Below, in pieces: positions 1-64,000 of a stretch of 64,000 bases of DNA. Numbering within the stretch: position 1 is the stretch's first letter; every line of letters begins with the position of its first letter. The stretch lies in assembly GCF_900167055.1 (NCBI RefSeq), contig NZ_FUXP01000007.1, forward strand, positions 1 to 64,000, in the 5' to 3' direction. The notes under the pieces were generated by a model, which saw only the letters and a program-made list of their open reading frames with translations, searched no databases and was not told where the DNA came from. The translations under genes and the position numbers were made by a program. This DNA is from Lysobacter spongiicola DSM 21749 (lineage in GTDB: Bacteria; Pseudomonadota; Gammaproteobacteria; Xanthomonadales; Xanthomonadaceae).

Positions 1-301
1 GTCCTGACCGACAACGGTGCCTGCTACAGATCGCGCAGCTTCCGCCGCCTGGTCCACCGGCTCGGCATGCGCCACCTGCGCACGCGCCCCTATACCCCGC
101 GTACCAACGGCAAGGCCGAGCGGCTGGTCCAGACCTGCCTGCGCGAATGGGCCTACGCACGCTCCTATGCCAACTCCGAACAGCGCGCAGGCGCCCTCCC
201 GGGCTGGCTGCACCACTACAACTGGCATCGGCTACACGCCAGTCTTGGCTACAAGCCGCCCATTACCCGCATCCCGCTGAACAACGTGCTGGGTTTACAC
301 A
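1..301 (+). mobile_element. IS481-family insertion sequence, right-hand end only
   Basis: The first 301 bases are the 3' part of an insertion sequence whose left part lies outside the window. They encode the end of a DDE transposase, and the element appears to end in ...GGGTTTACACA, which read inward gives a terminal repeat starting TGTGT, as expected for an end beginning TGT. Immediately outside is GCTAGC, which fits the NCTAGN target known for IS481. The exact boundary is inferred because the left end is not visible. Confidence 0.75.
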
Positions 302-306
302 GCTAG
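1..306 (+). CDS. IS481-family transposase, C-terminal fragment (5' end outside window)
   Basis: This is the C-terminal 101 residues of an rve/integrase-fold transposase, open at the left edge. It carries the second catalytic Asp in LTDNG (fragment residue 4) and the catalytic Glu in NGKAER (residue 40), giving exactly the D-x35-E spacing. These are followed by the REWAYAR...LHHYNWHRLHASLG tail typical of IS481 proteins. The visible part has no frameshift. The stop codon TAG (304-306) lies in the GCTAGC target sequence just outside the apparent IS end, so termination is supplied by flanking DNA. Whether the complete gene is active cannot be told from this piece. Confidence 0.85.
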   Translation, partial: VLTDNGACYRSRSFRRLVHRLGMRHLRTRPYTPRTNGKAERLVQTCLREWAYARSYANSEQRAGALPGWLHHYNWHRLHASLGYKPPITRIPLNNVLGLHS

Positions 307-795
307 CCCGGACTCCGGATTCGGATACACGGCGATACGCAGCACCGCGACGATCGCCAACAGTCCGACGATCATCAGCACCGCCGTACGCCGCACGGTC
401 AGGGCCAGGGCGGCGACCGGGAACAGGTCGAAGAGAGCGGTGCGGAACTCGGGCGGGATGGTGTCGGGGTCCAGTGGCAGCGACATCAGCGAGGCGAGCC
501 CGCCGCCATAGACCAGAAGCGTCGCCGCGAGCACCCCGTTGTTCTGCACGCGCAGCGTTGCTACCGAGAAGGAGCTCAGCCCCAGGGCCCCCAGTGCGGT
601 CAGTGCCGGCGGATAGCCGATGCCGGGCACCCATCCCATCACCTCCAGCCCCGCCAGCAGTACCAGCAGGGCCGACCCCATGAGCAGCAGGACCGAGTAT
701 GCCGGCCGCGACGCTTCCAACTGGTTGGCAAGCAACTGCCCGCGCTGGGCAGGCGTCAGCAGGCTCATCGGGTCGCGGAAGATGATCTTCAGCAT
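295..795 (-). CDS. Small integral membrane protein of unknown function, 3' end altered by IS
   Basis: The protein has 166 residues if it starts at the ATG at 795 (MLKIIFRDP), which has a GAGG Shine-Dalgarno 9 bases upstream; a longer start at 858 has none. After a short cytoplasmic stretch (LTPAQRGQLLANQLEASRP) there are about four hydrophobic segments (roughly VLLLMGSALLVLLAGLEVMG, the ALTALGALGL region, GVLAATLLVYGG and AVLMIVGLLAIVAVL). No family was recognised. The last codon (Val) and the TAA stop (295-297) lie inside the neighbouring IS481 end, so the natural C-terminus has been replaced or trimmed. It converges on the transposase with a 12-base overlap. Confidence 0.6.
   Translation of the reverse strand: MLKIIFRDPMSLLTPAQRGQLLANQLEASRPAYSVLLLMGSALLVLLAGLEVMGWVPGIGYPPALTALGALGLSSFSVATLRVQNNGVLAATLLVYGGGLASLMSLPLDPDTIPPEFRTALFDLFPVAALALTVRRTAVLMIVGLLAIVAVLRIAVYPNPESGLAV
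302..307. repeat. Putative IS481 target site (one copy of NCTAGN)
   Basis: GCTAGC directly follows the apparent IS end and matches the NCTAGN target preference reported for IS481 of Bordetella. The second copy of the duplication would lie beyond the left edge, so duplication is not demonstrated. Its TAG is the stop codon of the transposase. Confidence 0.5.
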
Positions 796-964
796 GCCCG
801 CCAGCCTCGTGTGCGGGCGGGGATCGCGTGTCTTGCTGCGGATGCCGGGGGCTGCCATCGTCGGCACTCTATCGGGACCCGTGTAACGAAGATGCAGGCG
901 GAAGCCGTCCCCAGAACGCAAGAAGCCGACCCTTGGGCCGGCTTCCACGTCGTTCTGCTGCAAA

Positions 965-1041
965 TGGTCGGGGAGACAGGATTTGAACCTGCGACTTCTA
1001 CGTCCCGAACGTAGCGCTCTACCAGGCTGAGCTACACCCCG
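965..1041 (-). tRNA. tRNA-Pro (anticodon CGG)
   Basis: The reverse strand folds into a full 77-nt cloverleaf with encoded CCA. The acceptor is CGGGGTG/CTCCCCG with one U-U mismatch at 6-67, the D arm contains AGCTCAGCCTGGTAGAGC, the anticodon stem-loop is CTACG-TTCGGGA-CGTAG, and the T arm is GCAGG-TTCAAAT-CCTGT. The anticodon CGG reads CCG proline codons, which are common in this GC-rich genome. Confidence 0.96.
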
Positions 1042-1171
1042 ACTGCAGAGCCGCGCATTTTAGACCCTGGCGCAGGGCGAGGCAATAGCCCCGTCGGTGA
1101 TTGAAGCGGCAGGCGACGCCGGCCGGTAAACTGTCGGGATACCCGCCAAACCTCTCTACCTGGAGTCCCGC

Positions 1172-2551
1172 TTGATCAAGCCGCGTACGCCGCCCGGGGT
1201 CATGGAGCTGCTGCCTCCCGACCAGATCGCCTTCCAGCGCATGCTGGACACGATCCGCCGCAATTTCGAGCGCTTCGGCTTCCTGCCGGTGGAAACCCCG
1301 GTCATGGAGCTCTCCGAGGTGCTGCTGACCAAGTCCGGCGGCGAGACCGAGCGCCAGGTGTACTTCGTGCAATCCACCGGAGCGCTGGAGAAGGCGGGCG
1401 ATGGCCTGCCGGAGATGGCGCTGCGGTTCGACCTGACCGTGCCCCTGGCCCGCTATGTCGCCGAGCACGAGCACGACCTGGCTTTCCCGTTCCGCCGCTA
1501 CCAGATGCAGCGGGTGTATCGGGGTGAGCGGGCGCAGCGCGGCCGCTTCCGCGAGTTCTACCAGTGCGACATCGACGTGGTCGGCAAGGACGCGCTGAGC
1601 GTACGTTTCGACGCCGAGATCCCGGCCGTCATCCATGCGCTGTTCTCTGAGTTGGCGATCGGCAGGTTCACCATCCAGCTCAACAACCGCAAGCTGATGC
1701 GCGGCTTCTTCGAAGCGCAGGGCGTGGCTGATCCGGACCTCCAGGCCCGGGTGTTGCGGGAGGTCGACAAGCTCGACAAGCGTGGTGCCGACTACGTGCG
1801 CGACACGTTGACCGGTGAAGGATTTGGCCTGGCACCGGGTGCGGTCGCCACCATCCTGGAGTTCGTCTCGGTCCGTTCCACCTCGCACGCGGATGCGATG
1901 GCACGCCTGGATGCGCTGGGCAGCGGCAACGACGACCTGCGCGAAGGCGTGGCGGAGCTGCGCGAGGTGCTCGAACTGGTGCGTGCACTTGGCGTGCCGG
2001 AGACGGACTACGCACTCAACTTCTCGATCGCCCGCGGCCTGGACTACTACACCGGCACCGTCTACGAGACGACGCTCGACGACTATCCCCAGATCGGCTC
2101 GATCTGCTCCGGCGGCCGCTACGAGGACCTCGCCAGCCATTACAGCAAGTCGAAGCTGCCCGGTGTCGGAATTTCCATCGGGCTGACCCGCCTGTTCTGG
2201 CAGTTGCGCGAAGCGGGGCTGGTCGACGCCGCCGAAAGTACCGTGCAGGTACTGGTGACCCAGATGGACGCCAGCCGCCTCCCGCACTGCCTGGCGGTCG
2301 CCAGCGAACTGCGCCAGGGCGGGCTCAACGTCGAGGTGGTGATGGAGCCTTCCAAGCTGGGCAAGCAGTTCAAGTACGCCGACCGCGCGGGCATCCGCTT
2401 CGTTGCGGTGCTGGGCGAGGACGAAATCGCCAAGGGCACGGTGACGGTGAAGGACCTGCGCAGGGAGGATCAGTTCGAGGTCACCCGCGACGAACTCGCC
2501 CGGACCCTGAAGGTAGAGCTGGCCCAGCCGCTGGTGGAGGTGCGCGAGTGA
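1172..2551 (+). CDS. hisS: Histidine--tRNA ligase
   Basis: A class II aminoacyl-tRNA synthetase of 459 residues that charges tRNA-His in the cytoplasm. Motif 2 is seen as [18 protein letters not shown] around residues 112-130. The histidine-binding signatures [13 protein letters not shown] (about 286-298) and GGRYEDL (about 314) are intact, followed by an anticodon-binding domain (about 350-445). The start is a TTG with a well-placed GGAG 7 bases upstream, and it gives the N-terminus [15 protein letters not shown]. It is somewhat longer than the usual ~425-residue bacterial enzyme. The stop codon overlaps the GTG start of the downstream lyase (GTGA), so the two genes are probably translationally coupled. 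Confidence 0.95.
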
Positions 2552-4437
2552 AGCCGGTGCGCCTGGATGGCCGCTCGCTGACGCGCCCGCAACTGGTGGC
2601 GGTGGCGCACGGTGCTTCTGTGGAGCTGGATGAAGCACAGTTGCCGGCGGTCGCACGCGCGGCCGAGTTCCTGGCCGAACAGGCCGGGCGCGAAGAGCCG
2701 ATCTATGGCGTGTCCACCGGCTTCGGCAGCAACGCGGATCGTCTGCTGGGCAACCAGCGCCTGCGCAATGGCGCCGGGGTCGACGCCACCAACCCGCACG
2801 AATCGCTGCACGAGGAGCTGCAGCGCAACCTGATCGTGACCCACGCGGTCTGCGTGGGTGAACCGTTCGCACCGGAAGTGGTGCGGGCGATGCTGTGCAT
2901 CCGCATCAACACCCTGATGCGCGGCCACTCCGGCATCCGCGTGCAGACCCTGCAGGCGCTTGCGGCCATGCTCAATGCCGGCATCGTGCCGGTGGTGCCG
3001 CAACTGGGTTCGGTCGGCGCCTCGGGCGACCTCGCGCCGCTGTCGCACCTGGCCATCGTGCTGCTGGGTGGCGGTGAAGCCTTCTACCAGGGCGAGCGGT
3101 TGGCGGGTGCGGAAGCACTCGCGCGCGCCGGTCTGCAGCCGGTCACGCTGTCGTACAAGGAGGGCCTGGCACTCAACAACGGCACCGCGCAGATGCTCGC
3201 CTGTGGTGTGCTGGCGCTGTCGAAGCTCGAGGACCTGCTGGACACCGCCGACCTTGCCGCGGCGATGACCATCGATGCCTTCGCTGGCCGGCTGGGCGCG
3301 TTCGCCGAAGAGGTGCACGCACTCCGCCCCCATCCGGGCCAGGTGGAGGTCGCCGCGCACCTGCGCAGGCTGCTGGAGGGGTCGACGCTCGCCAATATCC
3401 CGTACCACCTGGTGCCGCGCTTCAGGCCGTGGACGCCACAGTCCTGGGGTACGGAAGAACTGCAGGCGCTGCGCTTCGATATCGGCTGGGACTGGGTGCC
3501 GCTGGCGCAGCGCCAGGGCCGCGAGAAGTTCTACACCCGCTTCCGCCCATTCCGTGGCGGCAAGAAGCACCAGCCGCAGGACAGCTATTCGCTGCGTTGC
3601 GTGCCGCAGGTCCATGGGGCCGTGCGCGACGCGGTGGCGCAGGCCGCCCGGGTGCTGGAGGTGGAGCTCAACTCCCTGACAGACAACCCGATCGTCTTCC
3701 CCGATGCCGCGGCCGAACACGTGGAGGAGCAGGTGATCTCCGCCGGCCACTTCCATGGCATGCCGCTGGCGCTGGCGATGAGCTACGTGAAGGCGGCCAT
3801 CCCGGTGCTGGCGTCGATCTCCGAGCGCCGCCTCAACAAGCTGGTCGATCCCGCGACCAACGATGGCCTGCCGGCCTTCCTGATCGGCAACGAGGACGCG
3901 ACCGAGTCCGGCTTCATGATCGTGCAGTACACCGCCGCCGCCATCGTCAACGACCTCGCCAGCAGGGCGATGCCGGCGTCGGTGTACTCGATCCCGACCA
4001 GTGCGAACGCCGAGGACCATGTGTCGATGGGCGCCAACGAGGCGCGGCACGTGCTGGCGATGGCGGACGATCTGGGCAAGGTGCTTGGCCTGGAGCTCTA
4101 TACCGCGGCCCAGGCACTCGACCTGCGGCTGGACATGATCAATGCGGCGCGGGCCCTCGCCCGGGAGGGCGATTCCGGGGCGCTGGCGGAGAAGGTGTCC
4201 GGCATCCCGGCGGGCGCCGAGGGGCAGGGCACCTTCCACGCGGAGATCTCCGGGCTGCGGGACGAGCTGGCCGGCTCCGCGGAGTTCCGCCCGGGAGCTG
4301 CTGTCGCCGCCGCCCACGCAGTGATCCGCGAGCGCATCGGCTTCCTCGAACGCGACCGCGCGCTGGACCGCGACGTGGCCGAAGCCGTGCAACTGGTGGT
4401 CGAGGGCCGGGTGCTGGCGGCTGCCCGCTCTGCCTGA
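2548..4437 (+). CDS. Histidine/aromatic amino acid ammonia-lyase family protein (histidase-like, enlarged)
   Basis: A 629-residue MIO-dependent ammonia-lyase. The cofactor triad is A158-S159-G160 (in [15 protein letters not shown]), the catalytic Tyr lies in YGVSTGFG (Y53), and the substrate carboxylate pair is in DSYSLR (Y347, R350). The selectivity stretch LQRNLIVTH (91-99) resembles histidase (SH) rather than PAL or TAL. The His-binding Glu is kept in NAEDHVSM (E489), but the Gln normally before it is Ala488. The protein is about 120 residues longer than ordinary HutH, mainly from a ~63-residue insertion at about 281-343 just before DSYSLR and an extra ~13 residues at about 75-90. It overlaps hisS by 4 bases and no other hut gene is present. 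Ammonia-lyase activity is likely; the substrate is inferred. Confidence 0.8.
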
Positions 4438-4467
4438 CCGCGGTCGGGCCCGGCGCCCGGCCTTCCA

Positions 4468-6366
4468 TCAGCCCAGGGCCAGCGTCCGGGGCGGCGGCAC
4501 GGCATCTTCCGGGAGCCAGCGCACGCAGTCACGGCCGTCGGCCTTGGCCTGGTAGAGCGCCTCGTCCGCGCATTGCAGCGCGGCGTCGGTGTCCTCGCCT
4601 CCGAGCAGGTCGAGCTCGTGCACGCCGATGCTCGCGGTGACCGCAATGCTCCGTCCTCCGCTTTCGCAGGGCGAGGCCCGAAGCTGCCTCACCAGCTCCG
4701 CCGCCACGGCCGTGGCCGCCGTCCGTCCCAGGTCCGGCAGGCCAACCACGAACTCCTCGCCGCCGAAGCGTGCCAGCAGCGCCTCGTGCGGACGCAACGC
4801 CTGCCCCACCACATGGGCGGCCCAGCGCAGGCAGTCATCGCCGACGAGGTGGCCGTGGCAGTCGTTGATCTGCTTGAAGTGGTCCAGGTCGATCATCAGC
4901 AGCGAGAGCGGGCGGCCGTTCGCGCGCGCGCGGGCAATCAACTGCCCGAAGCCTTCGCGGAAGTGGGCCCGGGTGTGCAGGCCGGTCAATCCGTCGCGCC
5001 GGCTGGATTCGCGCAGCCGCGCATGGGCATCGCCGAGTTGGGCAAGCGCGTTGCGCAGCTCGGTGGTGCGCTCCTCCACCTGGCGTTCCAGTTCCGCCTT
5101 GGCCCGGTGCACGATGCGCTCGTTCTCGTTGCGCAGCGCTGCATAGCGGTAGCCCAGGGCGACCGAAAGCAGCAACATCTCCAGCGCGGAACCGATCTGC
5201 ACGCCATAGATGGTGACGAAGGTCTTCGGCAACAGGCCGAACGCCACGGCCGCGATCATCGCCGTGCCGAGCAGGAACATGCTCCAGGCCAGCAGGAACA
5301 GCCGCGCCGGCTTGTAACCCCGCGACATCACCACGATCGATTCAATAGCGATCCAGGCAATGCTCACGAACACCGCCGCCGACGCCAGCGGGGTGGAGAT
5401 CCGGTAGGGCAGCTGCAGCGAGGCGATCGCCAGCAGCACGAAGAAGCCGATCATTGCCAGGCCGACCCGGTCCCCGAAGCGCCAGCGCTCATGCAGTTCC
5501 AGGAAATGGCGCGCGAACTGCTGCATCCCCACCTGGGCCAGGCAGATGGACAGCGGCACCGCCCGGTCCGCGAACCATGGTGAATCCGGCCACAGGTACT
5601 GGAAGCCCAGCCCATTGAGGGTGAACAGCACCAGCCCGAAGGCGATGATGTGCAGCAGGTACCAGAGGTAACTGGCGTCGCGCAGCATCAGCCACAACAC
5701 CAGGTTGTAGACGAACAGGGCCAGCAGGATGCCGTAGTACAGGCCGATGCCCCATTGCGCATCGTGCATGGCCTCTGCGAGCGAGGCGGGTGTGTGCAGC
5801 ACCAGTGGCACCTGCATCGAGCTCTGGCTGCGGACCCGGAGCAGGAGGTCGACCGGCTCGCCGGCGGGCAGCAGCAGCTCGAAGCTCGGCATGTGGTACT
5901 CCACCGCGCGCCGGGCGAATGGCAGGTTGTCTCCGCCGGCTGCATGGCGCACCTGGCCATCGGCACCGACCACGTACAGGTCCAGCCGATCGCTCAACGG
6001 ATAGTCCTGCACGAGGAAGCGTTTCTGCTCGCCCGGATCATGGTTCACCACCCGCACGTGGAACCAGAAGGCGCCCGGCTGGAAGCCGAAAGCAGGATTG
6101 CCCTGGGGCAGGGGCTCGAAACCGCCCGACGCCGCCAGGCGCCTCGCACCGGCCACGCGGAGCTCGCCATCCGGATCGTGGTGGAAGCTGACGTAGGGAG
6201 ACAACCCGACGCTGCCGGTGTCCGGCTGCAGCTCCACGGTCACCGGGGGAGCCACTTGATGCGTGGCCGCCTGCAACGGGACAGCCACCGCGACGACGCT
6301 CGGCGTAAGCCATGCCGATGCCACCAGCAGTATCCAGAATCGGGCCGCAGCCCCGAAGCGGCGCAT
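4468..6366 (-). CDS. 7TM-DISM sensor diguanylate cyclase (GGDEF)
   Basis: A membrane-bound c-di-GMP synthase of 632 residues, started at MRRFGAAARFW because that ATG gives a clean signal peptide (to about residue 28) and has GGAGG 10 bases upstream; an in-frame extension to 6489 lacks both. A periplasmic 7TMR-DISMED2-type domain (about 35-170) is followed by seven hydrophobic segments (about 185-400), a coiled coil (about 405-450) and a GGDEF domain. The active-site loop is RFGGEEF, so cyclase activity is expected. No RxxD inhibitory site lies at the usual position before it. The ligand of the periplasmic domain is unknown. It converges with the lyase gene and diverges from the his regulator. 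Confidence 0.9.
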   Translation of the reverse strand: MRRFGAAARFWILLVASAWLTPSVVAVAVPLQAATHQVAPPVTVELQPDTGSVGLSPYVSFHHDPDGELRVAGARRLAASGGFEPLPQGNPAFGFQPGAFWFHVRVVNHDPGEQKRFLVQDYPLSDRLDLYVVGADGQVRHAAGGDNLPFARRAVEYHMPSFELLLPAGEPVDLLLRVRSQSSMQVPLVLHTPASLAEAMHDAQWGIGLYYGILLALFVYNLVLWLMLRDASYLWYLLHIIAFGLVLFTLNGLGFQYLWPDSPWFADRAVPLSICLAQVGMQQFARHFLELHERWRFGDRVGLAMIGFFVLLAIASLQLPYRISTPLASAAVFVSIAWIAIESIVVMSRGYKPARLFLLAWSMFLLGTAMIAAVAFGLLPKTFVTIYGVQIGSALEMLLLSVALGYRYAALRNENERIVHRAKAELERQVEERTTELRNALAQLGDAHARLRESSRRDGLTGLHTRAHFREGFGQLIARARANGRPLSLLMIDLDHFKQINDCHGHLVGDDCLRWAAHVVGQALRPHEALLARFGGEEFVVGLPDLGRTAATAVAAELVRQLRASPCESGGRSIAVTASIGVHELDLLGGEDTDAALQCADEALYQAKADGRDCVRWLPEDAVPPPRTLALG

Positions 6367-6480
6367 GTCCTGTCGTCCTCCCCGGCGCACCGTCGGCACG
6401 CGTTGATCCAGCATCGCAATGGGTACTAGCCCCACGGGGCTGCATGGCTCGATGAACGCACTGTGCCGCCAGAACCGGCC

Positions 6481-6528
6481 TTGACCCACCGCCGCTCCTG
6501 CCCTAATGTACTAACACGTTATTACATT
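6481..6528 (+). promoter_or_regulatory. his operon promoter with 24-bp operator-like palindrome
   Basis: A sigma70-like promoter can be drawn as TTGACC (6481-6486), 17 bases, TAATGT (6504-6509); the -35 is good and the -10 is weak. Overlapping the -10 and the expected start point is a near-perfect palindrome at 6505-6528 with outer arms AATGTA and TACATT and inner TAA/TTA, matching at 10 of 12 positions per arm. It lies 8 bases before the ATG of a TrpR-like gene, so autorepression is the simplest reading. The CTAA half-site resembles the CTAG core of TrpR operators. Promoter and operator are predictions from sequence. Confidence 0.6.
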
Positions 6529-6536
6529 GACACACG

Positions 6537-6848
6537 ATGAAACGTCGCCCCTCCACCAGCGCAACCGATGTCGATGTCCTCGACGAACTCGCCTCCGCAT
6601 TCGCGGCGCTCCGCGGCGCCGACGAAGTCAGGAGCTTCCTTGAGGACCTTTGTACGCCGGCGGAGCTGGAGGCGATGACGGACCGCTGGCGGGTGGTCCC
6701 CCTGCTGATGGAGCAGGTCCCGTATCGCGAGATCCACGACCGCACCGCGGTCAGCGTAACCACCATCGGCCGCGTCGCCCGCACCATCGAAACCGGCGCC
6801 GGTGGCTATGCCGCCGCGATCCGACGCACACGACCCCGGGGCGCCTGA
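6537..6848 (+). CDS. TrpR-like transcriptional regulator (YerC/YecD family)
   Basis: A 103-residue helix-turn-helix protein related to the Trp repressor. Residues about 20-85 (AFAALRGADEVRSFLEDL...TIGRVARTIE) show the TrpR fold: LCTPAELEAMTDRW is the conserved helix C-D region and YREIHDRTAVSVTTIGRVAR is the recognition helix-turn-helix. The end is basic (RRTRPRG). It sits directly before hisG (24-base gap), downstream of a palindrome that overlaps its own promoter, so it probably represses the his operon, perhaps with histidine as co-repressor. No convincing Shine-Dalgarno precedes the ATG, so translation may start on a very short leader. Confidence 0.85.
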   Translation: MKRRPSTSATDVDVLDELASAFAALRGADEVRSFLEDLCTPAELEAMTDRWRVVPLLMEQVPYREIHDRTAVSVTTIGRVARTIETGAGGYAAAIRRTRPRGA

Positions 6849-6872
6849 GCCTCCCGTATTCCAGGAATTCCG

Positions 6873-7784
6873 ATGTCCCCACCCAATGCCACACCCCGCG
6901 ATCGCCTGCGCATCGCGATCCAGAAGAGCGGCCGCCTGGCCGACCCCGCCAGGGCGCTGCTGGCCTCCTGCGGCCTCAGCTGGCGGGAAAGCCGCGACCG
7001 CCTGTTCTGCTACGGCGAGACCCTGCCGGTGGACCTGCTGCTGGTTCGCGACGACGACATCCCCGGCCTGATTGCCGATGGTGTCTGCGATCTTGGCGTG
7101 GTCGGCCGTAACGTCATGACCGAGCAGGACGGTGAGCGCCGGGCGGCCGGAAAGCCCACGGCCTATCGGGAGCTGCGTGCGCTCGGGTTCGGTGACTGCC
7201 GGCTTGCGCTGGCGGTGCCGGAGGGGTGGGAGTGGAAGTCCCCGCGGCAGCTGGACGGCATGCGCATCGCCACCAGCTATCCCGCGCTGCTGTCGCAGTG
7301 GCTTGCGGACGAAGGCGTATCCGCGGAGGTGGTGCTGCTGTCGGGTTCGGTCGAGATCGCGCCCCGGCTTGGCCAGGCCGATGCCATCTGCGACCTGGTC
7401 TCCAGTGGCGCCACGCTGGCGGCGAACCAGCTCAAGCCGGTGGCGACCCTGTTCGAGAGCGAAGCGGTGCTGGCCGGGCCGGTGCACGAGTTCGACGCCG
7501 CCCGCGGAGAGCTGGCGTCGATGCTGTTGCGCCGGCTCGATGGGGCGCTGCGGATCCGCCACAGCAAGCTGTTGATGTTCCAGGCCGAGCGCGCCTCCCT
7601 GCCGGCCTTGCTGCCCTTGCTGCCCGATGCCGAAGCGCCGACGGTGATGCAGATCGATGGTGCCGACCACCTCGCACTGCAGGCGTTATGCCACGGCGCA
7701 GTCACCTGGCAACGGCTGGAAGAACTGAAGCGGGCCGGAGCGAGCGGGCTGATGGTGTTGCCGGTCGAGGGCATGCTGGCATGA
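6873..7784 (+). CDS. hisG: ATP phosphoribosyltransferase
   Basis: The first enzyme of histidine synthesis joins ATP and PRPP. At 303 residues this is the long form with a C-terminal regulatory domain (about residues 228-303), which normally binds histidine for feedback inhibition and does not need His[13 protein letters not shown] marks the N-terminus, and the PRPP loop region reads around [27 protein letters not shown] (split across about 155-185). AGGA lies 7-8 bases before the ATG. Its TGA overlaps the ATG of hisD (ATGA), the first of a chain of overlaps through the operon. Confidence 0.96.
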
Positions 7785-9076
7785 AGCGATTGCAGTGGAG
7801 CCGGCTTGATTCCGTTGCCCGCCGCGAGGCGCTGCGCCGGCCGGCGCAGGTGACCGCCGAAGACACCCGCGTGGCGGTCGGTGCGTTGCTGGAGCAGGTG
7901 CGGACCGGAGGCGACGACGCGGTGCGGGCTTTGACCGCGCGATTCGATGGCGTCGACCTCGAAGCGGTTGAAGTGACCGGAGCCGAATTCGCCGCGGCGC
8001 AGGAGGCCGTGTCGGCCTCCCTGCGGGCCGCGATCGACGCCGCTGCCGGCAGGATCGAAGCCTTCCACCTGGCAGGCATGACGCAGCCGTATGCCGTAGA
8101 TACCGCTCCCGGCGTGCGCTGCGAACGCATCCTCCGCCCCATCCGGCGGGTCGGGCTGTACGTGCCGGCGGGTTCGGCGCCGTTGCCATCGACGGCCTTG
8201 ATGCTGGGCGTGCCGGCGCGGCTGGCGGGTTGCCCGGAGCCGGTGATGTGCACCCCACCACGGAAGGACGGAAGTGCCGATCCGGCAGTGCTTGTCGCTG
8301 CCGCGCGCTGCGGGATCCGCCGGGTGTTCAAGGTGGGCGGCGTGCAGGCGATCGCGGCGATGGCCTTCGGCACTGCGAGCATCCCGGCCTGCGACAAGTT
8401 GTTCGGCCCCGGCAACGCCTGGGTGACCGAAGCCAAGCGCCAAGTGTCGATGGCGGAAGGGGGCGCGGCGATCGACATGCCCGCTGGCCCTTCGGAAGTG
8501 CTGGTCATCGCCGATGCGGGGGCTCCGGCCGAATTCGTGGCCGCCGACCTGCTGTCGCAGGCCGAGCATGGCCCCGATTCCCAGGTGATCCTGGTGAGCA
8601 ACGACGAGGACCTGCTGGATCGCGTGGCCGTCGCGATCGGGGAGCAACTGGCGGAACTGCCGCGCTCGGCGATCGCGCGCCAGGCGTTGGCTGATTCTCC
8701 AATGATCCGCGTCGACTCCCTGGAGGACGCCATCGCGATCAGCAACGAGTACGCGCCCGAGCACCTGATACTGGCGCTGCGCGACGCGCGCGCCTGGCTC
8801 CCGCGGGTGCAGGCTGCCGGTTCGGTGTTCCTGGGCGACTGGTCGCCGGAAGCGCTGGGGGACTACTGCAGCGGTACCAACCATGTCCTGCCGACCGGCG
8901 GCGCGGCCCGCTGCACCGGTGGCCTGAACGTGTCCAGCTTTCAGGTGGCGATCACGGTGCAGGAAGTGGACCGGCGCGGGCTGCAGGCGATCGGCCCGTG
9001 CGCCGTCGAGCTCGCCAACGCCGAGGGGCTTGGCGCACATGCCCGTGCTGTCTCAGTACGGCTGGATGCAGCATGA
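7781..9076 (+). CDS. hisD: Histidinol dehydrogenase
   Basis: A 431-residue zinc- and NAD-dependent enzyme that oxidises L-histidinol to histidine in two steps, the last reactions of the pathway. The start is the ATG overlapping the hisG stop, which gives [15 protein letters not shown]. Family signatures are present: [38 protein letters not shown] and [10 protein letters not shown] (Glu-His catalytic pair), and the C-terminal zinc-site region [14 protein letters not shown]. The length fits the family. The last four bases overlap hisC. Confidence 0.96.
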
Positions 9077-10182
9077 GACCGCCCAGCCACATCGCGTCGA
9101 CGGACCCCCGTACGCTGGTCCGCGAGGATCTTCGCGACTTCACCGGCTATGTGTCGGCACGTGGCACCACGGCCGCCGGCAACGCGTGGCTCAATGCCAA
9201 CGAATCGCCGTGGACCAACGGCAGCCCGGGCACGGAGCGTCTCCGGCGCTACCCGGATCCGCAGCCGCACGCCCTGCGCGAGTCGTTGGCGAAGTTGTAT
9301 GGCGCCAAGGTTGACCAATTGCTGGTCGGACGGGGCAGCGACGAGGCCATCGACCTGTTGCTGCGCGCGCTGTGTCGTCCGGGCGGTGATGCGGTGCTGA
9401 CATGCCCGCCGACGTTCGGCATGTATGCGGTGTGCGCGCGGCTGCACGGGACGCGCGTGGTGGAGGTGCCACTGCAGGATCTTCCGGCCGAAGGCTTTGC
9501 CTGTGACTTCGCGCGGGTTGGTGACGTTGCACTGGAGGAGGGGGTCCGCCTGGTGTTCCTGTGCTCGCCCGGCAATCCCACCGGAAACCTGCTGCCACTG
9601 GATGCCATCGAAACCCTTGCCATTCGTCTGGATGGGCAGGCCATCGTGGTGGTGGACGAGGCCTACGGTGAGTTTGCCGAAGCCGAATCCGCCGTCTCCC
9701 TGCTAACTGGCCGACGCAACATCGCCGTGCTGCGCACGTTGTCGAAGGCGCACGCGTTGGCCGGGGCCCGCATCGGAAGCGTCATTGCCGACGCTTCGCT
9801 GATCGAGGTGCTGCGGCGCTGCCAGGCGCCGTATCCGGTGCCGGAGCCGTGTGTTGCGGTCGCCCGGCAGGCGGTGGCGCCGGCCGTGCTGGTCGACACA
9901 CGGGTCAAGGTCGGGCGCGTGGTGGCCGAGCGCGCAAGGCTGCGTGCGAGGCTCGAAGCTTCGCCCGGTGTCGTGCGCGTGTATCCATCGCGGGCGAACT
10001 TCCTGCTGGTGCGTTTCTCGGATGCCGAGGCGGCGTACCGGCGGCTGTTGGACGCCGGCATCGTGGTGCGTGACCAACGCACTGCCCCGGGCCTGGGCGA
10101 CGCGCTGCGCATCACCATCGGTACCCCGGAGCAGAACGACCGGGTCATCAACGCCGTCGTCGGCATGGAGCAACCCGCATGA
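9073..10182 (+). CDS. hisC: Histidinol-phosphate aminotransferase
   Basis: A 369-residue PLP enzyme that makes histidinol phosphate from imidazole-acetol phosphate and glutamate. The start overlapping hisD (ATGA at 9073) gives [10 protein letters not shown]. The substrate loop LNANESPW is near residue 45, [10 protein letters not shown] contains the PLP-pyridine Asp, and [17 protein letters not shown] carries the Schiff-base lysine. An in-frame ATG upstream would extend the protein into hisD without a reason to prefer it. The stop overlaps the hisB start. Confidence 0.95.
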
Positions 10183-11261
10183 GTGCCCTCACGCCGCTGC
10201 TGTTCGTCGATCGCGACGGCACCCTGATCGAGGAGCCCGATGACTTCCAGATCGACCGCTTCGACAAACTGCGCCTGGTGCGTGGTGTCATCCCGGCGAT
10301 GCTGGAGCTGCGCGACGCCGGCTACCAGTTCGTGATGGTCAGCAACCAGGATGGCCTCGGGACCGACGCATTTCCCCGGGAAGATTTCGACGGCCCGCAC
10401 GGGCTGATGATGCAGGTGTTCGAGAGCCAGGGCATCGTCTTCCGCGATGTGCTGGTGGACTGCAGCCTGCCCGCGGACAACGCGCCTACGCGCAAGCCCG
10501 GCATCGGCCTCGCGCTGCCCTACCTCAAGGACCGCACCATCGACTGGAGCCGCTCGGCCATGGTCGGGGACCGCGAAACCGACAATGCGTTCGCCCGCAA
10601 CCTTGGCATCCGTGCCTTCCAGTTGCGCACGCCGCAGTTCGGCGGCGACTGGGACTGGCCTGGCATCGCCCATGAGCTGGCGCGCGCGCCGCGCACCGCC
10701 ACGGTGGAGCGCAAGACCAAGGAGACCGCGATCCAGGTGAGTGTCGACCTGGATCGCACCGTCGAGCCGGCGGTACGCACCGGCCTGCCGTTCTTCGACC
10801 ACATGCTGGAGCAGCTCGGCAAGCACGGCGCGTTCGCGCTGTCGCTCACCTGCGAGGGCGACCTGCAGGTGGACGAGCACCACACCATCGAGGACTGTGC
10901 ACTGGCGCTGGGTACAGCACTACGGGAAGCGCTGGGCGACAAACGTGGCATCGGGCGATACGGCTTCTGCCTGCCGATGGACGAGGCGCTCGCGAGCGTG
11001 GCGCTGGATATCTCCGGCCGCGCCTATTTCGTGTTCGACGGGGATTTCCGGCGCGAGCGGGTGGGCGACATGCCGACCGAGCTGGTGCCGCACTTCTTCC
11101 GCTCGCTGTGCGACGCCGCCGGTCTCAACATGAACCTGAAGGTGCAGGGCGACAACGACCACCACAAGGTCGAGGCCTGCTTCAAGGTGGTCGCGCGCGC
11201 GTTGCGCCAGGCGCTGCGCCGCGAAGGCAACGAGTTGCCGAGCACCAAGGGGGCGCTGTGA
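10179..11261 (+). CDS. hisB: Bifunctional histidinol-phosphatase / imidazoleglycerol-phosphate dehydratase
   Basis: A 360-residue fusion typical of gammaproteobacteria. The N-terminal HAD phosphatase (about 1-165) has DRDGT and the zinc-binding cysteine region; the C-terminal IGP dehydratase (about 172-360) has [27 protein letters not shown] and the second metal motif [12 protein letters not shown]. It supplies steps 7 and 9 of the pathway, so no separate hisN is needed. It overlaps hisC by 4 bases, and its stop overlaps the GTG start of hisH. Confidence 0.96.
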
Positions 11262-11863
11262 CCGGGGTGGTGCTGGTGGATGCCGGCGGCGCGAACCTGG
11301 GCTCGGTCCGCTACGCGTTCGAGCGGCTGGGGGCGCGGGTGGAAGTAAGCGCCGACCCCGGCATCATTTCCTCCGCGGAACGGGTCATCCTCCCGGGCGT
11401 CGGCGCTGCCGCGGCCGGCATGGCCAGGCTGCACGAGCTCGGACTGGTGTCGGTGCTGCGTGGGCTGCGCCAGCCATTGCTCGGCATCTGCCTGGGCATG
11501 CAGTTGCTCTACGAATCATCCGAGGAAGGCGGCGTGCCGTGCCTGGGGCTTTTGCCCGGACGGGTGGCGCGCATGTCCGCGGCCGATGGCGCCCGGATCC
11601 CGCACATGGGCTGGAACCGCCTTGAGCTGGTGGGAGAGCCGGATCCGCTGCTGGATGGCATGGGCGGAGGCGAATGGGCGTATTTCGTGCATGGCTATGC
11701 CGCGCCGGTGGGTCCGGAAACGATCGCACGATGCGTGCACGGCACCCCCTTCAGTGCTGTGGTACGTGCCGGCAACCGCTGGGGCGCCCAGTTCCACCCC
11801 GAACGTTCCGCCGGCGCCGGTGCGCGCCTGCTGGGCAATTTCCTGTCGGAGCGCCTGCAATGA
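11258..11863 (+). CDS. hisH: Imidazole glycerol phosphate synthase, glutamine amidotransferase subunit
   Basis: A 201-residue class I glutaminase that feeds ammonia to HisF. The GTG start overlaps the hisB stop (GTGA). The nucleophile elbow is GICLGMQLL, and the His-Glu of the triad is in QFHPERS near residue 183. PGVGAAAAG is the oxyanion region. A longer in-frame extension to 11108 runs back into hisB and is rejected. Confidence 0.95.
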
Positions 11864-12648
11864 GCATGATGGACAACACCGGCGTCCAGGCGCCGGAGGC
11901 CGGCTTCACCCTGCTGCCCGCGATCGACGTGCGCGAGGGCCGGGTGGTACGGCTGCGGCAGGGTGACTACGCATCGGAGACCCGCTACCCGGTGGAACCG
12001 CTGGAAGCGGCCCGCGCCTACGCCACGGCCGGGGCGGGATGGCTGCACCTGGTCGATCTCGACGCCGCCCGCGCGGGTGGCTACACACTCAAGCCACTGC
12101 TGGCCGAGCTGAAGGCGACCACTGCACTGCAGGTGCAAACGGGCGGCGGCGTGCGCGATGAATCGGGCCTGCGCGCCATCTTCGATGCGGGCGCCGACCG
12201 CGTCGTGATCGGCTCCCTGGCGGTGCGGGAGCCGGAAATGATCGCGGGATGGCTGGCCGACTTCGGGCCGGAGCGCATCACCGTCGCTCTGGACGCGCGG
12301 CAGGCCTCCGATGGGCGATGGCTGCTGCCGACTGCCGGCTGGACACGCGACAGCGGCGTTGAGCTCGAACCGCTGCTTCGCCACTACATGGATGCGGGCC
12401 TGCGCCACCTGCTGTGCACCGACATCGCGAAGGACGGCATGCTCGCCGGCCCCAACCTTGGCCTGTACCGGCAACTGCACGCCATCGCTCCGGATGTGCT
12501 GTTGCAGGCGTCCGGCGGCATCCGCGACGTCGCCGATGTCAGGGCTGCGCGTGATGCAGGATGCGCGGCAGCGGTGCTGGGCAAGGCCTTGCTCGACGGC
12601 CGGCTCGACCTGGTGGGTGCGCTGGCGGAGGAGCGTGCGCCATGTTGA
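11860..12648 (+). CDS. hisA: Phosphoribosylformimino-AICAR phosphate (ProFAR) isomerase
   Basis: A (beta/alpha)8 barrel of 262 residues. It opens with [15 protein letters not shown] (catalytic Asp), has the phosphate-binding GGGVRD near residue 90 and [10 protein letters not shown] near 213, and the second catalytic Asp in TDIAKDG. The first ATG (ATGAGCATGATGG) overlaps hisH; two more Met codons follow at once, so the exact N-terminus may differ by two or three residues. About 15 residues precede the barrel, slightly more than usual. The stop overlaps hisF by 7 bases. Confidence 0.94.
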
Positions 12649-13415
12649 GCCGGCGCATCATTCCCTGCCTCGACGTGCGCGAGGGGCGGGTGGTCAAGGG
12701 CGTGCGCTTTCGCGACCACGTCGACATGGGCGACATCGTCGAGCTGGCGCTGCGGTATCGCGACGAAGGCGCCGACGAGCTGGTGTTCTACGACATCACC
12801 GCCAGCCCGGAAGGGCGCAGTGTGGGAGTGGAATGGGTCGAGCGCGTGGCCCGGGCCATTGACATCCCGTTCTGCGTGGCCGGCGGCATCCGCAGTGTCG
12901 AGCAGGCACGCCGGGTGCTACATGCCGGTGCCGACAAGGTGTCGGTGAACACGCCCGCGCTGCTGCGGCCGGAGCTGGTTGCCGAGCTGGCGGAGGCGTT
13001 CGGCGTGCAGTGCGTGGTGGTCGGCATCGACAGCCTGCGCGACGGCGACGGCGAGTGGCGGGTGCGACAGTTCACCGGCGATCCGGACCGGACACAGGCA
13101 CTGCCCCGACGGACCCTGGACTGGGTGGTCGAGGTGCAGGCGCTGGGCGCGGGCGAAGTGGTGTTGAACTGCATGGGCAGCGACGGTGTGCGTGCCGGCT
13201 ACGACCTCGAACAGCTGCGTGCGGTCAGGGCGGTGTGCGCGGTCCCGTTGATCGCCTCGGGTGGCGCCGGTACGCCGGGACACTTCGCCGAGGCCTTCAA
13301 GCAGGCCGATGTCGACGGCGCCCTTGCCGCCAGCGTCTTCCACTCCGGTGCCATTGCCATTCCCCCACTCAAGCGATACCTGCAAGGGCAGGGCATCGAG
13401 GTGCGCCATGGTTGA
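12642..13415 (+). CDS. hisF: Imidazole glycerol phosphate synthase, cyclase subunit
   Basis: A 257-residue barrel that, with HisH, makes IGP and [25 protein letters not shown] contains the catalytic Asp (residue 11); the second catalytic Asp is in [13 protein letters not shown]. Phosphate loops GGIRSVEQA and [11 protein letters not shown] are intact. HisA and HisF are adjacent and share the same half-barrel ancestry. Its end overlaps hisI by 8 bases. Confidence 0.96.
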
Positions 13416-14034
13416 CTCCGTCACCGTCGAAGGTGATTTCCCCGATCCTTCAACGCTTGCCTGGGATGCGGCGACCGGCCTGTTGCCGGCCATCGTCCAG
13501 GATGCCGACACGCTCCGTGTGCTGATGCTCGGCTACATGGACCGGCAGGCGCTGCAGGCCACGCGTGAGAAGGGGCAGGTGACCTTCTACAGCCGCAGCC
13601 GCCAACGGCAGTGGACCAAGGGCGAGAGCTCGGGCAACGTGCTGGACCTGGTGGGGATCGAGACCGATTGCGACGCCGACACCTTGCTGGTCCTCGCGCG
13701 CCCGCGCGGGCCGACCTGCCACCTCGACCGCACCAGTTGCTTTCCGGACGCGCCCGGGGACTTCCTGGCCGAACTCGACGTCCTGGTGGCAGACCGTGAG
13801 CGCGAACGGCCGGAAGGCAGCTACACGACCCGCCTGTTCGAATCCGGCGTACGTCGGATTGCGCAGAAGGTGGGCGAAGAGGGCGTCGAAACGGCCTTGG
13901 CGGCGGTGGCCCAGGACGACCAGGCACTGCTGGGGGAGGCCGCCGACCTGTTGTTCCACCTGCAGGTCCTGCTGCGCGCCCGTGGCCTTGGCCTCGGTGA
14001 CGCTGTCGACATGCTGCGCACCCGCCACCGGTGA
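13408..14034 (+). CDS. hisI: Bifunctional phosphoribosyl-AMP cyclohydrolase / phosphoribosyl-ATP pyrophosphatase
   Basis: A 208-residue HisIE fusion performing steps 2 and 3. The N-terminal cyclohydrolase (about 1-120) shows [19 protein letters not shown], the Asp-rich metal site DCDADTLL and CHLDRTSCF. The C-terminal pyrophosphatase (about 125-208) has the MazG-like [13 protein letters not shown] and EAADLLFHL. The ATG at 13408 lies inside hisF. It ends the operon; the stop is two bases before a REP hairpin. Confidence 0.96.
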
Positions 14035-14036
14035 CA

Positions 14037-14114
14037 TGTAGGAGCGGCTTCAGCCGCGATCCGAGACTCGAGCTCAGGTCTCAGCCCCCGATCGCGGCTG
14101 AAGCCGCTCCTACA
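14037..14114. repeat. GTAG-type REP pair (family A), inverted
   Basis: Two perfect 24-base arms (14037-14060 and 14091-14114) in opposite orientation, each starting TGTAGGAGCGGCTTCAGC outward, separated by 30 bases. Each arm also contains the internal palindrome GCGGCTTCAGCCGC. It begins two bases after the hisI stop, so RNA from the his operon would fold here. GTAG-headed REPs of this kind are known from Stenotrophomonas and relatives and are attributed to RAYT transposases. Confidence 0.9.
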
Positions 14115-14144
14115 AAATCCGCGGCCTTGAAGGAGAATGGCGGC

Positions 14145-15794
14145 ATGGATCCGACCGAAGCACGGCCCGCGCCCGCCACCCACTCCTGCCGCCACTCGCT
14201 TGGCCGTGGCCTGCTCATGGCTTTGGCATTGGCCGTGCCCCCCGCCGCCATCGCCGCCGAGCCCTGCAACGCCGGCTACGTGTTCGAGAATCGCGACCCC
14301 GCCAACGGCCAGGTCGTAGACGGCCCCGGCATTCCCGACGTCAAGGTGTCGGATGGCGTCCACATCGTCACCACCGACGCCGACGGCCGCTACGAGTTGC
14401 CTGCGGTGGACGGTCGAACCACCTTCGTGATCAAGCCGCCGGGCTACGCCATGCCGGATCGGGGCAACGGACTGCCGGACTACTGGCGCAACCTGCGCAC
14501 GCAGCCCGGGCCGCCCGTCCGGTTCGGGGGCATTCCCGTGGAGGATGCCAATTGCCGGAACTTCCCGCTGGTCCCGGCCGCCGCCGGCGATGACGAGCTG
14601 CAGGTACTGGTCTTCGCCGATCCCCAGGTGAAGTCGGAAGTGGACGTGGACTACTACCACCGCGACATCATCCAGCCGTTGCTGGAGCAGGGTGCCAACG
14701 CCGACCTGGGCCTGACGCTCGGGGACGTGGTCGACGATGACCTCTCCCTGTATCCGGCGCTGAACGCGCACACCGCCTCGCTAGGGGTGCCATGGCTGCA
14801 TGTGGCGGGCAACCACGACATGGATCTGGACGCCGGGCGGGACGACGATGCTCTGCTCAGCTTCCGCCACGTGTTCGGCCCCGACACCTTCGCCTGGGAG
14901 GAGCAGCGGGCTACATTCCTGCTGCTCGACGACGTCATCCACCAGCCCGGACAGTCCCCGGCCTACATCGGCGGCTTCCGGGAGGAGCAGTTCCGCTTCC
15001 TGGAGGCCTACCTGCCCACGGTGCCGGTCGAGCGCCTGCTGGTGGTCGCACTGCATATCCCGCTGTTCGAACCGGACGGTCGCGACACCTTCCGCGACGC
15101 CGACCGCGAGCGGTTGTTCACCCTGCTGTCCCGGTTCCCGAACGTGCTGCTGCTCAGCGCGCACAACCACACGCAACAGCATGTCTTCCATGATGCGACC
15201 AGTGGATGGCAGGGAAGCGAGCCACTGCACGAGTTCAACGTCGGTGCGGTCTGCGGGGCATTCTGGTCGGGCGTGGAGGATGCGCAGGGCATTCCCGACA
15301 CGACCATGGCGGATGGCACCCCGAACGGCTTCGCCCGCCTGCGCGTGGGTGCCGGTGGCCAGTACGCCCTCAGCTGGCATCCCGCGCGGCTGCCGGCGGG
15401 TGATCCCGCACTGACGGAGGCCATGGCGCTCCACGCTCCGCGCGTGCTTCGTCGTGGCGCCTATCCGGCCTGGGGCGTCTACGCGAACGTCTTCATGGGC
15501 ATGGACGACAGCCGCGTCGAATTCCGTATCGATGATGGCGCCTGGAAGCCGATGCGGCGTGTCGAACGCCCGGATCCGCGCCTGCTGGTGGAGAACGTGC
15601 GCGACGACGAGGCCATCGCCCTGCGCGGTTTCGACCGGTCGCCGGAAGCCCAGCCCGGCAAGCATCTCTGGCGGGGGGCACTGCCGACCGACCTGGAGGC
15701 CGGCGAGCACCGGGTGGAGGTCCGGGTGTTCGACCCGTGGACGGGCGAGCAACGCGCGAGTACGACCTACGAGTTACAGGACGCCGGCGAATAG
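14145..15794 (+). CDS. Secreted calcineurin-like metallophosphoesterase
   Basis: A 549-residue exported phosphoesterase. The ATG at 14145 has AAGGAG 9 bases upstream. A signal peptide ends near AAIAA-EPC (about residue 38). An Ig-like N-terminal domain of the Metallophos_N type (about 45-130) is followed by the metal core with FADPQ, LTLGDVVDD, VAGNHDMD, ALHIPLF and SAHNH, then a beta-rich C-terminal domain (about 385-549). All metal ligands expected for a two-metal enzyme appear present. The substrate is unknown. It follows the his operon across the REP hairpin but has no evident link to histidine. Confidence 0.87.
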   Translation: MDPTEARPAPATHSCRHSLGRGLLMALALAVPPAAIAAEPCNAGYVFENRDPANGQVVDGPGIPDVKVSDGVHIVTTDADGRYELPAVDGRTTFVIKPPGYAMPDRGNGLPDYWRNLRTQPGPPVRFGGIPVEDANCRNFPLVPAAAGDDELQVLVFADPQVKSEVDVDYYHRDIIQPLLEQGANADLGLTLGDVVDDDLSLYPALNAHTASLGVPWLHVAGNHDMDLDAGRDDDALLSFRHVFGPDTFAWEEQRATFLLLDDVIHQPGQSPAYIGGFREEQFRFLEAYLPTVPVERLLVVALHIPLFEPDGRDTFRDADRERLFTLLSRFPNVLLLSAHNHTQQHVFHDATSGWQGSEPLHEFNVGAVCGAFWSGVEDAQGIPDTTMADGTPNGFARLRVGAGGQYALSWHPARLPAGDPALTEAMALHAPRVLRRGAYPAWGVYANVFMGMDDSRVEFRIDDGAWKPMRRVERPDPRLLVENVRDDEAIALRGFDRSPEAQPGKHLWRGALPTDLEAGEHRVEVRVFDPWTGEQRASTTYELQDAGE

Positions 15795-15804
15795 CCGGCG
15801 TGCG

Positions 15805-16290
15805 CTAGAGGCGCAACTTCATGCCTTCGTGGGAGGCGACGAAGCCGAGGTCCTCATAGAAGCGTAGGGCCTCCGGACGCGCCTTGTCCGTGGTGAGTTG
15901 CAGCAGATGGCAGCCACGCTCCCGTGAACGTTCAATCGCCCAGTCGAACATGCGGCGGCCAAGTCCGAGCGACCTCGAACCCGAATCGACCCTCACCCCT
16001 TCCACCAGGGCGCGCCAGCCGCCCTGGTGGGTGATGTGGGGGATGAAGGTCAGTTGCAGAACGCCTTTGACCGCGCCCAGAAGCTCCAGCACGACAAGCT
16101 CGTTGTTCGGGTCGCCGTCGATCGCACTGAAGGCGGCGACATAGGTGTCCGGGAGGGGCGACCGGTATTGCTCGCGTGTTGCACCCAGCGGGTCATCGGC
16201 CAACATCCGGACGATGTCCGGCAGGTCACCGAGTGTGGCCGTGCGGATTCGCACCGTTTCGCCATCCGGATATCCGATGCGCTGGTTCAA
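15805..16290 (-). CDS. GNAT family N-acetyltransferase
   Basis: A 161-residue acetyltransferase of the Gcn5-related fold. [17 protein letters not shown] is the first strand-helix, [25 protein letters not shown] the acetyl-CoA-binding motif A, and [19 protein letters not shown] motif B. The start is a TTG overlapping the mtnC stop (TTGA), with GGAGG 10 bases upstream, so it is translated with the methionine salvage genes. The substrate is unknown. Confidence 0.85.
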
Positions 16291-16991
16291 CCGATCGCGA
16301 CCTCCGCGAAACTCTCGACGCGCCGGTGGCCATTCGTGGCATCTCCGTGGCGCGGCTGCGGGTAGTCTTCCAGCCGGTCCACCAGGACGGTCTGCAGGCC
16401 GGCTTTGCGCGCGGCATCGAGTTCTTCGACGACGTCGGACAGGAACAGGATTTCACTGGCGGGTGCATCGATCGAGGCGGCGATGCTCCGGTAACTGCCG
16501 GCCTCCCGCTTTCCGCCGACCTCGGTGTCGAACCAGCCGGAGATCAGATGGGTGAGGTCACCGGCGTCGCTGTGCCCGAAAAACAGCCGCTGCGCCGGCA
16601 CGCTGCCCGACGAATAGACGTACAGCGGGGTGCCTTCCGCTTTCCAGCGCTGCAGCGACTCGGCCGCGTCGGGGTAGATGTGGGCGGTGAAATCGGCGGT
16701 GGCGTAGCCGTCGGCCCAGATCATGCCCTGCAGTGCCTTGAGCGCGGTGTGCTTGCGGTCCTGGTCGATCCAACCCTGCAGGACTTCGACCACCACCGCG
16801 TCCTGGCAGACGCCGCCGTTTTCGGTGGCCACCACGTCCAGCCACTTGCGCACCGCCGGGTCCTGCGCGCGCGCCTTGACGAAGCCCGGCAGCGCCTTGC
16901 GCGCGTATGGGAACAGCACGTCCTTGACGAACGAGATGCTGCTGGTGGTGCCCTCGATGTCGGTCAGCACGGCCGAGACGGGTGCGCTCAT
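16287..16991 (-). CDS. mtnC: Enolase-phosphatase E1
   Basis: A 234-residue HAD-superfamily enzyme of methionine salvage that enolises and dephosphorylates 2,3-diketo-5-methylthiopentyl-1-phosphate to acireductone. The nucleophile region is [10 protein letters not shown] (D11, E13), motif II is [11 protein letters not shown], the Lys region GGKREAGSY follows, and motif III is [13 protein letters not shown]. It overlaps mtnD by 4 bases upstream and the GNAT gene downstream. Confidence 0.96.
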
Positions 16992-17545
16992 CGGCCGGCC
17001 TCCGGATCCAGTCGCGGGAAGCGCTGCGCGATGTCGGTGCCGGTGAAGTGGCCGACCCAGCCATCGGGCTCGGTGAAGAACCGGATGGCGACGAAGCTGG
17101 GTTCCGGCCCCATGTCGAACCAGTGGGTGGTGCCATCGGGGACCGCGATCAGGTCACCGGCCTCGCACAGCACCTCGTAGACCCCGTCGCCGACGTGCAG
17201 CGTGAACAGGCCGGACCCGGCGACGAAGAAGCGAACCTCGTCTTCCTTGTGGAAGTGTTCGTCGAGGAACTTGCGCCGCATCTCTTCCCGGTTCGGATTG
17301 TCCGGCGCGATGCTGACGACGTCGACGCTCTTGAAGCCGCGTTCCGCCACCAGCCGGTCGATGTCCGCTCTGTAGGCAGCCATGATCACCTCGGGGGCAT
17401 CGCCAGGGGCCACCGGCTGGCTCGCCTCCCATTGCTCGAACGCGACGCCGATGCGCCCGAGTTCTTCGGCCATCCGGCCGCGATCCGTCGTGCTGCTGAC
17501 CGGCGTCCCGGGTTCGTTCTCGGCAAAAATCCGAAGTCGGCTCAC
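16988..17545 (-). CDS. mtnD: Acireductone dioxygenase
   Basis: A 185-residue cupin that cleaves acireductone to the keto acid of methionine and formate. Metal ligands are H97, H99 and E103 in [13 protein letters not shown], with the fourth, H141, in GTTHWFDMG. The protein is collinear with family members. It sits between mtnB and mtnC with 4-base overlaps on each side, so the three enzymes act in reaction order B, C, D from one transcript. The metal (Fe or Ni) decides the products and cannot be told from sequence. Confidence 0.96.
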
Positions 17546-18177
17546 GCGTGCAGTCTCCTCAGTTCAAGCTCGCAGGCGATCAGGAACTCGAACGCCTCCA
17601 GGTGGCGGCGCGCCTCGCCCATGTCGCGGCCCCAGGCGTACAGGCCGTGGCCGTCTATCAGGTAGCCCCACACGGGCTGGTTGTCGAGCAGCGCGTCGAC
17701 CTGGGCGGCGAGGGTGTGCATGTCCTGGCTGTTGGGCAGGACCGGCAGGTCGATCGCCGCCTCGTGGGTGGTGTTGCCATTGAAGGCCTTCAGCAGCTCG
17801 TACCCTTCCAGCCGCAGCTGGCCGGCTCCGGCGTACAGCCGCGATGCCACCGTCTGGTTGAGCGAGTGGGTGTGCAGCACGCATCCGACGTCGGGGAAAC
17901 GCGCGTAAAGCTGCGTATGCAGCAGGGTCTCCGCGGACGGGCGGTGGTCGGTCGCGACCGCGCTGCCCGACAGGTCGACCACCATGACGTCGTCATCCGT
18001 GAGCCGGCCCTTGTCGCGGCCGGAAACGGTGATCGCCACGTGCCGCTCGTCGAGCCGCATGGAGAAGTTGCTGCTGGTAGCGGGCGTCCAGCCGCGCGCG
18101 GAAAGCTCGCGCACGGAAGAGGCGATCTCGCTGGCGCAGCGGGCCAGCCGCTGCGCGTCATAGGGCCGGTTTTCCAT
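17542..18177 (-). CDS. mtnB: Methylthioribulose-1-phosphate dehydratase
   Basis: A 211-residue class II aldolase-fold dehydratase, first gene of the mtn operon on this strand. The zinc site is seen as LHTHSLNQ (H102, H104) with a third His in [19 protein letters not shown] and VSGRDKGRL are family motifs near the substrate phosphate. The operon has no mtnA, mtnP or mtnK here, so the upstream salvage steps must be encoded elsewhere. Confidence 0.95.
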
Positions 18178-18223
18178 CCCGGCAGTTTATCGCGAAGCCG
18201 GCGTGGACGCCGGCCCTCGCGGA

Positions 18224-19576
18224 TCAGAACAGGACGTTCAGCAGCACCGCCAGCACCAGCAGCGGGGCGACCACGCGCACCAGCCAGCGCCACAGCGTGA
18301 ACAGGGCAGGCGACAGCCCCTTGAGCTGCTCGCGCAGCACCGATTCCTTCAGCGCCCAACCCGCGAACAGCGCGATCAGCAGCCCGCCCAGCGGCAGCAT
18401 GATCTCGCTGGCGACCAGTTCGATGAAGCCCATGATGTCGCGGTCGAAGATGCGCACGTCCGACAGCACGTTGAGCGACAGCACCGACGCCAGGCCGAGC
18501 ACCCAGCACAGGGCAGCCATGGACAGCGCGGCCGTGCGGCGGCTGGTGCGGCCCCGCTCCACCAGGTAGGCGGTGGCCGGCTCCAGCAGGGAGATCGAGG
18601 AGGTCCAGGCAGCGACGAACAGCAGTCCGAAGAACAGCAGGCCGTAGATCACGCCCATCGACATCGCGTTGAACGCCAGCGGCAGCGAGGTGAAGATCAG
18701 GCCGGGACCACCACCCGCGGGGTCGATGCCGAAAGCGATCACGATCGGGAAGATCGCAAGGCCCGCCAGCAGTGCCACGCCCGTATCGGCGACCGCGACC
18801 ACCGCGCCGGTTTTGGGGATCGAGACGTCTTTCGGCAGGTAGGCGCCGTAGGTCATCATCGTGCACATGCCAAGGCTGAGGGTGAAGAAGGCCTGGCCCA
18901 GCGCCGCCACGAACACGCCTCCGTTGACCTTCGACCAGTCCGGCTGGAACAGGAAGGCTGCAGCCTGCCCGAGGTGCCCCGTCGTGGCGCCATAGCCCAC
19001 CAGCAACAACAGCATCAGGAACAGCGCCGGCATCAGGAAGCTGACCGCCCGCTCCAGGCCCTTCTCCACGCCCAGTGCGACCACGCCCACCGTCAGCAAC
19101 ATGAAGGCGGCGTGCCAGAAGGTCAGTTCAAGCGGATCGGCGAGCAGGGCACTGAAGGCGGCGGCGGGATCATCGATCGGGGCACCGCCGAAGAGTTGCA
19201 TCAGGTACAGCCAGGCGTAGTGCAGCGTCCAGCCGCCGACCACGCTGTAGAAGCTCAGGATCAGCACGCCGGCGATGATGCCGATCCAGCCGATGCCGGC
19301 CCAGGCTTTGGCCGCGCCTGTTTCGCGCGCAAGGTCGAGCAGGGTGTTGACCGGGCTGCGGCGGCCATGGCGGCCAAGCAGGATCTCGGCGATCAGCACC
19401 GGCAGGCCGACCAGGAAGATGCAGCCCATGTACACCAGCACGAACGCGCCGCCGCCGTTGTCGGAGACCAGGTACGGGAAGCGCCAGATGTTGCCCAGCC
19501 CGACGGCCGAGCCCGTGGCTGCGAGGATGAAGGCGAGGCGCGATGACCACATGCCGTGGATCGAGGTCTTTTCCAT
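18224..19576 (-). CDS. Sodium-dependent neurotransmitter-symporter (NSS) family transporter
   Basis: A 450-residue LeuT-fold transporter with about eleven to twelve membrane helices. TM1 carries the unwound sodium/substrate motif GSAVGLGNIWRFPYLVSDNGGGAF, the hallmark of the family (seen in shorter parts at residues 22-45). Bacterial members usually import amino acids with sodium; the substrate is not predicted here. The start is 8 bases after the nhaC stop, so the two genes form an operon. The sequence ends with a hydrophobic helix close to the C-terminus. Confidence 0.93.
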   Translation of the reverse strand: MEKTSIHGMWSSRLAFILAATGSAVGLGNIWRFPYLVSDNGGGAFVLVYMGCIFLVGLPVLIAEILLGRHGRRSPVNTLLDLARETGAAKAWAGIGWIGIIAGVLILSFYSVVGGWTLHYAWLYLMQLFGGAPIDDPAAAFSALLADPLELTFWHAAFMLLTVGVVALGVEKGLERAVSFLMPALFLMLLLLVGYGATTGHLGQAAAFLFQPDWSKVNGGVFVAALGQAFFTLSLGMCTMMTYGAYLPKDVSIPKTGAVVAVADTGVALLAGLAIFPIVIAFGIDPAGGGPGLIFTSLPLAFNAMSMGVIYGLLFFGLLFVAAWTSSISLLEPATAYLVERGRTSRRTAALSMAALCWVLGLASVLSLNVLSDVRIFDRDIMGFIELVASEIMLPLGGLLIALFAGWALKESVLREQLKGLSPALFTLWRWLVRVVAPLLVLAVLLNVLF

Positions 19577-19584
19577 GGGAAGGC

Positions 19585-21084
19585 TCAGGCTCTGGTACCG
19601 GTAGTGGACGGGGCGGCTTCAGGCGACATCGAATCGCGCGGAGGCATGCGCAGGATCTTGAATCCCGCATACGCCAGGACGGCCGCCACCAAGGGGCTGG
19701 CGAGGTTGAAGAACGCGTACGGCAGGTAATCGAGGGTGGCGACGCCCAGCGTCGCGGCCATGTAGGCACCGCAGGTATTCCACGGCACCAGGGGCGAGGT
19801 GATGGTGCCGCCATCTTCCAGTGCCCGGGACAGGTTCACCGGTGCCAGCCCGCGCTTCTCGTACTCGGGGCGGAACAGGCGCCCGGTCAGCACGATCGCC
19901 ATGTACTGGTCGGCCGCCACCACGTTGGCTCCGATCGCAGTGCCCAGGGTCGCGGTGATCAGCGAGCCGGTGGAGCGCGCCGCCTTGAGCACGCTGCGGA
20001 TCATGCGCTCGAGCAGGCCGGTGGATTCCATGACCGCGCCGAAGCCCATCGCGCAGACGATCAGCCACACCGTGTTGAGCATGCTGGACATGCCGCCGCG
20101 GGTGAGCAGGTCGTCCACCGCGGCGTTGCCGGTGCTGGCGTTGTAGCCGTCGAACATCGCCATCCACGCGCCCGAAAGCAGCGCCATCGGGCGGGCCAGG
20201 GTTTCCCTGTCGGCGAGTTTGACCACCAGTTCGGGCTGGAAGATCACCGCGAACACCGCGCCGAGCAGCGCGCCGATCAGGATGCTGGGGAAGGCGGGAA
20301 AGCGCATCGCCGCCAGCGCGAATACCACGGCCATCGGGATCAGCAGGTACCAGCCCAGGTCGAACTGCGCCCCGAGCACCTGCGGAAGGTCACCGAAGGC
20401 GTCGCCGCCCACGCCCGCCGCCTGGCTGCCCATACCCATGATCGCGAACAGGACCAGCGCGATCAGGAAGCTCGGACCGGTCGTCCAGATCATGTGGCGG
20501 ATGTGCTCGAACAGCTCGCTGCCCGCGGCCGCCGGCGCGATGTTGGTGGTGTCCGACAGCGGGGACATCTTGTCGCCGAAGTAGGCGCCGGAGATCACGG
20601 CGCCGGCGGTGATTGCCGGGGACATGTCCAGCCCCTGCGCGACGCCGATCAGGGCCACGCCGAGCGTGCCCGCGACCGTCCACGAGCTGCCGATCGCAAG
20701 GGCGACGATCGCGCAGATCAGGCACACCGCCGGGAAGAAGAACGAGGGGTGCAACAGCTTCAGCCCGTACACGATCAGGGTCGGTACGGTGCCGCTGAGG
20801 ATCCACGTGCCGATCAGCGCACCCACGGCGAGGAGGATGAAGATAGGCACGATCGCCAGCGAGATGCCGCGTACCAGGCTGTCCTGGATGTCGTCCCAGC
20901 GCATCCCGTTGCGGATGCCGACCAGCGCGGCGACACCGCCGGCAATCATCAGCGAGACCTGGTTGGCGCCGTAGGAGGCGTTGTCGCCGTAGAGGTAGAC
21001 CGCGGCGCCCAGCAACAGGACAAGAAGCAGCAGCGGCAGCAAAGCCTGCAGCAGGGAGGGCTCCCTGGGCGCTGCAGTGCTCAT
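19585..21084 (-). CDS. nhaC: Na+/H+ antiporter NhaC family
   Basis: A 499-residue membrane protein with about twelve hydrophobic helices. Family motifs include ISGAYFGDKMSPLSDTTNIAP (about residues 168-188) and IGSSWTVAGTLGVALIG. The start MSTAAPREPSLLQ is taken at 21084; an extension to 21288 is polar and unlikely. It lies upstream of an NSS transporter with 8 bases between them, which suggests that sodium taken up with substrate is exported by this antiporter. Confidence 0.92.
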   Translation of the reverse strand: MSTAAPREPSLLQALLPLLLLVLLLGAAVYLYGDNASYGANQVSLMIAGGVAALVGIRNGMRWDDIQDSLVRGISLAIVPIFILLAVGALIGTWILSGTVPTLIVYGLKLLHPSFFFPAVCLICAIVALAIGSSWTVAGTLGVALIGVAQGLDMSPAITAGAVISGAYFGDKMSPLSDTTNIAPAAAGSELFEHIRHMIWTTGPSFLIALVLFAIMGMGSQAAGVGGDAFGDLPQVLGAQFDLGWYLLIPMAVVFALAAMRFPAFPSILIGALLGAVFAVIFQPELVVKLADRETLARPMALLSGAWMAMFDGYNASTGNAAVDDLLTRGGMSSMLNTVWLIVCAMGFGAVMESTGLLERMIRSVLKAARSTGSLITATLGTAIGANVVAADQYMAIVLTGRLFRPEYEKRGLAPVNLSRALEDGGTITSPLVPWNTCGAYMAATLGVATLDYLPYAFFNLASPLVAAVLAYAGFKILRMPPRDSMSPEAAPSTTGTRA

Positions 21085-21337
21085 CCGCAGTGGATTCCGC
21101 ACGGGTGCGGGGACAGGATCATGGGTACCGGGCGGCCCGCCGAAGCGCTCGGCTCGATGCTGGACGACTTGCTGGACATGGATTCCCCGGGTTGAACAAG
21201 CGGCGGCGCGATGTTGCCGCCAAGCACGTCGCCCTTGGCGCGCGACGAGTGGCGGGCCACCATACCCCAGCCGCGAAACAGCCGGCAAGCCGTGCTTGCG
21301 CTTGTCATGATCCCTCCTGCCGGACGTACTTTCCCGT

Positions 21338-21907
21338 ATGCATCACGCCCCACCCTCCGACCATTCACACCTGCTTGGCAGCCTCTCCCGTTATCGCCGG
21401 CAATGGCCTGCGGAGGCCGAGGTGGTGGACCTGTTCGAGGCGCTGCTCGACGATCCGGAGGCGCCATTCGAGAGGGCGCGCCTGGCCGGCCATTTCACCG
21501 CTTCCAGCTGGCTGGTGGACCGCAGTGGCACCCGCACCCTGCTGACCCACCACCGCAAGCTCGGCCGCTGGCTACAGCTCGGTGGGCATGCCGATGGCGA
21601 CATGGACCTGGCCCGCGTGGCATTGCGGGAGGCGACCGAGGAATCGGGCCTGGAGGGGCTGGTGGGCGAGGCGAAGATCTTCGACCTGGACCGCCACTGG
21701 ATCCCGGAGCGGGGCGCCGTGCCGGGTCACTGGCACTACGACGTGCGTTACGTGGTGCGGGCGGAGGCGGGCGAGGAGTTCGTGGTCAGCGAGGAATCGC
21801 TCGACCTGGCATGGCGGGAGGTCGCGCAGGTCCTGGAGGATCCGGAAGCCGATCCCTCCCTGCGGCGCATGGCGGAAAAGTGGGTGGCGCGGTCGGCGCG
21901 GCAATAG
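21338..21907 (+). CDS. Nudix hydrolase
   Basis: A 189-residue Nudix-fold hydrolase. The Nudix box is GHADGDMDLARVALREATEESGL (about residues 85-107, written here in overlapping pieces GHADGDMDL and REATEESGL). The REATEESG helix is intact, but the usual first Glu of the box is Met, as in a subfamily with GHxDGD. The N-terminal half has a basic SRYRRQWPAE segment. The substrate is unknown. It converges with serA (21-base gap). No clear Shine-Dalgarno precedes the ATG. Confidence 0.85.
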   Translation: MHHAPPSDHSHLLGSLSRYRRQWPAEAEVVDLFEALLDDPEAPFERARLAGHFTASSWLVDRSGTRTLLTHHRKLGRWLQLGGHADGDMDLARVALREATEESGLEGLVGEAKIFDLDRHWIPERGAVPGHWHYDVRYVVRAEAGEEFVVSEESLDLAWREVAQVLEDPEADPSLRRMAEKWVARSARQ

Positions 21908-21928
21908 CGAGCGCCCGAGCGCCAGCCG

Positions 21929-23164
21929 TCAATACAGGATGCGGGTCCGCAGGGTGCCGTCGATCGCCGCCAGCTCCTCCTTCAGCTCCGTGGCCTGTTC
22001 CTCGCTGGCGTCCACGTCGATCACCACGTAGCCGACTTCCGGATGCGTACGCAGGTACTGGCCGTCGATGTTGACGTTGCGCTGCGAGAAGATGCCGTTG
22101 ACCCGCGACATCATGCCCGGCACGTTGCGGTGGATGTGCAGCAGCCGCCGGCTGCCGGTGTGCTCGGGCAGGGTGACCTCGGGGAAGTTGACCGCGGAGA
22201 GGGTCGAGCCGTTGTCGCTGTAACGCACCAGCTTGGCCGCCACTTCCAGGCCGATGTTGTCCTGCGCCTCCAGCGTGCTGCCGCCGATGTGCGGGGTCAG
22301 CAGCGCGTTGTCGATGCCGGCCAGCGGCGACTCGAACACATCGTCGTTGCCCTTTGGTTCGACCGGGAACACATCCACTGCCGTCCCGCCCAGGTGGCCC
22401 GAGCGCAACGCCGCTGCCAACGCTTCGATGTCGACCACGCTTCCGCGCGAGGCGTTGATCAGGTGGCTGCCGCGCCGCATCCTCGACAATTGCGGCTCGC
22501 CGATCATCAGGCGCGTGGCCGGTGTCTCGGGCACGTGCAGGGTCACCACGTCGCTCTGCTCCAGCAGGCTGTCGAGGCTGTCGACCGGGCGCGCGTTGCC
22601 GAGCGCGAGCTTGGCCTCGATGTCATGGAAGAGCACGCGCATGCCCAGGTTCTCGGCGATGAGGCCGACCTGGGTGCCGATGTGGCCGTAGCCGACGATG
22701 CCGATGGTCTTACCACGGGCCTCGTGGCTGCCGGCCGCCGACTTCTCCCAGCCACCGCGGTGGCAGGCTGCGTTCTTCCGCGGGATGCCGCGCATCAGCA
22801 TGATCGCCTCGGCCACCACCAGCTCCGCCACGCTGCGGGTGTTGGAGTAGGGCGCGTTGAACACCGGGATGCCCAGGCGCTCCGCCGCATCCAGGTCCAC
22901 CTGGCTGGTGCCGATGCAGAAGCAGCCTACTGCCAGCAGCCTGCGGGCCTCGCCCAGTACCTCGGCGGTGAGCTGGGTGCGCGAGCGGATGCCGATGAAG
23001 TGCGCATCGGCCACCTGCCTGCGCAGCTCGTCTTCCGGCAACGACTTGTCGAACTGGTCGATGCGCGAATAGCCAGCGGCGCGGAACTGTTCGACGGCGT
23101 TCTGGCTGATGCCTTCCAGCAGCAGGATGCGAATCTCGTGCTTCGGGTAGGACGTCCTGGCCAC
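21929..23164 (-). CDS. serA: D-3-phosphoglycerate dehydrogenase
   Basis: A 411-residue enzyme of the E. coli type (substrate, NAD and ACT domains). It starts serine synthesis by oxidising 3-phosphoglycerate. NAD loop GIVGYGHIGTQVG (near 158), catalytic Arg in NASRGSVVD, Glu in VFPVEPKGND and His in LTPHIGGST are intact; the C-terminal ACT domain (about 340-411) reads GMMSRVNGIFSQRNVNIDGQ and is where serine normally inhibits. The first codon is GTG. The gene is divergent from a D-2-hydroxyglutarate dehydrogenase 126 bases away. Confidence 0.95.
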   Translation of the reverse strand: MARTSYPKHEIRILLLEGISQNAVEQFRAAGYSRIDQFDKSLPEDELRRQVADAHFIGIRSRTQLTAEVLGEARRLLAVGCFCIGTSQVDLDAAERLGIPVFNAPYSNTRSVAELVVAEAIMLMRGIPRKNAACHRGGWEKSAAGSHEARGKTIGIVGYGHIGTQVGLIAENLGMRVLFHDIEAKLALGNARPVDSLDSLLEQSDVVTLHVPETPATRLMIGEPQLSRMRRGSHLINASRGSVVDIEALAAALRSGHLGGTAVDVFPVEPKGNDDVFESPLAGIDNALLTPHIGGSTLEAQDNIGLEVAAKLVRYSDNGSTLSAVNFPEVTLPEHTGSRRLLHIHRNVPGMMSRVNGIFSQRNVNIDGQYLRTHPEVGYVVIDVDASEEQATELKEELAAIDGTLRTRILY

Positions 23165-23290
23165 GTGTGGGTGTCGCTCGAGCGGAGGTTCCGAATATCG
23201 CAGAATCCGCGCCGTGCTGCCGCGGTGGCCAGTGGACGGGCAGGCCCCGCGGCTGGCAGGCTCGGATTCCCGTTAGCGAGCAACCCCCCG

Positions 23291-24679
23291 ATGACCGATC
23301 CGCGCCTGGAATCGCTGCGCTCCGTGCTGCCGGGGCTGCAGCTGGAATGTGGCCCCGCGGAGCTCGAGCACTTCGGCCGCGACTGGACGCGCCGCTGGAC
23401 GCCGGCGCCACTTGCCATCGCGTTCCCGCGCCAGGCGCAGGACGTGGTCGGCATCGTGCAATGGGCACGCCGCGAGGGCGTGGTGCTGGTGCCTTCGGGT
23501 GGACGCACCGGCCTGTCCGGCGGCGCCGTGGCGGCCAATGGCGAGCTGGTGGTCAGCCTGGAGCGGATGAACCGCATCCTCGGCTTCGACCCCGTCGACC
23601 GGACGCTGCAGGTGCAGGCGGGCGCCGTGCTGCAGGTGGTGCAGGAGGCGGCGCGCAGTCATGGCCTGGCCTACCCGGTGGACTTCGGATCGCGCGGGTC
23701 GTGCACCATCGGCGGCAACATCGCGACGAACGCGGGCGGGATCCGGGTGCTGCGCCATGGCAACACGCGCGAATGGATCGCCGGCCTCACCGTCGTGACT
23801 GGCCGCGGCGAACTGCTCGAGCTCAACCGTGGCCTGGTCAAGAATTCCAGCGGCTACGACCTGCGACACCTGCTTGTCGGGTCCGAGGGCACGCTTGGGA
23901 TCGTGGTCGAGGCGACGCTGAAGCTGGCCCCGTCACCGCCGCCCACCAACGTGATGCTGCTGGCCCTGCCGGCGTTCGAAGCGGTCATGGAGGTCTTCTC
24001 TGTGTTCCGGGAGCGTCTGCAACTGGAGGCGTTCGAATTCTTCACCGACGTGGCGCTTCGCCACGTGGTGGGCCATGGCGCTTCGGACCCTTTCGACCAG
24101 GTGCATCCGTATTACGTGGTGGTGGAGTTCGCTGTCGCCGACGAAGCGGGGGAGGCGGCTGCAATGGCCGCTTTCGAACGTGCGATGGAGGCCGGGCTGG
24201 TGGTCGATGGCGTGGTCAGCCAGAGTGACGCGCAGGCCGCGCAAATCTGGCAGCTGCGCGAAGGCATCACCGAAAGCCTGGCGCCCAGGCGGCCCTACAA
24301 GAACGATGTGTCGGTGCGGGTAGGCGCAATGCCGGCCTTCCTGGCCGAGATCCAGGGTCTTCTGGGTGAGGGTTACCCCGACTTCGAGGTGGTCTGGTTC
24401 GGGCACATCGGCGATGGCAACCTCCATATCAACGTGCTGCGGCCGGAGGGTATGGCCGAGCAGGCGTTCATCGGCCGCTGCGAGCAGGTCACACGGTTGC
24501 TCTCGGACGTGCTGGCCCGGCATGGCGGCAGCATCTCGGCCGAGCACGGCATCGGGCTGGTCAAGAAGCCTTACCTGCAGGGCACCCGCAGCGTGGCCGA
24601 GATCGAGGTCATGCGTGGCATCCGCCGGGTACTGGACCCGGACGGCATCATGAACCGGGGCAAGGTGTTCCCGGACTGA
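23291..24679 (+). CDS. FAD-linked D-2-hydroxyglutarate dehydrogenase (probable)
   Basis: A 462-residue VAO/PCMH-family flavoprotein. PSGGRTGLSGG and SCTIGGNIATNAGG are the FAD pyrophosphate loops, LVGSEGTLGIV follows, and the C-terminal metal/substrate region is GHIGDGNLHINVLRPEG with SAEHGIGLVKK near the end. The length and the divergent pairing with serA match the D2HGDH that reoxidises the D-2-hydroxyglutarate made by SerA in Pseudomonas stutzeri, although D-lactate dehydrogenases share the fold. The start ATG at 23291 is preferred; the long upstream reading frame overlaps serA on the other strand and is spurious. Confidence 0.85.
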   Translation: MTDPRLESLRSVLPGLQLECGPAELEHFGRDWTRRWTPAPLAIAFPRQAQDVVGIVQWARREGVVLVPSGGRTGLSGGAVAANGELVVSLERMNRILGFDPVDRTLQVQAGAVLQVVQEAARSHGLAYPVDFGSRGSCTIGGNIATNAGGIRVLRHGNTREWIAGLTVVTGRGELLELNRGLVKNSSGYDLRHLLVGSEGTLGIVVEATLKLAPSPPPTNVMLLALPAFEAVMEVFSVFRERLQLEAFEFFTDVALRHVVGHGASDPFDQVHPYYVVVEFAVADEAGEAAAMAAFERAMEAGLVVDGVVSQSDAQAAQIWQLREGITESLAPRRPYKNDVSVRVGAMPAFLAEIQGLLGEGYPDFEVVWFGHIGDGNLHINVLRPEGMAEQAFIGRCEQVTRLLSDVLARHGGSISAEHGIGLVKKPYLQGTRSVAEIEVMRGIRRVLDPDGIMNRGKVFPD

Positions 24680-24804
24680 CCCCGCGCTGAACCCGGTCGA
24701 TCCATTGCCTCTCCAACCGGGCGGTGCGTCATGGGATTGGGCCGTGTTCGCCGGTAATCTGTCGCCCTCCGCCGGCGGCCGCCGGCCCCACGGCCCTCCC
24801 GAAC

Positions 24805-25161
24805 ATGCACACGCTGAACATCAAACCGGTCACCCTGAACATGAAGCCGGTGCGGATCCTCACCGCCGCGCTCCTGCTCGGGCTTGCCCCGGCAGCGCTG
24901 GCTTCCAGCTTCTACACCACCTCCGATGCATTGAGCGGCGCGGTCAAGTCGGTCTCGGACGGCATCTCCGGCACCAGCGGCTCGTTCAGCGACAACAAGA
25001 TCTTGCTGGCTGCGCGCGACGATGCGGCCAGCCACGTGGCCAGTGATGGCGCGATCCGCGGCGTGCACCTGGAAGCGGCGCTCGAGCTGCTGCGCCAGCG
25101 CGTTCCGGAAGCCCGCACCGCCAGCGACATGGAACTGGCGCAGGCCATCCTGGCCCTGTGA
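24805..25161 (+). CDS. Small exported protein, DUF2388-like
   Basis: A 118-residue protein with a signal peptide (MKPVRILTAALLLGLAPAALA, residues 13-33, then SSFYTTSDALSG). A second possible start is the ATG at 24841, which would put the signal peptide at the very N-terminus; neither start has a good Shine-Dalgarno. The mature part is about 85 residues with SSFYTTSDAL..SVSD and DNKILLAARDDAASHVASDG, resembling DUF2388 proteins. Its function is unknown. Its stop overlaps the GTG start of the next gene, which suggests they work together. Confidence 0.75.
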   Translation: MHTLNIKPVTLNMKPVRILTAALLLGLAPAALASSFYTTSDALSGAVKSVSDGISGTSGSFSDNKILLAARDDAASHVASDGAIRGVHLEAALELLRQRVPEARTASDMELAQAILAL

Positions 25162-27032
25162 AGCCGGCACGGGACCCGCGCCGGCGCCGCTGGCCGGGTC
25201 TCCTGCTCGCCGCCGCACTGCTCGCGTCCGGGCCGGTGGCGGCGCTGCAATTGCAGTTGGACCCCGAAGGCCTGGACGGCCACGAGCAGGACGCCACCCA
25301 GGGCCTGCTGGACGACGCCGTTTCGATGCTGCCGCCTGCCATGGCCGCGGCCATCGAGGAGCCCATCCGGATTCGCTGGGACGCCACGCTGGCACCCGAG
25401 GTCTATGGGCGCGCGACGCAGCGGACCCTGCTGCTCAACCGCCGCCTGCTGCCGCGCCTCGTCGACGGCACCTCGGCCATGGCGGCGAGCCCGCATCCGG
25501 AGCGGAGCGAGCTGGAGCAACTGCGCGCGACGCTCCTGCATGAAGTGACGCACTTCTACGACCGCACGGGCGGCCGGGGCGGGCGGTTGTCGGGCGATCC
25601 ACGGCTGCTGGACCTCGCCGGCTGGCAGGTGGGGGCTTTCCCCTGGTCGCGACGTTCCGGCAACCACTTCACCGATCGCAGCCCCGATCCGTACGAGCTG
25701 GAGAGCGCGCGGGAGTTCGTCGCGGTCAACATGGAGTATTTCCTGCTCGATCCCGCCTACGCCTGTCGGCGGCCGGCGCTGCATCGCCATTTCCGCGAGC
25801 ACTTCGGCTGGGCGCCGCCTGCCGATGCGTGTCCGGCGGGCCTGCCTTTCCTCGATCCGGATCCCGACAGTGACGGCGCGCTGACCCTGCTCGACCCGGC
25901 GCGCGTCTACCAGGTGCACTACCTGCTGGCCGAAGGCAACGAGCAGCTGATGAGCCGCTGGGGCCACGGCATGCTGCGGCTGGTGGTCTGTGCGCCGGGG
26001 CGGGAGCGGGGACCCGACTGCCTCCTGGACCTGCAACACCACCGGGTGCTGTCGTTCCGCGCCTTCGTCGATGACGTGCAGCTGTCCAGCTGGCGCGGCC
26101 TGACCGGCTCGTATCCCTCGCGCCTGTTCGTGCTGCCGCTTGACCAGGTGGTGGATGAGTACACCAAGGTCCAGCTGCGTGCCCTGCAGTCGATCCCACT
26201 CGAGCTGTCGCAGGAGGAGATCGGCGGCGTCGTCGAGCGTGCCGCGCGGCTGCACTGGAGTTACGACGGCGAGTACTACTTCCTGAGCAACAACTGTGCG
26301 GTCGAGACCTTCAAGCTGTTGCACGACGGCGCACCCCGCCTCGGGAGGGCGCGCCTGCGCAGCATCACCCCGACCGGACTGATGGGGAAGCTGCGCAAGC
26401 AGGCAGTGGCGGATGCTTCGGTGCTGGAAGACCGGGACGAGGCGCTGAGGCTGGGCTACCGCTTCGATTCGATGCGCGAGCGCCAACAGGCCATGTACGC
26501 GGTTGCCCGCGAGCGGCTTGGACTGCCGGAGGCGCAGGTGGAGCAGTGGCTGGACCTGCCAGCATTGCGTCGCGCGGCCTGGGTGGGCAAGGGTGACATG
26601 CAGGCTACCGCGGCCTTGTTGCTACTTGAGCAGGCTGCGCAGCGCCGGCGGATGCTGGAGGCGCGCGACGAGCTGAAACGCCGCTACTCGGACGCCGGGG
26701 ACGCGTCCGCAACGGAAGGTTTCGGGGAGGTGGCCGACCACCTGCGCCGGATGCTGGCCGACAGCGGTTTTCTCAGCCGACCGGCCGCCTTGCTGGAGGG
26801 GCGGCCGGGATACGGGTTGCCGCAAGGCGACGAGCTGGCATGGATGGAAGAAGAGGGCGCGCGGCGACAGGCGCGCCTGGAGGCGATGGGCGTCTCGCTC
26901 GCCGAGCAGGTCCGTCCACTGCTCGACCCGCGCATGCGGGATGACCTGGAGAACATCGACGCCAACGTCGATGCGCTGGCCGCCCGCATGCGTGCACTGC
27001 ACGCGGCGCAGGGCGGCCTGCGCCTGCCGTGA
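25158..27032 (+). CDS. Exported DUF4105-like protein with metalloprotease-like motif
   Basis: A 624-residue protein with a signal peptide (LLLAAALLASGPVAA, cleaved near residue 29). Residues 90-200 contain LRATLLHEVTHFYDRTGG, a zinc-metalloprotease-like HExxH-type site (HEVTH), with a possible third ligand in ESAREFVAVNMEYF. Residues about 240-400 (YLLAEGNEQLMSRWGHGMLRL, FLSNNCAVETFKLL) resemble DUF4105, which contains a permuted NlpC/P60-like His/Cys pattern. The C-terminal 200 residues are charged and helical. It overlaps the DUF2388-like gene by 4 bases. Peptidase activity is an inference from the motifs. Confidence 0.7.
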   Translation: MKPARDPRRRRWPGLLLAAALLASGPVAALQLQLDPEGLDGHEQDATQGLLDDAVSMLPPAMAAAIEEPIRIRWDATLAPEVYGRATQRTLLLNRRLLPRLVDGTSAMAASPHPERSELEQLRATLLHEVTHFYDRTGGRGGRLSGDPRLLDLAGWQVGAFPWSRRSGNHFTDRSPDPYELESAREFVAVNMEYFLLDPAYACRRPALHRHFREHFGWAPPADACPAGLPFLDPDPDSDGALTLLDPARVYQVHYLLAEGNEQLMSRWGHGMLRLVVCAPGRERGPDCLLDLQHHRVLSFRAFVDDVQLSSWRGLTGSYPSRLFVLPLDQVVDEYTKVQLRALQSIPLELSQEEIGGVVERAARLHWSYDGEYYFLSNNCAVETFKLLHDGAPRLGRARLRSITPTGLMGKLRKQAVADASVLEDRDEALRLGYRFDSMRERQQAMYAVARERLGLPEAQVEQWLDLPALRRAAWVGKGDMQATAALLLLEQAAQRRRMLEARDELKRRYSDAGDASATEGFGEVADHLRRMLADSGFLSRPAALLEGRPGYGLPQGDELAWMEEEGARRQARLEAMGVSLAEQVRPLLDPRMRDDLENIDANVDALAARMRALHAAQGGLRLP

Positions 27033-27050
27033 CCGGTCGGCGGCCAGGTA

Positions 27051-27617
27051 TCAGTCGGCGCGGCCGGCGAATTCGCCGCTGCTGGTGTTGACCAGCACCC
27101 GCTCACCATTGCCGATGTACTCGGGCACCATGATTTCGATACCGGTGGAGAGCTTGGCCGGCTTGGGACGCTTGGTCGCGGTGCCACCCTTGAGCTCCGG
27201 CGGCGTTTCCACCACCTCGATCGCCACGCTTGCCGGCAACTGCAGCGCGACCGGCTGGTCGTCGATGATCTGCACGTAGCAGCCCGACAGATCGTCGACG
27301 ATGTAGCCGGCGTCGTCGCCCACCACGTCGGCATCAAGGGTATACGGCGTGTAGTCCTCGTCGTCGAGGAACACGAAAGCGTCGCCGTCCTTGTAGGAGT
27401 AGGTCGCCTGGCGGCGGGTCAGCTCGACTTCCTTGAGCTCGTCGTCGCCGCCCAGGCTCAGGTCGTACTTGTTGCCGCCCGGTACCGAATACATGGTGAA
27501 GCGGAACTTGACGTTGCCGCCGCGCCCCTGCGGCGAGCTGCGCTCGATGTCGCGCACCTGGTAGATCGCGTTGTTGTGCTCGACCACGTTCCCTTTCTTG
27601 ACGTCTGAGGCTTTCAT
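27051..27617 (-). CDS. efpL: Elongation factor P-like protein EfpL (YeiP)
   Basis: A 188-residue three-domain EF-P paralogue. It is assigned to EfpL/YeiP rather than EF-P because of EDYTPYT in the middle domain, [13 protein letters not shown] and the GRAD C-terminus. The domain I loop reads SSPQGRGGN, placing Arg32 where EF-P has its modified Lys; an unmodified Arg at the tip is typical of EfpL. The family relieves ribosome stalling at proline-rich and some other motifs. It is a stand-alone gene followed by no obvious partner. Confidence 0.92.
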
Positions 27618-27654
27618 GCGTTTTCCGGTGGTGTTGTTTCGTATGTGTGTGTGC

Positions 27655-27731
27655 GTAGGAGCGGCTTCAGCCGCGATCGTGGAATCATCCGTGCCGCGCC
27701 TGTTCCCGATCGCGGCTGAAGCCGCTCCTAC
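27655..27731. repeat. GTAG-type REP pair (family A), inverted
   Basis: Arms at 27655-27678 and 27708-27731 are perfect inverted copies of the family A REP. They lie upstream of efpL, between its start and the convergent end of the SDR gene region, in a 159-base gap that otherwise holds nothing recognisable. Confidence 0.9.
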
Positions 27732-27776
27732 AAAACGAAGGGAATCACGCGGGCCAATGGCCCGGGGAGCCCTGAC

Positions 27777-28547
27777 CTACTTCGGCGCGAGCCGCGTAGC
27801 ACCATCCAGCCGGATGGTCTCGCCATTGAGGTAGGTGTTGCCGAGGATGTGCGCGACAAGGGCGGCGAAGTCCTCCGGCTTGCCCAGGCGGGACGGGAAC
27901 GGAATGCTCGCCGCCAGCGACTGCTGCACCGACTCGGGCATGCCGTCGACCATCGGGGTCCAGAACACACCGGGGGCCACGGTCATCACGCGGATGCCGA
28001 AGCGCGAGAACTCGCGGGCCATGGGCAGGGTCATGCCGACCACGCCGCCCTTGGAGGCCGAGTACGCCGCCTGTCCGATCTGGCCCTCGTAAGCGGCGAC
28101 GGAAGCGGTGTTGACGATCACGCCGCGCTCGCCGTCGGTGCCGGCCTCGTTGTGCTGCATCACCTCGGCGGTGGCCTTGGCGACGTTGAAGCTGCCGACC
28201 AGGTTGACCATCACCGTGGTCTGGAACTGCGACAGCGGCATCGCACCCTCGCGGCCGAGCACGCGGCCCGCACCGAGGATGCCGGCGCAGCTGACGGCGA
28301 CGTTCAGCCCGCCCAGGAAGTCCTTGGCTTCGGCGACATTGGTCGCCACGCCCGCCTCGTCGGTGACATCGGTGCGGAAGAAGCGCGCATTGGATTCGCC
28401 TAGTTCGGCGACCGCGGCCGCGCCCTTCTCCTCGTTGACGTCGAACAACGCGACCTTGCCGCCGTTTGCGACCAGGTGCTGGGCGACCGCGAGGCCGAGG
28501 CCGGAAACGCCGCCGGTGACGATGGCACGGGTGTCGGTGAGCTGCAT
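27777..28547 (-). CDS. SDR oxidoreductase, 3-hydroxyacyl-CoA dehydrogenase type II-like
   Basis: A 256-residue short-chain dehydrogenase. It has the Rossmann TGGVSGLG near residue 11, the NAD-preferring Asp in LFDVNEEK, Ser in NTASVAAYEG and the YSASK catalytic motif. VAPGVFWTPM and the C-terminal GETIRLDGATRL match the HSD17B10-like group that oxidises 2-methyl-3-hydroxybutyryl-CoA in isoleucine breakdown. This fits the nearby branched-chain catabolic genes, but the substrate is inferred. AGGA lies before the ATG. Confidence 0.87.
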   Translation of the reverse strand: MQLTDTRAIVTGGVSGLGLAVAQHLVANGGKVALFDVNEEKGAAAVAELGESNARFFRTDVTDEAGVATNVAEAKDFLGGLNVAVSCAGILGAGRVLGREGAMPLSQFQTTVMVNLVGSFNVAKATAEVMQHNEAGTDGERGVIVNTASVAAYEGQIGQAAYSASKGGVVGMTLPMAREFSRFGIRVMTVAPGVFWTPMVDGMPESVQQSLAASIPFPSRLGKPEDFAALVAHILGNTYLNGETIRLDGATRLAPK

Positions 28548-28651
28548 GGGGAAGTCCTGCGGGCGAAAACCGGGATTCTAATTGAGGGGCGGGGTTGGCC
28601 GCGAATCGCGGGGCAGGTCGCAGCGATGCGAAGTCGGAACCCCGTGCTTTC

Positions 28652-28723
28652 GTAGGAGCGACGTGAGTCGCGACCGCCGACCGTTCGGAACCATGTACAG
28701 GTCGCGACTCACGTCGCTCCTAC
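28652..28723. repeat. GTAG-type REP pair (family B), inverted
   Basis: Perfect 23-base arms at 28652-28674 and 28701-28723 (GTAGGAGCGACGTGAGTCGC outward). The right arm overlaps the end of the PAS-GGDEF-EAL gene and supplies its stop codon (TAG within GTAGGAG, 28720-28722 on the reverse strand). Confidence 0.9.
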
Positions 28724-31314
28724 AGGGGGAGGGCATCGCCGGTTGAGGAGGGCGGCACCGGGCGGTATTGCGCCAGCAGCTGGTCGGGCAGCAGGGCGCG
28801 GTCGAACAGGAAGCCCTGGCCGATCCCGACGCCCAGGCCGACGAGAAACTCGCGTTGCGCCTCGGTTTCCACGCCCTCGGCGACCAGCCCGAGGCCAAGG
28901 CTGCGGGAGATCCCGACCACCGCCTCGCAGACGGCAACGTCGGAGGCGTTGTCCGGTACGCCCTGCACGAACAGCTGGCTCAGCTTGAGCCCGTGGATCG
29001 GCAGCCGGCGCAGGTAGTTCAGAGCGCTGTAGCCCTCGCCGAAGTCGTCGATGCTCAGGTGCACGCCCAGCTCGCGCAGGGCGGCGAAGGTGCGCACGGT
29101 CTCGGGATCGTCCTCGATCAGTACCCGCTCGGTGAATTCCAGCTCGAGCGCGGTCCCCGGCAGGCCTGTCTCGGCCAACGCGGCACGCACCCGTTCGACC
29201 AGGTCCTCGCCGATGAACTGCCGGTAGGACACGTTGACCGCCATGCGATCCACCATCAACCCGCGGTCGCGCCAGTCCCGCAGCTGCATGCACGCATTGC
29301 GCAGGACCCAACTGCCGATGCGGATGATATCGCCGGTGGTCTCTGCGTGGCTGATGAACTGTCCCGGGTCGATGTCGCCGAGGTTGGGGTTGTTCCAGCG
29401 GATCAGTGCCTCCACTGCCACCAGACGGCCGGAGGTGAGTTCGACCTGCGGCTGGTAGGCGAGGTGGAACTCTTCGTTCTCGACCGCACGGCGCAGGTGC
29501 GTCTCCAGTTGCAGGCGATCCTGTTGCCGCGCCGCCAGCTCGGCGGTGAACGCCTGCCAGCTGTTGCGGCCGCGTCGCTTGCTGTCGTACATCGCCACGT
29601 CCGCGCTCTGCACCAGCTGCCCGGCGCTGGTGCCGTCGACGGGCGAACAGGCGACGCCGATGCTGGCGGTGATGGCGAACTCCTCCCCATCCATCCGGAA
29701 GCTGTCGCCGAAGATCGCCAGGATCGCCTCGGCCAGGCGGGACGGACGGCCGGCATCGTCGCCAGTGGAACAGGCCACCAGGAACTCGTCGCCACCGAAC
29801 CGGGCGATCAGGCCTTCGCTGCCCACGGCACGCCGGATCCGGTGCGCCGCCGATGCCAGCAGCCGGTCTCCCGCCGAATGGCCGAGTACGTCGTTGACGA
29901 TCTTGAAACGGTCCAGATCGATGTACAGCACTGCCAGGTGCGCCAGCGAGGGCTCCTGCAGGCGTGCCTCGATCTCGAAGCGGATCGCGTCGCGGTTGAG
30001 CAGGCCGGTCAGCGGGTCGGTGCGTGCCTGGATGCGCAGGATCTCCTCGCCCTGCTTGCGCTCGGTGATGTCCTGCAGGGTGCCGGTAAGGCGCGCGCTG
30101 AGCGGGCCACCGGCGTCCGCCTCGCCGATGATCCGGGCCCAGAACGGCGCGCCGCCCTGGCGAAATCCCTGGACGTCGAGCTCCAGGCCCTCGCCAGTGG
30201 CGGCGGCATGCTCCAGTGCCTCGCGCAGGCGTCGGCGGTCGGGCTCGACCAGGCAGCCGTGGAGTTCGCCGAGCGTGGTGGGCGGAGTGGTGCGGCCGAG
30301 GATGCGGCAGGCCTCCAGGGTCAGGTAGAGCTGGTCGCGGCCGGTGTCCCATTCCCAGCCACCGATGTGCGCGAGTGCCTGGGCACGGTCGAACAGCGCA
30401 CTGTCGCGCTTGAGCTCGGTCACGTCGGAGTACATCGACAGCACCTGGTGCGGCGTCGCGTGCCCCGGCAGGAATTCGGGCATCGCCGTGACCGACAGCC
30501 AGGCGAGCGTCCGCCGGCGGCGGTGGAAATAGCCCAGCACCGTGGCTTCCACGGCACGCCCGGTATGGACGGCGCGGGCGGCAGGCTGTTCGGGCGCTGT
30601 CAGCTCGCGGCCATTTTCGTCCACCACCGTCCACTGTTCCGCGGCCAGGGCCTGTGCGGCCGGTTCGCCGGGATCGATTCCGAACAGGCGCATCGCCGCT
30701 GCGTTGACGTGCGTGATGTCTCCGCTGGCATCCCGCACCAGGACGGCCGTGTCGATGGTTTCCATCAGCAGGCGATAGCGCTTCTCGGCGTTTCGGCGAC
30801 CGCTGAGGTCACGGGCTACGGCGACGATACAGTCGCGGCCCTCGTGGTGGAGCGGCGCCGAATGCACCTCGACCGGGAAGCGGGTGCCGTCGGCCCGCAT
30901 GTTGTTGACCTCGATCACATAGGACCGGCCGCGGTTGAGCGTCTCCCAGACCGGCGCCAGGTGGTCGTCCGGCAGGTCCGGGTTGAGCACGTGGATGGGC
31001 TTTCCGATGATCTCTTCGCGCGTGCGCTGGTAAGCGGCCAGGCCTGCCCGGTTGAGGTCGAGCACGGTGCCGTCATGGTCGAGGATGCTGACCGGATCGG
31101 GCACGGCGTCGAACAGGGCGTGGTAGCGCAGCCGCGCCGATTCGGCATCGTCCCGGGCGGCTTCCAGTGCGGCCCGCGCCTGCCCGAGCAGCGCGTGCAT
31201 GCCTGCCGGAAGATCCTTGCGGAGGCAGGCTTCCTCCAGTGCCGCGAGCGCCGTCGTTGCATCCGTCCCGTCGGGGGGTGGAGGCACGCCGGGCACTGGC
31301 GGCCGGCCGGTCAT
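28720..31314 (-). CDS. PAS-GGDEF-EAL c-di-GMP turnover protein
   Basis: An 864-residue cytoplasmic protein without membrane segments. Three PAS domains (about 63-175, 180-295, 305-420), a GGDEF domain (about 425-590) with intact RFGGDEF but no RxxD I-site, and an EAL domain (about 600-850). EAL residues seen: VEALIRW, NVSYRQF, LEFTERVLIEDD, DDFGEGYSAL, AEGVET and QGFLF; the usual KID motif is KLS. Both activities are possible. The ATG overlaps the liuE stop by 4 bases, making it the last gene of a leucine catabolic operon. Its stop codon lies in a REP. Confidence 0.92.
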   Translation of the reverse strand: MTGRPPVPGVPPPPDGTDATTALAALEEACLRKDLPAGMHALLGQARAALEAARDDAESARLRYHALFDAVPDPVSILDHDGTVLDLNRAGLAAYQRTREEIIGKPIHVLNPDLPDDHLAPVWETLNRGRSYVIEVNNMRADGTRFPVEVHSAPLHHEGRDCIVAVARDLSGRRNAEKRYRLLMETIDTAVLVRDASGDITHVNAAAMRLFGIDPGEPAAQALAAEQWTVVDENGRELTAPEQPAARAVHTGRAVEATVLGYFHRRRRTLAWLSVTAMPEFLPGHATPHQVLSMYSDVTELKRDSALFDRAQALAHIGGWEWDTGRDQLYLTLEACRILGRTTPPTTLGELHGCLVEPDRRRLREALEHAAATGEGLELDVQGFRQGGAPFWARIIGEADAGGPLSARLTGTLQDITERKQGEEILRIQARTDPLTGLLNRDAIRFEIEARLQEPSLAHLAVLYIDLDRFKIVNDVLGHSAGDRLLASAAHRIRRAVGSEGLIARFGGDEFLVACSTGDDAGRPSRLAEAILAIFGDSFRMDGEEFAITASIGVACSPVDGTSAGQLVQSADVAMYDSKRRGRNSWQAFTAELAARQQDRLQLETHLRRAVENEEFHLAYQPQVELTSGRLVAVEALIRWNNPNLGDIDPGQFISHAETTGDIIRIGSWVLRNACMQLRDWRDRGLMVDRMAVNVSYRQFIGEDLVERVRAALAETGLPGTALELEFTERVLIEDDPETVRTFAALRELGVHLSIDDFGEGYSALNYLRRLPIHGLKLSQLFVQGVPDNASDVAVCEAVVGISRSLGLGLVAEGVETEAQREFLVGLGVGIGQGFLFDRALLPDQLLAQYRPVPPSSTGDALPL

Positions 31315-32200
31315 GACACCGCCAGCGCCTTCCCGGCACGGCTGCCGGTCTCGCGTCCGAGCAGGCCGGCGAGCCAGCGCCCGGTCGCGGCAAGTTCCGC
31401 CAGGTCGATGCCGGTCGTCATCCCCATCCCATGCAGCATGTAGACAACGTCCTCGCTGGCGACGTTGCCGCTGGCGCCGCGTGCATAAGGGCAGCCACCG
31501 GCGCCGGCAACCGAGGAGTCCACCACCCGCACGCCGATCTCCAGGCAGGCGAGGATGTTCGCCAGCGCCTGTCCCCAGGTGTCGTGGAAATGCACCGCGA
31601 GCGACTGCATCGGGACCTCCGCGGCCACTGCCGCCAGCATCGCTCGCGCCTTGCCGGGTGTCCCGGTGCCGATGGTGTCGCCCAGTGACACTTCGTAGCA
31701 GCCCATTGCATGCAGTTCACGCGCAACCCGCACCACGTCGGCCAGCGGAACCTCGCCCTGGTAGGGGCAGCCGAGCACGGTGGAGACATAGCCGCGGACC
31801 CGCACGCCATCCTCGCGCGCCATGGCCATGACCGGAGCGAATCGCGCCAGGGATTCGTCGATCGAGGCGTTGATGTTCTTGCGGTTGAAGGCCTCGGAGG
31901 CGGCGCTGAAGACCGCGATCTCCTCGACGCCGACCTCCCGCGCACGCAGGTAACCCTTCTCGTTGGGCACCAGTACCGGATAGTGCACGCCCGGCTTGCG
32001 CTGAATGCCCGTGAACACTTCGGCGGCATCGGCCAGCTGCGGCACCCACTTGGGGCTGACGAAACTGGTGGCTTCGATGCTCTGCAGGCCGGTGGCCGTG
32101 AGGCGATCGATCAGCGCGATCTTGTCGGCCGTCGCGACCTGCGCCTTTTCGTTCTGCAGTCCGTCGCGCGGACCCACCTCGACGATGCGGACGTGGTCGC

Positions 32201-32204
<4 letters not shown>
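31311..32204 (-). CDS. liuE: Hydroxymethylglutaryl-CoA lyase
   Basis: A 297-residue DRE-TIM-type lyase that cleaves HMG-CoA to acetoacetate and acetyl-CoA, the last committed step of leucine degradation. The N-terminal VGPRDGLQNE has the metal and catalytic residues, HFHDTWGQAL the metal histidines, and AGAGGCPYARGASGN the active-site Cys loop. GGAG precedes the ATG by 5 bases; the start overlaps the liuD stop and the end overlaps the GGDEF-EAL gene. Confidence 0.95.
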
Positions 32205-34200
<1,996 letters not shown>

Positions 34201-34201
<1 letters not shown>

Positions 34202-34983
34202 CAGTTGCACCAGTCCGGCTTGCGCTTGTCCAGGAATGCCCCGAGGCCTTCCTGGCCCTCCGGCGATACGCGGAGCCGCGCAATCAGCGCGGCGTTGTCG
34301 TGGTCGTGGCGCGCGCCATTGGCGTGCGACGTTACCGAGCGCACCAGCGCCTTGGCCTGCGCCGACGCCACCGGCCCGGCCTTGAGCAACAGGTCGACCT
34401 GGCGTTGCACCGCTTCGTCGATGTCGCCTGGCTCCACCACTTCATGCAACAGGCCCATTTGCAGTGCCTGCGCGGCATCGAACACCTCGGCCGTGGCGAA
34501 CCATCGCCGTGCCTGTCGTGGGCCAATGGCCTGCACCACGTAGGGGGAGATCACCGCCGGCAGCAGGCCCAGGCGGCTCTCGGTCAGGCCGAACCTGGCT
34601 CCCGCCGCGCCAATGGCGATGTCGCAGCAGGCCACCAGCCCGACGCCGCCACCGAATGCGGCGCCGTGCACCCGGGCAATGGTCGGCTTGGGCAGTTCGT
34701 CCAGCACGCGCATCAGCCGGGCGAGCGCGAGCGAATCGGTGCGGTTCTCTTCCTCGCCGGCGGCGGCCATGCCGCGCATCCAGTTGAGGTCGGCGCCGGC
34801 CGAGAACGATGTGCCTTCGGCCTCCAGCACCACCACCCGCACGTCGCCGTCGCGGCCGAGCGCATCGAGCGCCCCGGTCAGTGCGGCAATCAGGGTCGGA
34901 TCAAAGGCGTTGTGCAGCTCGGGCCGGTTCATGCGCAGGCGGGCCACCGGCCCCTCGCGCAAGCTCAGAAGTGGGTGGCTCAT
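34201..34983 (-). CDS. liuC: Methylglutaconyl-CoA hydratase (enoyl-CoA hydratase family)
   Basis: A 260-residue crotonase-fold enzyme, first gene of the liuC-liuD-liuE-GGDEF operon. The oxyanion loop FSAGADLNWM and the second loop HGAAFGGGVGLVACCD are intact, and LTESRLGLLPAVISPYV carries the Glu region found in methylglutaconyl-CoA hydratases. The specific step, hydration of 3-methylglutaconyl-CoA, is inferred from operon context between the carboxylase and lyase. Confidence 0.9.
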
Positions 34984-35064
34984 CTATTCGCGGTGTCCTT
35001 GCTGCGGGGTCGATGAATGATAGCGGCCAGCACCCCCGAGGGCATCGCGCGCGGCGGCTCCACC

Positions 35065-35083
35065 AATGCGACCAATTCTCATT
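35065..35083 (+). promoter_or_regulatory. Fur-like box upstream of iron permease
   Basis: AATGCGACCAATTCTCATT is a 19-base imperfect palindrome (AATGxGA...TCxCATT) close to the Fur consensus form with AATGAGAAT/ATTCTCATT halves; the right half is essentially perfect. It lies 33 bases before the start of an FTR1-type iron permease gene, so iron-dependent repression is the likely meaning. Confidence 0.55.
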
Positions 35084-35115
35084 TGAAGTAACATCCGGCT
35101 CTTCCGCCTGCCGCG

Positions 35116-37050
35116 ATGCCCCGAATGTCCAACCTCCTGCGCTCCCTGGTGCTGTCCGCGCTGTTCCTGCTGTGCCTGCCTGCCGAGGCCAATCCCGGCG
35201 CGCAGACCGTGTGGCGCCTGCTGGATTACGTGGCCGTCGACTACCCCGAGGCCGTGCAGGGGGGCGAGGTGGTCAACCAGCTCGAGTTCGACGAGATGGT
35301 CGAGTTCTCCGCCTCGGTCCGCGAGCGCCTGGCCGCGTTGCCGGATGCCGGATCACATCCGGAGCTGATGCGCGAAGCCGAAGCACTGGAGGCGGCCATT
35401 GCCGCGAAGGGCGATCCGGCCGAGATCGGCGTGATGGCGCGTGCACTCGCCGCCGCAGTGCTGGAGGCCTATCCGGTGCCCCTGGCGCCGGATTCGGTGC
35501 CGACCCCGGCGGCGGCCGCGCCCCTGTACCAGCAGCAGTGCGCCAGCTGCCATGGTACCGAGGGCGCCGGCGACGGTCCGGCGGGCGTGGGACAGGATCC
35601 CGCACCGATCGATTTCACCGATGAGGCGCGCGCACGCGAGCGCAGCATCTTCGCCCTGTACCAGGTCATCGAACAGGGTCTGGAAGGCACCACCATGGGC
35701 AGCTATGCCCATCTGCCCGCTGACGACCGCTGGGCGCTCTCTTTCCATATCGGCCAGTACGCCTACCCGGCGGACCTTGTGGAGCCGGGCCGGCAACTGT
35801 GGGAAGGAAGCGATGAGGTTCGCGCGCTGCTGCCCGACCTCGCCACGCTCATCCATGTGACGCCCGCCACGCTGGCGGCGGAAGTCGGCGAGGATGAGGC
35901 CCGGGCCCTGACCGCCTACCTGCGTCGCCACCCGGAGGTGGTGCAGTCCGTGCAGGAACCGGCCGGCCTGCTGGCACTGGCCCGCGAACGGCTTGCGCAG
36001 GGCACCGATGCCTATGCAGCCGGGAACCAGCGCGAAGCCCGCGACCTGGTGTTGTCGGCCTACCTCGACGGGTTCGAGCCGATGGAGCCCTTGCTGGCCG
36101 CCCGCGATGCCGGGTTGATGGCGGAAATTGAAGAGGCGATGGCCGAGTTGCGGAGCCGGATCGCCGGTTCCGCCGACGTCGCCCAAGTGCAGGCGCAGGC
36201 CGACGCGGTGGATGCACTGTTCGACCGGGCCGAAGTGGCGCTGGCGCCCGACCAGGCGAGCGACGCCTCGTCCTTCATCGGCGCCTTCACCATCCTGCTG
36301 CGCGAGGGGCTCGAAGCCCTGCTGATCGTGATCGCGATGATCGCCTTCCTGCGCAAGGCCAACCGGGAAGATGCGATGCCATACGTGCACGCCGGCTGGG
36401 TCGGCGCGCTGCTCGCCGGCGTCGTGACCTGGATCGCGGCGACCTACCTGGTGAGCATCAGCGGCGCCAGCCGGGAGCTGACAGAGGGCTTCGCGGCCCT
36501 GTTTGCCGCCGTCGTGTTGCTGTTCGTGGGCATCTGGATGCATGGCAAGAGCCAGGCCGGCGCATGGCAGCGCTACATCCAGGAGAAGCTGTCACACGCC
36601 CTGAACCGGCGTTCGGCCTGGTTCCTGTTCCTGCTGTCGTTCGTGGTGGTGTATCGCGAGGTGTTCGAGACGGTGCTGTTCTACGCCGCGCTCTGGAGCC
36701 AGGGCAACGGTGGGGCGATCGTCGCGGGCGGTGGCGCCGCCGCGCTCGTGCTGGTGGTGGTGGCATGGGCGATGCTGCGTTACGCCCTGAAACTGCCGAT
36801 CGCGCGCTTCTTCGCACTCAGCTCAATCCTGATCGCGGTGCTGGCCGTGGTGCTGGCAGGCAAGGGCATCGCCGCGCTGCAGGAGGCGGGTTGGATCTCG
36901 ATGTCGATGTTCAACGGACCACGCGTGGACCTGCTCGGCCTGTATCCGACCCTGCAGAGTGTTGGCGCACAGGTGCTGGTGCTGGCCGTCATCGCCGCCG
37001 GGTTCATGTACAACCGGTTCGCCGAAGCAGGCAGGCCCGCCACGGCTTGA
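35116..37050 (+). CDS. FTR1-family iron permease fused to a cytochrome c domain
   Basis: A 644-residue membrane protein. A signal peptide (to about 25) is followed by a periplasmic part with a heme c site CASCH (C142, C145, H146) and probable axial Met in TTMGSY, then helical periplasmic region to about 385, then seven hydrophobic helices. The two FTR1 iron-transport motifs are R396-EGLE and R514-EVFE. The usual role is high-affinity iron uptake with oxidation of ferrous iron. Met4 is an alternative start. A Fur-like box lies upstream. Confidence 0.9.
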   Translation: MPRMSNLLRSLVLSALFLLCLPAEANPGAQTVWRLLDYVAVDYPEAVQGGEVVNQLEFDEMVEFSASVRERLAALPDAGSHPELMREAEALEAAIAAKGDPAEIGVMARALAAAVLEAYPVPLAPDSVPTPAAAAPLYQQQCASCHGTEGAGDGPAGVGQDPAPIDFTDEARARERSIFALYQVIEQGLEGTTMGSYAHLPADDRWALSFHIGQYAYPADLVEPGRQLWEGSDEVRALLPDLATLIHVTPATLAAEVGEDEARALTAYLRRHPEVVQSVQEPAGLLALARERLAQGTDAYAAGNQREARDLVLSAYLDGFEPMEPLLAARDAGLMAEIEEAMAELRSRIAGSADVAQVQAQADAVDALFDRAEVALAPDQASDASSFIGAFTILLREGLEALLIVIAMIAFLRKANREDAMPYVHAGWVGALLAGVVTWIAATYLVSISGASRELTEGFAALFAAVVLLFVGIWMHGKSQAGAWQRYIQEKLSHALNRRSAWFLFLLSFVVVYREVFETVLFYAALWSQGNGGAIVAGGGAAALVLVVVAWAMLRYALKLPIARFFALSSILIAVLAVVLAGKGIAALQEAGWISMSMFNGPRVDLLGLYPTLQSVGAQVLVLAVIAAGFMYNRFAEAGRPATA

Positions 37051-37125
37051 GGAAGGTGGGCGGGCGGCGCAGTGGCGTCGCCCACCCGTACACGTCCCTT
37101 CACGAGGTGGGCGACGGGTCGCGAC

Positions 37126-37485
37126 TCAGTGGCGGCCTCGCCGCCCCCTGGAGGCGGCCTTGCTGGCCAGCACTTCGAGGGTGAAAGTCCGCTCCTCGCC
37201 GGGATGGAGTGCGCCGACCCCGACTACCTGCCGGTTGATCTCCCGACCGCGCTCGTCGCGGATCGACAGCACCATCGAGTACTCGTAGGCCGCGTCGCCG
37301 GGGGCGGGGATGGTGCCTTCCACCCGCAGCGGTGAGAACGTCTCGGCCTTGACCGCGTTCGCCTCGGCGTCGAAACGCAGGTGGCCCCGGCACTGCGGAC
37401 AGACGCTGGCGCTTTCCAGGATCGTCGTCCGGCAGTGGGGGCAGGTGCGTGTCGCGCCCGCGGTGCCCGGGCGCGGACCATTCAT
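37126..37485 (-). CDS. Zinc-ribbon protein of unknown function, partner of bactofilin
   Basis: A 119-residue protein. Two CxxC pairs (CPHC, CPQC) form a zinc ribbon at about residues 15-35; the remainder looks beta-rich (LRVEGTIPAPGDAAYEYSMVLSIRDE) and ends in a basic tail (RGRRGRH). The start overlaps the bactofilin stop by 4 bases, so the two are co-translated. No family was recognised for the C-terminal domain. Confidence 0.75.
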   Translation of the reverse strand: MNGPRPGTAGATRTCPHCRTTILESASVCPQCRGHLRFDAEANAVKAETFSPLRVEGTIPAPGDAAYEYSMVLSIRDERGREINRQVVGVGALHPGEERTFTLEVLASKAASRGRRGRH

Positions 37486-38042
37486 GCGTCAGCGTCGGGC
37501 TTGGTGCCGGAGCGGCCCTTGTCGCCGCGGCCGGCGGGCGCGTCCTTGTCGCTCCAGCCGAAGTCGACCTGGCCGCGCATGCGTGCACCGGACGCCACCG
37601 TCAGCACGCCGGCCTTGACGTCGCCGGTGAGGGCGCCGGACTCCAGCAACTCGACCCGCTGGGCCGACTCGATGTTCCCCTCCAGCTCACCGGCCACGAT
37701 GACCTTGTGTGCACGCACGCCACCAGATAGGCGCGCCCCGGTTTCGATGGTCAGGTTGCCCTGCACGTTGACGTCGCCGTTGAAGCGGCCGGCGATGCGG
37801 ACATGCCCGGTACCTTCGATCTTGCCTTCGATGGTGAGGTCGGCGGCGATCACCGATTCCTTCAGCGGTGCTTCGGCGGCGCGGCTGCCGCTGCTCGCGG
37901 AGGGCGAGGGCGAAGACGGGACTTCGCGGACCGGCGCCGGATCGAAGCTCGCCGGCTTGGGAGCGTTGTCCGTTTCGGAGGAGGGCGCAGGATTGGGCGC
38001 GGTAGCAGGCTTGGCGGGGGTGGAGTCTTTCCAGATGGCCAT
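37482..38042 (-). CDS. Bactofilin
   Basis: A 186-residue polymerising cytoskeletal protein. A Pro/Ser-rich disordered N-terminus (about 1-60) precedes the right-handed beta-helix of the bactofilin domain (about 65-165), visible as repeating hydrophobic-Gly turns: VIAADLTIEGKIEGTG, VRIAGRFNGDVNVQGN, VIVAGELEGNIESAQ, VELLESGALTGDVKAG. The C-terminus is charged. The ATG at 38042 (MAIWKDS) is preferred to a TTG nine codons earlier. Confidence 0.9.
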   Translation of the reverse strand: MAIWKDSTPAKPATAPNPAPSSETDNAPKPASFDPAPVREVPSSPSPSASSGSRAAEAPLKESVIAADLTIEGKIEGTGHVRIAGRFNGDVNVQGNLTIETGARLSGGVRAHKVIVAGELEGNIESAQRVELLESGALTGDVKAGVLTVASGARMRGQVDFGWSDKDAPAGRGDKGRSGTKPDADA

Positions 38043-38193
38043 CGACAGGATCCGTATGGGTGGATGCAAGGGATCCCGAACTTAGCACCTGCTTCACAGC
38101 GTCATCATGTGACCAACTACGTCAGGACACCGCAGCTTCAGGAAACGGTCAGGAATCTTCCCCAAAGCCGTGATGGCCGTCTCGCCGTGGCTC

Positions 38194-39804
38194 CTACATC
38201 CGGAACACGCCGAACTTCGTACGCGGATCGATCGGCGCGTTGAGCGACGCCGACAGCCCCAGCCCGAGCACCCGCCGCGTGTCGGCGGGATCGATGATGC
38301 CGTCGTCCCACAGCCGCGCGGTGGCGTAGTAGGGGTTCCCCTGGGTCTCGTACTGGTCGCGGATCGGGGACTTGAAGGCCTCTTCGTCTTCGTGGCTCCA
38401 TTCGCCGCCGCGGGCCTCGATGCCGTCACGCCGGACGGTCGCGAGCACGCTGGCCGCCTGCTCGCCGCCCATCACGCTGATGCGCGCGTTCGGCCACATC
38501 CACAGGAAGCGGGCACCGTAGGCACGGCCACACATGGCGTAGTTGCCGGCGCCGAAGCTGCCGCCGATCACCACTGTGAATTTGGGCACGTGCGAACAGG
38601 CCACCGCGGTCACCATCTTGGCCCCGTCCTTGGCGATACCGGCCTGCTCGTACTTCTTGCCGACCATGAAGCCGGTGATGTTCTGCAGGAACACCAGCGG
38701 GATGCCGCGCTGGTTGCACAGCTCGATGAAGTGGGCGCCTTTCAGTGCACTCTCCGCGAACAGGATGCCGTTGTTGGCGACGATCCCGACCGGGTAGCCG
38801 TGCAGGTGGGCGAAGCCGGTCACGAGTGTCTTGCCGTAGCGCGCCTTGAACTCCTGGAACTCGCTGCCGTCGACGATACGGGCGATGACCTCGCGGATGT
38901 CGAACGGGCGGCGGGTGTCCTTCGGGACGATGCCGTACAGCTCCTGCGCGGCGAACAGCGGTTCGCGCGCCGGGCGCACGGCTACGGGCAGCGTCTTCTC
39001 TCGGTTGAGGGTGCTCACGATGTCCCGCGCGATCTGCAGCGCATGGCGGTCGTCCTCGGCAAAGTGGTCGGCGACGCCGGAGATGCTCGTGTGCACTTCG
39101 GCACCGCCCAGCGTCTCGGCATCCACCACCTCGCCGGTGGCGGCCTTCACCAGCGGCGGGCCGCCGAGGAAGATCGTGCCCTGTTCCTTGACGATCACCG
39201 ATTCGTCGCACATCGCCGGGACGTAGGCGCCGCCCGCGGTGCAGCTGCCCATCACCACCGCGACCTGCGGGATGTTTTCCGCGCTCATGCGGGCCTGGTT
39301 GTAGAAGATGCGCCCGAAATGCTCCTTGTCGGGGAATACCTCGTCCTGCAGCGGCAGGAACGCGCCACCGGAGTCGACCAGGTACACGCACGGCAGGTTG
39401 TTCTCGCGTGCCACTTCCTGGGCGCGGAGGTGCTTCTTCACCGTCATCGGGAAATAGGTGCCGCCCTTGACCGTGGCGTCGTTGGCGACGACCACCACTT
39501 CCTGCCCCATGACGCGCCCGATGCCGCAGACCATGCCGGCCGCGGGGGCTGCATCGTCGTACATGCCTTCAGCGGCCAGCGGCGCGATTTCGAGGAAGGG
39601 CGAGCCGGGGTCGAGCAGGGCGGTGACGCGGTCACGGGGCAGCAGCTTTCCACGCGCGGTGTGCTTGTCCCGCGCCTTTTCGCCGCCGCCGGCTGCCGCA
39701 CGTGCCAGCCGTGCATCCAGTTCCTCGACCAGCGCACGGTGGTAGGCGGCGTTGTCCTTGAAGTCGCGCGAGGCTGGGTCGAGTGCGGAGCTCAGTACGG
39801 GCAT
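38194..39804 (-). CDS. liuB: 3-Methylcrotonyl-CoA carboxylase beta (carboxyltransferase) subunit
   Basis: A 536-residue carboxyltransferase that moves CO2 from biotin on LiuD to 3-methylcrotonyl-CoA. The crotonase-like N- and C-domains are complete: [54 protein letters not shown] and, in the C-half, [30 protein letters not shown] at 39804 is the likely start; 30 more in-frame residues upstream are uncharacteristic. It stands alone, separated from liuCDE by the iron permease and bactofilin genes. Confidence 0.95.
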
Positions 39805-39852
39805 GGAAGCGTCGGCCGGGTGGTGAGGGGCGCCACAGGATAACCGCAGCCC

Positions 39853-39882
39853 CAAAAAAACAGGACCCGCAAGCGGGTCCCG
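39853..39882 (-). terminator. Rho-independent terminator
   Basis: On the reverse strand GGGACCCGC-TT-GCGGGTCC is followed by TGTTTTTTTGG. It lies just after the Ala-rich lipoprotein gene that ends at 39910. Confidence 0.85.
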
Positions 39883-39909
39883 TCGGTACGGCAAGCTTGG
39901 GACTGAAGG

Positions 39910-40287
39910 TCAGTCGTTGGCTTCTTCGATAGCCTCGGCCTCGGCCTCGTTCTGCTCTTCGCGCATTTCCGCGGAGACGTTGTCGGCGCCGTCGGCGATG
40001 TTCTCGGCCGCGTTCGCCTTGCCTTCCTCGTACGCGCGCTGCATCGGGTCGGTGGCTTCGTCTACCGCGGCAGCGGCGGAACCCACGGCGGCGGCGGTGC
40101 CTGCGGCAGCGGCTTCAGCGCCGGCAGCGGCGGCGTCGCCAGCGGACTCGGCGGCGGCGGCGGCCTGGTCACCGGCCACTTCGGCCTGCATCTCGGCTTC
40201 GCTGGCTTCCTGGTCGGCGGTGGGGGAGTTGCAGGCGGCCAGGGCAAAGGCGCTGGCGGCGAGAAGGATCGAAAGCTTGTTGTTCAT
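39910..40287 (-). CDS. Small alanine-rich lipoprotein (copy 1)
   Basis: A 125-residue lipoprotein with lipobox LAAC (Cys19) after MNNKLSILLAASAFALA. The mature part is extremely Ala/Glu-rich (AAAAAESAGDAAAAGAEAA) and predicted to be one long helix or coiled coil, ending in EEQNEAEAEAIEEAND. AGGAG precedes the ATG by about 7 bases. It has its own terminator and a paralogue immediately upstream of equal length. Possibly an Lpp-like envelope spacer, but function is unknown. Confidence 0.8.
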   Translation of the reverse strand: MNNKLSILLAASAFALAACNSPTADQEASEAEMQAEVAGDQAAAAAESAGDAAAAGAEAAAAGTAAAVGSAAAAVDEATDPMQRAYEEGKANAAENIADGADNVSAEMREEQNEAEAEAIEEAND

Positions 40288-40391
40288 TGAAAGCTCCTGG
40301 GTTGTCGGCAGTGGAACTGCATTGGGTCGCCGGTTCTGCCGGCGGGCGCACTATTGACGGTCCGCCCGTAAAGCAATGTGAAGACGACACC

Positions 40392-40427
40392 AAAGAAAAG
40401 GCCGCCAGGTTGCCCTGGCGGCCTTCT
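40392..40427 (-). terminator. Rho-independent terminator
   Basis: On the reverse strand the 12-bp stem AAGGCCGCCAGG-GCAA-CCTGGCGGCCTT is followed by TTCTTTGG. It terminates the second lipoprotein gene (ending 40449). Confidence 0.88.
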
Positions 40428-40448
40428 TGTCACAGCAACGCGGCGATA

Positions 40449-40826
40449 TTACATGCCGTCGTTGTTGGTCTCCGCGTCGGCTTCGGCAGCGGCTTCTTCA
40501 GCAGCGTCCTGAGCCTGCTCAGCGGCGTCGGCAGCGTTCTCCGCGGCGTCGGCGCTGTCGTCGGCAGCGGTCATGTCGTCCGCAGCGGCGGCGGCGTCAG
40601 CCGAGGTGGCAGCGGCTTCGGCAGCGGCGGCGGCGGTGTCAGCAGCAGCCTGGGCGGAGTCCGCGGCCATGGCGTCGCCAGTGGCGCTGGCGTTGGCAGC
40701 GGCTTCGGAAGCCTCGCCTGCGGCCTCGGCGGCCTCGGCGGCGGAGTCTTCAGCCTGCTGCTGGTTCGAGCAGGCAGCCAGGGCAAAGCCCATGGCGAGG
40801 GCAAGCAGCGCCTTGTTGAAAGTCAT
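40449..40826 (-). CDS. Small alanine-rich lipoprotein (copy 2)
   Basis: A 125-residue lipoprotein, lipobox LAAC (Cys19) after MTFNKALLALAMGFALA. The mature chain is an Ala-rich helix with acidic residues at regular steps (AAEAAEAAGEASEAAANA) and ends ETNNDGM. GAGGA lies 7 bases before the ATG; the upstream extension to 40931 is spurious. It has the same length and design as the next gene downstream, so the two are tandem duplicates, each with a terminator. Confidence 0.82.
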   Translation of the reverse strand: MTFNKALLALAMGFALAACSNQQQAEDSAAEAAEAAGEASEAAANASATGDAMAADSAQAAADTAAAAAEAAATSADAAAAADDMTAADDSADAAENAADAAEQAQDAAEEAAAEADAETNNDGM

Positions 40827-40881
40827 GGTGTATTCCTCGTCAATTAAATAGGTTGGGCATCGCGTGGTTGCGCGCCCATAA

Positions 40882-40910
40882 CATGATGACAACACCGCGA
40901 CGCCTGTCAA
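40882..40910 (-). promoter_or_regulatory. Possible promoter of lipoprotein gene
   Basis: A perfect -35 hexamer TTGACA (40910-40905, reverse strand) lies about 80 bases before the lipoprotein ATG. The best -10 at 17-base spacing is ATCATG, which is poor, so the assignment is tentative. Confidence 0.35.
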
Positions 40911-41092
40911 GCGGCGGCAGTGCCCGGACACGTTAACAACCCGTTAGCCGAAGATCGCCGGCAACTCCCGCGCCCGCGGCTATTCAGCATCTTCCCTAAC
41001 TGCGTCAACGGCTTACGCCGGAGGCCGCCGCTCACGCGTGTTCCACCAGTATGGCGTCAATCTGGCGGTCCCGGGCCTGAACGAGGTTGGAC

Positions 41093-42604
41093 ATGCGCAG
41101 CATCTGGATCGACGCGTGCGGAAACAGCGCTGAGGAGGATACCTACCCGGCTCTGCAAGGCGAGGTCAATGCGGACGTCGTGGTGGTTGGTGGAGGCATC
41201 ACCGGCGCTGCCACGGCCATGCGTCTGGCCGAAGCCGGCCTGTCGGTGGCGTTGGTGGAAGCACGGCGCGTGGGGGCCGGCAATACCGGCCGTTCCACTG
41301 GCAATCTTTATGGGACTGTCTCCAGCGGACTGCGGAACCTGCGGAAGAAATGGGGTCCCGAGGAGGTCGCTTGCGCCGTGGCGGGGCGATCGCGGGCCCT
41401 GGCGTGGATACGCGAAACAGCCGGCCGCCACGGGATCGACTGCAGCTTTGAAAGCGTGCCGTTGCACGAATGCGTCGCGGACGACGACGGTCTGCAGGTG
41501 CAGGATCTGCGGACAGAACACGAAGCGGCGCTGGAAGCGGGGTTGCTGGCCGAGTGGGGAGAGCAATTGCACGGATGGCCGCTGCAGGCGCGACGGGTGC
41601 ACACATTGCTGTCCCAGGCGCACTTCAACCCGTGCGCGTTCACCTGCGGCCTGGTCCGCGAACTGGCCAGACGCGGGGTGGCCGTCTATGAGAACAGCCC
41701 GGTGCTGGACATCGATGCCGGAAATGGGCGGGTAACGGCTTCGGGCGGGACCGTTAGCGCCACCGATATCGTGCTCGCCACCCATACGCCGCTCGGGTTC
41801 AACATCGTGCAGGCCGAGATGGAGGTATTCCGCGAGTACGGCATCGCCGCCCGGCTTGCTTCCGAGGGACCTCCCGTGGGCAGCGTCTGGATGAAGGGAC
41901 CGGCGATGCGATCGATCCGCACGTACCGGGACCCGAACGGCACCCGGTACCTGGTCGTGGTCGGCGAGAAGCACAAGACGGGCGAAGGCGAACGCGGGGT
42001 GGATTACGCCGAGCGCTTGCGGTCGTTCGCTTCCGAGCACTTCGACATCAGGACGTTCACCCACCAGTGGTCCGCGCAGCAGTACAGTTCGGCCGACGGG
42101 CTGCCCTACATCGGTGCCAGCGGCCACGACAACGTGTTCATGGCAACCGGCATGGGGGCCGATGGCCTCACCTGGGGCGTGGTGGCAAGCGAGGTCATCA
42201 CCGATCTGGTCCAGGGGCGGGACTCGCCATTGTCCGAGCTGCTCAGGCCGCGACGGTTTACGCCGATCAAATCCGCGAAAGGGTGGCTGGCGGAATACAA
42301 GACCACCACCCGGCACCTGCTCGAGCGGCTACACCCGCACACTGCGGACGCGGCCCTGGACCGGTTGCCGGCGGGGACGGGCCGCCTGATGGACATCGAC
42401 GGAGAAGCCCGTGCCGTCTATCGCGACGACGATGGCGCCGTCACTGTGCTCTCGCCGGTGTGCCCCCACCTCAAATGCCATGTGCACTGGAACCAGGGCG
42501 AGCGCACCTGGGACTGCCCGTGCCACGGCAGTCGCTTCGACACCACCGGGCGGGTGATCGAAGGGCCCGCTTTGCAGGGATTGAGCCGGGCAGGGGACGG
42601 CTGA
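41093..42604 (+). CDS. FAD-dependent oxidoreductase with C-terminal Rieske domain
   Basis: A 503-residue protein. The N-terminal DAO domain (about 25-380) begins with the dinucleotide fold VVVGGGITGAATAMRLAE and contains the RSTGNLYG flavin segment and the C-terminal ATGMGADGLTWG loop. A Rieske [2Fe-2S] domain follows (about 420-503) with C457-x-H459 and C475-xx-H478. The ATG at 41093 has GAGG 6 bases upstream. Such fusions are thought to oxidise amines or amino acids; the substrate is unknown. It is not in an operon. Confidence 0.88.
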   Translation: MRSIWIDACGNSAEEDTYPALQGEVNADVVVVGGGITGAATAMRLAEAGLSVALVEARRVGAGNTGRSTGNLYGTVSSGLRNLRKKWGPEEVACAVAGRSRALAWIRETAGRHGIDCSFESVPLHECVADDDGLQVQDLRTEHEAALEAGLLAEWGEQLHGWPLQARRVHTLLSQAHFNPCAFTCGLVRELARRGVAVYENSPVLDIDAGNGRVTASGGTVSATDIVLATHTPLGFNIVQAEMEVFREYGIAARLASEGPPVGSVWMKGPAMRSIRTYRDPNGTRYLVVVGEKHKTGEGERGVDYAERLRSFASEHFDIRTFTHQWSAQQYSSADGLPYIGASGHDNVFMATGMGADGLTWGVVASEVITDLVQGRDSPLSELLRPRRFTPIKSAKGWLAEYKTTTRHLLERLHPHTADAALDRLPAGTGRLMDIDGEARAVYRDDDGAVTVLSPVCPHLKCHVHWNQGERTWDCPCHGSRFDTTGRVIEGPALQGLSRAGDG

Positions 42605-42611
42605 AACGAAA

Positions 42612-42640
42612 CAGGCCCCCGTTCGGGGGCCTGCTCGGGC
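42612..42640 (-). terminator. Terminator-like hairpin between convergent genes
   Basis: The stem CAGGCCCCC-GAAC-GGGGGCCTG on the reverse strand is followed by TTTCGTTT, so it can end the lipoprotein transcript. It may also fold in the forward transcript of the Rieske gene but lacks a T run there. Confidence 0.7.
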
Positions 42641-42657
42641 TTGCAGCCGGCAACGAC

Positions 42658-42954
42658 TCAGTCACCGACCGGTGGCTCCACGTTATCGCCACTCGATATG
42701 TCCGCACCGGTGGCGGCCGCCGCCTCGGCTTCGCAATCGGTCAACGCCTGCCCGGTGAGGCCGGTGCAGCGCTGATCGGGATCGACCGCCTGTGAAGCCA
42801 CGTCCGGGTCGACGTACGTGTCGGGCGTGTTCTCATCAATGACCGTGGTATCCGCCGAACGTGCCTCGTCCTGCAGGTGTTCGTCGCGGCGGTCGCAGGC
42901 GACGAGCGCGCTGGAGAACACCAGCGCCACGGCCACGGATTGCATGAGCTTCAT
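42658..42954 (-). CDS. Small lipoprotein of unknown function
   Basis: A 98-residue protein with a signal peptide and lipobox (SSALVACD, Cys20). The mature part is acidic (DRRDEHLQDEARSADTTVIDENTPDTYVDPD) with a Cys pair near CTGLTGQALTDCEAE that could form a disulfide. GGAG precedes the ATG by 8 bases. It lies just downstream of the thiolase gene on the same strand (62-base gap). No family was recognised. Confidence 0.75.
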   Translation of the reverse strand: MKLMQSVAVALVFSSALVACDRRDEHLQDEARSADTTVIDENTPDTYVDPDVASQAVDPDQRCTGLTGQALTDCEAEAAAATGADISSGDNVEPPVGD

Positions 42955-43016
42955 CGGGATATCTCCGGTTGGGTTGTGCCGATCCTATCCGCCGCTGCGT
43001 GCGGGCGGCGTGTGGA

Positions 43017-44192
43017 TCAGAGGAGCTCGACCGCGATGGCCGTGGCCTCGCCGCCGCCGATGCACAACGATGCCACGCCGCGCTTGCCGCCACGCTGGCG
43101 CAGGGCACTGAGCAGGGTCACCAGCAGGCGTGCACCGCTGGCACCGATCGGATGGCCGAGCGCCACGGCGCCGCCGTGCACGTTGACCTTTTCGTGCGGA
43201 ATGCCCAGGTCCTTGATCGGCGCCATCGCGACGCAGGAGAAGGCTTCGTTGATCTCGAACAGGTCGACGTCCTCGACCTTCCAGCCGGCCTTGTCGAGCA
43301 CGTTGGAGATCGCCTTCACTGGCGCGGTGGTGAACCACTCCGGCGCCTGCGAGTGGGTGGAGTGGGCAACGATGCGCGCCAGTGGCTTCAGCCCGCGTGC
43401 CTTGGCGTCGTCGGCGCTCATCAGCACCGTGGCCGCGGCACCGTCGGAGATCTTGGAGGAAGAGGCCGCGGTCAGCACGCCTTCCTTGCCGAAGGCCGGA
43501 CGCAGGCCGGCGATCTTGGCGGTGTCGATCTTGCCCGGCTCCTCGTCGCTGTCCACCACGACCTCGCCCTTGCGGGTCTTCACCGTGACCGGAACGATCT
43601 CGTCCTTGAACTTGCCATCGGCCTGGGCGGCCTTGGCACGGTTGACGCTCTCCTCCGAGAAGGCGTCCAGCGCCGCGCGGTCGAACTCGTAGGTGTTGCA
43701 GGTGGCGTCGCCGAAGACGCCCATCGCCTTGCCGTCGTACGGGTTGGTCAGGCCGTCGTGGGCCATGTGGTCGAGCATCTCGGTGCTGCCGTAGCGGATG
43801 CCGGTGCGCGATCCGTTCAGCACGTGCGGCGCGTTGGTCATCGACTCCATGCCGCCGGCGACCACCACCTTGGCCGACCCGGCCTTGATCAGGTCATGGC
43901 CGAACATCACCGCCTTCATGCCCGAGCCGCAGACCTTGTTGATGGTGGTGCAGCCTGCGGATACCGGCAGGCCGGAGTCCAGCGCAGCCTGGCGGGCAGG
44001 AGCCTGGCCGAGGCCCGCGGGCAGCACGCAGCCCATGATGACCTCCTCGACCTGGTCCGGGGCCAGCCCGGCCTGCTCCAGCGCGCCGGTGATCGCGGCG
44101 CTGCCGAGCTTGGGCGTGGGGACGCCGGTGAACTGGCCGAGGAAGGAACCGATGGCGGTGCGCTTGGCACCGACGATGACGACGTCGCTCAT
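43017..44192 (-). CDS. atoB: Acetyl-CoA C-acetyltransferase (thiolase)
   Basis: A 391-residue thiolase with nucleophile Cys in INKVCGSGMKAV (about 88), FEINEAF, ALGHPIGASGAR (catalytic His) and the second Cys in LCIGGGEATA. The start MSDVVIVGAKRTAIG has AGGAG 6 bases upstream. It would thiolyse the acetoacetyl-CoA derived from leucine, or condense acetyl-CoA for other pathways; both directions are possible for the family. Confidence 0.94.
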   Translation of the reverse strand: MSDVVIVGAKRTAIGSFLGQFTGVPTPKLGSAAITGALEQAGLAPDQVEEVIMGCVLPAGLGQAPARQAALDSGLPVSAGCTTINKVCGSGMKAVMFGHDLIKAGSAKVVVAGGMESMTNAPHVLNGSRTGIRYGSTEMLDHMAHDGLTNPYDGKAMGVFGDATCNTYEFDRAALDAFSEESVNRAKAAQADGKFKDEIVPVTVKTRKGEVVVDSDEEPGKIDTAKIAGLRPAFGKEGVLTAASSSKISDGAAATVLMSADDAKARGLKPLARIVAHSTHSQAPEWFTTAPVKAISNVLDKAGWKVEDVDLFEINEAFSCVAMAPIKDLGIPHEKVNVHGGAVALGHPIGASGARLLVTLLSALRQRGGKRGVASLCIGGGEATAIAVELL

Positions 44193-44382
44193 GGGGGACT
44201 CCTGCTGTGGAGGGGGGGCGATGGACCGCCCAGACCCCCGATTATGGTCCGTCGTGCTGCGGTGCCGCAAACGCCCGGGATGCCACAACGGTTCACCTGT
44301 CTGAGCAGGCCGTCATTGTCCGGGCGGCCGATTTCGGCGGATACTCGGGGCCGGGAGAACAACATCAGACCAGGGGAAATCT

Positions 44383-47220
44383 ATGGCATCGCAGGGAAAT
44401 CCGCGCAACGGCGCGTGGCGTTTGGGGTTGAGCAGCTTGAGCGTGGCGATCCTCGCCGCGTGTGGCGGTGGTGGCAGCGGCGGCAACGTGCGCCCGATCG
44501 ACCCGCCGCCGACGTCGCCGCCGCCGACCCCACCGGTGGTGTATGACCCGGAGCCCGATTTCAGCAAGCACCTGACGCTCACCAATGCCGGTGAAGCCCA
44601 CGACGCCGGCCTGACCGGTGAGGGCTACCGCATCGGCGTGGTCGACAGCGGCGTGACCAGCACCCATCCGGCGCTGAACCCCCGTGTGCTGGTGAACCTG
44701 TTCTATCTCGATCCGACCCGCAACGACAAGACCGTCGACGACGTGGACGGTCACGGCACCGGCGTGTCGCAGATCATGGCGGGTACGCCCTTCGGCGCCT
44801 GGCCGGGCGGCATTGCGCCCGGCGCGGAGATCGTCTCGGCCCGCATCATTTCCGACGAACCGCCGGTCGACGACGGCTCGGGCGAAGGCAACGAGGTCGA
44901 CGGCGCGCTGGGCCTGGAAGGCATCCACGATGACCTGATCGATTACGACGTCCGCATCATGAACAACTCGTGGGGCGGGCTGTACTGGGATGACGTCGGG
45001 GCAACCGATCCCATTGCCGAGGAATACCGCCGGTTCATCCATGACAACGACGGCCTGGTGGTGTTCGCCACCGGCAACGAGTCCTTCGCCGACCCGACGG
45101 ACATGGCGGCCCTGCCGAGCCAGCCGGGTCCGAACGGCACCCGGCCCGCTGCGGACCTGGAAGAGGGTTGGATCGCAGTGGCCGCGCTGGCCACCGCGTC
45201 GCCGACCGAACTGGCGAGCTACTCCAATGCCTGTGGCATCGCGATGTCGTACTGCATGGTGGCGCCCGGCGACGTGGTCGTGACCGGCAAGGATGACGCG
45301 CCCGATGCGCCCACGTACTGGAACTGGAGCGGCACCTCGCTCGCCGCTCCGCTGGTGTCAGGCGCCGCGGCCCTGGTCTGGGAGGCGTTCCCGTATTTCG
45401 ACAACAACCTGGTGCGCCAGACCCTGCTCGGCACCGCGCAGGACCTTGGCGCCCCGGGCACCGACGAGGTCTTCGGCAACGGCCTGCTCGACATCGGCGC
45501 GGCCATCCGCGGCCCGTCGAGGCTGGATTGGGGCGATGTCACCGTGCGCATCGACGGTGGCAGCTCGACCTGGTCGAACGAGCTGTTCGGCAATGGCACC
45601 CTGACCAAGCAGGGCGCGGGCAGCCTCTACCTCGACAATGACGCCAGCTTCGACGACGGCATCCAGGTCTCGGGTGGCGCGCTGGTCTCGGCCGGCTCTA
45701 TTACCGGCGACGTCGGCGTGGGCACCAACGGTGCTTTCGGCTTCGGTACCGGCCTGGTGGGCGACCTCGACAATGACGGCTGGGTGCAGGTGACGCTGGA
45801 CGAGGCCGGCACCGGCAGCATGTCGGTGGGGATGGACGGCAACTACACCCACGGCTCGGACGCAACACTCGCGATCGAGCTGGGCACCGAGTTCCATGTC
45901 TCCGGTACCGCATCGATCCAGGGCGGCGACGTGCACGTGCTGGGCGTCCGCGAGGACTACGTCAGCGGCGCACGTGAGGAGTTCCTGTACGCCGAAAGCG
46001 GCCTGACCGGTTCGTTCGACGACATCACCACCGCCAGCGGCGTCTTCCTCGAGGCCACGCTGGGTTACGACAGCAACTGGGCGTGGCTCGACATCGACCG
46101 CCTGGACGTGACGGCGGCCGCGCAGTCCTACGGCTTCACCGCGGTCTCCGTCGGCAGCGCCACCCGTGTCGAGACGGCCTTCCGCGCCATCGATGGGACG
46201 GAGGGCGCCGATGGTGCCCCGGTCGGCGTCAACGGCGACTTCCTCGGCGCAGCGGGCCAGTTCCAGCGCACCGCGAGCCTCGCCGCCGCCGAGCAGTCCC
46301 TCGCCAGCCTCTCGGGCGAAATGCATGCCGCCGATGCCGCGTTCACGATGATGGCGCTGGAGGGCAGCCGCCACGCGCTGGAGTCCCGCCTGGACGCCAT
46401 CGGCAATGGCATCGCCGCCGGCGCCTGGGCGGACCGGATCAACGGCCAGCGCGGCTGGTCCCACGCCGAGCTGGACTCCAGCGGCTGGACCATCGGTCAG
46501 GACTTCCGGGTGGCCCCGGGCCTGGTGATGGGCGCGTCCTTCAGTGAAACCGATGGTGTTGCGGGCCGCGGCCTGCGTGGCGACCGCGAGCGCAATCGCC
46601 AGACCGAAGGCCAGGTGCATGCATCGTGGAGCCAGGACGGCAACTACGTGCTGGGCCACCTCGGCATGGGCCGGATGGAGCGCGACATGCAGCGCGAGAT
46701 CCTGCTGGGCAATAGCCGCTTCGGTGTCGCTGCGGACTATGCCAACCGGTACACCACCGCCGGGCTGCAGGTCGGCCACCGGTTCGACGTCGGCATGGGC
46801 ACGCTGACCCCGTACCTCGGCACCCAGGCCCTGCGCATGGAGCGCGAGGCGTTCACCGAGCAGGGCGCCGCCGGCTTCGGCCTCAGCACCGCCGGCTCGA
46901 CGCTGGAAGCCACCCAGGCCCTGGGCGGCCTGCGCATGGACCGGCAATGGCAGTGGGGCGCGACCGCGCTCGACTTCCGCGGCCGCCTGGAGTGGCAGCG
47001 CACGCTGTCGCAGACGGGCGAGGCCATCGATGCACGCTTCACCGGCATCGACGCCTGGTCCCCGATTGCCGGCACCGGCCTTGGCGGCGACGCCACCGTG
47101 TTCGGCCTGGGTGTTGGCGCGGCGCTCCCGGTGGGTCACCTGACGCTGGATGTCGACAGCCGCAGGCAGGATGGCCAGAGCTGGACCGGCGCGTTCGCGA
47201 ACTGGGCCGTCGGGTTCTGA
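44383..47220 (+). CDS. Lipobox-containing subtilisin-type autotransporter
   Basis: A 945-residue surface protease. The N-terminal signal has a lipobox LAAC (Cys27) followed by GGGGSGG and a Pro-rich linker. The S8 peptidase domain (about 60-380) has Asp88 in GVVDSGV, His124 in DGHGTGVSQ and Ser319 in GTSLAAP. A beta-helical passenger with TLTKQGAGSLYLDNDASFDDG (about 400-430, in parts) leads to a C-terminal 12-stranded barrel (about 660-945) ending in Phe. Lipidated S8 autotransporters include NalP of Neisseria and SphB1 of Bordetella, which process other surface proteins. AGGGG precedes the ATG. Confidence 0.92.
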   Translation: MASQGNPRNGAWRLGLSSLSVAILAACGGGGSGGNVRPIDPPPTSPPPTPPVVYDPEPDFSKHLTLTNAGEAHDAGLTGEGYRIGVVDSGVTSTHPALNPRVLVNLFYLDPTRNDKTVDDVDGHGTGVSQIMAGTPFGAWPGGIAPGAEIVSARIISDEPPVDDGSGEGNEVDGALGLEGIHDDLIDYDVRIMNNSWGGLYWDDVGATDPIAEEYRRFIHDNDGLVVFATGNESFADPTDMAALPSQPGPNGTRPAADLEEGWIAVAALATASPTELASYSNACGIAMSYCMVAPGDVVVTGKDDAPDAPTYWNWSGTSLAAPLVSGAAALVWEAFPYFDNNLVRQTLLGTAQDLGAPGTDEVFGNGLLDIGAAIRGPSRLDWGDVTVRIDGGSSTWSNELFGNGTLTKQGAGSLYLDNDASFDDGIQVSGGALVSAGSITGDVGVGTNGAFGFGTGLVGDLDNDGWVQVTLDEAGTGSMSVGMDGNYTHGSDATLAIELGTEFHVSGTASIQGGDVHVLGVREDYVSGAREEFLYAESGLTGSFDDITTASGVFLEATLGYDSNWAWLDIDRLDVTAAAQSYGFTAVSVGSATRVETAFRAIDGTEGADGAPVGVNGDFLGAAGQFQRTASLAAAEQSLASLSGEMHAADAAFTMMALEGSRHALESRLDAIGNGIAAGAWADRINGQRGWSHAELDSSGWTIGQDFRVAPGLVMGASFSETDGVAGRGLRGDRERNRQTEGQVHASWSQDGNYVLGHLGMGRMERDMQREILLGNSRFGVAADYANRYTTAGLQVGHRFDVGMGTLTPYLGTQALRMEREAFTEQGAAGFGLSTAGSTLEATQALGGLRMDRQWQWGATALDFRGRLEWQRTLSQTGEAIDARFTGIDAWSPIAGTGLGGDATVFGLGVGAALPVGHLTLDVDSRRQDGQSWTGAFANWAVGF

Positions 47221-47240
47221 GGCTGGAAGTCGTGTAACGA

Positions 47241-47270
47241 AAAACGCCGCGGATTCCGCGGCGTTTTTTT
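47241..47270 (+). terminator. Rho-independent terminator
   Basis: AAAACGCCGCGG-ATT-CCGCGGCG followed by TTTTTTTA. It is placed 20 bases after the autotransporter stop. Confidence 0.9.
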
Positions 47271-47355
47271 ATGTCGACTGCGTGAATGTTTCCCGACGAG
47301 GACACCCGCGCGTTCCTTGTGGGTGTTGCCGGCACCGAGGATCTCCCGTTGCCCA

Positions 47356-47433
47356 TGTAGGAGCGGCTTCAGCCGCGACCCAAACCGGTTCGCCCGCGCC
47401 CATTTCACGATCGCGGCTGAAGCCGCTCCTACA
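47356..47433. repeat. GTAG-type REP pair (family A), inverted
   Basis: Arms at 47356-47378 and 47411-47433 are perfect inverted copies of the family A REP (TGTAGGAGCGGCTTCAGC outward). Confidence 0.9.
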
Positions 47434-47481
47434 GGAAGCCCGATGGCGGTGCCGTCAGCCGCCGCGTCGCGCGCCCCGACC

Positions 47482-47556
47482 GTGTAGGAGCGACGTCAGT
47501 CGCGACCTGTACATGCCACCCGGAAATGCGCGGTCGCGACTCACGTCGCTCCTACA
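47482..47556. repeat. GTAG-type REP pair (family B), inverted
   Basis: Arms at 47482-47506 and 47532-47556 (TGTAGGAGCGACGTCAGTCG outward) match except for one base. It lies 48 bases after the family A pair, so two REP families sit side by side. Confidence 0.9.
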
Positions 47557-47664
47557 GAAGAGCACAGCCCGGGGTGCGAGGCATCGCCCGGGAGGTCGAA
47601 GGCCTCGCCCGGAGGCGAAAGCTGTCGCAGCGGGAGGTGCCGGCGCACTCCGGCCCAAGCACCC

Positions 47665-48822
47665 TCAGCTGCGCCCGTCGAACAACTCGCGGCCGATCAG
47701 CATGCGGCGGATCTCGTTGGTGCCGGCGCCGATGGCGTACAGCTTGGCGTCGCGGAGGATGCGGCCGGTGGGGTATTCGTTGATGTAGCCGTTGCCGCCC
47801 AGCGACTGGATCGCTTCCAGCGCCACCTGCACCGCGGCGTCGGAGGCGTGCAGCAGGCAGGAGGCGGCATCCACGCGGCTCTTGTGGCCGGCGTCGTAGT
47901 CGCGGCCGACCTGATAGGCGAAAGCCCGGCTGGATTGCAGCGCGGTGTACATGTCGGCGACCTTGGCCTGCATGATGCCGAAGGTGCCGATCGGCTCGTC
48001 GAACTGCCGGCGCTCGCGTACGTAGGGCAGGGTGATGTCGAGGGCCGCTTGCATCAGGCCGAGCGGTCCGCCGGTCAGGACCAGGCGCTCGGTGTTCAGG
48101 CCGCTCATCAGCACCTTGACGCCGCCGTTGACCTCGCCAAGGACATTCTCCGCCGGGATCTCGCAATCGTCGAACACCAGCTCGCAGGTGTTGGAGCCGC
48201 GCATGCCCAGCTTGTCCAGTTTCTGCGCGGTAGTGAAGCCCTTCATGCCGCGCTCGACGATGAAGGCGGTCATGCACTTGCTGCCCGCGTCCTTGCCGGC
48301 GGTGCGCATGTAGACCACCAGTACGTCGGCCTCGGGGCCGTTGGTGATCCACATCTTGTTGCCGTTGGCGACCCATACGTCGCCCTTCTTCTCGGCGCGG
48401 CAGCTCATCGAGCCGACCACGTCGGAACCGGCGCCCGGCTCGCTCATCGCCAGCGCGCCCTTCCACTCGCCGCTGCACAGCTTGGGCAGGTACTTCTCGC
48501 GCTGGGCCTGGGTGCCGTTGGCATACAGGTTGTTGACGCAGAGGTTGGAGTGGGCGCCGTAGCTCAGGCCCACCGAACCCGAGGCGCGGGAGATCTCCTC
48601 CATCGCCACCAGGTGCGCCAGGTAACCCATCTCGCTGCCGCCGAACTCCGCCGGTACGGTCAGCCCCAGCAGGCCCATCTCGCCCAGCTTCGGCCACAGC
48701 TCCTGCGGGAAGGCGTTCTCCTCGTCGATCGCAGCTGCGTGCGGGGCGATTTCCGACTCGGCGAATCGGCGCACGGCCTCGCGCAGGGCGTCGATTTCTT
48801 CACCAAGGGGGAAAGGGCGCAT
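47665..48822 (-). CDS. liuA: Isovaleryl-CoA dehydrogenase
   Basis: A 385-residue acyl-CoA dehydrogenase that oxidises isovaleryl-CoA to 3-methylcrotonyl-CoA. Family signatures are [32 protein letters not shown] and the C-terminal [21 protein letters not shown]. The catalytic Glu is in [12 protein letters not shown], the position used by isovaleryl-CoA dehydrogenases rather than by short-chain enzymes. GGAG precedes the ATG by 6 bases. It lies downstream of leucine dehydrogenase on the same strand, with a hairpin between them. Confidence 0.93.
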
Positions 48823-48900
48823 GGAAGGCTCCGGAAGGGGGGTGGGAATGGCGTACGGGAATGGCGTACTGATAAGAACAACAACGTCGAATCTTGCAAA

Positions 48901-48929
48901 CGACGACGGGGCACTCGGCCCCGTCGTCG
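48901..48929 (-). terminator. Terminator-like hairpin after leucine dehydrogenase
   Basis: A perfect 12-bp stem (CGACGACGGGGC / GCCCCGTCGTCG) with a 5-base loop follows the gene; only TTT follows on the reverse strand, so termination may be partial and read-through to liuA is possible. Confidence 0.6.
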
Positions 48930-48947
48930 GTACAGCTTCAGAGGCGC

Positions 48948-50051
48948 TTACGCACCGCCGCGGATGCGGCCCTGGAAGCGCGGGGTCGAGCGGCCCAGCG
49001 GCAGCTTCAGCTTGCCCATCAGCTCGATGCGCTCCTCCGCCATGCGGTCGGCGGCCTTGTAGGTCGGGATGCCGTCACGCTCGGCGATCTCGAAGATGCG
49101 CGTCAGGTTGTGGTAGATGGTGCGCATCTGGCGCATCGCGCGCTCGCGGTTGTAGCCGGTCATCTCCAGCGCGACGTTCATCACGCCGCCGGCGTTCACC
49201 GCATAGTCCGGCGCGTACAGCACGCCGCGCTTGGCCACTTCGTCGCCGATGGCGTTGGTGGCCAGCTGGTTGTTGGCCGCGCCGCAGATCACCTTCGCCT
49301 TCAGGCGGGGCAGGGTCTGCTCGTTGACGGTGCCACCCAGCGCGCACGGCGAGTACACGTCCGCCGGCACGTCGTAGATCTCGTCCAGGCCCACGGCCTC
49401 GGCGCCGTACTCGGACACGGCCTTCTCGACCAGGCCCTTGTTGATGTCGGTCACGAAGATCTTCGCGCCGCGCTCCTTGAGCAGCTTCACGTACTCCATG
49501 CCGACGTGGCCCAGGCCCTGCACGGCATAGCTGTACTTGCCGACTTCCTCGTCACCGAAGCGCTTGTTGAGCGAGGCCATCAGGCCCTGCAGCGCGCCGT
49601 AGGCGGTGAACGGGGAAGGATCGCCGGAACCGCCATGCACCTGGTGCACGCCGGTGACGAATTCGGTCTCGCGGTAGACGAACTCCATGTCGTTGACGTC
49701 GATGCCCACGTCCTCGGCGGTGATGTAGCGCCCGCCCAGAGACTGCACGAACTGCCCGAACGCGCGGAACAGCGCCTCGGACTTGTCGGTGGCCGGGTCG
49801 CCGATGATCACGGCCTTGCCACCGCCGATGTCCAGGCCGGCCACCGCATTCTTGTAGGTCATGCCGCGGCTCAGGCGCAGGACGTCGTTCAGCGCATCCT
49901 GCTCGGTCTGGTACGGCCACATGCGCGTGCCGCCCAGGGCAGGGCCCAGCACGGTGTTGTGGATCGCGATGATGGCCTTCAGGCCCGCGTCCTTGTTGTG
50001 GCAGAACACGACCTGCTCGTGGCCGAAAGTATCCAGGGTTTCGAAAATCAT
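48948..50051 (-). CDS. Leucine dehydrogenase
   Basis: A 367-residue NAD-dependent branched-chain amino acid dehydrogenase of the Glu/Leu/Phe/Val family. [12 protein letters not shown] and [14 protein letters not shown] (catalytic Lys) form the substrate pocket, with [15 protein letters not shown] as the Rossmann loop and GAANNQLA in the C-half. It deaminates leucine (also valine, isoleucine) to keto acids, the entry to the liu pathway. GGAG precedes the ATG by 7 bases. Phenylalanine or valine specificity cannot be fully excluded. Confidence 0.92.
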
Positions 50052-50403
50052 CGGGTGCTCCGCGTCGGCGTGTGAAGGGACTACGCCAACAGAGGGTGGT
50101 AAGTCATTGAATCGGAGGGATTCACCAAGGACAGCGGGCTAGAAGCCGGCCGCTGCGGGGCGACAGTTTAAAGCAATCGGTCGGCGGGGACAGTGCATGC
50201 CCCGGCTGTAGAAGAACTTCACCGGCCCGCAACGCCCGCTGCGTACCGTAAGCCCCGCGGTGTCACTGTTTCGACCGCGGGCTGGCACCCGCCGCCCGCT
50301 CCAACGAAGACCCTCCGCACGGCGCCCACGCGTCCCAGCCCGCAGGCGCGCCAGGCCTTGCCGTCGCAGCCGGCCGCATAAGGAGGGCAGGACCGGAGCC
50401 TGC
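50052..50403. other. Divergent intergenic region
   Basis: The 352 bases between leucine dehydrogenase and the GH15 gene must hold both promoters. I see an AT-richer patch (TTTAAAGCAATC at 50167-50178) and a Shine-Dalgarno for each gene, but no repeat, RNA gene or clear operator. Confidence 0.6.
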
Positions 50404-52296
50404 ATGCCCTCATCCATCAACGACCACGCCTTCCTCAGCAACACCCGCGGCTCGGCCCTGGTGGACCGCTCCGGCTGCATCGACTGGCTCTGCCTGCCAC
50501 GGTTCGATTCGCCCGCCTGCTTCGCCGCCCTGTTGGGCACCCCGGAGCACGGCTGCTGGGAACTGGCACCCGCCGGCCAGCCCACCCGGACACAACAGCG
50601 CTACCGCGACGACACCCTGGTGGTCGAGACCGAGATCGAGGTGGCAGAAGGCACCGTCTGCATCGCCGACTGCATGCCGATCGACCCCGACTGCGCCGAG
50701 GTGGTCCGGGTGGTGCGGGGCGTGTCTGGACGGGTGCCGATGAAGATGCGGTTCCGCCCGCGCTTCCAGTTCGGCTCCTGCACACCGGAGCTGGTGGACC
50801 GGGACGGGGTGGTGATTGGCCATGCGGGAGACGAGGCCCTCGCTTTCAACGCATCGGTGCCGTGCCGGGTGGAGGAAGGCGACGTGCGCGCGGACTTCGA
50901 ACTTGCCGCCGGCGATCGCGTCACCTTCGCCATGACCTTCGCCCGTGGCGGGCGCCCAACGGACCCGCCCATGGATCCAGACAGCGCCCTGGAGAGCTGC
51001 GCCGAGTGGTGGCGCGAATGGGCCGGCCGCTGCGAATACGACGGCCCCTGGCGCGACGCGGTGATGCGGTCGCTGCTGACCCTGAAGGGCCTGATCTACG
51101 AGCCGACCGGCGGCATCATCGCGGCGGCGACGACATCGCTGCCGGAAGTGGCCGGCGGCTGCCGTAACTGGGACTACCGGTTCTGCTGGCTGCGCGATGC
51201 CACCTTCACCCTCTACGCCTTGCTCGGCAACGGCTACCGCGACGAGGCCTGCAAGTGGCGCGACTGGCTGGTGGACGCGGTCCGAAGGGAGCCGCTGGCG
51301 ATGCACGTGCTGTACCAGGTGGACTGCGACTCGGAGATGTCCGAGGCCACGGCCGATTGGCTGCCCGGCTATCGCGATTCGCGCCCGGTGCGCATCGGCA
51401 ACGAGGCCGGGCGCCAGTTCCAGCTCGACATCCGCGGCGAGGTGCTCGACGTGCTGCATGTCGGCCGCGAAAACGGCCTGGAGGGGCGCGAGCACTTCTG
51501 GGACCTGCAGGTCGCGATCCTGGAGGACCTGGAGCAGCACTGGCGCGAGCCCGATCGCGGCATCTGGGAGATGCGTGGTGGGGAGGCGCACTTCGTGCAT
51601 TCCAAGGCGCTGGCATGGGTGGGTTTCGACCGCTGCATCCGCGCCGCCCGCGAGGGCCTGATCAAGGGGCCGGTGGAGCACTGGTGCGAGGTGCGCGATG
51701 CCATCCGCGCCGACATCTACGAGCACGGTTTCGACCGCGAGCGCGGCATCTTCGTGCAGCGCTACGGCGCCAAGGACCTGGACGCCAGCCTGCTGTTGCT
51801 GCCGCTGGTCGGCTTCGTCGCCGCCGATTCGCCCGAGGCCATGGCCACCGCCGATGCCATCGGCAAGGAACTCGCGGTGGATGGCCTGCTGCGCCGCTAC
51901 AGCCCGGTCAACCCGCTCGACGGCCTGCCGGGCGTGGAGGGCGCCTTCCTGCCGTGCTCGTTCTGGATGGTCGACAACCTTGCCCTCAGCGGCCGGGTGA
52001 AGGAAGCCCGGCACCTGTTCGAGCGCCTGCTGGGCCTGTGCAACCACGTCGGCCTGTTGAGCGAGGAGTACGACATCGAAACCGGCGACATGCTCGGCAA
52101 CATCCCGCAGGGCCTGACCCACGTGGGCCTGATCAACAGCGCCCGGATCGTCGCCGACGCCGAACGCGGCCGCACCGGTCAACCCGATCCGACCCGGCCC
52201 GAACAGCAATCGAAAGAGCAGGGCGGCCGCGGGCATTCCCCCACCGGCGCGCGTGCCGCCGCGCCCGACACACCACTCACGGAGGAAACACCATGA
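50404..52296 (+). CDS. Glycoside hydrolase family 15 protein (glucoamylase/trehalase type)
   Basis: A 630-residue intracellular hydrolase without signal peptide. The N-terminal beta-sandwich (about 1-220) contains FLSNTRGSALVDRSGCIDWLCLPRFDSP; the (alpha/alpha)6 barrel begins near LLTLKGLIYEPTGGIIAAATTSLPE (about 222-247, in parts) with WDYRFCWLRDATFTLYAL and the C-terminal active-site region GAFLPCSFWMVDNLA and LLSEEYDIETG. The last ~45 residues are a low-complexity tail. GGAG lies 5 bases before the ATG. Bacterial relatives act on glucans or trehalose. It overlaps the next gene by 4 bases. Confidence 0.87.
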   Translation: MPSSINDHAFLSNTRGSALVDRSGCIDWLCLPRFDSPACFAALLGTPEHGCWELAPAGQPTRTQQRYRDDTLVVETEIEVAEGTVCIADCMPIDPDCAEVVRVVRGVSGRVPMKMRFRPRFQFGSCTPELVDRDGVVIGHAGDEALAFNASVPCRVEEGDVRADFELAAGDRVTFAMTFARGGRPTDPPMDPDSALESCAEWWREWAGRCEYDGPWRDAVMRSLLTLKGLIYEPTGGIIAAATTSLPEVAGGCRNWDYRFCWLRDATFTLYALLGNGYRDEACKWRDWLVDAVRREPLAMHVLYQVDCDSEMSEATADWLPGYRDSRPVRIGNEAGRQFQLDIRGEVLDVLHVGRENGLEGREHFWDLQVAILEDLEQHWREPDRGIWEMRGGEAHFVHSKALAWVGFDRCIRAAREGLIKGPVEHWCEVRDAIRADIYEHGFDRERGIFVQRYGAKDLDASLLLLPLVGFVAADSPEAMATADAIGKELAVDGLLRRYSPVNPLDGLPGVEGAFLPCSFWMVDNLALSGRVKEARHLFERLLGLCNHVGLLSEEYDIETGDMLGNIPQGLTHVGLINSARIVADAERGRTGQPDPTRPEQQSKEQGGRGHSPTGARAAAPDTPLTEETP

Positions 52297-54086
52297 GCCA
52301 GACCGTAGGCGACTTCCTGCTGCAACGCCTGTCCGACTGGGGCGTCAAGCGCATCTTCGGGTACCCCGGCGACGGCATCAACGGGATCATGGGTGCGCTC
52401 GACCGCGCCTCCGACCGCTTCCACTACGTGCGCGTGCGCCACGAGGAGATGGCCGCCTTCATGGCCACCGCCCACGCCAAGTTCACCGGCGAGATCGGCG
52501 TGTGCATGGCCACCTCCGGCCCCGGCGCGATCCACCTGCTCAACGGCCTGTACGACGCCAAGGCCGACCACGTGCCGGTGGTGGCGATCGTCGGCCAGCA
52601 GGCGGTGACCGCGCTGGGCAGCGACTACCAGCAGGAGGTCGACCTCAAGACGCTGTTCAAGGACGTCACCAACTACCTGGAGCAGATCAACAAGCCGGCC
52701 CAGCTGCAGCACGTGGTCGACCGCGCCTTCCGCGTCGCCGCATCCGAGCGTGCGGTGACCTGCATCATCGTGCCCAACGATCTGCAGGAGGTGGATGCGG
52801 TCGAGGAGATCCCGCGCGAGCACGGCTACGTCTATTCCGGTGTCGGGCACGCGCTGTCGCGCCCACAGCCCAACGACGACGAGCTGCAACGCGCGGCGGC
52901 GATCCTCAACGAGGGCGGCAAGGTGGCGATGCTGGTCGGCGCCGGTGCCATCAAGGCCACCGACGAGGTGGTGCAGGTGGCCGAGCGGCTCGGCGCCGGC
53001 GTGGCCAAGGCGCTGCTGGGCAAGGCCGCGGTTCCGGACGACCTGCCGTTCGTGACCGGCTCCATCGGCCTGCTGGGCACCAAGCCGAGCTGGGAGCTGA
53101 TGAAAGGTTGCGACACCCTGCTGATGGTCGGCACCACCTTCCCGTACTCCGAATTCCTGCCCAAACAGGGCCAGGCCAGGGCGGTGCAGATCGACATCCA
53201 GCCCCGCAACATGAGCATGCGCTACCCGACCGAGATCAACCTGGTCGGCGACAGCGCCCAGACCCTGGCCCGCCTGCTGCCACTGCTCAAGCACAAGGAT
53301 GACCGCAGCTGGCGCGACGAGGTCGAAGGCAACGTACGCGAGTGGTGGGAGGATCTGGAAGCCCGGGCCATGGCCGATGCGAAGCCGATCAACCCCCAGC
53401 GCGTGTTCCACGAACTGTCGCCCCGGCTGCCGGAGCGTGCGGTGCTGTGTGGCGATTCCGGTTCGCACACCAACTGGTATGCGCGCGACATCAAGATGCG
53501 GCGCGGCATGATGGGCTCGCTCTCCGGCGGCCTGGCCACGATGGGCAGCGGCGTTCCCTATGCGATCGCCGCCAAGATGGCCTTCCCGGACCGCCCCGTC
53601 ATCGCCATGGTCGGAGACGGCGCGATGCAGATGAACGGCAACTCCGAGCTGCTCACCGTCCAGCAGTACTGGAAGGAGTGGAGCAACCCCAGCTTCATCG
53701 TGCTGGTGCTGGCCAACCACGACCTCAACCAGGTGACCTGGGAGCAGCGGGTCCTGGCCGGCGACCCGAAGTTCCCCATTGCCCAGGACGTCATCGATTT
53801 CCCATACGCCCGTTACGCCGAACTGCTCGGCTTCCGCGGCATCAAGGTCGAGCGGCCCGAGGATGTCGGCCGGGCATGGGACGATGCATTCGCCTCCGAC
53901 CGGCCGGTGGTGATCGAGTTCGTGACCGATCCGGACGTGCCACCGCTGCCGCCGCACATCAAGCCGGGCCAGGCCCGCGCGCTGATGTCCGCCCTGGTGC
54001 ATGGCGATCCGGACAGCGCCGGCATCATCAAGCAGAGCATCAAGCAGGTCGCGGCCGGAGTGCTGCCGCACAAAGACGGCAAGTGA
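52293..54086 (+). CDS. Thiamine diphosphate-dependent enzyme (pyruvate oxidase / acetolactate synthase-like)
   Basis: A 597-residue three-domain ThDP enzyme. The catalytic Glu is in RHEEMAAFMATAHAKFTG (near 50), GGDEF-like motifs are absent, and the ThDP/Mg site is VGDGAMQMNGNSELL with the ligand Asn in LANHDLNQ. The middle domain is of the TPP_M/FAD type. DIQPRNMSMRYPTEINLVGD matches pyruvate oxidase and decarboxylase relatives. GGAGG precedes the ATG, which overlaps the GH15 stop. The substrate is not determined. Confidence 0.87.
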   Translation: MSQTVGDFLLQRLSDWGVKRIFGYPGDGINGIMGALDRASDRFHYVRVRHEEMAAFMATAHAKFTGEIGVCMATSGPGAIHLLNGLYDAKADHVPVVAIVGQQAVTALGSDYQQEVDLKTLFKDVTNYLEQINKPAQLQHVVDRAFRVAASERAVTCIIVPNDLQEVDAVEEIPREHGYVYSGVGHALSRPQPNDDELQRAAAILNEGGKVAMLVGAGAIKATDEVVQVAERLGAGVAKALLGKAAVPDDLPFVTGSIGLLGTKPSWELMKGCDTLLMVGTTFPYSEFLPKQGQARAVQIDIQPRNMSMRYPTEINLVGDSAQTLARLLPLLKHKDDRSWRDEVEGNVREWWEDLEARAMADAKPINPQRVFHELSPRLPERAVLCGDSGSHTNWYARDIKMRRGMMGSLSGGLATMGSGVPYAIAAKMAFPDRPVIAMVGDGAMQMNGNSELLTVQQYWKEWSNPSFIVLVLANHDLNQVTWEQRVLAGDPKFPIAQDVIDFPYARYAELLGFRGIKVERPEDVGRAWDDAFASDRPVVIEFVTDPDVPPLPPHIKPGQARALMSALVHGDPDSAGIIKQSIKQVAAGVLPHKDGK

Positions 54087-55177
54087 GCGCGCGGCCGTCC
54101 ATCTCCAACGTGCGGGTGGATGCCTGGACGGTGCCCACCAACGAGGTCGAGGCCGACGGCAGCTTCCGCTGGGACAGCACCACCATGGTCGTGGTGCGGG
54201 CCGAGGCGGGTGGGCACTGCGGGCTCGGCTACACCTACGGCCATCGGGCGGTGGTGACGGTGGTGCGGGACACGCTGGCGCCACTGGCCGAGGGGCGCGA
54301 CCCGTTCGACACCCGTGCCATGCATCGCGATGCCGTCATCGCCCTGCGCAACGCCGGTTACCCCGGCATCGGCGCGATGGCGGTCTCGGCGATGGACGTG
54401 GCCATGTGGGACCTGAAGGCCAAGCTGCTCGATGTCTCGCTGCCGGACCTGCTGTCTTCCACCCGTCGCTCGCTGCCGGTGTACGGCAGTGGCGGCTTCA
54501 CCAGCCTGGACGACGATGGCCTGCAATCGCAGCTTGCCCACTGGGTCGGGCAGGGGATCGGGCAGGTGAAGATGAAGGTGGGCACGGATCCGGGCCGGGA
54601 TGGCGAGCGGACCCGCATCGCCCGTGAAGCCATCGGACCCGGCGCGGTGCTGATGGTCGATGCCAATGGCGCCTATGACCGCAAACAGGCGCTCGCGCTG
54701 GCCGATGAGTTCGCCGACGCCGCAGTCGGCTGGTACGAGGAGCCGGTGTCATCGAACGATCTGGAGGGCCTGCGGCTGCTGCGTGACCGCGTGCCGGGTG
54801 GCATGGAGATCGCCGCCGGCGAATACGGCTGGGCCAACCATTATTTCGCCAGCATGCTGGAAGCCGGCGCCGTGGACGTGCTGCAGGTCGACGCCACGCG
54901 ATGCGGCGGCTACACCGGCTTCCTCGATGCCGCCGCGCTGGCGCATGCCCACCACATTCCGCTGTCCGCCCATTGCGCTCCGGCGCTGCACGGCCCCGTC
55001 GCCGCCGCCGTGCCCGAGCTGCGGCACCTGGAGTACTTCCACGACCACGTGCGGCTGGAGGCCATGGCCTTCGATGGCGTGGCACCGCTGCAGGATGGCG
55101 CGCTGGTGCCCGACCGCAGCCGCCCCGGCCACGGCCTGGTGCTGCGCGAGGCCGACATGGAGGAGCACAGGATCTGA
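54083..55177 (+). CDS. Enolase superfamily protein (mandelate racemase / muconate lactonizing type)
   Basis: A 364-residue barrel enzyme with a GTG start overlapping the ThDP gene. The lysine motif is VKMKVG; metal ligands are expected in MVDANGAYD, WYEEPVSS and IAAGEYGW. A D...H dyad of the mandelate racemase type is suggested by LQVDATRCGG and LSAHCAPALH. Members remove the alpha-proton of a carboxylate, often dehydrating sugar acids. The exact reaction is unknown. It ends one base before the next gene's ATG. Confidence 0.87.
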   Translation: MSARPSISNVRVDAWTVPTNEVEADGSFRWDSTTMVVVRAEAGGHCGLGYTYGHRAVVTVVRDTLAPLAEGRDPFDTRAMHRDAVIALRNAGYPGIGAMAVSAMDVAMWDLKAKLLDVSLPDLLSSTRRSLPVYGSGGFTSLDDDGLQSQLAHWVGQGIGQVKMKVGTDPGRDGERTRIAREAIGPGAVLMVDANGAYDRKQALALADEFADAAVGWYEEPVSSNDLEGLRLLRDRVPGGMEIAAGEYGWANHYFASMLEAGAVDVLQVDATRCGGYTGFLDAAALAHAHHIPLSAHCAPALHGPVAAAVPELRHLEYFHDHVRLEAMAFDGVAPLQDGALVPDRSRPGHGLVLREADMEEHRI

Positions 55178-55178
55178 A

Positions 55179-58067
55179 ATGGCGCTGGCATCCGACACCG
55201 CACACGCACTGGCCCGGGAGCTTCGCAAGCGGATTGATGGCGAGGTCCGCTTCGACGCGGGATCTCGCGCGCTCTACGCCACCGATGCCTCCAATTACCG
55301 GCAGGTCCCCATCGGCGTGGTGGTGCCGCGCCACCTTGACGATGTTGTCGCCACCGTCGCCGCCTGCCGCGAGTTCGATGCGCCCGTGCTGTCGCGCGGC
55401 GGCGGCACCAGCCTGGCCGGCCAGTGCTGCAACACCGCCGTGGTCCTCGACTATTCCAAATGGTGCAACCGCATCGTCGATATCGATGCCGAGGCGGGCA
55501 CCGCGCTGGTGGAGCCGGGCTGCGTGCTCGACCAGCTGCGCGATGCCACCGCCGAGCATGGCCTGACCTTCGGGCCCGATCCTTCCACCCATGCCCACAA
55601 CACCCTGGGCGGGATGATCGGCAACAACTCCTGCGGCGTGCACTCGGTCACCACCGGCCGCACCGCCGACAACATCGTGGCGCTGGAGGTGCTGACCTAC
55701 GACGGCGCGCGCTTCTGGGTCGGTGGCGAAGACGGTGACGAGGTCGCCGAACATGCCGGCACCGACGGCCGCAAGGGCGAGATCTACCAGGGCCTGCAGC
55801 GCCTGCGCGAGCGCTACGCCGACATGGTCCGCGAGCGCTACCCGGACATCCCGCGGCGGGTATCGGGCTACAACCTCGACAACCTGCTGCCCGACCACGG
55901 GGTCAACGTTGCCCGCGCGCTGGTGGGCTCGGAAGGGACCTGCGTGGTGGTGCTGCAGGCCCGCCTGCGGCTGACCCCGCGCCCGAAGTGCCGCACGCTG
56001 GTGATGCTCGGCTACGCGGATGTCTGCAATGCCGCCGCGGACGTCGAACGGGTACTGCGATACGAGCCCTACGGGCTGGAGGGCATGGATGAGGCGCTGG
56101 TCGCCGCGATGCGCAAGAAGAACCTGCATCCCGGCGCCATCAAGCGCCTGCCCGATGGCGAAGGCTGGCTGATGGCGGAGTTCGGCGGCGACGACCAGGA
56201 AGACGCCAACGCCGCGGCGCAACGGCTGGTCGATGGCATCGGCGATGGCGGCGATGGCGACGAGAGCCCAAGCGTGGAGCTGGTGGAAGACCCGGCCGAG
56301 CAGGCGCGCCTGTGGACGGTGCGCGAGGCCGGCCTGGCCGCCACCGCCCACGTGCCCGGCGAGCACGAGACCCATCCCGGTTTCGAGGATGCCGCCGTTC
56401 CGCCCGAACGCCTTGGCACCTACCTGCGCGAATTCCGCGAGCTGCTGCGCCAGCACGACTACCACTGCGCCCTGTACGGCCACTTCGGCGACGGCTGCGT
56501 GCACTGCCGCATCGATTTCGAGGTGGAAACCCGCGAGGGCATCGAGAAGTGGAAGCGCTTCCTTGATGAAGCCGCCGACCTGGTGGTGCGCCACGGCGGC
56601 TCGCTCTCCGGCGAGCACGGCGACGGCCAGGCCCGCGGCTACCTGCTGTCTAAGATGTACGGCGACGAGCTGGTCGGCGCCTTCCGCGAATTCAAGGCGC
56701 TGTGGGATCCCGACGGCCGGATGAATCCCGGCAAGCTGTTCGATTCCGCGGTGGACGAACACCTGCGCGAAGGCCCCGGGCTGAACCTGCCGAAGGTCGC
56801 GTCCGCCTTCGACTACCCGGAGGACGAGCACCAGTTCTCCGGCAGCTCGATGCGCTGCGTCGGCGTCGGCGCCTGCCGCAACATGACCGGCGACGTGATG
56901 TGCCCCAGCTACCGCGCCACCCGCGACGAGCAGCATTCCACCCGCGGCCGCGCTCGCCTGCTGCACGAGATGCTGCGCGGCGAAACCATCCAGGACGGCT
57001 GGCGCAGCGAGGCCGTGCGCGATGCACTGCACCTGTGCCTGGCCTGCAAGGGCTGCAAGAACGACTGCCCGGTCAACGTCGACATGGCCACCTACAAGGC
57101 CGAGTTCATGGCCCGCCACTACCAGGGCCGGATGCGCCCGCGCGATGCCTACTCGATGGGGCTGATCTTCTGGTGGAGCCGCATCGCGTCGCACATGCCG
57201 GGGCTGGCGAACGCTGCGCTGCATGCACCTGGCCTGGGCAGGCTGGCGAAGAAGGTCGGCGGCATTGCGGTGGAACGCGAGATGCCACGTTTCGCCAAGC
57301 CCACTTTCAAACGATGGTTCGCGGGACGTACGCCGGCGGCCGGGGGCAAACCCGTGGTGCTGTGGGCGGACACCTTCGGCAATTACCTGACGCCGGGGCC
57401 GCTCAAGGCCGCCACCGACGTGCTGGAGGCGGCGGGTTACCGGCCCATCGTCCTGCAGAAGCCGCTCTGCTGCGGCCGGCCGCTGTACGCGGAAGGCATG
57501 CTCGACCTGGCCCGCGCGCAGCTGCGCGACACCATGGACGCACTGGCGCCGTACATCGACCAAGGCCTGCCCGTGGTCGGGCTGGAGCCGTCGTGCGTCG
57601 CCAGCTTCCGCGAGGAACTCCCGCGCCTGTTCCCCAGCGACGGCCGCGCCCATTACCTGGCCGACAACGCCTTCATCCTCAGCGAGTTCCTCGATCGTGG
57701 TGACTGGTGCCCGCCAAAGCTCGGCCGCCGCGCGCTGGTGCACCCGCACTGCAACCACCACGCGGTGATGGATACCGACGCCGAGCGCCGGGTGCTGGAG
57801 CGGGCAGGGGTGGATTTCGCCTTCAGCAACGCCGGCTGCTGCGGCATGGCCGGCTCGTTCGGTTTCGCCGAAGACCGCTACGAGGTCTCGCTGCAGATCG
57901 CCGAGCACGAACTATTGCCCAAGCTGCGCCAGACGCCGGATGAGACCTTGCTGATGGCGAACGGCTTCTCCTGCCGCGAGCAGATTCGCCAGCTGACCGG
58001 GCGCCACGCGCTGGACCTGGCCGAAGTGCTGCAGATGGCCATCGCGGAGAGCGAAAGCCGCCACTGA
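55179..58067 (+). CDS. FAD-binding and 4Fe-4S D-2-hydroxyacid dehydrogenase (YdiJ-like)
   Basis: A 962-residue fusion of a VAO-type flavoprotein and a glycolate-oxidase GlpC-like iron-sulfur module. The FAD domain has [14 protein letters not shown] and [26 protein letters not shown] and [11 protein letters not shown] are the active-site region. The first cluster motif [14 protein letters not shown] (about 622-635) has an intact CxxCxxCxxxCP. Two CCG-type regions follow, [10 protein letters not shown] and [13 protein letters not shown]. coli YdiJ of this design oxidises D-2-hydroxyglutarate. It closes the four-gene operon. Confidence 0.88.
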
Positions 58068-58080
58068 AGTCCGGCAGTGC

Positions 58081-59355
58081 TCAGGCCTGCCGGTAACGCC
58101 CCTCCCGCAGCCACAGGGTGGCCTGCCACTGCTCGCCGCTGCGCACCGGCAGGTCGGCGTGCAAGGCGTCGCTGTCGTGGCTGCCGTCGGCGTGCAGGGT
58201 GTCGAACATCACCGCGCAGCCGGCGCGCGGGGTAGTGCCCATCCCGGCCTGCGGGAACACCATGCCGCCGCCCCCGTCCGCGGGGCGCAGGCAGACGTGC
58301 AGGGTGCGCACGCGGTTGCCGGCCTCGGGGTGGTCGCGGGCCAATACGTCCGGTTGCAGGCTGTCGAAGTGGCGCGAGCCGGCCGCGGTGATGCCGTCCC
58401 CGGCCCCAGGCCCGCGCCGCTGGATCTGGATCTGCTCGGCATGCGCGAGCTCGGCATGCGCCGCCCGGGCCAGTCGCAACTGCACGATGCGCAGCGCCAG
58501 GTCCTCATTGGCGATGTCGAGCCGCAGCGTCGCCGTGGTGCTGGCGGCCCGGCGGGTGCGCACCAGCGCGGCGGCCATCAGCAACCGGCACTCGTCGGTG
58601 GAGAGCAGGGCATCAATCTTCGACAGGCGCGGGCGCGGTGCCAGCAGGACCGCCCGCGACGGAGCCAGCGCCTCCTCGAACGCGAGTGTGGCAGGCGCCG
58701 CGCCGGCCGCATCCGGCGGCACCGGCAGGGCGACCGACAGCGGCAGCGGATCCACCCCCTGTCCGCGCAGTCGGGCCCTTACCGCCGCGGCCAGGCGTGG
58801 CTCCGGCTGGCAGCCCTCGCCGTGCTGCAGGCGCTCGGACAGCAACAGCGCAGCCACCGCATTGCCCCTCGCCGTGGCGCACTCCAGCATGCGCACGCAC
58901 AGCGCCTGGTCGCCCGGGTCCGGCCGCCGGCCCAGGTGCACGGCCGCGGCGACCAGCGCCGGCGTATAGCCGTACTGCATCGCCGCCAGGATGCGCTGGT
59001 TGATGCGCGCGGTCCGGGGCAGCAGCACGCTGCCCAACGCCGCCCAGGCCAGCCAGTAACCGGCCACCGGGTGGGCGAGCCGCTCGGCCGCCATCAACCA
59101 GTCCACACCGTGCTGCGGATCGGACTCGCCGCCGATGCCCTGCAACTGCATTCGCCCGTAGGCGACCTGTGCACCCACATGGCCCGCCCGCGCCGCCCGA
59201 CGGTGCAGCGCCCGCGCTTCCTCCTCCGCGGCGGCGTTGCCGCTGGCCGCAAGCGCGGTCGCCAGCCTGAACATCGACCAAGGCGCACCATCCCGTGCCG
59301 CCGCGCGCAGGCGGGCGGTCCGGGTGGGCTCCACGACGGTCGCGGGCATGGCCAT
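58081..59355 (-). CDS. Sel1-repeat protein with prolyl 4-hydroxylase-like domain
   Basis: A 424-residue protein without signal peptide. Residues about 25-190 are Sel1/TPR-like helix pairs ([43 protein letters not shown]). The C-terminal part (about 245-424) resembles the 2-oxoglutarate/Fe(II) P4H fold: H329-F-D331 and the distal H399 in ALHADLPV form the iron site, and [13 protein letters not shown] matches the end. The residue that normally binds 2-oxoglutarate, Lys in GxKW, is Gln409. Function is uncertain. Divergent from icmF (138 bases). Confidence 0.8.
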
Positions 59356-59493
59356 GTCACCTGTCCAACGGCAAGTCCGGCACGGTCCGGCCGTCGTCGT
59401 GGCGGGGCGGGGACGAGCGGGGGCGTCGCCGGGAGCGCCTTTGGCGCCGCGTTACAATCGGGCATTCCCGCATCCAGCAGTCGAGTTGCGTCC

Positions 59494-62400
59494 ATGAGCA
59501 CCCCCGCCAGCAACGTTTCCGCCGCCGATACCGGCGCGGCCACCGCCAGCGCCACGCCGCTGCGTTTCGTCACCGCCGCCAGCCTGTTCGATGGCCACGA
59601 CGCCGCCATCAACATTATGCGCCGGCTGATCCAGGCCCAGGGCGCGGAGGTCATCCACCTGGGTCACAACCGCTCGGTGGAGGACGTGGTGCGTGCCGCG
59701 CTGCAGGAGGATGCCGACGGCATCGCGCTGTCCAGCTACCAGGGCGGCCACGTCGAGTACCTCAAGTACATGGTGGACATGCTCAAGGAGCGCGACGCCG
59801 GCCACATCAAGATCTTCGCCGGCGGTGGCGGCACCATCACCCCCGAGGAGATCCGCGAGCTGCAGGCCTACGGCGTGGAGCGCATCTACCACCCCAACGA
59901 CGGCATGCACATGGGGCTGGTGGCGATGATCGAGGACGTGGTCCGCCGCGCCAGCGAAGGCCGCCAGGCCGACACCACCCCGGACAAGCCGGCCGCGATC
60001 GACGACGAGATCACCATCGGCAAGACCCTCAGCGCCATCGAGGAAGGCCTGCTGGACGAGGCCGAGCTCTCCCACCAGCGCAAGCAGTGGCAGCTGGCTG
60101 GCGGCAAGACCCCGGTCATCGGCATCACCGGCACCGGCGGCGCCGGCAAGTCCTCGGTCACCGACGAGCTGCTCAACCGCTTCCTGGCGAACTTCCCGGA
60201 GATGCGCATCGCCGTGATCTCGGTCGACCCCACCCGCCGCCGCACCGGTGGCGCACTGCTGGGCGACCGCATCCGCATGAACTCCCTGCGCAGCGAGCGC
60301 GTCTACATGCGCTCCATGGCGACCCGCCGCCAGCACGCCGCCACCAACGCCGTGCTGAAGGACTCGATCGGCTTTTTGAAGGGCCTGGGCTACGACCTGG
60401 TGATCGTCGAGACCGCCGGCATCGGCCAGAGCGACTCGGAGATCGTCGACCTGGTCGACTTCCCGATGTACGTCATGACCAGCGACTTCGGTGCCCCCAG
60501 CCAGCTGGAGAAGATCGACATGCTCGACTTCGCCGAACTGGTGGTGCTCAACAAGTACGACAAGCGCGGCGCCGAAGACGCCCTGCGCGACATCCGCAAA
60601 CAATGGAAGCGCAACCGCGTCGCCTTCCAGACCAAGGACGAGGATGTCCCCGTCTACCCGACCATCGCCAGCCAGTTCAACGACCCCGGCATCAGCTGGA
60701 TGTTCACCAACCTCTGCCGCCTGCTGCGCGAGAAGCTGGGCGTGGGTGGTGGCGCCGACGCCGGTGCATCCGGCGTGGGTGGCTCCAATGTAGGAGCGAC
60801 GTCAGTCGCGACCCCGCAGAGCTCCCCGAACGATGTACAGGTCGCGACTGACGTCGCTCCTACATCGAAAGGCAATTCCCGCTGCGACTTCCACCCCGAC
60901 ATCGACACCTCGCTGAAGGAGCCGCGCGCCACCGTCCTGATCCCCGGCAACCGCGTCCGCTACCTCGCCGAGATCGCCGAACAGGGCAGGGGCATCAACC
61001 AGCGCATCGAGAGCCAAGCCGAGATCGCCGACCGCGCGCAGTCGATGTGGCAGGCCCTGAGCGAGCTGGAAGACCCGCAGCTCCCCAAGCAGCTCGACCT
61101 CTACCAGGCAGAGGCCCTTGTAGGAGCGACGTCAGTCGCGACCGCTGTAGGAGGGTCTTCAGGCCCGACCGCGACATCCGCTGACGGCGAAACCCGCGGG
61201 GAAACCGATTCTCCGATCGCGGCTGAAGCCGCTCCTACAAATGCCCACACAGGCGCAGGGGCCCCCGACCGCACGCTGCTGAACCTCCGCCAACGCTACA
61301 ACGACGCCGTCCAATCCCTCGACTCCGAGGCCCTCAAGCTCCTGCGCGACTGGCCGGCACGCCTCAAGTCCATCACCGACGAGGTCAACGAGTACCAGGT
61401 CCGCGACAAGACCATCCGCGTGGAGAACTACCGCGAGTCCCTGTCGCACCAGCAGATCCCCAAGATCGCCGCGCCCACGTACAAGTCCTGGGGCGAGCTG
61501 CTGACCTTCCTGCAGAAGGAAAACCTGCCTGGCGCGTACCCCTACACCGGCGGCGTCTACCCGTACCGCCGCACCGGCGAGGACCCGATCCGCATGTTCG
61601 CCGGCGAGGGCACCCCGGAGCGCACCAACCGCCGCTTCCACTACCTCAGCCTCGGCCAGCCGGCCGCGCGCCTGTCCACCGCGTTCGACTCCGTCACCCT
61701 GTACGGCGAGGACCCGGCGCCGCGCCCGGACATCTACGGCAAGATCGGCAACTCCGGCGTCAACATCCCCACGCTGGACGACATGAAGAAGCTGTACTCC
61801 GGCTTCGACCTGTGCGCCCCGACCACCTCGGTGTCGATGACCATCAACGGCCCCGCGCCGATGATCCTGGCGATGTTCATGAATACCGCCATCGACCAGC
61901 AGGTGGAGAAGTACCTGCGCGAGGACCAGGCCCGCTGGGACGACGCCCGCGCGAAGATGGACAAGCTGTTCGAAGGCAAGCAACGCCCCGAATATGGCGG
62001 CACCCTGCCCGAAGGCCATGACGGCCTCGGCCTGGGCCTGCTGGGCATCACCGGCGACCAGCTGGTGGATGCCGAGACCTACGCCCGCATCAAGGCGCAC
62101 ACCCTCAAGACCGTCCGCGGCACCGTGCAGGCCGACATCCTCAAGGAAGACCAGGCCCAGAACACCTGCATCTTCAGCACCGAGTTCGCCCTGCGGATGA
62201 TGGGAGACATCCAGCAGTACTTCGTCGACAACGGCGTGCGCAACTTCTACTCGGTGTCGATCTCCGGCTACCACATCGCCGAGGCCGGGGCGAACCCGAT
62301 CAGCCAGCTCGCCTTCACCCTGAGCAACGGCTTCACCATCGTCGAGTACTACCTCGCGCGCGGCATGAAGATCGACGACTTCGCGCCCAACCTGTCGTTC

Positions 62401-63270
62401 TTCTTCAGCAACGGCATGGACCCGGAGTACACCGTCATCGGCCGCGTCGCCCGCCGCATCTGGGCCCGCGCCATGCGCGAACGCTACGGCGCCAGCGCCC
62501 GCAGCCAGATGATGAAGTACCACATCCAGACCAGCGGCCGGTCCCTGCACGCGCAGGAGATCCAGTTCAACGACATCCGCACCACGCTCCAGGCCCTGTA
62601 CGCCCTGTTCGACAACTGCAACAGCCTGCACACCAACGCCTACGACGAGGCCATCACCACGCCGACCGAAGAGAGCGTGCGCCGCGCCGTCGCCATCCAG
62701 ATGATCATCAACAAGGAGCTGGGGCTGAACTTCTGCGAGAACCCCTGGCAGGGCAGCTTCATCGTCGACAAGCTCACCGATATCGTCGAAGAGGCCGTCT
62801 ACAAGGAGTTCGAGGCCATCAGCGAGCGCGGCGGCGTGCTCGGCGCCATGGACACCATGTACCAGCGCGGCAAGATCCAGGAAGAGAGCCTGTACTACGA
62901 GCACAAGAAGCACGACGGCAGCCTGCCGCTGGTCGGCGTCAACACGTTCCTGCCGAAGGAGCACGCCGGCGACATCGTCACCGAGATCGAACTGATCCGC
63001 TCGACCGAGGAAGAGAAGGGCCAGCAGATCGACAACGTCGCCAACTACCAGCAGCTCCGCAACGCCCTGACCCCGTCCGCCCCTGTAGGAGCGACGTCAG
63101 TCGCGATCGGAACCTCTGACCGCGACGCCGGTCTCGCCTACCTCCAGAAAACCGCCCGCGACCGCCGGAACGTGTTCGAATCGTTGATGGAAGCGGTGAA
63201 GACGCACTCGCTAGGGCAGATCAGCCATGCGTTGTATGAGGTGGGTGGGGAATACCGACGGAATATGTGA
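59494..63270 (+). CDS. icmF: Fused isobutyryl-CoA mutase IcmF with in-frame REP insertions
   Basis: A 1258-residue fusion of a B12-binding domain (about 20-150, [13 protein letters not shown]), a G-protein chaperone (about 205-420; Walker [10 protein letters not shown] near 210, NKYD near 353, DPTRRRTGG switch) and the mutase (about 590-1240). It interconverts isobutyryl- and n-butyryl-CoA, and relatives act on isovaleryl-CoA. Known IcmF proteins have about 1090 residues. The excess lies partly in REP-derived stretches reading [16 protein letters not shown] and IAAEAAPT at about residues 432-457, 542-582 and 1198-1205. The frame stays open and all motifs remain, so the gene looks functional. 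The start MSTPASN has only a weak Shine-Dalgarno. Confidence 0.93.
60789..60864. repeat. REP pair (family B) inside icmF
   Basis: Perfect 25-base inverted arms at 60789-60813 and 60840-60864 (TGTAGGAGCGACGTCAGTCG outward), inside the icmF reading frame in the linker after the G domain. The left arm codes for VGATSVAT and the right arm for VATDVAPT. Confidence 0.92.
61119..61239. repeat. Cluster of three REP units inside icmF
   Basis: Three REP units in 120 bases: a family B unit (61119-61143), a variant family unit TGTAGGAGGGTCTTCAGGCC (61146-61170) and a reversed family A unit (61215-61239). All are read through in the icmF frame ([24 protein letters not shown]). They lie between the G domain and the mutase domain. 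Confidence 0.9.
63084..63108 (+). repeat. Single REP unit (family B) near the 3' end of icmF
   Basis: One 25-base family B unit without an inverted partner, read in frame as VGATSVAI, about 55 codons before the icmF stop. Confidence 0.9.
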
Positions 63271-63297
63271 TTTATTTGAATTGATTGCAGAAGAACG

Positions 63298-63321
63298 GCC
63301 CGCGCTTGCGGGCTTTTCTTT
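63298..63321 (+). terminator. Rho-independent terminator of icmF
   Basis: The stem GCCCGC-GCTT-GCGGGC is followed by TTTTCTTT, 28 bases after the icmF stop. Confidence 0.85.
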
Positions 63322-63338
63322 GAAACAGGGGCGACGAA

Positions 63339-64000
63339 ATGTTGAGCAAAACTCAAATAGATAAAGTTGGCGATAAATTAAGGCGTGACGAGGCTGATGA
63401 GGATGCGCTAACAAAGCTTTTTCAGTATCAGGAAGAATTTGTTCCCGCCTATAAGTATGTCGAGAGAATTCTTACGAAGAAGATGTACCTAACAATCACC
63501 GGTCGGCCGGCCAAGTCGACATTGTCAATTATCGAGAAGCTTAGACGGATCAATTCCCGGCTTTCTCAAGTTCAGGATGTGTCAGGTTGTCGTACTATCG
63601 TCCACAATCTGGCCGCCCAGGATGAAGCCATTCAGAGGGCGAAAGACTGGTTTGTGTCGTTGCAAGTGGATGATAAGCGCGACAATCCAACTCATGGATA
63701 TCGCGCGGTTCATTTGTTGGTCATGCATGAAGGAAAATGTGTGGAAGTTCAGATTCGTACTAGGATCCAACACTTCTGGGCAACTATTTCGGAAAAGCTG
63801 TCTGATACGTATGGGCAGGAGATCAAGTATGGAAAAGGTAATCAAAAGGTCCTATCACTTCTTGATCGGCTCTCGCACAACACCCGGCACTTTGATTTAT
63901 TAGTAAACCGGCTTCACGAGATGCAGCACGATCATGTGCTTGCACTATCACAGAATAGGCGGGATCAGGTGCGGACGCTAAATAAGCGCATCAAGGATCA
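63339..64000 (+). CDS. RelA/SpoT synthetase-domain protein, 3' end outside window
   Basis: An open reading frame of at least 220 codons runs off the right edge. It has the (p)ppGpp synthetase fold: TGRPAKSTLSIIEKLRR (ATP site Arg/Lys), VQDVSGCRTIV (metal Asp), THGYRAVHLLV (G-loop Tyr) and VEVQIRTRIQHFWA (catalytic Glu). The N-terminus MLSKTQIDKVGDKLRRDE has no HD hydrolase domain, so this is a synthetase-only protein. AGGGG lies 7 bases before the ATG. It is clearly AT-richer and uses AT-rich codons (ATA, TTA, AAA), unlike all neighbours, which suggests horizontal acquisition. It may be a small alarmone synthetase or a toxSAS-type toxin. Confidence 0.85.
   Translation, partial: MLSKTQIDKVGDKLRRDEADEDALTKLFQYQEEFVPAYKYVERILTKKMYLTITGRPAKSTLSIIEKLRRINSRLSQVQDVSGCRTIVHNLAAQDEAIQRAKDWFVSLQVDDKRDNPTHGYRAVHLLVMHEGKCVEVQIRTRIQHFWATISEKLSDTYGQEIKYGKGNQKVLSLLDRLSHNTRHFDLLVNRLHEMQHDHVLALSQNRRDQVRTLNKRIKD

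Follow-up and report, generated by a model that had tools for sequence, protein, structure and literature searches.

Palindromic repeats within genes have been described before. According to a BMC Genomics study from 2013 (PMC3733652), GTAG and CGTC REPs are found within genes of several species, and two Xanthomonas carry different REPs at nearly identical positions in recB. As presented there, these REPs are scattered over various genes, many of them involved in DNA synthesis or repair, and flexible linkers are mentioned. The Rickettsia palindromic elements (RPEs), in the passages of PMC3767692 consulted, lie in open reading frames (ORFs) with the frame kept, at solvent-exposed positions and at the same sites across species. 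Different RPEs at one gene position may represent a hotspot of varied origin or one old insertion that has diverged; for RPE-4, -6, and -7, the authors lean toward one common old insertion, while hotspots are still allowed. The REPIN/RAYT systems combine paired inverted REPs with a REP-associated tyrosine transposase (RAYT), and their repeats are named extragenic (PMC3116915, PMC2817692).

Here, we describe REP units inside icmF, the gene for fused isobutyryl-CoA mutase, in a 64,000-nucleotide stretch of the genome of Lysobacter spongiicola (the window). Like the REPs of PMC3733652, the units in icmF are GTAG palindromes within the open frame of a conserved gene. In contrast to the scattered distribution in that report, however, one gene is occupied at several linkers and loops, by several families, in many genera, and with a bias in reading frame. 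The main text of PMC3733652 contains neither of the words mutase and methylmalonyl. As with the RPEs, the units are in-frame palindromes in a conserved ORF, but the RPE sequence families carry other names, whereas the icmF units have GTAG stems. The original prediction had regarded the Rickettsia elements as the closest precedent; the similarity holds, although they are not the only precedent, as the REPs in genes of PMC3733652 demonstrate. Paired inverted REPs and a REP-associated transposase are shared with the REPIN/RAYT systems, whose repeats bear the name extragenic and for which no copies within genes were seen in the literature consulted. REPs in genes and RPEs are therefore already known, whereas REPs in IcmF linkers, the recurrent filling of one gene in several of its linkers with palindromes of several families in many genera, and a one-frame rule were not found in the titles, abstract openings, and passages of the literature searched.

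RESULTS

The icmF frame is open through all its codons (Table 1), and domain matches identified a B12-binding domain, a MeaB-type GTPase, and a mutase fused in one chain. ORF reading and domain matches together ruled out that icmF is a non-gene or frame-shifted. The protein is related to a solved structure, IcmF of Cupriavidus metallidurans (PDB 4xc6), which has the same fused domains in a chain of 1113 residues with shorter site 1 and site 2 linkers. Immediately downstream of icmF, at 63339-63998 and continuing past the end of the window, is a gene with a RelA/SpoT domain, whose stretch has a GC content of 46% compared with 68% window-wide; this is perhaps a horizontally acquired alarmone synthetase.

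Six GTAG REP units were found in icmF, two at site 1 (60790-60813 and 60840-60863), three at site 2 (61120-61143, 61147-61170, and 61215-61238; two forward and one reverse), and one at site 3, where five had been predicted. Each unit is a short imperfect palindrome carrying a terminal GTAG. Every unit is read through, and all three groups start at codon phase 0. The predicted three sequence families were confirmed as three stem types among these units, as was their location in an intact gene free of stops and frameshifts. The peptides lie in the interdomain linker as anticipated, but the one placed near the C-terminus is in an internal loop ~50 residues before it. No repeat was present at site 0 of the window gene, unlike at site 0 of relatives. 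In many relatives, site 3 is a conserved His/Asp-rich loop (GETSHAH..HDGHGL); in other genomes, that of L. spongiicola among them, its place is taken by repeats or a short turn. The units at sites 1 and 3 are also present in icmF of G083, a single-contig genome of the same genus, which makes an assembly artefact unlikely. The REP arms were identical at 47/48 nt, compared with 86% identity at fourfold sites, but because the arms contain only 15 fourfold sites, the claim of excess conservation was dropped.

Table 1. Location of icmF, its insertion sites, and the REP pairs elsewhere in the window
Feature	Position	Strand	Basis or product
icmF, fused isobutyryl-CoA mutase, 1258 aa	59494..63270	+	ORF reading, domain matches
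Site 0, B12-binding/G-protein linker	59962..60003	+	residues 157-170; repeats in relatives only
Site 1, inverted REP pair (REPIN-like), junction of G-protein domain and linker helices	60790..60863	+	residues 433-457, 25-residue peptide
Site 2, three REP units differing in stem type, junction of linker helices and mutase domain	61120..61238	+	residues 543-582
Site 3, one REP unit, C-terminal inter-helix loop	63085..63108	+	VGATSVAI, residues 1198-1205
REP pair, outside coding-like ORFs	14038..14113		codon score
REP pair, outside coding-like ORFs	27655..27731		codon score
REP pair with a site 1-like stem, outside coding-like ORFs	28652..28723		codon score
Two REP pairs, outside coding-like ORFs	47357..47555		codon score

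The linkers were compared with those of orthologues. Matches to icmF at E <= 0.001, counted irrespective of intactness, were present in 99 of 119 family genomes (the window genome included), and loci were taken from 30 of these 99. A scan of named genomes supplied the best 80 of 589 confirmed places. The resulting 110 loci, after removal of 8 duplicates, gave 102 distinct icmF genes from Lysobacteraceae and near relatives (among them Dokdonella, Dyella, and Tahibacter). Site 1 could be measured in 94 of these genes and site 3 in 99. The length of site 1 was most often 25 aa (35/94 orthologues), with a maximum of 73, and is 69 in the window gene. Site 2 ranged from 67 to 157 aa with a mode of 68 and is 113 in the window gene. 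The extra length expected relative to orthologues was thus observed at both sites. By contrast, the expected exact extra blocks were not cleanly recovered in the alignment, since linker residues flanking the REPs are remodelled too. In the alignment of the 102 genes, which begins at the first conserved motif with N-terminal ends removed, all 4,343 residues in minority columns fell within six blocks. The interdomain linkers 157-170, 418-472, and 542-591 accounted for 3,800 of them, and the others were located at the start of the G domain (199-205; 338 residues), in the C-terminal loop (1191-1210; 190), and at 827-829 (15). Outside the family (20 of 39 matching genomes, one gene being clipped by a contig end), site 1 was 26-28 aa (one 40), site 2 was 8-17 (one 33), site 3 was 8 throughout, and site 0 was 17-23, with one gene lacking coverage. 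In compact orthologues, site 2 is a turn of ~4 residues.

The icmF linkers of the orthologues contained GTAG stems of the types GTAGGAG, GTAGGGC, and GTAGAGC, as well as GGGGWCAG repeats translated as GQSHFS..DSDP, TTCCCGC palindromes giving IPAKAG..RLRGDD, and CCTCTCCC palindromes giving LPSP..GEG. At least one family was matched in 64 of the 102 coding sequences, and more than one in 12. Sites 0-3 contained 204 of the 216 repeat-motif matches in the 102 genes, with a generous window of 75 residues for site 0. These loose patterns have a chance background, as 5 of the 20 outside-family genes also matched one of them. The repeat classes follow our own motif rules, which, out of 102 linkers each, left 17 at site 1 and 19 at site 2 as "other". 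Just ahead of the TTCCCGC palindrome, CGTC was seen by eye in the inserts of L053 and L059; by its likeness to the dRS3 sequence, this palindrome may be a CGTC REP. Passages of PMC3733652 place dRS3 in CGTC-1 and give GGGGWSAS in inverted repeats as the TIR/TIRYT motif, and a motif of this type, GGGGTCAG, was found in inverted repeats of linker inserts in relatives. GGGGWCAG-type repeats were also seen in the B12/G-protein linker of L037, L043, L105, L106, L108, L109, and others. In some genes, a shared site 2 insert that we assigned to no repeat family (ERRxG..DRRK..F.W and variants) stands in place of repeats (L041, L083, L098, L099, L108, L113, L131, and L135; Arenimonas, one Dokdonella, and some others).

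We also examined whether families present in icmF were abundant in the same genomes. Presence in icmF was associated with more genomic copies for GTAGGAG (one-sided p 3e-4), GTAGGGC (p 1e-3), GGGGWCAG (p 1e-3, with low counts), and CCTCTCCC (p 1e-5), whereas the TTCCCGC type fell short of significance (p 0.07). Copies in icmF itself are part of these counts, which weighs on the low-copy GGGGWCAG family, and the 30 genomes tested are related and hence not independent. The G083 genome had 167 GTAGGAG matches. In three other genomes of the genus (G055, G109, and G003), there were 0-1 such matches, and GTAG units were absent at sites 1 and 3, where G083 has them. On a quick core tree, in which 34 of 99 inner branches are poorly supported, the distribution of inserts required at least 18 changes between a recognised insert and none at site 1 and at least 24 at site 2. 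The prediction of mobile REPs inserted in frame and of a tolerant linker hit repeatedly was thus far supported. Unlike the reading favored for RPE-4, -6, and -7 in the passages of PMC3767692, the icmF inserts belong to unrelated families, each repeated in the same genomes, which favors a hotspot over one diverged insertion.

REP units were also found outside icmF. The 9-mer GTAGGAGCG occurred 15 times in the window compared with 0.27 times expected from shuffles, which ruled out a chance origin of the matches. By codon score, the REP pairs elsewhere in the window are in no coding-like ORF, in agreement with the prediction that the same units are intergenic elsewhere. The pair at 28652 has the same stem type as the site 1 pair with one loop base changed, and the spacer is ATGTACA in both. 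Throughout the L. spongiicola genome, 378 strand-counted REP pattern matches were obtained, compared with 1 for a control pattern, and pairs in opposite orientation were frequent in the window and the genome sample. Only one Y1 (IS200-like) transposase gene was found in this genome. This Y1_Tnp gene (contig C13, 27318-27791, 157 aa) has REPs on either side, of the stem type of the site 1 and 28652 pairs apart from a loop base. Such an arrangement is known as a REPtron, and the gene is likely a RAYT.

To place icmF among other genes, repeat clusters were classified in samples of three genomes (1.26 Mb), one containing the window of the original finding (G000) and two picked to include icmF (G021 and G032); 8 of 113 clusters were judged intragenic, six in icmF, one in murF, and one in metG. 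In the L. spongiicola sample (G000; 464 kb, window included), three of the 48 clusters were in icmF and one in murF, the other 44 being outside genes or chance matches. In the G021 sample (400 kb), both intragenic candidates among 21 clusters were in icmF, and in the G032 sample (400 kb, 44 clusters), they were icmF site 2 and metG. The search patterns were bare 9-mers in addition for G000, strict GTAGGAG units only for G021, and four patterns for G032, with codon-score cut-offs of 0.05, 0, and 0.05, respectively. An intragenic call needed a positive codon score and at least 30 ORF codons on each side, so insertions near gene ends would be missed. In murF (contig C7, ~19727; L146), a REP unit with a changed sequence is read in frame close to the C-terminus, and in metG (methionyl-tRNA synthetase; L206, 11663-13753), a REP unit lies in the linker preceding the tRNA-binding domain. 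Five candidates were rejected. C10:79586 in G000 is a bare 9-mer within a peptidase, judged to be chance. C13:47534 in G000 and 240295, 268658, and 308586 in G032 are in ORFs without a Pfam match (the search of these four covered one ORF in part), and by eye, the repeats lie between or before likely genes of opposite strand.

We next considered the frame in which the units are read. A GTAG head can be read without stops in two ways, GTA-G and GT-AGG. In non-icmF REP dimers of L. spongiicola, the one genome from which this null was taken, the whole dimer was open in 43 versus 42 of 82 strand readings. In the icmF linkers, all 30 GTAG heads (20 loci, three sites) were in the GTA-G frame, or 30/31 if a head in L042 is included, which was excluded by eye because it appeared to belong to another element. 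On the tree, at least 23 changes, part of which are possibly losses, are required to explain the 28 site-locus cases. The original prediction held that GTA GGA GCG ACG was chosen as the stop-free frame; GTA-G is indeed the frame used, but in dimers outside icmF the second frame is about equally open. In the non-icmF dimers, the share of charged residues was 0.15 in the GTA-G frame and 0.32 in the other. A pyrimidine directly preceded GTAG in 103/103 units of the G000 sample and in 30/31 linker heads; this may add to the frame bias but would hardly yield 30/30 alone. Such a bias would be hard to explain unless the inserts were translated and screened.

RNA folding and protein structure were also evaluated. 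For site 1, the RNA was predicted to fold into a stem of 26 bp (-56.4 kcal/mol, z -11.1). The folding energy of site 2 was -63.7 kcal/mol (z -4.9), and the site 3 unit folded weakly. Among the long linkers, inverted repeats were found in 27/41 at site 1 and 58/70 at site 2, compared with 182/608 core windows and with 18% and 34% of codon-shuffled linkers, respectively. At site 3, they were found in 3/52, under the shuffled rate of 11%. The AlphaFold model of the window IcmF was poor overall (mean pLDDT 55.5) and usable for local contrast only. The pLDDT was ~30-47 at site 2 against ~86-92 in the flanking helices, and mostly 28-43 at site 1, with one ten-residue block at 77, against ~78 and ~90. 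Because of the poor overall model, these values point only weakly to linker disorder. Residues 410 and 479 of the window IcmF align to 434 and 458 of the C. metallidurans protein. In a cryo-EM study, as given in passages of PMC10481361, residues 22-442 (Cbl-binding and G-protein) and 443-1093 (linker and substrate-binding) of the latter were docked separately as rigid bodies. The aligned stretch crosses this boundary, which places site 1 at the joint between chaperone and mutase, and an altered domain spacing caused by the site 1 insert is plausible.

DISCUSSION

These results indicate that the linkers and loops of IcmF in Lysobacteraceae and near relatives are probably tolerant landing sites for active palindromes, of which only in-frame insertions with a tolerable peptide are kept. 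Palindromes active in a given genome would insert into icmF, the GTAG REPs presumably via RAYT. Insertions causing a frameshift, a stop, or damage to a folded domain would be purged, and in-frame insertions in a flexible linker would persist as low-charge, probably disordered extra peptide with fast turnover. Further selection may act on the encoded peptide. RAYT transposition, translation of the inserts, their disorder, and their near-neutrality are all things that we infer. Tolerance alone leaves unexplained why few other genes carry inserts and why the segments are short outside the group.

One alternative that is compatible with tolerant landing sites is a targeted hotspot in which the DNA sequence or structure of the linkers draws RAYT and related transposases. 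The concentration in icmF of intragenic clusters (six of eight among 113) and the pyrimidine nearly always ahead of GTAG are in line with targeting. So is one GGGGWCAG element, for which both BLAST places in G081 and 1/4 in G065 are inside icmF, while an exact 12-mer search located one further non-icmF place in each. However, unrelated families share the segments, so a single target preference is insufficient for all of them, and with site 2 being so short a turn in compact orthologues, tolerance alone would give coincident positions. We consider targeting unlikely.

A second alternative, also compatible with tolerant landing sites, is that the insertions have been co-opted as extended flexible linkers tuning the motion between chaperone and mutase. 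The location of site 1 at the boundary of the separately docked rigid bodies (passages of PMC10481361) and the long, variable segments in the group, mostly short in the 20 outside-family orthologues, agree with this, but turnover is fast and length is inconsistent, which makes recruitment doubtful. In a stronger form, of similarly low probability, the linkers would be a standing docking site at which palindromes are taken up as ready-made disordered spacers lengthening the hinge, the frame being fixed by peptide selection. Least of all do we favor an RNA role, which could likewise act together with tolerant landing sites and in which hairpins between the domain-coding stretches slow ribosomes or alter mRNA stability: the stable folds of sites 1 and 2 and the excess of inverted repeats in their long linkers would fit, but hairpins are absent from many orthologues, non-family sequence expands 17 and 19 of the 102 linkers at sites 1 and 2, site 3 has neither excess inverted repeats nor a strong fold, and the frame bias is not predicted, so that this role is highly improbable.

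With tolerant landing sites as the preferred reading, the use of a single frame offers an easily counted sign of peptides that are made and under selection. The icmF gene is a natural test bed for short mobile palindromes, usually intergenic, becoming protein in a B12 enzyme, and it offers many natural replicates of the passage from mobile DNA to protein; a homologue of the enzyme has a solved structure.
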